This document shows, one piece after another, positions 1 to 25,974 of a stretch of 25,974 nucleotides of DNA. Where the stretch lies: the IMG/VR virus record IMGVR_UViG_3300028025_001172, positions 1 through 25,974 of that record; one strand, 5' to 3'. Source of the DNA: a virus. The number at the start of each line of letters is the position of its first letter. The stretch's first letter is position 1. The translations under genes and the position numbers were made by a program. The notes below the pieces were generated by a model, which was not told the DNA's origin, ran no database searches, and saw only the letters and a program-made list of their open reading frames with translations.

Positions 1-214
1 TCCAAAGGATTTGATACTTGATTGTGTTTAACAGGTAGCTCTTTACCTTGTCCTCGTCCGTAGTATTGTCGTTGATTGTGAGAACGTGTAGGTAACTATT
101 GTTGATGACAGTATCTGCGTCGATAAATAAACCCATCTTAGATAGAAAGTAGGCCGTGTAAGCTCTCACCTCGGGGTAATTCCTGTTAATATACTTGTCT
201 AAGACGCTTTTCAT
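1..214 (-). CDS. Sigma-70/ECF-like protein, N-terminal part (runs off the window)
   Basis: Only the first 71 codons are present; the gene continues past the left edge. The fragment begins MKSVLDKYINRNYPEV and has a helical pattern like sigma region 2: an aromatic and basic first helix, then DADTVINNSYLHVL, which resembles the DAEDLVQETFL stretch of ECF sigma factors, then KVKSYLLNTIKYQIL, which resembles the region 2.3/2.4 helix. If correct, the protein would redirect host RNA polymerase, probably to late phage promoters. The start overlaps the end of the preceding gene by 29 bp, which implies translational coupling. The regions that would confirm the family (2.4 to 4) lie outside the window, so this remains a pattern-based inference. 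It could instead be another small helical DNA-binding protein. Confidence 0.45.
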   Translation of the reverse strand, partial: MKSVLDKYINRNYPEVRAYTAYFLSKMGLFIDADTVINNSYLHVLTINDNTTDEDKVKSYLLNTIKYQILW

Positions 215-401
215 ACCAAATCATAAAATCTTTATACCATATTCTCCGTCTTACTGACGCACAAAAGCATTCCCGGGGCTGTATGCCTTCGTATTTAATT
301 CTTATCCTTAACATCTTAACGCAAGAATGTTTTGAGTACCTAATATTCTCGGGTAACAATTCTATTTCAGCGATTAAATCTATTTCAGCCTGTTCAAACA
401 T
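186..401 (-). CDS. Small basic cysteine-containing phage protein, unknown function
   Basis: This 71-residue protein (from the ATG at 401) starts MFEQAEIDLIAEIELL and contains a Cys at residue 21 and a CFC pair followed by a basic RRRIW stretch and a WYEKR tail. The ATG at 401 is preferred because it gives a 22-bp overlap with the preceding gene; an upstream ATG at 437 in the same frame would overlap by 58 bp. Three cysteines are too few to argue for a standard zinc finger. Basic and aromatic content would suit nucleic-acid binding, but I do not recognise a named family. It is translationally coupled to both neighbours at the distal end of the early operon. Confidence 0.6.
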   Translation of the reverse strand: MFEQAEIDLIAEIELLPENIRYSKHSCVKMLRIRIKYEGIQPRECFCASVRRRIWYKDFMIWYEKRLRQVY

Positions 402-628
402 TCGTCTAAGATATAAGCAATAAGTGAGGCTTGACAAGCAAGTATAAAATCAAAGGTGCAAAGTAAGGTTAACCAAAAAGCTACACATTTTATACAGCCC
501 ATTGCTGAGTGTATATGTATGGCTAATGAGCTATTAGGTCTATACTTAAATAGGTAGTCAATAGTTGCTTGTAATGGCTCAAAATTAACAAACCACCAAG
601 CTAAAGGAACTAATGCGAGTAAATTCAT
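380..628 (-). CDS. Small membrane protein with CxxC-FW motif (DUF1360-like)
   Basis: This 82-residue protein has an N-terminal hydrophobic segment (MNLLALVPLAWWFV), a central polar part with a YLFKYRP stretch, then HSAMGCIKCVAFW followed by a long hydrophobic helix (about residues 46-72). The GCxKCxxFW arrangement resembles small phage-encoded membrane proteins of the DUF1360 type, whose role is not established. It probably sits in the inner membrane with two membrane segments. A TAnnTTTG box lies directly before the start (633-640), so it may begin a distal transcript. Holin activity is possible but a much better holin candidate lies in the lysis cluster. Confidence 0.65.
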   Translation of the reverse strand: MNLLALVPLAWWFVNFEPLQATIDYLFKYRPNSSLAIHIHSAMGCIKCVAFWLTLLCTFDFILACQASLIAYILDECLNRLK

Positions 629-632
629 ACGT

Positions 633-640
633 CAAATGTA
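633..640 (-). promoter_or_regulatory. Candidate -7 box (TACATTTG)
   Basis: On the minus strand TACATTTG matches the Bacteroidota -7 consensus TAnnTTTG and ends 5 bases before the ATG at 628, so transcripts from it would be almost leaderless. I see no TTTG -33 box at the usual distance, so this is a half-match only. Confidence 0.3.
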
Positions 641-859
641 CTAAAATAAATTACAATCATATATGTTTATTCTGTAAATGTATTTGTCAATCTTCTTAGC
701 TGTTTCAAGACTCACATCTTTACCCTGTAGAAACCTGTCTATGTTGTATTGGTGGAAGGTCTCTCCTCTCCCCTGTATCTCTTTCACTATTTGATTCCTT
801 GTTCGTGTTTTTAATGCGTCTCTCAGATGATTTCTAAGGCTATGGTCATCTATTAGCAT
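641..859 (-). CDS. Small helix-turn-helix-like regulator
   Basis: This 72-residue protein contains helices that resemble a Cro/CI-type fold: TRNQIVKEIQGRG, then YNIDRFLQGKDVSLETAKKIDKYI. The last part matches the usual pattern in which a recognition helix is followed by 'G..vsletakKI...l'. It would bind DNA as a small phage regulator. It starts within the last 7 bp of the preceding gene, so the two are translationally coupled. No operator can be assigned with confidence, although a GGTAA-AAG-TTACC inverted repeat lies about 280 bp upstream in the gap 1078-1169. It could also be a non-regulatory DNA-binding protein. Confidence 0.6.
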   Translation of the reverse strand: MLIDDHSLRNHLRDALKTRTRNQIVKEIQGRGETFHQYNIDRFLQGKDVSLETAKKIDKYIYRINIYDCNLF

Positions 860-1077
860 AGGTCAAGATTTATTTCGTTATCTAGCAAGATTTCAAAGAA
901 CTTTTCTCTTACTCTCTCAATCATTTCAAACTCATTATCCTTTAAGTCCTCATACTTCCAAATGGCTCTAAGCTCTGCCTTTATCTCGTTTAATGCGTGA
1001 AACATTTTCAAAGACTTGGAGGCACAATCAAATTCAAATTGGTCTTCCGGTAGGTTATATTCGATTGTTGCTTTCAT
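853..1077 (-). CDS. Conserved small phage protein (MKATIEYNLPED family)
   Basis: The 74-residue product begins MKATIEYNLPEDQFEFDCAS, a start widely shared among otherwise uncharacterised phage proteins. The rest is predicted helical and charged: a FHALNEIKAELRAIWKYED helix and a C-terminal amphipathic helix ending in an acidic NEINLDLC tail. No enzymatic motif is visible. It follows the ssDNA-binding gene after a 92-bp gap and overlaps the regulator gene by 7 bp. Family function is unknown to me; the position suggests an early gene linked to replication or host takeover. Confidence 0.7.
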   Translation of the reverse strand: MKATIEYNLPEDQFEFDCASKSLKMFHALNEIKAELRAIWKYEDLKDNEFEMIERVREKFFEILLDNEINLDLC

Positions 1078-1169
1078 TTCTATATTTTAAGGTTGTACGT
1101 TAATTATATTTTAGTGCTGTATATCATTTCTATTTAAGTAATGGGGTAACTTTTACCACTTATACTTTA

Positions 1170-1520
1170 TTAAAATGGTAAATCGTCTGAACAATCCAAA
1201 GGAACTTCTTTTAAACTAACTACACCCTCAACGGCATTGATTTGCCATCCTTCAATTGTATTAAAATACTTTATCTCTCCTGTTGGTGACTTCCATTCAC
1301 GGCCTCGTAGATTAATGCTAACTTCTACCTGTTCGCCTATGTTCTTTTGGCTTATTAGTTCCGTTTTTTCCTGTGTAAATTGGATGGTTATGTACTGCGG
1401 ATACTTCTCATCTGTTAATAATACGACATCTTTGCTTTTAAACTTGTCGCTTACTTGTCTTACTGCTCCCACAAAGTGGATTTTACCTGTTACTTTCATT
1501 TGTTTTGTTTTAGTGTTCAT
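1170..1520 (-). CDS. DUF3127-like OB-fold single-strand DNA-binding protein
   Basis: The 116-residue protein matches the DUF3127 pattern: MKVTGKIHFVGAVRQVS, then KSKDVVLLTDEKYPQYITI, then a GEQVEVSINLRGREW stretch, then EIKYFNTIEGWQI. These are the beta strands of an OB fold with conserved YPQ and GREW motifs. Proteins of this type are thought to act as single-stranded DNA-binding proteins in Bacteroidota. The acidic end (DCSDDLPF) ends in DDLPF, like the C-terminal acidic tip of bacterial SSB (DDDIPF) that recruits replication and recombination partners. It follows the recombination genes, as expected for an SSB working with ERF and the exonuclease. Translation may start at M1 or at M8; both keep the full OB fold. 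Confidence 0.8.
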   Translation of the reverse strand: MNTKTKQMKVTGKIHFVGAVRQVSDKFKSKDVVLLTDEKYPQYITIQFTQEKTELISQKNIGEQVEVSINLRGREWKSPTGEIKYFNTIEGWQINAVEGVVSLKEVPLDCSDDLPF

Positions 1521-1608
1521 TATTAAAAAAATCTATTATGTACCATATGGTGGCTGTCCATCCCCAAATAATTGCCGGGGCTAATAAAATTGATAGTAGT
1601 GTTATCAT
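1510..1608 (-). CDS. 32-residue membrane peptide, translationally coupled
   Basis: The frame starts MITLLSILLAPAIIWGW and continues through a second hydrophobic half to a short polar tail ending NNEH; nearly the whole peptide is one membrane segment. Its ATG overlaps the preceding stop as ATGA (1605-1608), and its own end overlaps the start of the ssDNA-binding gene by 11 bp. This double coupling fits a real gene better than chance. No family is recognised. It may be a small inner-membrane effector or a leader peptide that mainly serves to carry ribosomes to the next start. Confidence 0.55.
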   Translation of the reverse strand: MITLLSILLAPAIIWGWTATIWYIIDFFNNEH

Positions 1609-1916
1609 ATTGTTTTTTTTAGTTTTTCAATGTATAGAGTTGCATCCATTAGCTCTTCCTGTAAATGGTTTAACCATCCCATTAAGTCAATATCTTTGCG
1701 GTCTAGATTTGTTCCGTATTTCTTTTGGCCTTGTGTGCTACGCTCGTAGTATTTAGTCATTACAGACATTAGAATTGTGTCTTCGCTTTTAATTGGTTTT
1801 GATTCATTAGTTATGTTCATATTTTTTAAGTTTTTAATTCTATCATACAAATCTAATGCAATATAAATTATGGTTAATAGCATAAAAATTATTGAAATAG
1901 TTTTAATTAATATCAT
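1605..1916 (-). CDS. MazG-like helical phage protein with N-terminal membrane anchor
   Basis: The first 24 residues (MILIKTISIIFMLLTIIYIALD) form a clear membrane segment. The C-terminal part reads YYERSTQGQKKYGTNLDRKDI followed by MGWLNHLQEELMDATLYIEKL, a pattern seen in many phage proteins that look like all-alpha NTP pyrophosphohydrolases; the EELMDA stretch would provide metal-binding acidic residues. A role in nucleotide-pool cleaning is therefore plausible. The ATG at 1916 overlaps the exonuclease stop as ATGA, supporting this start, although internal starts at M33 or M50 would give a soluble enzyme. The fusion of an anchor to this domain is unusual. Catalysis is inferred, not shown. 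Confidence 0.65.
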   Translation of the reverse strand: MILIKTISIIFMLLTIIYIALDLYDRIKNLKNMNITNESKPIKSEDTILMSVMTKYYERSTQGQKKYGTNLDRKDIDLMGWLNHLQEELMDATLYIEKLKKTI

Positions 1917-2584
1917 AATATTTGTATTAAGTTATCGTAATATTCTCGACATTGCTCTATTCGTGTTTTGATATCCTCTATCACCTTGTCATCTTTTGCT
2001 ATTTTAAACGCCTTTAAACGCTTTTCTTTTGGGATATGCCCAAATGTATGTTTAGCTTGTACAAATGCTCTTAAATCCAAATCTTCCTCAATCAAACTCG
2101 CCTTCCAATGTTCACGTCTTATTTCATCTTCTACTATTTGCAATGGAGTATCAATCAAGCAATAACACAAAAGGCTTTCCTCTTTGCCGGTTAACCACAT
2201 ATATCCGTGCATTTGGTAAAAATACGATTTATTTATTAGCTTAGTGTCGAAAAAAGGGAAAGTAGTAGCATCGTAACTTGATTTGACATCTAATAAGATT
2301 TCATTCGTGTTAACGTCCGGTGTTCCTGTTATCCAATCGTTCGTGAAATGTTCCTCGTTCTTATATATGAATCCAATATCTAGAACATCATTACACAAAG
2401 CAATTGAAAGGTCTTCCACTTCGTTCCCTTTGTCGGTGTAACGTGAGCTGAACTCCTTGCGTATGCCAAATACTTCCTCAATAGCTAACTCTTGCAGGTA
2501 TGTCTTAGTTGTTTGACTTAACAACTCCCCCTTTGATTTAGGGGAAGTCATTATTTTGCCAATGGCGGAGCATCTTATCTTCAT
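1913..2584 (-). CDS. YqaJ-like phage exonuclease (PD-(D/E)XK)
   Basis: The 223-residue protein carries the lambda-exonuclease/YqaJ order of motifs: MKIRCSAIGKIMTSP at the start, YTDKGNEVEDLSIAL in the first catalytic helix, TGTPDVN, then ILLDVKSSYD (the D-x-K core of the PD-(D/E)XK site), then YFYQMHGYMWLTG. It would resect linear double-stranded DNA 5' to 3' to give single strands for the adjacent ERF annealing protein. The gene starts inside the ERF stop codon (ATGA at 2581-2584), so the two are made together, as in other phage recombination pairs. The length is typical for the family. Confidence 0.85.
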   Translation of the reverse strand: MKIRCSAIGKIMTSPKSKGELLSQTTKTYLQELAIEEVFGIRKEFSSRYTDKGNEVEDLSIALCNDVLDIGFIYKNEEHFTNDWITGTPDVNTNEILLDVKSSYDATTFPFFDTKLINKSYFYQMHGYMWLTGKEESLLCYCLIDTPLQIVEDEIRREHWKASLIEEDLDLRAFVQAKHTFGHIPKEKRLKAFKIAKDDKVIEDIKTRIEQCREYYDNLIQIL

Positions 2585-3108
2585 TGTGCTATGTTTTTAA
2601 GTTGCTCTTGAGTTAAATCAAATGTATTTAATAGCTCCTTGATAGTGTACTCACCATCGCTTATTGCCTTAATTGCCTTAGCAAGTCTTTTATCGTCAAT
2701 AGCTACTTTCTTAGATTCGTTTTTTTGTTCAACCTTAACTTGTTCCCCACCGGCATCTGTATCTTTATCGCTAACTATCCCCAAAATCGAACTTAAACAG
2801 TAACGACGCAAGTAAGAAATCGCTGACCCCAAAACTTGGAAGTCATTCATACCTTTCAATTGTACGCCTTGTGGAATAGCTGTTTTACTTTCGATTGTTT
2901 CGCCACTTTCAACGTGGAATACTATTGTTATTAATTCAGTCCCATTAATCAATTGGGTGAATCCAAGGCCGTGTTTTTTTAGCAATGGGTTAATCACTTC
3001 AAAAATCTTTGGTAGGTCGGCATAGGTGTATCCATACCCTTGTGTTGCTTTGTGGATTGTCGGAACTTCTTGTTGAAATTCTGCTAGGCTTTTAAATAAA
3101 TGTTTCAT
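2581..3108 (-). CDS. erf: ERF-family single-strand annealing recombinase
   Basis: The 175-residue protein has the ERF core: an N-terminal helix (FKSLAEFQQEVPTI), YGYTYADLPKIFEVINPLLKKHGL, a beta region with HVESGE, and the conserved VLGSAISYLRRYCLSSILGI stretch, followed by a DKDTDAG turn and a charged linker to a small C-terminal helical region. ERF proteins form rings that anneal complementary single strands, giving phage-encoded homologous recombination. It is paired with the exonuclease by an ATGA overlap. Its leader carries two CTAACC repeats and a TAnnTTTG box further upstream, so it may begin its own transcript. Confidence 0.88.
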   Translation of the reverse strand: MKHLFKSLAEFQQEVPTIHKATQGYGYTYADLPKIFEVINPLLKKHGLGFTQLINGTELITIVFHVESGETIESKTAIPQGVQLKGMNDFQVLGSAISYLRRYCLSSILGIVSDKDTDAGGEQVKVEQKNESKKVAIDDKRLAKAIKAISDGEYTIKELLNTFDLTQEQLKNIAQ

Positions 3109-3129
3109 TGGTTAGTTTTTAAAGGTTAA
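3109..3129 (-). promoter_or_regulatory. Early leader with two CTAACC-type repeats
   Basis: The minus strand before the ERF start reads TTAACC, TTTAAAAA, then CTAACC, ending one base before the ATG. The same arrangement precedes the gene starting at 8288, and a single copy precedes the gene starting at 8546. There is no Shine-Dalgarno sequence, so this element probably governs translation initiation or its control. The element was found by eye. Confidence 0.5.
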
Positions 3130-3139
3130 TAATTATCGA

Positions 3140-3147
3140 CAAATATA
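3140..3147 (-). promoter_or_regulatory. Candidate -7 box (TATATTTG) for the ERF operon
   Basis: TATATTTG on the minus strand matches TAnnTTTG and lies 32 bp before the ERF start, in the 69-bp gap after the nuclease gene. A clear TTTG -33 box is absent at 17-23 bp. It would drive erf and the genes after it. Confidence 0.35.
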
Positions 3148-3177
3148 ATTCTTTTATTTTAATATAGAACTATTTTT

Positions 3178-3531
3178 TTAATTTATTTTAATGAAATCTT
3201 CAATTGGTAGTAAAATTCCTTTGCTTGTATTACTATCTCCTCCTTTAACATCTCTTTTAGTTCCTAGATATTTTCTACAAAGATTCTTTAATTCGTTTTT
3301 TTCTATCATAACAAAATGCTTTTCACTAAGCCAATAACACCACCAATCAGATTCACTTGTTGCTATGCCTGAAGATTTGCCTCTGCTTTCATATTCAACA
3401 AATATGTTATGTGTCTCCATTGCTCTAAAATCTCGTTTTACTTCTATTTTTTTTTGCAATAATTCAGATAGTTGTTTTTCATACATTTGACCTACCATTA
3501 AGTCAAATTTAAAATCATTATTAAAATTCAT
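3178..3531 (-). CDS. Small PD-(D/E)XK nuclease, possible Holliday-junction resolvase
   Basis: The 117-residue protein contains an N-terminal helix (MYEKQLSELLQ), then IEVKRDFRAMETHNIFVEYESRGKSSGI split by a short loop, then SESDWWCYWL. The E-x-K pair in IEVKRD followed by the VEYE strand and SGI loop is the usual core of small phage nucleases in the PD-(D/E)XK superfamily. Such proteins often act as structure-specific nucleases or junction resolvases. The gene is linked by an ATGA overlap to ninG and sits just before erf, so a role in resolving recombination intermediates fits. Exact substrate cannot be read from the sequence. Confidence 0.65.
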   Translation of the reverse strand: MNFNNDFKFDLMVGQMYEKQLSELLQKKIEVKRDFRAMETHNIFVEYESRGKSSGIATSESDWWCYWLSEKHFVMIEKNELKNLCRKYLGTKRDVKGGDSNTSKGILLPIEDFIKIN

Positions 3532-4040
3532 ATTGCTTTTTGTTTGTATGTTTCAATTATTTCTTTTAGCTCTTCTCTTGTGTATTTTTTTGTTTGATGT
3601 GCTTTACCCTGTAGCTCAATTAATTTTTCTGCTCCTATTCGTTTTTGTATTCCGATTTGATAGTTCAAAAGATTGCCGTGTAAGTATTGATTACAGTAAA
3701 CACATTGGCCGTGTACGTTTGATTCATCGAATGTAATTACTTTGTGACCACCGCTCGAAAAATAATGACCGGCATCAAATTTTTGACCCAATGGAGAGCC
3801 ACAAGAGATACAGCCTTTATTTCGGTCTCGGTTTCGTATATAGCTATTGAAATATACTTGAGCTAATTTTTGAAGCTCTTGTACTGTTTGAAGCTTCTCT
3901 TTCATTTCTTTCTTTTTTTTCACCCATTGCTTATCCTGTACAATTTTTAACCAAATCTGAACACATTCTTTTTCAAGGCAATATTTTTGATTGAAATTTA
4001 CCGGAGTGAATGGCTCTTTGCAGTTCTTACATTTCTTCAT
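3528..4040 (-). CDS. ninG: NinG/Rap-like recombination protein
   Basis: The 170-residue protein begins with a zinc-knuckle (KKCKNCKEPF ... KYCLEKEC) and later has CISCGSPLGQKFDAGHYFS and NVHGQCVYCNQYLHGN, the HNH-like zinc-binding centre of the lambda NinG (Rap) family. A basic coiled stretch (WVKKKKEMKEKL) links the two parts. NinG proteins promote phage recombination, in lambda by acting on Holliday junctions and D-loops. The start lies inside the methyltransferase stop (ATGA, 4037-4040) and its end overlaps the small nuclease gene. All paired cysteines and the histidines are intact. Confidence 0.88.
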   Translation of the reverse strand: MKKCKNCKEPFTPVNFNQKYCLEKECVQIWLKIVQDKQWVKKKKEMKEKLQTVQELQKLAQVYFNSYIRNRDRNKGCISCGSPLGQKFDAGHYFSSGGHKVITFDESNVHGQCVYCNQYLHGNLLNYQIGIQKRIGAEKLIELQGKAHQTKKYTREELKEIIETYKQKAI

Positions 4041-5005
4041 AATTCTATAAATTTAAATATGTGTTCTATTATTGGTAGTGTCCATCCATCTCCTAATAAA
4101 CTTCCTGCCTTTGCTGTTGTTAAAATGTCGCAATAGTCATCCGGAAAACCTTGTAACCTGCACATTTCAATTTTGTTTACTGTTCTTACTAATTCGTTTT
4201 CGTGAATTAAAGTAAGCATTCCTGTTGTTTCGTTTCGGTGTTTTAAATATTCTTGTTTTGCAGTTTCAGTAGCTCCGCTTCCCGTATTTAAACAAGTATG
4301 TTTATCTGTATCAACATAAATTTGTGGAACTCCAAACTTTTCTCTACTTTTAATTCCATCTTGTGTATGTTGAACTCTACTAATACTTTCCATTAAACAA
4401 CAAGATTTTACTCGTTCAACCCTGCCACCTGTAATAATATCTTTAAACATTATTTCTAAATCTTTTGGTTGTGGTATATCGGTAACAATATCGCCAAAAA
4501 ATCCGTCCTGGCGGGTTCGTATATTTGACCAATAATATCGGTCTCTTAATTGAGCCGTTACCAACTTTGAATTAATTCTTACCGGGTAAACCCCCAACGC
4601 CCTTGACATTACACCAACATCAAATTTATTCGCGCTTCCTACGTTTTCTTGTAAAAATAAAACCTTTGGATTTAATGTTTTAATATGTTCTAAAATTTCT
4701 ACAAATACAAAAAACAAACTGCTTCGACTTCCATTTATACCTGCTCGTTTTCCTGCAGCACTTAAATCTTGGCAAGGCGAACCGCTTAAAATTAAATCAA
4801 TAGTTTTCCAATCAATATCCCAATCGCGCCATTTTGTAACATCCCCCACTTGTATCGTGTCGGGAAAATGGTGTTGAGTTAATTCAATTGCATACGGCTT
4901 TATTTCGCTTGAATAGTATTTATTTACTTTTATACCTACATTCTCCAATGCTTGTCTACCTGTGTTCATTCCGTTAAATAAACTTACTACGTTCATATGT
5001 TTCAT
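4037..5005 (-). CDS. DNMT3-like DNA cytosine-5 methyltransferase
   Basis: Motif I is SLFNGMNTGRQAL (residues 8-20), motif IV is GSPCQDLS with the catalytic Cys78, motif VI is ENV (120-122), motif VIII is TAQLRDRYYWSNI, motif IX includes MCRLQGFPDDYCD, and motif X is LLGDGWTLPIIEHIF. All are present and in canonical order, so the enzyme should be active; it transfers a methyl group from S-adenosylmethionine to C5 of cytosine. The layout (SEI after motif I, VGDVTKW, LFFVF, RYYWSN) resembles the DNMT3 branch more than typical bacterial restriction methylases, and the target-recognition region is short. No restriction enzyme is next to it, so self-protection of phage DNA is the likely role. The recognition site is not predictable here. 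Confidence 0.92.
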   Translation of the reverse strand: MKHMNVVSLFNGMNTGRQALENVGIKVNKYYSSEIKPYAIELTQHHFPDTIQVGDVTKWRDWDIDWKTIDLILSGSPCQDLSAAGKRAGINGSRSSLFFVFVEILEHIKTLNPKVLFLQENVGSANKFDVGVMSRALGVYPVRINSKLVTAQLRDRYYWSNIRTRQDGFFGDIVTDIPQPKDLEIMFKDIITGGRVERVKSCCLMESISRVQHTQDGIKSREKFGVPQIYVDTDKHTCLNTGSGATETAKQEYLKHRNETTGMLTLIHENELVRTVNKIEMCRLQGFPDDYCDILTTAKAGSLLGDGWTLPIIEHIFKFIEL

Positions 5006-5006
5006 A

Positions 5007-5291
5007 TTAAAAATTATTTACTTTAAGTTCATTTTCTAATTGTTTCATTTCAGATTTTAAATCCAAATTTATTCTTTCGAGCCTATGTGATGACTGAGAA
5101 TGTTCTCTTGCTTGTTTCTCCAAAATTAAGAAGGTAGTTAGAACCTCAGATAGTTCAGATTCAGTTTCAAGCATAGAATTTATTAAATCAGTGCGATGTG
5201 CGTTTTTCTCTTCTATTTCCTCTCGACTTGCTTTTAACTTCAGTAGTGTCTTATGTAAGATTACTCTAGATTTTAAAATTTGTAGTTCCAT
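5007..5291 (-). CDS. Coiled-coil protein of unknown function
   Basis: The 94-residue product is almost entirely charged alpha-helix: LKSRVILHKTLLKLKASREEIEEKNAHR, then a second helical segment with heptad spacing of Leu/Ile, and a C-terminal LKSEMKQLENELK helix. There is no enzymatic motif. The gene lies 2 bp after the helicase gene and 1 bp before the methyltransferase, so it is co-translated with both. It could be an oligomerisation or adaptor factor for the replication proteins. Function is not recognised. Confidence 0.65.
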   Translation of the reverse strand: MELQILKSRVILHKTLLKLKASREEIEEKNAHRTDLINSMLETESELSEVLTTFLILEKQAREHSQSSHRLERINLDLKSEMKQLENELKVNNF

Positions 5292-5293
5292 AA

Positions 5294-6214
5294 TTAATTA
5301 TTTATTTGTTTAGTTGCGTATGCTTTCTCGTAAACATTTGGTGATGGGTTACTTTGCTCAAAATAGCTCAAGCGTTCCTTATCAAACCAAATCTCTATCA
5401 TTCCGATGTTACCGTTACTTCGTGGTTTAATTTTATTAAAATGTATTTCTGCTAGGTTAAATGTTGGGTCTTGCCGGTGTACTGTTATCATACATTTGCC
5501 CGAGTTAAACCATTCACTACCACCTTTTAAATCATAAGGCACAGGGGGGTTTCTTTTTCCGTTTTCTTTTTCAGTTAGTTTTGGGTGAATAATCGTGTGC
5601 AGGTGTAAATCATTGTCTTCAGCTATCTGATTGCGGTAAGGTAATACATATTCTAAATATTGAGCGTATCCACCATACTCGTTATACGGGTGATTCATAT
5701 CCTTCCAAGAATCGATTGATGCTGTATGTAATTCTCCGTGTTTTTTTAATTCTACTGCCATATCCCAAAATTGTACAGGTGTTAATTTAGCCTTAACATC
5801 TTCTCTTGTAAGCACTTTAAAATGGTTTAAGACCCAATCTATCGCTTGAGTAATTTCTTTATCTTGTATGACGTTTCTGTCTAATGGATTAAAGCTCTTG
5901 CCTGTCTTCTTATTTATCAAATCTGCTATTATTTCGACATTAGAGCCAACATCCGGAAAATAAACTAAATGCTTCCATCCGTAAAACTTTGAGGTATTCA
6001 TCAAACACTCCATTAGCACCTGTGTTTTACCACTCATAGGAAATCCTGTCCAATCGGTGCAGTTACCTAGGCTCATTGAATAATGCTCGTGTAATTTAGC
6101 AAATCCTAAATACTTACCTTTTTGATGATATGTATCTCGATATTTAAATAGGTCAGTAATCACGTCACCGGCTTCTGTAATCTTAAATCCATTTAACTCC
6201 ACGGTGCTTTCCAT
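5294..6214 (-). CDS. DnaB/Twinkle-like replicative helicase (RecA-type ATPase)
   Basis: The 306-residue protein has a Walker A variant GFPMSGKT (57-64) in DWTGFPMSGKTQVLM, a hydrophobic strand then TASIDSWKDM (Walker B-type Asp), TIIHPKLTEK (compare the HPKK motif of Twinkle-type helicases) and DLKGGSEWFNSGKCMITVHR (compare the sensor region with an arginine finger). This order is that of DnaB-family and T7 gp4/Twinkle helicase domains. There is no N-terminal primase or DnaB-like helical domain; the first 40 residues are a short extension. It would unwind phage DNA at the fork. Its start overlaps the replication initiator-like gene by 22 bp. A DNA-pairing ATPase is the main alternative. Confidence 0.78.
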   Translation of the reverse strand: MESTVELNGFKITEAGDVITDLFKYRDTYHQKGKYLGFAKLHEHYSMSLGNCTDWTGFPMSGKTQVLMECLMNTSKFYGWKHLVYFPDVGSNVEIIADLINKKTGKSFNPLDRNVIQDKEITQAIDWVLNHFKVLTREDVKAKLTPVQFWDMAVELKKHGELHTASIDSWKDMNHPYNEYGGYAQYLEYVLPYRNQIAEDNDLHLHTIIHPKLTEKENGKRNPPVPYDLKGGSEWFNSGKCMITVHRQDPTFNLAEIHFNKIKPRSNGNIGMIEIWFDKERLSYFEQSNPSPNVYEKAYATKQINN

Positions 6215-6819
6215 TTTGAGGGTTCGTTTACTTCTTTAATTTCAATTGGTTTTTCCCAAGTTCTTACACAAGCTTTCCAATCTATCATTTTATTCTTACC
6301 TACCATCCATCCTTTAGATGAGTAGAAATTTAAAAATTTGTTTACATCAACTCCGTTTTTTCGCTCTGAACAATACTCAAGAATTTCATTATAAGTAGGC
6401 TCTATAAATATACTTCTTTCATTCTTTTCATTCTTTACATTCTTGTTAGTTGTTAGTTGTTTGTTAGTTGTTTGTTGATTGTTTGTTATTGGTTTGTTAG
6501 CTTCTTCGTTTTCATCTTGGTAACATTCGTATTTACAGATAGTTACTATAGTAAATTGGCTTGTTGATTTTACCTTAATTTCGTTTGTCTTTTCTAACTT
6601 TTTTAAAATGGTTCTAATTGTTTGAATACTTATTCCTGTAGCGCTTGAAATATTACCAAATGAAGAAACAAATTGACCTCTTTCAATATCAATTCCTTGC
6701 CATTTACCTGTTTTATGATTTGCTTTCATTAACATAAATAAAAATAAATGTACTGCTTCAGATTTATTAAACCATTCCCAATCTAAAAACTTCCTGTGTA
6801 TTTTAATCCATCCACTCAT
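6193..6819 (-). CDS. DnaD-like replication initiator / helicase loader
   Basis: The 208-residue protein starts SGWIKIHRKFLDWEWF, the common start of phage replication proteins with a winged helix. GQFVSSFGNISSATGISIQTIRTILKKLEKTNEI is a clear helix-turn-helix. A low-complexity Asn/Thr/Lys linker (about 108-130) separates this from a C-terminal domain (PTYNEILEYCSERK ... FLNFYSSKGWMVGK ... WKACVRTWEK) similar to the DnaD-like helicase-loading domain. It likely binds the origin and loads the helicase encoded directly downstream, with which it overlaps by 22 bp. The linker is encoded by a TTGTTAG-type repeat tract. Confidence 0.8.
   Translation of the reverse strand: MSGWIKIHRKFLDWEWFNKSEAVHLFLFMLMKANHKTGKWQGIDIERGQFVSSFGNISSATGISIQTIRTILKKLEKTNEIKVKSTSQFTIVTICKYECYQDENEEANKPITNNQQTTNKQLTTNKNVKNEKNERSIFIEPTYNEILEYCSERKNGVDVNKFLNFYSSKGWMVGKNKMIDWKACVRTWEKPIEIKEVNEPSKWKAPWS
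6442..6500. repeat. TTGTTAG/TTGTTTG heptamer-like tract in a coding linker
   Basis: Short near-repeats of TTGTTAG and TTGTTTG follow each other on the plus strand; on the coding (minus) strand they encode the Asn/Thr/Gln/Lys linker of the initiator protein. Length change by slippage would alter linker length or frame. Confidence 0.55.
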
Positions 6820-6833
6820 AATCTTAATTTTTA

Positions 6834-6930
6834 AGTAAAAAAAAACCCTCTTTAAATCTACAGGGTCTCACGTCTGTTTCATTAAAAAGGGTAATAATTT
6901 TTAGTGTTCTTATATTGTGAGACCGAACAT
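6834..6930 (-). ncRNA. Putative structured RNA or attenuator with complementary hairpin loops
   Basis: Read on the minus strand, the gap between the DnaA-like gene and the initiator gene holds two hairpins. Hairpin 1 (6929-6905) has the 5-bp stem TGTTC/GAACA; its loop begins with GGTCTCAC (6924-6917). Hairpin 2 (6892-6845) has an 11-bp stem ACCCTTTTTAA/TTAAAGAGGGT with one mismatch, an inner ACAG/CTGT stem, and the apical loop ACGTGAGACC; a nine-base T run follows. GTGAGACC in loop 2 (6871-6864) is the perfect 8-nt complement of GGTCTCAC in loop 1, so a kissing-loop or pseudoknot can form. A TATATTTG box lies just upstream. The product could be a free RNA of about 95 nt ending at its own terminator, or an attenuator controlling the replication genes. 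The pairings are seen; the function is inferred. Confidence 0.5.
6836..6892 (-). terminator. Rho-independent terminator
   Basis: The 11-bp stem (one mismatch) at 6845-6855 and 6882-6892 is followed on the minus strand by nine T residues. It would end transcription coming from the DnaA-like gene or from the local TATATTTG box, and so limits read-through into the initiator and helicase genes 15 bp further on. Confidence 0.65.
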
Positions 6931-6933
6931 ACT

Positions 6934-6941
6934 GCAAATAT
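6934..6941 (-). promoter_or_regulatory. Candidate -7 box (TATATTTG) before the structured RNA
   Basis: TATATTTG on the minus strand matches the TAnnTTTG consensus. Its expected start site near 6928 would begin the transcript exactly at hairpin 1 of the structured element. No TTTG -33 box is seen at the normal distance, so the promoter call is weak. Confidence 0.35.
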
Positions 6942-6953
6942 ACAAATAATTAT

Positions 6954-7343
6954 TTAATGATTTAAGTTATTATAATTTAAATACTGATTATTTTTTAAAC
7001 GGCATTGAATAATAGATAAATCATTCATTGATTTGCAATTGTGAATGTCATCAATAAGATTGCGCTGATGGAATACTATTTCTACTCCGGCAAATTCTTT
7101 TTGTAGCTCCATCGTATCAAGTAAATATAATTCGTCTTTTTGTCTCTCGTAAAAGTCAGCCATTGCCATTCCGTAAAGTATGGTAGAATGGTTAAGGTTA
7201 AACATCTCGCCTATTCTCTTGTATATTATTCCGTGTTTACGCAAGATTCCAAATAAAAACCATCTCCTGTGTACTATGTAACGTGTTCTACATTTCTCTC
7301 TTAAATCTTGCTCTTCGATAATCTGTTCTATTCTTTCAATCAT
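6954..7343 (-). CDS. Stand-alone DnaA domain IV-like DNA-binding protein
   Basis: From the ATG at 7343 the protein has 129 residues. Residues about 20-60 (RYIVHRRWFLFGILRKHGI, then YKRIGEMFNLNHSTILYGM) match the DnaA C-terminal DNA-binding domain: a helix, the basic turn, and the GxxFxxxHST signature that contacts the DnaA box. The AAA+ part of DnaA is missing, so it cannot act alone as an ATP-driven initiator. It may mark the phage origin or titrate host DnaA sites. I prefer the ATG at 7343 over the in-frame GTG at 7376 because it overlaps the preceding stop as ATGA (7340-7343). Confidence 0.7.
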   Translation of the reverse strand: MIERIEQIIEEQDLREKCRTRYIVHRRWFLFGILRKHGIIYKRIGEMFNLNHSTILYGMAMADFYERQKDELYLLDTMELQKEFAGVEIVFHQRNLIDDIHNCKSMNDLSIIQCRLKNNQYLNYNNLNH

Positions 7344-7486
7344 AATTTCTCTACTTTTAGTATTAGTTGTGGCCACATAGCCATTTGCATTATTGCGTGT
7401 TCTCTATCTAGTGCCTGTAGTATTCTGATGGCTATTCGTTTTTTACCACTTTCAAAATAATTGTAAGTTACTTTATATCTTTTCAT
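7340..7486 (-). CDS. Small basic protein of unknown function (48 aa)
   Basis: The frame starts MKRYKVTYNYFESGKKRIAIRI and continues with a helical ALDREHAIMQMAMWPQLILKV stretch. The beginning resembles a two-stranded beta element rich in Lys/Arg. Its ATG is preceded by a CTAACC leader, it begins within the last 14 bp of the preceding gene, and its stop overlaps the DnaA-like start as ATGA. The coupling on both sides is the main evidence that it is real. No family is recognised; it may be a DNA-binding partner of the next gene. Confidence 0.6.
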   Translation of the reverse strand: MKRYKVTYNYFESGKKRIAIRILQALDREHAIMQMAMWPQLILKVEKL

Positions 7487-7649
7487 TGTCTTTGTTTATT
7501 TGGTTAGTATCCTGTGAGTTGAGGTAGTCTAGGTAAAGCTGTAGGTTAAAGCTCCCCCCTTTATCTCCTTCACTTTTTTTATTTTTCCACCAATCCATCT
7601 TAGTCTGTAGGCTAAAGTTGGTAGGTCTTGGTCTTGTATTATCTGTCAT
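7473..7649 (-). CDS. Small hydrophilic protein of unknown function (58 aa)
   Basis: The product starts MTDNTRPRPTNFSLQTKMDWW, continues through a basic and glycine-rich stretch (KNKKSEGDKGG), then FNLQLYLDYLNSQDTN. It looks mostly disordered with one short helix. Overlaps of 11 bp with the preceding gene and 14 bp with the next support translation. Codon use matches its neighbours. No family or function is recognised. Confidence 0.55.
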   Translation of the reverse strand: MTDNTRPRPTNFSLQTKMDWWKNKKSEGDKGGSFNLQLYLDYLNSQDTNQINKDNEKI

Positions 7650-7974
7650 CTCTATCGTTATTTAAGTCATTATAAAAATCTCGGTTACCTTCCTCCCATT
7701 CACATACACCAAATCGTTCCGGGTCTTCCAATATGCTATCTTCTATAGCTGTTATTATTTCTTTTAGTTCGTCTTTTGCAGGTGTAAATGGATGGCATAT
7801 GTTGTTGTGCCATTGCTCACCTTTTTCTAGCCATATATCAACAACGCATTCATTAGTTTCCTCATCAAAAGAGACAAAGCTCCATTCGAAATCAAGTATA
7901 AATTCAATTCTTCCTACCTCATACCATAACGAGGCTGTGTACTTTTCAATTTGCAAGTCTTCTGTTAAATTCAT
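7639..7974 (-). CDS. Acidic early phage protein of unknown function (111 aa)
   Basis: The protein starts MNLTEDLQIEKYTASLWYEV and contains alternating aromatic and acidic stretches (FILDFEWSFVSFDEE, VVDIWLEKGEQW), then KDELKEIITAIEDSILEDPERF and an Asp/Asn-rich basic tail. Strong negative charge and predicted beta-then-helix order are compatible with a DNA mimic or host-factor inhibitor, but this is a guess. It follows a CTAACC leader and sits third in the early operon. I do not recognise the family. Confidence 0.65.
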   Translation of the reverse strand: MNLTEDLQIEKYTASLWYEVGRIEFILDFEWSFVSFDEETNECVVDIWLEKGEQWHNNICHPFTPAKDELKEIITAIEDSILEDPERFGVCEWEEGNRDFYNDLNNDRDDR

Positions 7975-7985
7975 TTTAAAGCGTT

Positions 7986-8123
7986 TTAAAGGTTAGTAAT
8001 ATAAGATAAGGTATAAACACTCACCCAAAACAATATAAACACTACAGCAGTGCTTAAAATGTCTCTATGCTCATCATTGAGGGGTGTAAAGTAATAAATT
8101 AAATCTTTTAGTTTAGTTTTCAT
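7986..8123 (-). CDS. Small membrane protein (45 aa)
   Basis: The frame starts MKTKLKDLIYYFTPLNDEHRD, a basic cytoplasmic-like start, followed by a single membrane segment (TAVVFILFWVSVYTLSYI). It begins 3 bp after the preceding stop and ends 11 bp before the next gene. Positive residues before the segment predict an N-in orientation. Function unknown; an early inner-membrane protein could act in superinfection exclusion, which I cannot show. Confidence 0.55.
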   Translation of the reverse strand: MKTKLKDLIYYFTPLNDEHRDILSTAVVFILFWVSVYTLSYITNL

Positions 8124-8126
8124 AGT

Positions 8127-8288
8127 TTAATTTTTAAAAATGTTAAATGCTGTTTCGATTTCTTTTAGGTTTTCATCGTGGATAAATGTCGCCATTGTTT
8201 GGATAATTAGGTGCAGTTGGTAAGTTGTCAACTCATTTGCTTTTTGTTGCTCTTCTAGGAAGTCAAGGGTTTGTATAAAATCTTTCAT
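8127..8288 (-). CDS. Small helical early protein (53 aa)
   Basis: The product is a short all-helical protein (MKDFIQTLDFLEEQQKANEL, then YQLHLIIQTMATFIHDENLK and a C-terminal helix). It is preceded by the best example of the double CTAACC leader, ending two bases before its ATG, and closely followed by the 45-residue membrane gene. No motif is recognised. The strong leader suggests high early expression. Confidence 0.6.
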   Translation of the reverse strand: MKDFIQTLDFLEEQQKANELTTYQLHLIIQTMATFIHDENLKEIETAFNIFKN

Positions 8289-8311
8289 TTGGTTAGTTTT
8301 TAAAGGTTAGT
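8289..8311 (-). promoter_or_regulatory. Early leader with double CTAACC repeat
   Basis: On the minus strand the leader reads CTAACC, TTTAAAAA, CTAACC, AA, ATG. It is nearly identical to the leader of erf (3109-3129). Its AAACTAACCAAA core is the exact complement of the loop of the late terminator at 8937-8948 when both are read as minus-strand RNA. Confidence 0.5.
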
Positions 8312-8312
8312 A

Positions 8313-8546
8313 TTAATTAATTTCAATTACATTACCAAACCCTTTTTTGGTATAATAATTTACTCTTTGCATTATTGCTTTTGTATAATCTTTTTTATTT
8401 TCATAAATTTCCCATTTTTGAACATTTTTTAATGAGTTCATTCTGTATTCAATTTCCCCTTCGTAGTTTTTTAATGACTTAAATTTTAAATCATAAATAG
8501 TAATTATTTTTCTTTCTGATATTGCTTTTAAAATTTCTGCTTTCAT
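8313..8546 (-). CDS. First gene of the early operon, unknown function (77 aa)
   Basis: From the ATG at 8546 the protein starts MKAEILKAISERKIITIYDL and continues with EGEIEYRMNSLKNVQKWEIY and a basic Lys/Tyr-rich end. The in-frame upstream ATG at 8591 is not used in my model because it lies upstream of the predicted transcription start near 8583, and because the 8546 ATG follows a CTAACC leader. Being the first product after the only complete early promoter, it is likely made first after infection. High Lys and predicted alpha/beta content may fit a small DNA- or RNA-binding protein. The family is unknown. Confidence 0.6.
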   Translation of the reverse strand: MKAEILKAISERKIITIYDLKFKSLKNYEGEIEYRMNSLKNVQKWEIYENKKDYTKAIMQRVNYYTKKGFGNVIEIN

Positions 8547-8560
8547 TTTGGTTAGTTTTA
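8547..8560 (-). promoter_or_regulatory. CTAACC leader of the first early gene
   Basis: The minus-strand sequence AAAACTAACCAAAATG places the CTAACC core four bases before the start codon. It lacks the upstream second copy but keeps the 12-nt AAACTAACCAAA core shared with the leader at 8289-8311. Confidence 0.45.
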
Positions 8561-8588
8561 ATTGTTTAGTTTTCCGTTTTGTTATACG

Positions 8589-8620
8589 CAAATCTAAAGA
8601 GTATTATTTTACTGACCAAA
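8589..8620 (-). promoter_or_regulatory. Early promoter, Bacteroidota type
   Basis: On the minus strand TTTG (8620-8617) is followed after 20 bases by TAGATTTG (8596-8589). This matches the Bacteroidota -33 TTTG and -7 TAnnTTTG boxes with normal spacing. The predicted start is near 8583, giving a leader of about 36 nt before the ATG at 8546. It is the best promoter in the window and would drive the early operon to the left. Confidence 0.7.
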
Positions 8621-8919
8621 CTTTATTGACATTATTTTTAAATTATTTACAATCTTTTTTTAAAACCCTTGATTTTATTGCGTTTGAGATATGTAATTTA
8701 TAATGATTCTAAATAAGGAAATTTAATTAATGAGGGTAATTTATACTTAATTTCACCATTATGTAAAGGAATAGCCTTAATTTATACCTGAGAAGTAAGG
8801 AAATAACCTTAAATATAATTTACAAAAAGGGGTTAAAATGTTAGTTATATTATACATTATGGTAGAATAACAGCTATTATGTTGGATATATCCGTCACAA
8901 ATCTTTGTATAATTAGGAC
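8621..8919. promoter_or_regulatory. AT-rich control region with AAGG/CCTT repeats and palindromes
   Basis: No convincing gene is present on either strand. Two palindromic sites, AAGGAATAGCCTT (8766-8778) and AAGGAAATAACCTT (8797-8810), have centres about 31 bp apart, close to three helical turns; a related half-site begins at 8714. TAATTTATAC is repeated at 8737 and 8778, 41 bp apart. A perfect GGATATATCC (8884-8893) and an ACAAATCTTTGT inverted repeat (8897-8908) follow. The arrangement suits operators for an early/late switch or iterons of a replication origin. The repeats are seen directly; the role is inferred. Confidence 0.5.
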
Positions 8920-8962
8920 AAAAAAAACCCCCTACCAAACTAACCAAAGATGTAGAGGGTTT
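8920..8962 (-). terminator. Rho-independent terminator of the late block
   Basis: The minus strand has an 11-bp stem with one mismatch (8962-8952 with 8935-8925), a 16-nt loop containing TTTGGTTAGTTT, and an eight-base T run. It lies 28 bp after the exonuclease stop and separates late transcripts from the early control region. Its loop is complementary to the leaders of several early genes. Confidence 0.8.
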
Positions 8963-8990
8963 CTAACTAACCAATAAACTTATTACAAAT

Positions 8991-9767
8991 CTACGAAATA
9001 TTTTTCTTTATAATTTTATCTTTTATCCAATCTTGGTATGTATTGTTATTAACTTTAAAATACTTTGCACAAGGATTGCAAACTAGCCAATGGTGAATTG
9101 TTCCGGCTGTAGTAGTTACTTTTTTATTATATCTTACGTTATGAGTACCACATTGAGGACATTCGTATTTATCTCCACCTCTTAATACAGCGTAATTAAC
9201 CTTGGATTGTGTGTATGTATTGAGCTTTTCAAAGACAGCTTGTAATACGTTTACATCCATTTGGCAATATGCTACCATCTTTGCCATAGCTTCAGGTGAT
9301 TTCTTAAATACAATGTCCTTCCAAAGGTCTAGGCCTCCTGTTTCCATCTTAGCACCTACTCCCAAGAATTTAGCGATGTAGTCAAGCTTGTTTGAGTTAA
9401 AATTAAAGTATCTCTTTGCCTCTTTTAATGTATCAATCGTATTATGTACAGGTGGCATAGGTAAGTCGTGAAATATGCACCTTGTCCTAAGCCATTTCAT
9501 ATCGAATCTATCTCCATTGTGAGCTACAATTTCATTCGCCTGAGCCATAACCTTTAAGAATTTCTTAAGCATTGCCTTATCTGACTGCTTTGAGTCCCAT
9601 TGTAAGCTATGTACTTCCTCCTCACCTTCCCATTTATAGCAAATACATATAATGGCTCTCTCGTGAATGATGTCCCCGGGGTTAATGTTTAAATTATAAC
9701 CACTTCGCCAAAAGATACCAACATTAAAACTAGTTTCGATGTCAAAAAATAATCTGTTTCTAGTCAT
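8991..9767 (-). CDS. DEDD 3'-5' exonuclease with C-terminal zinc ribbon
   Basis: The 258-residue protein has the three exonuclease motifs of the DnaQ/PolB-exonuclease fold: Exo I FFDIET (Asp9, Glu11), Exo II AHNGDRFDMKWL, and Exo III YCQMDVNVL. A four-cysteine ribbon follows (YECPQCGTHNVRY ... LVCNPCAKYF). It would trim 3' ends of DNA or RNA. The polymerase part is absent, so this is a free-standing nuclease. The start overlaps the preceding lysis gene as ATGA (9764-9767), placing it last in the late block, away from the replication genes. The exonuclease call is firm; the substrate is not known. Confidence 0.82.
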   Translation of the reverse strand: MTRNRLFFDIETSFNVGIFWRSGYNLNINPGDIIHERAIICICYKWEGEEEVHSLQWDSKQSDKAMLKKFLKVMAQANEIVAHNGDRFDMKWLRTRCIFHDLPMPPVHNTIDTLKEAKRYFNFNSNKLDYIAKFLGVGAKMETGGLDLWKDIVFKKSPEAMAKMVAYCQMDVNVLQAVFEKLNTYTQSKVNYAVLRGGDKYECPQCGTHNVRYNKKVTTTAGTIHHWLVCNPCAKYFKVNNNTYQDWIKDKIIKKNIS

Positions 9768-10210
9768 TTAAATGGATTGTAAAGTTTGTCTATTAATCGT
9801 AAGATAAAAAACAAAGCTACACCACAAATAAAACCTATAAAGAATAACCTCCAATTAGTTTTTGCTTTTTGTATTTTAGCTTCTTTGTAAATGTACTTAT
9901 ACTTAAGCACATCTTGCTTTAAAATTTGAGTCTTATACTTATATTCTATTCGTGTTTGCCATCTTGTCTTTGGCACATAGATATTATTGAAAAATATTAC
10001 CGAGTCCTTTGTTGTTATTACCTTCTCCCAAATGATAGTATCATTTACCATTACAGGAATAGAATCAACAGTAGTAATACGAATCGTGTCGCTATCTTGC
10101 ACCAATTTAAGGCCGTGTTTAAGAGCTTTCTTATAGTGGTATTGAGCCAATCGCTCACTTGAGCAACTAAACAACGTTAAAACGCTTAAAAATGCGAGTA
10201 GTTTTTTCAT
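9764..10210 (-). CDS. Lipoprotein with C-terminal membrane segment, unimolecular-spanin-like
   Basis: From the ATG at 10210 the product has 148 residues: a lipoprotein signal (MKKLLAFLSVLTLFSCSS) with the lipobox Cys at about residue 16, a periplasmic middle rich in beta strands and a helical KYKTQILKQDVLKYKYIY part, then a C-terminal membrane segment (RLFFIGFICGVALFFILRL). An outer-membrane lipid anchor plus an inner-membrane segment is the layout of unimolecular spanins, which disrupt the outer membrane at the end of lysis. The gene directly follows the amidase and holin. An in-frame ATG at 10219 adds three residues. Confidence 0.7.
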   Translation of the reverse strand: MKKLLAFLSVLTLFSCSSERLAQYHYKKALKHGLKLVQDSDTIRITTVDSIPVMVNDTIIWEKVITTKDSVIFFNNIYVPKTRWQTRIEYKYKTQILKQDVLKYKYIYKEAKIQKAKTNWRLFFIGFICGVALFFILRLIDKLYNPFK

Positions 10211-10216
10211 TATGTA

Positions 10217-10224
10217 CAAAGGTA
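10217..10224 (-). promoter_or_regulatory. Candidate -7 box (TACCTTTG)
   Basis: TACCTTTG on the minus strand ends 7 bases before the ATG at 10210 and matches TAnnTTTG. A TTTG -33 box is not found at the right distance. It could give a nearly leaderless transcript for the spanin-like and exonuclease genes. Confidence 0.3.
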
Positions 10225-10233
10225 AATTTAAAT

Positions 10234-10881
10234 TTATAACGCTTTTAACATTTCAATCATACGAGGACAAGGATATATATCTGACTTATCGTGACGTACG
10301 CTATTATGTGTAAAGATTCCCGGCTCTCCTCTCAAAGCTCTTTTATCTATGTCAAAGATACTAGCAAAATAGTCTTTGGGAATGTTGTATTGATTACACA
10401 GGTAAACAAGTAATTGTCTAGTGCTTTCGATTTGTGCATCCGTGTATTTTTGCCAATAGATATAACCTTTATATTTAGTTGGTAGTTCGGTTACCTGTGT
10501 ATAATCTACTTTTCCTCCTACATAGTTATAAAAGTATCCGTTCTTTTTTGTTAATTGGCCATAGTTGCAGATTTCTATTCCTACGGATAATCTATCAAGT
10601 CCCCGGTAAGTTACTCCCATCTCTTCAAAAACTTCTTGTTTAAGTCCCAAATGATACGCCCAATTTTTAGAACTAAAACATTGTACAATTGTACCGTTTG
10701 CTCCAATTATAAAGGCAGTTGCTACTTTACCCACTTTCTGATTGAAAAACTTAGCTACAGATACAGCGTCAGAATTACCTGCAGTATGATGCAAGTAGAT
10801 TTGTCTTTTGTCAGTTAATTCCTGTACAAATTGATTGTCAGATAGTCGGTGTTGAACTATCTTCGTTATGTCTAATTCCAT
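10234..10881 (-). CDS. Endolysin, N-acetylmuramoyl-L-alanine amidase (Amidase_2)
   Basis: The 215-residue protein carries the amidase_2 core: YLHHTAG with zinc ligand His31 or His32, WAYHLGL with a second region His, SVGIEICNYG with the conserved Glu, and a C-terminal THNSVRHDKSDIYPCP element that matches the HxxxxxKxDP signature. It would cleave the bond between muramic acid and L-alanine in peptidoglycan to release virions. No signal peptide is seen, so export depends on the holin. Its start lies inside the holin gene (44-bp overlap). Confidence 0.9.
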   Translation of the reverse strand: MELDITKIVQHRLSDNQFVQELTDKRQIYLHHTAGNSDAVSVAKFFNQKVGKVATAFIIGANGTIVQCFSSKNWAYHLGLKQEVFEEMGVTYRGLDRLSVGIEICNYGQLTKKNGYFYNYVGGKVDYTQVTELPTKYKGYIYWQKYTDAQIESTRQLLVYLCNQYNIPKDYFASIFDIDKRALRGEPGIFTHNSVRHDKSDIYPCPRMIEMLKAL

Positions 10882-11329
10882 TTAAATCCGTTTTAATTTC
10901 TTTAGCTCTTGCGAAAAGGTTTTTAAGGCCTTGCCATATGTCCACCCCTTTTACTGCCTTTATATTCTCATTAATAGAGATGGTCTCTATACTTACTAGC
11001 ACTAGTGAAAGTATTTTTGTAAGCATTAAAGGCACAGAAAAGAATTTTAAAATAATATCATTAAGTATCCAAAAGTCTATAAGATAGAATCCAATAACTG
11101 CCACCTCATATAAAAAGAATTTTGAAACAATGGCCGAAAGTTTTCTTGATGTAATTTGAATCTTGAGTTTTTTAGCCTTCCAAATACCTGTTAGCGTATC
11201 TAATACAATAGCGAAACCAATTAAAAAAAGTATGCCGGATATTGGTAAAAAGAAAGCACCAATAACAGCTAATAGTTGCATCATTGATTGTTTTATTGTG
11301 GTTAATAAGATAGCTAACTGCATTCTCAT
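10838..11329 (-). CDS. Phage holin-like membrane protein
   Basis: The 163-residue protein has several hydrophobic segments (about residues 17-50, 67-92 and 96-112) separated by a basic loop (WKAKKLKIQITSRKLS), and a charged C-terminal tail (FARAKEIKTDLNGIRH). DTLTGIWKAKK and SRKLSAIVSKFF are typical of the phage holin group found in Bacteroidota phages. It lies just before the amidase with a 44-bp overlap, the standard lysis arrangement. It would form membrane pores or lesions that let the amidase out. Confidence 0.8.
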   Translation of the reverse strand: MRMQLAILLTTIKQSMMQLLAVIGAFFLPISGILFLIGFAIVLDTLTGIWKAKKLKIQITSRKLSAIVSKFFLYEVAVIGFYLIDFWILNDIILKFFSVPLMLTKILSLVLVSIETISINENIKAVKGVDIWQGLKNLFARAKEIKTDLNGIRHNEDSSTPTI

Positions 11330-11892
11330 ATTACAAGAATTGCGTTATTATATCCGTTCTCTAAAAAGTTACCACATAAACCGGTGCAAGTAAGTTGATA
11401 AGGCGTAATACAATTACAATGGTTAAACATTGGACGCAAATCTGTATCTGTATTTGTAGCTGAAATAAATATAGGGAATAGATTCCTGTTAGCTAACAGC
11501 CACCTAATTAATCTTTGTTCAAAGAATGAAGCTTTTTGTGCGTAGTGTTCCATTCCAAAGGCTACCTCATTACGAGATACACTTGCAGAATAATCACCGC
11601 TTTGAGTTTGTAAACCTTTGTTTTTAAGTTGGTAAGTTAAACCAAAAACAGCATCCTCTGCGCTTCTCCAAGCTATTACAGGTTGAATAAATTCTACTAA
11701 ATCAATTTCGTCAGGTGTTAATGTTTGAGCATTATAAGCCGTTAACATATGATTATAAAAAGTAGTTCCCAAAATTGGCTGTACTCTAAGAGCTGCTTGA
11801 GTAGCTATGTATGGTGTAACATCTGTTACATCTACATTTGCAGTAATGGGTGTATTTACTTTTAAATATGTTTCAGTTATGAAGTATAGCAT
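11326..11892 (-). CDS. Head-tail connector/neck-like protein (DUF6712-like)
   Basis: The 188-residue protein starts LYFITETYLKVNTPITANVD and contains YIATQAALRVQPILGTTFY, VIAWRSAEDAVFGLTYQLKNKG and a C-terminal cysteine-containing part (NHCNCITPYQLTCTGLC). The helical middle resembles a connector-type protein common next to portals in Bacteroidota phages (DUF6712-like). It begins at the last base of the portal gene. A head-tail joining role follows from position and pattern only. Confidence 0.6.
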   Translation of the reverse strand: MLYFITETYLKVNTPITANVDVTDVTPYIATQAALRVQPILGTTFYNHMLTAYNAQTLTPDEIDLVEFIQPVIAWRSAEDAVFGLTYQLKNKGLQTQSGDYSASVSRNEVAFGMEHYAQKASFFEQRLIRWLLANRNLFPIFISATNTDTDLRPMFNHCNCITPYQLTCTGLCGNFLENGYNNAILVI

Positions 11893-13226
11893 TATACAAT
11901 TGGTGTTGTTTCGGTTACTACTACAGCATCGGCTGCTCTTTGTGTTAAATCTCCACCCTCAATAGGAGGAAGGGAAGCTAAAGCTCTCACCTCGTTAATT
12001 GTCATTGTCTCAAGTACTTTTGTAGCTACTAATGGACTAAGTGAATTAAGAGCGTCATTAGTTTTTGATGTATCACCCTCAAGTTCAACAATATTTTCGT
12101 TAATAATTTGAAAGTTATTGATGGTAAATTCTGCAGGTATTTTAGCGATGGTTAATAATTCGTTAAAGATTACAGATACGCAACTTCTTAACTCCATTAC
12201 TACATTTTTCTCAAATATCACATAAGCCTGCTTAATATCTGCACCTCCTCCTAAGCTTCCTGTAGTTCTAATTCCCATTAGTATTGGGTCAATCGTATGA
12301 GCAAAGCATATTTGTTCCGTGTTTAGTTGAGATGCCTCTTGGAATAACTTGTCATTATTGTTATTTGGTAAAGCCTCAATCTTTGGTAATTGCTCTTGAC
12401 TATTAGCGAAAAAAGCGACAGCTTTACCCGAATTTGACGCTCCTTTTAATCGCTCAAGAGTGTCTTTAATCATATGTTTCTCTTCTTCGCTTTGTGGACG
12501 TTTTGGAAACATCATAGCAAATGAAGGGAAAATACTATTTTGGATATTGGATTTGGCGAAAAAACTTAATTCGCCCGAAAGAAACGCAAAATTTAGTGCC
12601 GAGCTGTATTGAGGCAGCGAATAATAATCTTGACCCAAAGACTTAATCTCGTAGCAATATAATTGTTCATAATCTGAACAAGCGACGTGATAAGGTTTGA
12701 TAGATGTAATCTCTATATTTGTAGACCAATCGTCACACAGGTAATACATATCTTTAAACCTAGATATCCTTACTTTCTCCGGTGATATGTTTTCTATCTT
12801 GACTAATTTCTTAGTGCTATCAAAACACAATTTAAAGTATATTCTGTTGTGTACAATTAGCTGACGAGTAACAGCTTTTACTATGTGTTTTAATTTCGTT
12901 TTTCTTTCAAACATATACAACTCCAATTTCTCGGGAGTTGTTAGCTTGTCAGTAGCTAAAGCGAAACCACCACCAATTACAGCGTTAGTTTTATAGTCGC
13001 ATATTGCCCCGTGTAATGGACTAGAAAAGTACATCTGATTAAGTAGCTCCGGGAAAAGATTATCGTTTCCAAATCTCACCCACATATTGGTAGAGTACCT
13101 ACCATTTACATAGGGTAGTGACAAATCGCCTTTACCTACAGGAAGAAATGGAGTAGAAAAAGATTGATATCCCTCTACCATTTCTGCCGTTTTATTTTCT
13201 TTTTTAAATAAGTTGTACCAAGCCAT
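11892..13226 (-). CDS. Portal protein
   Basis: The 444-residue protein shows a portal-type order: an N-terminal MWVRFGNDNLFPELLNQMYF, GAICDYKTNAVIGGGFAL, a long helix with KHIVKAVTRQLIVHNRIY, a central beta domain, EQICFAHTIDPILMGI (loop typical of portals), GSLGGGADIKQAYVIFEK, and a C-terminal helical part ending EVRALASLPPIEGGD. It would form the dodecameric ring for DNA entry and exit. The gene is downstream of the capsid and tail-tube genes in transcription order, whereas most phages place it before them. Confidence 0.85.
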   Translation of the reverse strand: MAWYNLFKKENKTAEMVEGYQSFSTPFLPVGKGDLSLPYVNGRYSTNMWVRFGNDNLFPELLNQMYFSSPLHGAICDYKTNAVIGGGFALATDKLTTPEKLELYMFERKTKLKHIVKAVTRQLIVHNRIYFKLCFDSTKKLVKIENISPEKVRISRFKDMYYLCDDWSTNIEITSIKPYHVACSDYEQLYCYEIKSLGQDYYSLPQYSSALNFAFLSGELSFFAKSNIQNSIFPSFAMMFPKRPQSEEEKHMIKDTLERLKGASNSGKAVAFFANSQEQLPKIEALPNNNNDKLFQEASQLNTEQICFAHTIDPILMGIRTTGSLGGGADIKQAYVIFEKNVVMELRSCVSVIFNELLTIAKIPAEFTINNFQIINENIVELEGDTSKTNDALNSLSPLVATKVLETMTINEVRALASLPPIEGGDLTQRAADAVVVTETTPIV

Positions 13227-13228
13227 AA

Positions 13229-13579
13229 TTAATCGTATATTGATGTGCCTACTGCTCCTCTAACTACCATTCTGCCTTCCTCAATTACTACGCCTGTTGA
13301 TTGTGCAATAGTTAAAGGTAAAACATAAGGTGAAGAGCTTTCGTATATTTGATAAATAAATTGTCCTTGTACTAATGGAATGTTTACCGGCTCATTAAGT
13401 ACAAAAAGATTGTATCGTTCCGGCCATAAGCTAATGTCTGCAGTAGTAAATAACTGAGTACTGCTAGTAGTATTCATTTCATTAGTAAAAGCAAAAAGAT
13501 AATGAGGGGTAGGTACAGTAGTAACCTCTGTTAAGGTCAAAACTATTTGATTTATTACGCCCTGCTCAATGTATATCAT
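13229..13579 (-). CDS. Small structural protein of unknown role (116 aa)
   Basis: The product is all-beta, with MIYIEQGVINQIVLTLTEV at the start, LFAFTNEMNTTSS, a FVLNEPVNIPLVQGQFIYQIY segment and a VVIEEGRMVVRGAV end. The beta-rich small domain fits a virion decoration or joining protein. It starts right after a TATAATATAGGTATG motif and is preceded by a terminator, so it seems to begin a new transcript that includes the portal. Function is inferred from position. Confidence 0.6.
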   Translation of the reverse strand: MIYIEQGVINQIVLTLTEVTTVPTPHYLFAFTNEMNTTSSTQLFTTADISLWPERYNLFVLNEPVNIPLVQGQFIYQIYESSSPYVLPLTIAQSTGVVIEEGRMVVRGAVGTSIYD

Positions 13580-13597
13580 ACCTATATTATATAACTA
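13580..13597 (-). promoter_or_regulatory. TATAATATAGGT element abutting a start codon
   Basis: On the minus strand the element reads TTATATAATATAGGT directly followed by ATG at 13579. Identical ATAATATAGGTATG occurs at the protease start (16144), with variants at 18755 and 25873. If TATAAT is a -10 box, transcription would begin at the start codon and give a leaderless mRNA. Confidence 0.5.
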
Positions 13598-13613
13598 CTT
13601 TCAAATGTTTAGA

Positions 13614-13643
13614 AATAAAAAAAGCCCCACTAAATGCAGGGCT
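13614..13643 (-). terminator. Rho-independent terminator after the tail-tube gene
   Basis: AGCCC (13623-13627) pairs with GGGCT (13639-13643) around an 11-nt loop; on the minus strand a T-rich run follows. It lies 22 bp after the tail-tube stop and before the TATAATATAGGT element. Confidence 0.7.
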
Positions 13644-13665
13644 AATTTTAAGCGTGTTAAATGTA

Positions 13666-14193
13666 TTAAGTCAATGCAGGGATGATAGTTGGGTCTATTG
13701 TATAGGCCAAATATTCATTTTCAGATAGTAAGGTAACGGCGTACTTAGAACCATCCGCACGGGCTGTTCCCGAGCCTTCAGCAACACCTGTTACTTGTAG
13801 GTATGGGAAGTACCAATAGATACCATTAGCATCCAAAACAATTGCAGTTAAATACTGCTGTCCCGAGCCAAGAATTTTTATAGCTCTTGACTTATCAGCT
13901 TCTCTACGTTGGAACATTAAAGAGATAGTAGCAGTAACAAATGAACTACCATTGATTAAATCAATAGCAGCCTCTTCTGTATAGCTTGATGTATTTCTAC
14001 GGATATAATAGTTCTCAAATAAAGTAGGAGTTGCTAAAGTGATACCTGTAATCTGCCATCCTAAACCTGCAGATGGGTCAGTTGGAGTGATGGCTGTGAT
14101 GTTATCTTGAGGGGTTATCCATATTCCATAGATACCACCACTATTATTGTCGCAGCTTTTTAAAATAGCCTCGAGGGCTTGACAAGTTGGCAT
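13666..14193 (-). CDS. Major tail tube-like protein
   Basis: The 175-residue protein contains PTLFENYYIRRNTSSYTEEA, GSSFVTATISLMFQRREADK, KILGSGQQYLTAIVLDANG, YWYFPYLQVTGVAEGSG and DGSKYAVTLLSENEYLAY. This series of beta strands and the RREADKS loop recur in a protein family following capsid genes in Bacteroidota siphophages, which I take to be the tail tube subunit. It is flanked by hairpins on both sides, suggesting it is transcribed and stabilised with the capsid gene for high yield. Confidence 0.68.
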   Translation of the reverse strand: MPTCQALEAILKSCDNNSGGIYGIWITPQDNITAITPTDPSAGLGWQITGITLATPTLFENYYIRRNTSSYTEEAAIDLINGSSFVTATISLMFQRREADKSRAIKILGSGQQYLTAIVLDANGIYWYFPYLQVTGVAEGSGTARADGSKYAVTLLSENEYLAYTIDPTIIPALT

Positions 14194-14204
14194 AATTTAA
14201 AGTT

Positions 14205-14228
14205 TTATATAAAGGGGGTTGCCCCCCT
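14205..14228 (-). terminator. Hairpin with GCAA tetraloop after the capsid gene
   Basis: On the minus strand AGGGGG-GCAA-CCCCCT forms a 6-bp GC-rich stem closed by a GNRA-type tetraloop, then TTTATATAAAAC. The T run is short, so it may be a partial terminator or an mRNA-stabilising stem separating capsid and tail-tube genes. Confidence 0.6.
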
Positions 14229-14251
14229 CTATGAGTGAATATTAAGAATAA

Positions 14252-15175
14252 TTAAGACCCGTAAACGATTTCAGTTGGATTAACATAGTTAAAGCCAATT
14301 TTCATATTTGCACGAGTACGGATGTAAGGCTCTGCAACTGTATCTGCTAAGTTTACAGCTCGTAGGTCTGAAGAATCACCTTCACCATCAAATAAATAAA
14401 CGAGATTATCCTTTAGCGTAATTACTAAATGGTCATTTGACATACCCGGGCAAAGAACTATTTTGATACCTAAGTAAGTTAAAGATAAATCTTGAGTGAT
14501 ATATGCGTTCGTGTTACCACTTGCAACTCCTAAACGATAGATGTTAACTAATTGTGTTGGTAAAAAGATTCTCAAGTCAGCAGTTCTAGATGCAATGTTA
14601 GCAGGTACTAAAGCAAAAGCAGCCTCTAAGTCAGTCAATAACTGAGCAAAAGTAGGCGTAGGTGTCATAGCGTAAGGTATAACATTTAAATCAGCACCCA
14701 ATTGCACTTCGTAACCATCACACAAAGATAGTGGGTTAGCAGGAAGTAAAGAGCTATCACCTTGCCATCTTAAAGACTCAATAGAACCATTGATTGAGTT
14801 AGCCATTTCTGACCAATAGAATGACATAAAAGATGCAACAGAAAAGTCTCCGTTAGAACCCTGTGCCATTTGCATAGATACAAAAGATTGCTCTAGGTCG
14901 AATTGACAAATTTGCGCCATTGAGCTTAAAGCACAAACTGACATACTTTTAGCACTCAACGTATCAGTTGGAGCTGTAAATGCACAAGTAGATGGTTGAA
15001 GGATATCACCAAAAGATACTGTACCTAATTTAACTTCAAACTTTACACCCGGTAAAGTACGAAAGTTGTTAACGATTTCGCTTGAACCTAAATAAGCTTG
15101 AGCATAAAAAGCTTCAGCATTTGGTGTGTAAGTTGCCCCTGCACCATTAATCAAATCAAATTTTAATTTTCTCAT
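14252..15175 (-). CDS. Major capsid protein, HK97-fold likely
   Basis: The 307-residue protein follows the protease/scaffold gene by 12 bp and precedes the tail tube, the usual place for the major capsid protein. Features include LPGVKFEVKLGTVSFGDIL, QICQFDLEQSFVSMQMAQG, a VNIYRLGVASGNTN stretch, LGIKIVLCPGMSNDHLVI and RTRANMKIGFNYVNP, consistent with the P-domain strands and spine helix of HK97-type capsids. The N-terminus (MRKLKFDLINGAGATYTP) lacks a long delta domain, in keeping with scaffolding supplied by the acidic end of the protease protein. Confidence 0.8.
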   Translation of the reverse strand: MRKLKFDLINGAGATYTPNAEAFYAQAYLGSSEIVNNFRTLPGVKFEVKLGTVSFGDILQPSTCAFTAPTDTLSAKSMSVCALSSMAQICQFDLEQSFVSMQMAQGSNGDFSVASFMSFYWSEMANSINGSIESLRWQGDSSLLPANPLSLCDGYEVQLGADLNVIPYAMTPTPTFAQLLTDLEAAFALVPANIASRTADLRIFLPTQLVNIYRLGVASGNTNAYITQDLSLTYLGIKIVLCPGMSNDHLVITLKDNLVYLFDGEGDSSDLRAVNLADTVAEPYIRTRANMKIGFNYVNPTEIVYGS

Positions 15176-15187
15176 TTTTTGTTGTTT

Positions 15188-16144
15188 TTATTTATTGTTA
15201 AATTTATTAAATATACTTAATTTTTGCTGTACGCTTAATGCTACAGCCTCCTCCATAACCTCTTCTTTAGTTTCTACAACTAATGATTCTTCTAACTGAT
15301 TTTTAAGGTCAGCTATCATAGCCACAAGAGCGTCAACTTGCTCTGTAATTAATGGGCGAACTATTTCTAGTATAGCTTCAGCATCCATTGTAGGGTCAAC
15401 TGCCATTGTTTCCTCTTCTACTACTTCCTCTTCTACTACAGTATCAGCCATTGCTTCCTCTTCTACTACTACTTCCTCTTCTTTTTCTCTAATTTCAGTG
15501 ATTTCACCATCAACAACAACGTATATTTTGCCGTCAATTAAGTGTTCACCATCAGGTAATTTATTCATACTATTTAGTTTTAATTGTTTCTCTTCTTTTA
15601 ATTTCATTCCAAGATAACCTTCTATTGAAAAACCAACTTGACCATCTGCTACTAATTGATTATAGTATTCTTTGTCGGTTACCTGTGCTGTTACCATAAG
15701 AGTCCCTTCCGGAACTTCAATGTTGAATGATGAGTAGGCCTTGTCTTCCTTTGGTGTATCCACAATCCAAGCTTCCAAAACATAAGCCGGGACAGTCTTT
15801 TCTGTATCGTGTTCTAAATTGAATAAGTCTTTGTTAGACATATCCTTCATAAATTTTGAATGGATTCTTTCGATTTCTTCTACTGAAAAGCTAACGTAAT
15901 ATTCCTTACCATCCTCATCATCTTTACGATAAATCTCCATAGGAATTAAGGCAGGTGCAACTATACGATATTTTATGTCATCCGTAAAAATCATTGGTTT
16001 AACTTGACTATTGAAAGCTAGGCCTAGAACTTTAATGGCCGGTGTTGAGGTAAAGGCTATTTGTTCAATGCCTAAATCCTCCCCATTCTCAGCGTATTCG
16101 GGGTCAATCGTGATTTTGTATACAGGTAAATTATCTTTTGCCAT
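15188..16144 (-). CDS. XkdF-like prohead protease fused to an acidic scaffold tail
   Basis: From the ATG at 16144 the protein has 318 residues. The N-terminal half has the XkdF/prohead protease pattern: RIVAPALIPMEIYRKD, YYVSFSVEEIERIHSKFM, FNLEHDTEKTVPAY (catalytic His), LEAWIVDTPKEDK, EGTLMVTAQVTDKEYY and VGFSIEGYLG (catalytic Ser). The C-terminal part is very acidic with Glu/Val runs and helices (AILEIVRPLITEQVDAL), as expected for a scaffold. An open frame continues upstream to 16456 but crosses the plus-strand gene and the intergenic region; the start at 16144 directly follows TATAATATAGGT and begins MAKDNLPVYKITI, a usual start for this family. Confidence 0.83.
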   Translation of the reverse strand: MAKDNLPVYKITIDPEYAENGEDLGIEQIAFTSTPAIKVLGLAFNSQVKPMIFTDDIKYRIVAPALIPMEIYRKDDEDGKEYYVSFSVEEIERIHSKFMKDMSNKDLFNLEHDTEKTVPAYVLEAWIVDTPKEDKAYSSFNIEVPEGTLMVTAQVTDKEYYNQLVADGQVGFSIEGYLGMKLKEEKQLKLNSMNKLPDGEHLIDGKIYVVVDGEITEIREKEEEVVVEEEAMADTVVEEEVVEEETMAVDPTMDAEAILEIVRPLITEQVDALVAMIADLKNQLEESLVVETKEEVMEEAVALSVQQKLSIFNKFNNK

Positions 16145-16162
16145 ACCTATATTATAAAAATT
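16145..16162 (-). promoter_or_regulatory. TATAATATAGGT element before the protease gene
   Basis: TTTTATAATATAGGT on the minus strand abuts the ATG at 16144. It is identical over 14 bases to the element at 13580-13593. It lies in the 43-bp divergent gap shared with the plus-strand genes. Confidence 0.5.
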
Positions 16163-16164
16163 CA

Positions 16165-16172
16165 TATATTTG
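16165..16172 (+). promoter_or_regulatory. -7 box (TATATTTG) for the plus-strand pair
   Basis: TATATTTG matches TAnnTTTG and ends 15 bases before the ATG at 16188. A TTTG at 16137-16140 could be the -33 box, but its spacing of 24 is slightly long and it lies in the protease gene. An A-rich leader (AAAAAAAAGAA) follows. Confidence 0.45.
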
Positions 16173-16187
16173 TAAAAAAAAGAACTT

Positions 16188-16730
16188 ATGGTAACTATTT
16201 TAGGAAGGGATATTCCCAACAGAATTGAAGAATTGACGATTGAGCAGTTCGAATCGATAACAGATATCAACAACAATAAAGAAATTGACCCTGTTGATAG
16301 ACATTTACAGATATTTGAGTATCTAGGAATCCCTGAAAAGGAATTTTTTGACTTTGATATTGCAGATTTTATTGATATTGTAAAAGAATTTAACACCGTC
16401 CCCGAGGCAATGGGTGATATTGAGCCTGTAGGAGTTTTGGAATTAGACGGATTCACCTATACTGCAGAGTTAAAACTAACAGTACGAGAGACAAAGCTAA
16501 TTGAAAAGATTGCTATTCATAAGCAAAAGGGTTATATTTCTGATATGATGGCCGTAATGTTTAAAGCTGACCATCTAACAACGGCAGAGCATTACTCTGA
16601 GGCTCATCTTAAGCTTAAGTCTAAGCACATAAGAAAGTTAAAGGCAGAGATTTGCATCCCTTACATTATGTTTGTTGCTAATAAGATTAAAAAACAAATC
16701 GAGAATGTACCTACCGAAGCAGTGGAGTGA
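16188..16730 (+). CDS. Tail assembly chaperone-like protein 1, inverted gene
   Basis: The 180-residue protein starts MVTILGRDIPNRIEELTIEQF and has a helical body (FDIADFIDIVKEF, LKLTVRETKLIEKIAIHKQK, HLKLKSKHIRKLKAE). The beginning is clearly related to that of the next gene (PxxxxELTIEQFxxI against PKQWSEITVEQFIEI, then a shared D-x-D-hydrophobic-IVKE helix), so the two are paralogs. In Bacteroidota siphophages such proteins near the tape measure gene are candidate tail assembly chaperones. This pair is the only coding DNA on the plus strand. The role is inferred. Confidence 0.62.
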   Translation: MVTILGRDIPNRIEELTIEQFESITDINNNKEIDPVDRHLQIFEYLGIPEKEFFDFDIADFIDIVKEFNTVPEAMGDIEPVGVLELDGFTYTAELKLTVRETKLIEKIAIHKQKGYISDMMAVMFKADHLTTAEHYSEAHLKLKSKHIRKLKAEICIPYIMFVANKIKKQIENVPTEAVE

Positions 16731-17442
16731 GATTACAGTTGAACAATTTATTGAGATATCTGAGATAGACAAAGAACAGGGGGCTTATTACTATAATACT
16801 GAAGTGCTTTCTATTATATGTAATGAGCCTACTGACGTGATTGATAATCTTGATGTAGATGAGATGTTTAAGATAGTTAAAGAATGCAAATGGGCGTTGT
16901 CTCAGCCATCTAATAAATACAAGTCAGAGCTTATAGGTATGAAGGTAAAGCCATTTAATAAACTTTGTCTTTATGAGTACATTGATTTAGATTATTATTT
17001 TACAAATAACTACATTTCTAATCTTGCAAATATTTGTGGCATTCTATATAGACAAACAAAGATTAATGAATGGGGTGAAGAAATTATTGAGCCTTATGAA
17101 TACGATTGTACTATCAGAGCTGACAAATTTCTAGACCTTCCAATTACAGATGTTTATGGAATCATTAGCGAGTTCTTAAAGTTCAGAGAAAACTTTTTAA
17201 AGACTTACCAAAACTTATTTCAAGGCGAAGAGCTACCGGAATTAACAGCAGAAGAGAAAGCAGAATTAACACCGGAAGAATTAAAAGAGGAAGAGGAAAA
17301 TAAGAAAGATTCTAAGTGGTCTTGGGAAAGAATGATATACGGATTGTGTAATAATGACCTTACAAAAAGCGATAAAATTGGAGGCCTTCCCCTTACTTAT
17401 GTCTTTAATATGATGGGTATGAAAAAAGAGCTAGAGATATAG
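16705..17442 (+). CDS. Tail assembly chaperone-like protein 2, inverted gene
   Basis: From the ATG at 16705 the protein has 245 residues and starts MYLPKQWSEITVEQFIEISE. It has the paralogous first domain, then YEYIDLDYYFTNNYISNLA, a low-complexity acidic segment (ELTAEEKAELTPEELKEEEE) and a conserved-looking end (WSWERMIYGLCNNDLTKSDK then GGLPLTYVFNMMGMKKEL). The first gene ends 26 bp inside it, so they are coupled; an in-frame TTG at 16672 is a less likely start. Its stop at 17442 abuts the stop of the minus-strand gene at 17443. The function as a chaperone of the tape measure is inferred from position and family memory. Confidence 0.65.
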   Translation: MYLPKQWSEITVEQFIEISEIDKEQGAYYYNTEVLSIICNEPTDVIDNLDVDEMFKIVKECKWALSQPSNKYKSELIGMKVKPFNKLCLYEYIDLDYYFTNNYISNLANICGILYRQTKINEWGEEIIEPYEYDCTIRADKFLDLPITDVYGIISEFLKFRENFLKTYQNLFQGEELPELTAEEKAELTPEELKEEEENKKDSKWSWERMIYGLCNNDLTKSDKIGGLPLTYVFNMMGMKKELEI

Positions 17443-17919
17443 TTATACTCTTAGTGGATATCCTTGATTAAAGTCAGGCGGAGCAAATAATGCTTCAAAT
17501 GTATAAACTAGTTTTTGGTTTTTTTCTAGTATAGGGGCAACATCTAAAATCTTATATCTCTTAGTTAACCACTCAACATATTGGTCGTAAATTTCTTTTG
17601 TGATTCCTGCACTTCCTAGCTCATAAGTAAATTTTTCCACAAAGTCCCTTGGTACTATAGAGCCACCATTTTTTCCATATTGATTAGCAGTTTGTGGTAC
17701 TCCATTATTAAGATAAATAAAATAGTAAGCTGCTACGATTTGAATTTCTAATATTTCAAAACCTCCTGTAATTTTAGCATTAATACGAATACTGTCAATT
17801 AACGTACTTCCTGTAGGGTTTAAAATGTCATCTCTAATTATTCGTTTTAATATAGTAGCCATCCTCCTACGAGTAGGATATAGCACATTAAATTCACCTG
17901 TATTTGCGTATCTACCCAT
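17443..17919 (-). CDS. Neck/head-tail joining-like protein (158 aa)
   Basis: The protein starts MGRYANTGEFNVLYPTRRRM and contains GSTLIDSIRINAKITGG, VAAYYFIYLNNGVPQTANQYG and a helical C-terminal half (YDQYVEWLTKRYKI). The YYFIYLNNGVP loop resembles HK97 gp10-like or neck proteins, which join head and tail. Its start overlaps the preceding 50-residue gene by 8 bp, and its stop abuts the inverted gene pair. Assignment is from pattern and position. Confidence 0.55.
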   Translation of the reverse strand: MGRYANTGEFNVLYPTRRRMATILKRIIRDDILNPTGSTLIDSIRINAKITGGFEILEIQIVAAYYFIYLNNGVPQTANQYGKNGGSIVPRDFVEKFTYELGSAGITKEIYDQYVEWLTKRYKILDVAPILEKNQKLVYTFEALFAPPDFNQGYPLRV

Positions 17920-18064
17920 TAGTTAACTCTTTATATATATCCATTGTATCATCCACTAGAATAATTCCATTATCAGTTTCTATATGTAGCTGTGTATCAC
18001 TAATCACCTCAATAGCTCCTGTGATAGTATACTCTATTCCGTTGTATGTAAATGTATTAAGCAT
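17912..18064 (-). CDS. Small structural-cassette protein (50 aa)
   Basis: The frame reads MLNTFTYNGIEYTITGAIEV, then a beta-rich and acidic part ending KELTNG. It starts 7 bp inside the preceding gene and ends 8 bp inside the next, so it is coupled on both sides. A short beta protein between fibre-like and neck-like genes may be a minor virion component. No family recognised. Confidence 0.6.
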   Translation of the reverse strand: MLNTFTYNGIEYTITGAIEVISDTQLHIETDNGIILVDDTMDIYKELTNG

Positions 18065-18755
18065 ATAGTATATTTAAGCCCCATTGTATTTGTCCTGTAT
18101 CTAAAGCATTTGCACAAGTAACAGAATATAAAAAGTAGTTATTTACTGCAGGGTTAATTATTGTTTCGCTGTAACTTAAATTATTAGCCATATCACTATT
18201 TAAAGTAGCACCGGGTACAGCTCCTATTTTTCCTGCACCATCCCAAAACAAATGCCTTTCAAATTGTATCATTTTAACACCTGCTGTAATGGTGTTACTT
18301 CCTATAAATGTTGCCCCTGTTGTAGATACACTAGTATTCCTATACATACCAAAAGTAATAACAGCTAAAGCACTAACTCCTATTCTTAATCCTCTTGCCT
18401 TTAAATGTATCATACAAGGTTTACCCACTACTAAAGTATTAGCAGGTAGCAAAGCACTTGCACTAATACTTAATGCCGTTGTGCCTGTTATATTAGTTCC
18501 TATTGGTGTTAGTTTATTTGTAGGCTTAGTATCTAGTGCAGTTTGTAAATCAGTTTGAGCAGAAAGCGTTCCTGTGATAGCTCCCCATACTGCACTACCA
18601 CCACTAGCAGCTGCTATAATCTGAGTTCCTGTAATAGCAGTATTGACAGGAAGTCCTCCTACGATAGAAGTACATTCGATTAAATCAGTCGGTTGTAAGT
18701 TTCCTGTGTGAGCAGGTAAAGAGGGTCTCCAATCACCCCACCAATTATTTGCCAT
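18057..18755 (-). CDS. Fibre-like minor tail protein (232 aa)
   Basis: The protein starts MANNWWGDWRPSLPAHTGNL, has a linker (VWGAITGTLSAQTDLQTALD) of the type that connects tail fibre trimer stalks in many phages, then a C-terminal beta-rich domain (TTALSISASALLPANTLVVG ... HLFWDGAGKIGAV ... NYFLYSVTCAN) compatible with a jelly-roll or lectin-like receptor-binding head. It follows the motif TAATATAGTTATG. It is much shorter than typical fibres, so it may be an adhesin tip or capsid fibre. The role is inferred. Confidence 0.55.
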   Translation of the reverse strand: MANNWWGDWRPSLPAHTGNLQPTDLIECTSIVGGLPVNTAITGTQIIAAASGGSAVWGAITGTLSAQTDLQTALDTKPTNKLTPIGTNITGTTALSISASALLPANTLVVGKPCMIHLKARGLRIGVSALAVITFGMYRNTSVSTTGATFIGSNTITAGVKMIQFERHLFWDGAGKIGAVPGATLNSDMANNLSYSETIINPAVNNYFLYSVTCANALDTGQIQWGLNILYA

Positions 18756-18770
18756 AACTATATTATGTTA
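18756..18770 (-). promoter_or_regulatory. TAATATAGTT element before the fibre-like gene
   Basis: The minus strand reads CATAATATAGTT directly followed by ATG at 18755. It is one change away from the ATAATATAGGT elements at 13580 and 16145. Confidence 0.45.
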
Positions 18771-18784
18771 TTAAAGTTATTTGT

Positions 18785-19219
18785 TTAAATTGGGACAGCG
18801 CAATCAGTCCAATCATTTACAGTTAATGTAATTGACATTTGCCATCCGGCTGCATAATCAAGCAAGTCATTGTTTAAAGGTGCAAATGTAGGAACACCTA
18901 CTACGTCAAAAGAATAGTCATTACTATCCATATAATATATATACAAGTCATTTAAGATTTGTTGTGTATCGCTTAAAATGGTTATGATGTTAGCTCTATC
19001 TTTTTGGATTATGTCAAAACAATAAATATCAAAACTGAATTCTGTCGTGTTTTCAGTTGGTAATACATTGCTTGGTACAATATAAACCAAAGGATATTTC
19101 TCGTCTTGAGTAGCAAAGTTATATAATTGCTCTTTGAAATCGCATCCTACTTTGAATACTTGCTTATGTGCTGTATAAAATGCTGTTATGTGGTTTGTTA
19201 TTGCTTGTAGTGAATTCAT
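18785..19219 (-). CDS. Tail completion/terminator-like protein (144 aa)
   Basis: The protein has an alpha/beta layout with MNSLQAITNHITAFYTAHKQ, a YPLVYIVPSNVLPTENTTEF strand, FDIYCFDIIQKDRANIITIL and a C-terminal part (GWQMSITLTVNDWTDC). The order resembles small tail-completion proteins that cap the tail tube at the neck. Its start overlaps the tape measure stop by 4 bp (ATGA). Assigned from pattern and position. Confidence 0.55.
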   Translation of the reverse strand: MNSLQAITNHITAFYTAHKQVFKVGCDFKEQLYNFATQDEKYPLVYIVPSNVLPTENTTEFSFDIYCFDIIQKDRANIITILSDTQQILNDLYIYYMDSNDYSFDVVGVPTFAPLNNDLLDYAAGWQMSITLTVNDWTDCAVPI

Positions 19220-21531
19220 AGTTCTGCTGATTTATTTATTCTATTAATTTTATCTTGTACTGATGTTACCTGTGTTTCACTTACTACTGCTGTTACTGTC
19301 ATTGATGAACTACTAGAGCTACCTCCTGCACTAAAGCTACTACCTGTGTTAGCACTACCAAATAATTGTGCAGATTGAGGGAGAACTGTGGCGGCTGAAG
19401 TTCCTCCTCCTGTGTCTCCACCACCACCACCACTACCACCGCTAGGAGTAGCACCCGGTGATGTAAGTATTTGTTTAGCCTTGGCTACATTGGTAGCGAT
19501 TTGAATAATACCTGTAGCAAATTGTGCAATACCTGCAGCACCTGCTGTTAAACTATTCATAGGGTTGGCCTGTGAGTTAGCTACCAAAGCACTAATGGCC
19601 TTAGCTGTATCAATACCTATTTGAACTAGAGCAGAGGCCTTATTGAATTTCTCTAATTTCTTTTGGTCTTTAATAAGTAAACCTCCTAAACTTGTAAGGC
19701 CATCAACTGTATCTTTAGCAAAAGCTAGTTTTGCATCTCTTGTTTTTTGGTCTTCTGCTATTTGTTTTAATTGTGCCTCTGTATTAATGTCCGCAAGAGC
19801 TTTTTTGTGATTAGCTTCTAGTATCTCCAAAGCCTTTTGATTACCCATCGCCATCTCTTGGTCTTTAACATACTTAGCCTCTAATTCTGCTATTCTCTTC
19901 TCCTCTTCTGTGGTGGTAAGTTCAGTTAGTAAATCACTAGCAGCCTTTACTTTATCTTTCATTCTTGCCGTTTCCTCCTCTATTTGCATTGTGTTATAAA
20001 GGTCAAGCTTTTCTTTTAGTTGTTCCTGTGTTAATCTAGTGTCAGCGTTGGCTGCATCTCTAAGTTTTTGATACTTCTGATTTTGTAGAATCAATTCTTT
20101 TTCTGCACCCTCTGCCATTGCATCAAGTCGTAGTTGAGCTAGTTCACCTTCAACTGCTATCATATTCTTTTTTTCAAGGTCTGCTACAGCTGTTCTTTTT
20201 GCTTCAAGTTGTGCTATCTCCTCTTTATCCGCTTGTTCAGTTAATGTTGCTTTCTCTTTTGTTTTTAGTTTAGTATTAGAGGCGATATCCTCCCGTTCTC
20301 TTTTGAATTTCTCCTGTATTATAGCTTCCTCTTTAGCTAAACCTTCGGCCATTATAGCTATCTCTCCATCTCTAATCTTTCGAGAAGCTGCTAATCTATC
20401 CGCTGCATTAGTTGCATTAGCCGCCTTACTATCACTGTTAGCTTTCTCTCTATTTTTTGCTGCCTCTTTTGCTTCATCCTCCGCTGCCTTTTTTTTATTA
20501 TTTATTTGCTCCTGCTCAAAGACAGCTAAGTCATTTATTAAATTTAGTCTAGCAGTATTAGCAGCTGCATTAGCCTTAGCATTAGCCGCCATTGTGGCTG
20601 CCATCTCTTTTTCAAATTTATTCCATGCAGCATAGTCCCCTGTTTTCTCAGCACTAGCTCTTAGCTCAGCAACTGTTAATTCATTTTTTGCTTTTAGTTG
20701 TTGCTGAATAGCATAGGTTTCGTTTGTTAGTCCTGTTTGATATGATATGGCCGCCTTTAGTCTTGCTCTTTCTAAATCAGTAGTGTCTTTACCCTGTGCC
20801 TTCATGAGCCTAATTTGCCTACCCATTGCATCGTCAGAATCAGTATACAATTGTTTCCGTCTTTGGAAACTTCTATCTCTTGCTTCTGTTTCCTTTTTAA
20901 TTTCTGCTAGTGTAGCTTCTGAATTTTTCTTAGCATTAGCAGCTGCCTCATCTTCAGCATATGATGTTAAACCTAGTGCATCTCCTAACCATTTTAAAGC
21001 ATCTATCACAGCATTGATAGGTATCATTAAGAAATCTAGAACAGCCCCTAACACCCCTATTTTATCTAGGAAGAAACCAACTGCAGCCACAATAGCTACA
21101 ATAGTTACTACCAATAAAAATAAAGGGTTTGTTAATATTTGTAACCCTAACTTTACAAAAGCACTTCCTAAAGTTCCTAGCATAGTTACAAATTGACCCA
21201 TACCTCCCAATATTTCTTTTGGGTTTAGTTTACTCATAGTCATTGCTAGAGTCTTAGCCTTAGTAGATGCCTCTTCGAAGTCAAGGCTCATTAAAGAGTT
21301 TTTAATTCCTCCTATACCATTACTAACCTGCTCAAACTTTGAGCCTGTAGCAAAGACGTTAACAGCCTCGTTAGCATCTGATATCTTATCCTTAAGCACC
21401 CCTGCTTCCTGTGATAGTCTAGCAATATCTGCCGGGTCAGTAGCGTTGGCTATCTCACCTTTTAATGCTTTTAATTCTGCTTTTATAGCACCGAGTCCGG
21501 ATACTACTATTGGTATTTCAACTGAGTTCAT
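19216..21531 (-). CDS. Tape measure protein
   Basis: The 771-residue protein has an N-terminal MNSVEIPIVVSGLGAIKAEL helix region, hydrophobic segments about residues 110-185 (including LFLLVVTIVAIVAAVGFFL), a very long charged coiled-coil of Ala/Lys/Glu (about 200-600), a second hydrophobic patch (SLTAGAAGIAQFATGIIQIA) and a Gly/Ser-rich end. This is the usual tape measure design, and the residue number sets tail length, so the tail should be rather short for a siphovirus. The internal membrane patches may help DNA cross the host membrane. It directly follows the tail-tip gene. Confidence 0.85.
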   Translation of the reverse strand: MNSVEIPIVVSGLGAIKAELKALKGEIANATDPADIARLSQEAGVLKDKISDANEAVNVFATGSKFEQVSNGIGGIKNSLMSLDFEEASTKAKTLAMTMSKLNPKEILGGMGQFVTMLGTLGSAFVKLGLQILTNPLFLLVVTIVAIVAAVGFFLDKIGVLGAVLDFLMIPINAVIDALKWLGDALGLTSYAEDEAAANAKKNSEATLAEIKKETEARDRSFQRRKQLYTDSDDAMGRQIRLMKAQGKDTTDLERARLKAAISYQTGLTNETYAIQQQLKAKNELTVAELRASAEKTGDYAAWNKFEKEMAATMAANAKANAAANTARLNLINDLAVFEQEQINNKKKAAEDEAKEAAKNREKANSDSKAANATNAADRLAASRKIRDGEIAIMAEGLAKEEAIIQEKFKREREDIASNTKLKTKEKATLTEQADKEEIAQLEAKRTAVADLEKKNMIAVEGELAQLRLDAMAEGAEKELILQNQKYQKLRDAANADTRLTQEQLKEKLDLYNTMQIEEETARMKDKVKAASDLLTELTTTEEEKRIAELEAKYVKDQEMAMGNQKALEILEANHKKALADINTEAQLKQIAEDQKTRDAKLAFAKDTVDGLTSLGGLLIKDQKKLEKFNKASALVQIGIDTAKAISALVANSQANPMNSLTAGAAGIAQFATGIIQIATNVAKAKQILTSPGATPSGGSGGGGGDTGGGTSAATVLPQSAQLFGSANTGSSFSAGGSSSSSSMTVTAVVSETQVTSVQDKINRINKSAEL

Positions 21532-24405
21532 CTATGTGTAGTATTTAATTTCTATTGTTGTTCCATCAAGATATCCATCTACAAATCCAACTCCTATTTG
21601 AGTAGTTGTTACTGAGACTGTGTTAGAGCTTGTTGAGTATTGAGCTGAGATTACTCCGTCAAAGTTTACATTGCTAATCATTATTGTAGGGACATTTGTA
21701 CTTGAAATATATGAAGGCTCAAATCCATCAAGATATCCTTCGTATGTACCTACTCCTGTTCGTGTCCAAGTAACACCTCCTAAGCTATCATTCTTGATTT
21801 GTACTATTGGGTCAGTTAAACCTGATTGAGTTAAGTTAGCAATATATATTTTTGGAACTATGCCTGTAGGTATTCCGTTGAATGTAGTTACCATTAAATT
21901 TTCAGCCACCAAAGTATTTTCACTTACGATATAGTTATCCCCTACGATGACAGAACGTGTGCCTCCTACTATTACGTTTCCTCTACCTTCAACAGTTGCT
22001 GTAGCTTGATTACCAAATACATTAGACGTTGTCATTCTAGTAGTGTTTACGCTACTCATTGCTAACATTTGAATTGGGCCTATTCCTGCAGGAGGGTTTG
22101 GAATTACCGGGCCATTAGGTCCTGTGAAAGGTGCAAAGTTTATTTCTGTATCTATGCTTATTAATTCTACCTTAGTAAGCTTATTAGCGTTAGCATCGTA
22201 ATCAATTATCTTGTTTATATTCCACCAACTATTATCAATTCTAATCTTATCATTCAACTTCATTGCTTGGATATCCGGCTCTTTCAAGTTAAACATAGCA
22301 GTTAACATCTTGCCATTGTTTATCTGACCCATTGTACGACGCCAATATCTATTATAAAGATTGTTCTCTGTTAAGCTACTAGGTTGATAATAATAGAAAT
22401 CACATATGGCAAAGTTAATGTCAAAGGTCGGGGTTAATGGGTCATCAAAGTGGCCTACTAGTGGATAGCTTGTCAAGTTAATTTGACCTACACTACCATA
22501 ATCGTAGATGTAAAATTGTCCACAAGTTGCAAGAGGTTGACCTGCTGTAGTCTTATCGTATAAGATTCTTATATTAGTTTCAGGAGCTGCACCTGCTATC
22601 ATAGGAACGTAAGCACCAAATGGTGTTTTGATTACCGGTGTAGGACTGAACAATACAGCTTTGGTAGTTATGTCTTTTACATACTCATTGTCAAAAATTA
22701 CTTCAGCTTGTCCATAGATATTATTCGTGGCATTCGTGTAAGTGGTGTTTGGATTGTCTTTGTCAGCTGTGTAGCTTAGTATTATTTTCTTGCTTGTTAT
22801 CTCAGGTAAGAATGACAAGCTTTGCTCTTGGTCTTTTGCTAACTTGTATGTCCAATCTACTTCTGCACCGCTATCGTAAAAGTCATCTCTATTCTGTAAG
22901 AGTAACTTGTTAGGCTGTGTGCTATCAACTTGGGCGTATATGTTATACATATTGAAGATTCCCTTGATGAAGTCGCTTTGTTTAATCTTCTTAGGAACAT
23001 AATCATTTATCTCTATTATTCCACCAATTGCATACACATTGCTACTAGGAACAATACTAATTTGAATATTAGATATAACAGCTTGTATCACTATTTGACC
23101 TGTAGAAGTAATTGTTCCGGATGGCGATAATCTCCTCCAAGTTCTAACAGATGGGTTGTTATTTATAGTGGGAATCTTTTGGCTTACATTTAAACCAATT
23201 GTAGATACAGAACCTGCACCAATTTGATTATAGCTTAATGGAATAGAAGTCTGAACTGTTTGAGTTAATATGGGCGTTGTTCCCGGCAATATAGACAAAG
23301 GAGCTTGAACAGCATTTTGTACTCCTAACAAAGTCGCTGTTGGTGTTGTGTTAGTAAATAGATTACTAAATATAATTTGTAAGCCGGTTACATTAACACC
23401 AATGGCAGGTTGATAGAATACAGGAGCGGGTGCATTATTCAAACTACCAAAACAAGTTACACCGGAAGAGTTAACCAAGTTTAAGGTGTAGGTCATTGTG
23501 ATGTTATAGTCATAGCTCTGAGCGTTTGCTGAGCTTATGTTAAATGGTGCAGAATAACCACCGGTAACAGGGTTAAATATATTTTGTATGTCATCTAGTT
23601 CCGTCCATCCGGTAATGTTAATCTTAGTCGCTAATGATTGAGTCATAGCTATTTGTGCTATGTTGGTTACACCGGGTAAGTTGTTAGTTCCATTGATAGT
23701 TAAACCTGTTCGTTCTGCCCTAACTAGATAGTCGTTATAATCAAAGTTATCAACACCACCATTATAAGGAATTAATAGTTGTTGAAATCTATCGTATGAC
23801 ATTGTCGGCCAACTGTATGTAAATCCTGCGTCCTCAAAGATTCTGTCTAAATAAGTCTTAGCAAAGATGGCCGGTTTAAATTCTTGGGTATTATAAGTAG
23901 CGTCATTACTACCGGGCAAAAAATACTTTATGCCATTAGCTACCGTGTTACTAAATCTATTCACAACATTAAAAGCGTCATAAGTATGGTTAAGGTCGCT
24001 GAAATCTATGTCAGTTAATTCCTTGTTAGCGATGGCTGTAAAGAAGTCTGCCTTGCTATCCTTAACTAATACCTCATATGTTACCTGTTCCTCATAGCCA
24101 TCTGTGAGCTGAGTCTTAACTACTCCTGTAAGTTGCAAAGAGCAATCTTCCATAATTGGAATACCATCTTGTATAACTGCACAGGTAGTAATGGCGTTTA
24201 TGTTAAATGTTCCCTCAACTATGTTGACATCGTAGTAATGATTGAGCAGGTTATTATTGTTCTTGCTTCCTGTAAGAGTAATAGTCTTAGAGAAGCTTCC
24301 CTTCCTTTGGCTTATATCTCTTATGTCTCCGGCTTGGAAGTTAAGAGGAAACGCTGTCCCTTCTTTGACATCTAGAAAACCTGTGGCGAGTTGTATCTTA
24401 ACCAT
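21532..24405 (-). CDS. Large tail-tip protein (957 aa), likely distal tail/baseplate hub
   Basis: The protein starts MVKIQLATGFLDVKEGTAFP and then QRKGSFSKTITLTGSKNNNN, a beginning shared by large tail proteins in Bacteroidota phages. The middle is beta-rich. Residues about 815-850 (GRGNVIVGGTRSVIVGDNYI) look like a short beta-helix, and the end holds two related units (GTYEGYLDG and GFVDGYLDG) that may be receptor-binding repeats. It would sit at the tail tip and contact the host surface. Its end directly precedes the tape measure start, and its start lies 8 bp inside the preceding gene. Confidence 0.72.
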   Translation of the reverse strand: MVKIQLATGFLDVKEGTAFPLNFQAGDIRDISQRKGSFSKTITLTGSKNNNNLLNHYYDVNIVEGTFNINAITTCAVIQDGIPIMEDCSLQLTGVVKTQLTDGYEEQVTYEVLVKDSKADFFTAIANKELTDIDFSDLNHTYDAFNVVNRFSNTVANGIKYFLPGSNDATYNTQEFKPAIFAKTYLDRIFEDAGFTYSWPTMSYDRFQQLLIPYNGGVDNFDYNDYLVRAERTGLTINGTNNLPGVTNIAQIAMTQSLATKINITGWTELDDIQNIFNPVTGGYSAPFNISSANAQSYDYNITMTYTLNLVNSSGVTCFGSLNNAPAPVFYQPAIGVNVTGLQIIFSNLFTNTTPTATLLGVQNAVQAPLSILPGTTPILTQTVQTSIPLSYNQIGAGSVSTIGLNVSQKIPTINNNPSVRTWRRLSPSGTITSTGQIVIQAVISNIQISIVPSSNVYAIGGIIEINDYVPKKIKQSDFIKGIFNMYNIYAQVDSTQPNKLLLQNRDDFYDSGAEVDWTYKLAKDQEQSLSFLPEITSKKIILSYTADKDNPNTTYTNATNNIYGQAEVIFDNEYVKDITTKAVLFSPTPVIKTPFGAYVPMIAGAAPETNIRILYDKTTAGQPLATCGQFYIYDYGSVGQINLTSYPLVGHFDDPLTPTFDINFAICDFYYYQPSSLTENNLYNRYWRRTMGQINNGKMLTAMFNLKEPDIQAMKLNDKIRIDNSWWNINKIIDYDANANKLTKVELISIDTEINFAPFTGPNGPVIPNPPAGIGPIQMLAMSSVNTTRMTTSNVFGNQATATVEGRGNVIVGGTRSVIVGDNYIVSENTLVAENLMVTTFNGIPTGIVPKIYIANLTQSGLTDPIVQIKNDSLGGVTWTRTGVGTYEGYLDGFEPSYISSTNVPTIMISNVNFDGVISAQYSTSSNTVSVTTTQIGVGFVDGYLDGTTIEIKYYT

Positions 24406-25873
24406 TTACTATATTGTTGTTAGCTAACTTGATTGTAATGTTTTGCTTGATTAGATTCTTATTCCTTTGATTATATATTTGGTAGTCACTTGTTAAAATG
24501 TTACAACTAATGTAAGGGGTGCTTACCGGTGCATCGCAGTCTGTAGAGTAGTCACTCTGCTTAACAAAAGTAAAAGGTGAGGATATAAGCTCACTAAAAT
24601 AGTTAGCCATATCTAGCGTCATAAAGTTGGTGGCCAAGTCAATAGTTGTTTCGGTGCTTATGTAGGTGTTAGTCATTCCTCTATCTGTTAGCTCATAGTC
24701 CCAATGGTTTGAGCCATTGATAAAACCCTTTACATCTTGGTTAAACTCCTCTCTCATTACATTACCCTTCTCATAGCTGTTAAGAGTAAATGCAAAGCTT
24801 CCCCAAGACCCCATTCTATCTAAGAACAAGATACTGTACTCAGTTGTCCTTATCCGTCTATCTAGTGTCACCCTGTAACGTGTTGAACTAGGTACGCCAT
24901 TCCTGTGATATTGAAAGTCATAGTATTCCGTGTTTGGCTCTATCAAGTTACCTGAACCAAAGACAAGCGTAAGCGCTCCAAAGTTATTAGCTCCTACAGA
25001 TACACCACTAAGATGGTCAATGGCTGTTACGTTTTTCTCAAAGATGTTACCACCATCATTTGTAAAGACCATTGTATCCGGTGGCGTTGGTGAGCCATTA
25101 GCTATGCAGTTTACCCACATATCCTGCGACAATGTAGAGAACATATTTTTGTTACCGGATGGATAGGTAGTAAGGAACTTATCAAAGACTCCATTAAGCA
25201 TATAGTCTTGAAAGTTATAGGTTGGCCATTCAGTCCATCTAATAGCTCCATTGAATACATATCTATTAAGTACAGAGGCTAGATTCCTGTTAACAGTCTT
25301 ACGGCCATCTGCATAGGTGATGTCTCCATCCTTATTGGCATTTACTATTTGAGTCCATAAGCTATTAACTACAATGTAAGAAGGGTTAGCTACTAGCACT
25401 GTAAAGAGTCCTTCAAGATTTGGATTAGTTAAGCCTCCACCTGTTTGCACTATATTGATTTGGTCACCTACCACAAATGTATTAGCTACGTTTATTTGTA
25501 CTCTTCCTACATAAGGCGATGTTAAATATTGAGTTAATGCAAGAGAGTAACTAGTGGTAGTGAGATACTCCTCTCCTACCTTGACATCGTATTTGTAATG
25601 GCTGTTAGTGGCGTTGTATGCTGACGTGTTAGCTAAGTTCAGGTCATAGCTTACCTTAGCTTGTAGTAACTTGCTTAGGTCTATCTCACCGAAACCCGTT
25701 CCGAATGTAGGCAAGACCCGGTACTCAGCTATCTTGTTAGTCGTACCACTTTGATAGATGTCGTAGATATATTTAAAACCTTGCAAGGCTACGTTAGATG
25801 AGTTGTAGATATACTTAACAGGGTTGTATGCCGGAACGATTACTTGGGGTATTGCTTGTGGTACTAGTGCCAT
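24398..25873 (-). CDS. Tail-associated structural protein (491 aa)
   Basis: The product is beta-rich: MALVPQAIPQVIVPAYNPVK, FKYIYDIYQSGTTNKIAEYR, RRIRTTEYSILFLDRMGSWG, and DRGMTNTYISTETTIDLATN followed by a helix ending ELISSPFTF. The last two stretches recur in a family of Bacteroidota phage tail proteins placed next to the tail-tip gene. No enzyme motif is seen. It probably forms part of the tail tip with the 957-residue protein. The ATG at 25873 is preceded by a TAATATAGGTA element. Confidence 0.7.
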   Translation of the reverse strand: MALVPQAIPQVIVPAYNPVKYIYNSSNVALQGFKYIYDIYQSGTTNKIAEYRVLPTFGTGFGEIDLSKLLQAKVSYDLNLANTSAYNATNSHYKYDVKVGEEYLTTTSYSLALTQYLTSPYVGRVQINVANTFVVGDQINIVQTGGGLTNPNLEGLFTVLVANPSYIVVNSLWTQIVNANKDGDITYADGRKTVNRNLASVLNRYVFNGAIRWTEWPTYNFQDYMLNGVFDKFLTTYPSGNKNMFSTLSQDMWVNCIANGSPTPPDTMVFTNDGGNIFEKNVTAIDHLSGVSVGANNFGALTLVFGSGNLIEPNTEYYDFQYHRNGVPSSTRYRVTLDRRIRTTEYSILFLDRMGSWGSFAFTLNSYEKGNVMREEFNQDVKGFINGSNHWDYELTDRGMTNTYISTETTIDLATNFMTLDMANYFSELISSPFTFVKQSDYSTDCDAPVSTPYISCNILTSDYQIYNQRNKNLIKQNITIKLANNNIVNG

Positions 25874-25879
25874 TGATTG

Positions 25880-25896
25880 TGTTTACCTATATTACT
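25880..25896 (-). promoter_or_regulatory. TAATATAGGTA element before the first full tail gene
   Basis: The minus strand has AGTAATATAGGTAAAC, with a 13-nt leader to the ATG at 25873. It shares TAATATAGGTA with the elements at 13580 and 16145 but is not directly at the start codon. Confidence 0.4.
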
Positions 25897-25974
25897 TTAT
25901 TTCGTGTTCGTGTTTTTAAAGGCGTTCATCGCTATCATATACGCTTGGTCTAAAAGCATTAGGTGCTGTTGCAT
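25897..25974 (-). CDS. C-terminal end of an unknown gene (runs off the window)
   Basis: A minus-strand frame is open from the right edge to a TAA at 25897-25899. The 25 visible codons (MQQHLMLLDQAYMIAMNAFK, then NTNTK) are helical with a basic, polar end. The frame begins with ATG at the very edge, so this may be the whole gene or only its end. It lies immediately upstream of the tail genes, so it may be structural. No family can be named. Confidence 0.45.
   Translation of the reverse strand: MQQHLMLLDQAYMIAMNAFKNTNTK

Follow-up and report, generated by a model that had tools for sequence, protein, structure and literature searches.

RNA I and RNA II of ColE1, which are linked to replication and encoded on opposite strands, recognise each other via fully complementary hairpin loops, and the CI RNA of satellite phage P4, a small RNA in the leader of the replication operon, controls premature transcription termination; after processing, CI RNA targets complementary leader segments in trans. 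The c4 antisense RNA of phages P1 and P7 pairs through its loops with the ant mRNA near the ribosome binding site, and the OOP RNA of lambda is a short terminated RNA that lies beside the replication initiator gene and is antisense to cII (PMC12197685). In the Salmonella prophage Gifsy-1, one promoter yields both a terminated small RNA, IsrK, and the read-through mRNA orf45-anrP, which encodes an antirepressor, and IsrK activates this read-through mRNA in trans (PMC4825925). The locus described here carries a member of an RNA family of about 90 letters, found in phages of flavobacteria and their relatives, that appears not to have been described or catalogued previously, and we refer to it as the kissing-loop RNA. 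Bacteroidota are a major phylum in water and gut, and few regulatory RNAs are known from their phages. The design is unusual as well, in that a long-range kissing helix holds the apical loop of an intrinsic terminator.

We searched the window, i.e., the whole stretch of DNA analysed, a viral record of 25,974 bases whose minus strand carries nearly all genes, with Rfam 15 (4227 models, including isrK and C4) and obtained no gathering-level match. The best sub-threshold matches of the element were RsaE (21.3, where 79 is needed) and PyrG_leader (20.3, where 65 is needed), and Rfam 15 gave no match at the element in five relatives. A literature search, incomplete in its coverage, returned no report of the kissing-loop RNA and none in the published infection transcriptomes that were found. 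The preliminary description had named no known family with this form, and the Rfam result agrees with it.

The likeness to each described system is partial. The architecture of a terminated RNA plus read-through is compatible with that of IsrK, and in the Tenacibaculum phage Gundel_1 the gene after the kissing-loop RNA also encodes an antirepressor; however, IsrK pairs with the downstream ORF, whereas the kissing-loop RNA has its conserved complement internally, and the isrK model does not match it. Like c4, it is a phage RNA with complementary loop sequences that is encoded with a phage operon; with P4 CI RNA it shares the small size and the location in a replication operon leader. For both of these RNAs the loop complement lies elsewhere on the target transcript, whereas the exact 8-mers of the kissing-loop RNA, GGTCTCAC and GTGAGACC, have no further occurrence anywhere in the window outside the RNA itself; moreover, no Rfam model matches, and, in contrast to P4 CI RNA, the transcript ends at its own intrinsic terminator with both partners aboard. 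Fully complementary loops recall ColE1, in particular the two 7-nt loops of a divergent variant (L026/L052, described below), but here both loops reside on one molecule; on the opposite strand no partner family emerged, the only signals being weak shadow matches (L059/L060, 22.9 bits). As with lambda OOP, the RNA is short, terminated, and located beside a replication initiator gene, but it has sense orientation and does not overlap any gene.

All parts of the window copy are on the minus strand. It lies between a gene for a small protein with a DnaA domain IV-like HTH (6954-7376; Bac_DnaA_C, Pfam PF08299, E 1.3e-6, 28.8 bits, slightly under the 31.5 cut-off) and a gene for a DnaD-like helicase loader or replication initiator (6193-6819; phrog_2514, E 1e-31). 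A -7 promoter box, TATATTTG, of the Bacteroidota type TAnnTTTG (6942-6935) precedes the RNA, with no conserved -33 box, and the RNA as a whole comprises about 90-98 nt (6934-6837, with the 3' end placed in the U run). Hairpin 1 (6905-6929) has a stem of TGTTC (6929-6925) and GAACA (6909-6905), and its loop holds kissing segment 1, GGTCTCAC (6924-6917), followed by AATATAA (6910-6916), which corresponds to the near-invariant columns ACAYYATA of the family. A single-stranded linker of 12 nt, CTAAAAATTATT (6893-6904), whose family form is conserved in the alignment, leads to hairpin 2 (6845-6892), the terminator, which is built of stem 2, an internal loop, and stem 3 (ACAG/CTGT) and exposes kissing segment 2, GTGAGACC (6871-6864), in its apical loop. 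The U run of the intrinsic terminator consists of nine T (6845-6837) and is followed by an A-rich translation initiation region (6820-6836), which places 17 nt between the T run and the ATG of the loader gene. Thus, every element that the preliminary description had listed (the box, hairpin 1, the terminator hairpin, and the nine T) is present on the minus strand, and the two loops are indeed perfect 8-nt complements.

The minimum-energy fold of the window copy consists of exactly two hairpins, with both kissing segments unpaired. This single sequence provides weak to moderate statistical evidence: its fold energy is unremarkable and, taken alone, not significant (z = -1.38), and loop-loop complementarity over 8 nt arose in 6 of 200,000 loop shuffles, a figure that refers to loops picked after the fact. 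Because a single sequence gives such weak evidence, we fetched relatives through both flanking genes, and in most of them the layout is preserved although the letters differ. With the window excluded, 11 relatives served to train a covariance model, R1, on nested stems only, leaving out the kissing pairs. R1 matched the window copy over its full length (1-93; window 6934-6842) at 70.7 bits (E ~3e-10), and about 70 other copies were found in the fetched loci. IMG/VR was scanned with a pattern comprising the linker, stem 2, and UGAA, without the kissing segments; at least 120 stretches were returned, about 117 of those 120 match R1, and more than 190 copies in IMG/VR phage contigs match the covariance model.

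Over all four helices, 98.5% of the cells are standard pairs, compared to 67.7% after shuffling and at most 43% when the partners were slid; these cells come from related sequences, and for their independence we rely on the slide control, the large number of versions, and the occurrence in unrelated phages. Stem 1 is paired in 99.1% (all 5 of its pairs covary), stem 2 in 99.8%, and stem 3 in 100%, the latter two also with covariation. For the kissing helix alone, measured in 38 diverse sequences, 96.7% of the cells are paired versus 68.9% after shuffling and 26-47% with slid partners, and changes on both sides occur at 6 of the 8 pairs. The matches listed, after removal of duplicates and one opposite-strand shadow, include 129 distinct copies, and at least seven consecutive kissing pairs are found in 129/129 and at least eight in 126/129 of them. 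These 129 copies carry 23 versions of the kissing sequence (e.g., GGTCTCAC, GGCTAGAC, CATCCGAC, CAATCGAC, and CCTTCGAC). Because neither the pattern nor the model ever scores the kissing pairs, their conservation is an independent test of loop complementarity. Taken together, the relatives keep both the stems and the complementary loops, with compensating changes in each, and the kissing-loop phage RNA with its own promoter and terminator that had been proposed from one sequence is strongly supported by covariation in more than 100 distinct relatives. We consider the RNA structure, including the kissing helix, near certain, and the function discussed below is an inference.

The 5' part of the family consensus reads TAWATTTG, 4-6 nt, stem 1 (5 bp), a kissing segment (8 nt), ACAYYATA, the second strand of stem 1, and a linker of approximately AAAGGAATTATT (12-18 nt); the 3' part continues with stem 2 (~9 bp), UGAA, stem 3 (4 bp), two nt, the second kissing segment, the second strand of stem 3, GGAU, the second strand of stem 2, and the T run. 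UGAA and GGAU form a symmetric internal loop in which tandem G.A pairs are possible, and the window copy has the form UGAA/AGAU. In phage phi18:3 (NC_021794, 3076-3174, minus strand), the UGAA and GGAU strands are exchanged, which suggests that the loop may be a symmetric structural or binding motif. A divergent form is present at the same place, directly upstream of the loader gene, in the three phage contigs L026, L027, and L052; it has two fully complementary 7-nt loops (CCC-GATGCAG-GGG and GGG-CTGCATC-CCC) and escapes both models, R1 and R2, and its assignment relies solely on position and anatomy. Mean pairwise differences amount to 0.41 (kiss), 0.52 (stem 1), and 0.42 (stem 3), and incompatibility-type diversifying selection on the kissing loops is unsupported, as the kiss varies no faster than the other stems. 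A kiss that changes at about the pace of the other stems fits a structural role rather than a diversifying specificity. The earlier comparison with copy-number control by antisense loops stands as an analogy only, given this pace and the absence of a second loop target in the window.

Of 119 distinct upstream regions, nearly all retain a -7 box of the type TA(T/A)ATTTG, and no -33 box is conserved across them; RNA-seq of Flavobacterium johnsoniae likewise confirmed the -7 motif but not the -33 motif (PMC7366714). Since the box lies 4-6 nt ahead of stem 1, transcription is expected to start near the first base of the stem. At the other end, a T run of 5-9 is found in all IMG/VR family members, and the two cultured phages, Gundel_1 and phi18:3, have a weak U run. 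Among the matches listed, all 126 IMG/VR copies with enough sequence have an ATG 0-21 nt after the T run that opens an ORF of 30 or more codons. Genes of 60 or more codons begin within 25 nt of 77% of the RNA terminators versus 16% of 77 other terminators on the same contigs, and the median distance from the terminator to such a gene is 19 nt versus 194 nt. There is no room for a promoter between the terminator and the start codon, and the downstream genes must therefore be reached by read-through. The layout is that of an attenuator or leader, in which a promoter, a structured RNA, a terminator, and a start codon follow one another with no intervening promoter. With respect to translation, A at positions -3, -6, and -12/-13 helps initiation in F. 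johnsoniae (PMC6847099). A Shine-Dalgarno-like AAAGGA in the linker was considered and dropped, as the window and L059 copies do not have it and Bacteroidota do without Shine-Dalgarno use (PMC6847099).

Upstream of the RNA, about 100 neighbours are DnaA-like genes. Varied small genes, some of them possibly nuclease-like, replace the DnaA-like gene in L103, L146, L156, L177, L212, and their relatives, and the RNA and the downstream gene remain. Downstream neighbours are mostly replication proteins, either immediately or beyond one small ORF, and these are non-homologous: a DnaD-like loader, a DUF6291/Phg_2220_C initiator-like protein, a phrog_11233 initiator, and a primase-like protein of unassigned family (L171, L201). 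That the RNA stands repeatedly ahead of unrelated replication-starting genes suggests that it may be a general means by which phage replication is metered. Other downstream genes are not initiators, namely a ParB-methyltransferase (L135/L211), HNH or GIY-YIG-type genes, and, in Gundel_1, an AntA/KilAC antirepressor. The helicase-loader gene of the window holds tandem 11-bp repeats, TTGTTAGTTGT (4.6 copies, 6443-6500), which are candidate origin iterons by analogy with lambda O.

Of 15 cultured phages surveyed, mostly of Bacteroidota, only Gundel_1 and the Cellulophaga baltica phage phi18:3 (E 7e-7 with model R2) have clear copies; in phi18:3 the RNA is followed by a small ORF, about 50 nt from the U run, and then by a DnaD-like loader. 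The Gundel_1 copy, from a phage of Tenacibaculum sp. AHE14PA, lies at 33901-33999 of NC_062747. Direct testing is possible, since these two phages are in culture. The hosts of the metagenomic phages are presumably Bacteroidota as well, judging from the promoter type and the two cultured relatives. When the bacterial chromosomes of 84,980 species genomes were scanned with a pattern, 50 stretches came up, and the model matched none of them. A model search of about 790 Flavobacteriaceae and phylum genomes, which was insensitive as 10 candidates were scored per genome, gave one match (L299), located on a small Flavobacteriaceae MAG contig with a phage-type phrog_11233 initiator downstream. The RNA is absent from L007/L048, close relatives that share the flanking genes, and likewise from L002 and L009, which have a related arrangement; its absence between the same flanking genes in close relatives indicates that the element is dispensable and is an optional modulator. 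In another RNA-less group (L016-L020), the repeats TTGCGTCAT / GACTTGTCAT occur about 100-280 nt past the DnaA-like gene, in the gap that the RNA would occupy, and look like an iteron origin.

The kissing-loop RNA probably controls the output of the phage genes that it precedes, most often those that start DNA copying. The reading that we favour, with moderate confidence, is that of a promoter-driven leader: termination would yield a stable small RNA, and the leader would meter the read-through that reaches the following genes. A host-type promoter of the RNA's own would start the transcript, which would fold co-transcriptionally into two hairpins locked by the 8-bp loop-loop helix, with hairpin 2 acting as the intrinsic terminator. 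The majority of transcripts would end in the U run and yield a stable RNA of about 90 nt, and the read-through fraction, together with transcripts from the upstream gene, would serve as mRNA for the neighbouring gene or operon, the start codon of which follows after about 12-21 nt. The kissing fold would set the efficiency of RNA polymerase release and, with it, the amount of initiator made; the element would thus be a valve ahead of early genes, mainly replication-initiation genes, with the small RNA made too. The alignments directly show the fold with its kissing helix, the conservation of the -7 box and of the U run, and the constant place ahead of start codons; we infer where the transcript starts and ends, which fraction reads through, how the kiss affects termination, and that the purpose is to control initiation. 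The preliminary description had offered either a free RNA or an attenuator, and the layout suggests that one unit may yield both the terminated RNA and the leader. The kissing helix and the terminator stems share no nucleotides, and one compatible fold accounts for all covariation; since the kiss can form alongside stems 2 and 3, it is the terminated state whose fold is conserved. No mutually exclusive antiterminator fold is visible in the conserved structure, and the element is therefore not a classical attenuator switch. Counting against a valve are those downstream genes that are not initiators, the weak U run of Gundel_1 and phi18:3, and the dispensability of the RNA.

A serious rival, compatible with the leader valve and tentatively entertained here, holds that the element is an autonomous trans-acting small RNA, which would bind a protein of the host or phage, an RNA of the host, or a second copy of itself in a dimer; the neighbours would simply get read-through, and the nearness of the downstream genes would reflect compact genomes. 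Its own promoter and terminator, its presence in unrelated phages ahead of unrelated genes, and its cassette-like gain or loss between close relatives all fit such an RNA, and the single-stranded core (ACAYYATA, AAAGGAATTATT, and UGAA/GGAU) is conserved in sequence, as a binding surface would be. IsrK provides a precedent for a terminated small RNA and a read-through mRNA that arise from a single promoter (PMC4825925). However, the start codon is far closer than after other terminators on the same contigs, which is true of 126/126 copies, and Gundel_1 and phi18:3 keep the structure despite their weak U run. It is also conceivable, though unlikely, that the RNA is a self-sensing replication governor, the free RNA kissing an identical leader reciprocally (loop 1-loop 2' and loop 2-loop 1'). 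If this were true, the RNA concentration, and hence the phage genome number, would feed back on initiator production, giving a copy-number-like control with sensor and target in one molecule that is reused with non-homologous initiators.

Three further readings have little probability. An origin-associated RNA, whose transcript or promoter would activate or prime phage replication from an origin in or near the initiator gene, would suit the position between the DnaA-domain-IV-like gene and the loader gene, the possibility that the 11-bp tandem array of the latter, at 6450-6500, is the origin, and the short repeats in the equivalent gap of the RNA-less L016-L020. We consider it improbable: the terminator precedes the repeats of the loader gene by about 340 bp, so that most transcripts would miss them, in several members the RNA and the initiator are separated by other genes, and the OOP RNA of lambda turned out not to be a primer (PMC12197685). 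More doubtful still is a 5' structure that acts as a stability or translation element by protecting or presenting the read-through mRNA, with termination being incidental. Hairpin 1 would indeed be at the extreme 5' end, and the element is always immediately upstream of an A-rich start region, but the T run of 5-9 in all IMG/VR members would be needless for a pure stabiliser. Finally, chance hairpins or a small peptide gene are hardly credible. The non-significant fold energy of the window copy would agree with chance, yet compensatory two-sided changes are found in every helix and pairing collapses when the partners are slid; one frame is open through 31/100 copies, as a peptide gene might show, but frames are closed in 69-95% of copies, the length varies by single bases, and no start codon is conserved, and a peptide gene was rejected.

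Two minor observations were made on the contigs themselves. Another recurrent terminator, GGGCGGCCATAAAACGCCGCCCTTTTTT, is found 22-23 nt ahead of a gene in several contigs (L108, L133, L140, and L180). On the 47-kb contig of L090 (G018), there are two copies of the kissing-loop RNA, at 17062 and 45537; they are 28.5 kb apart, which is about one genome length, and the contig is probably a joined or concatemeric assembly.
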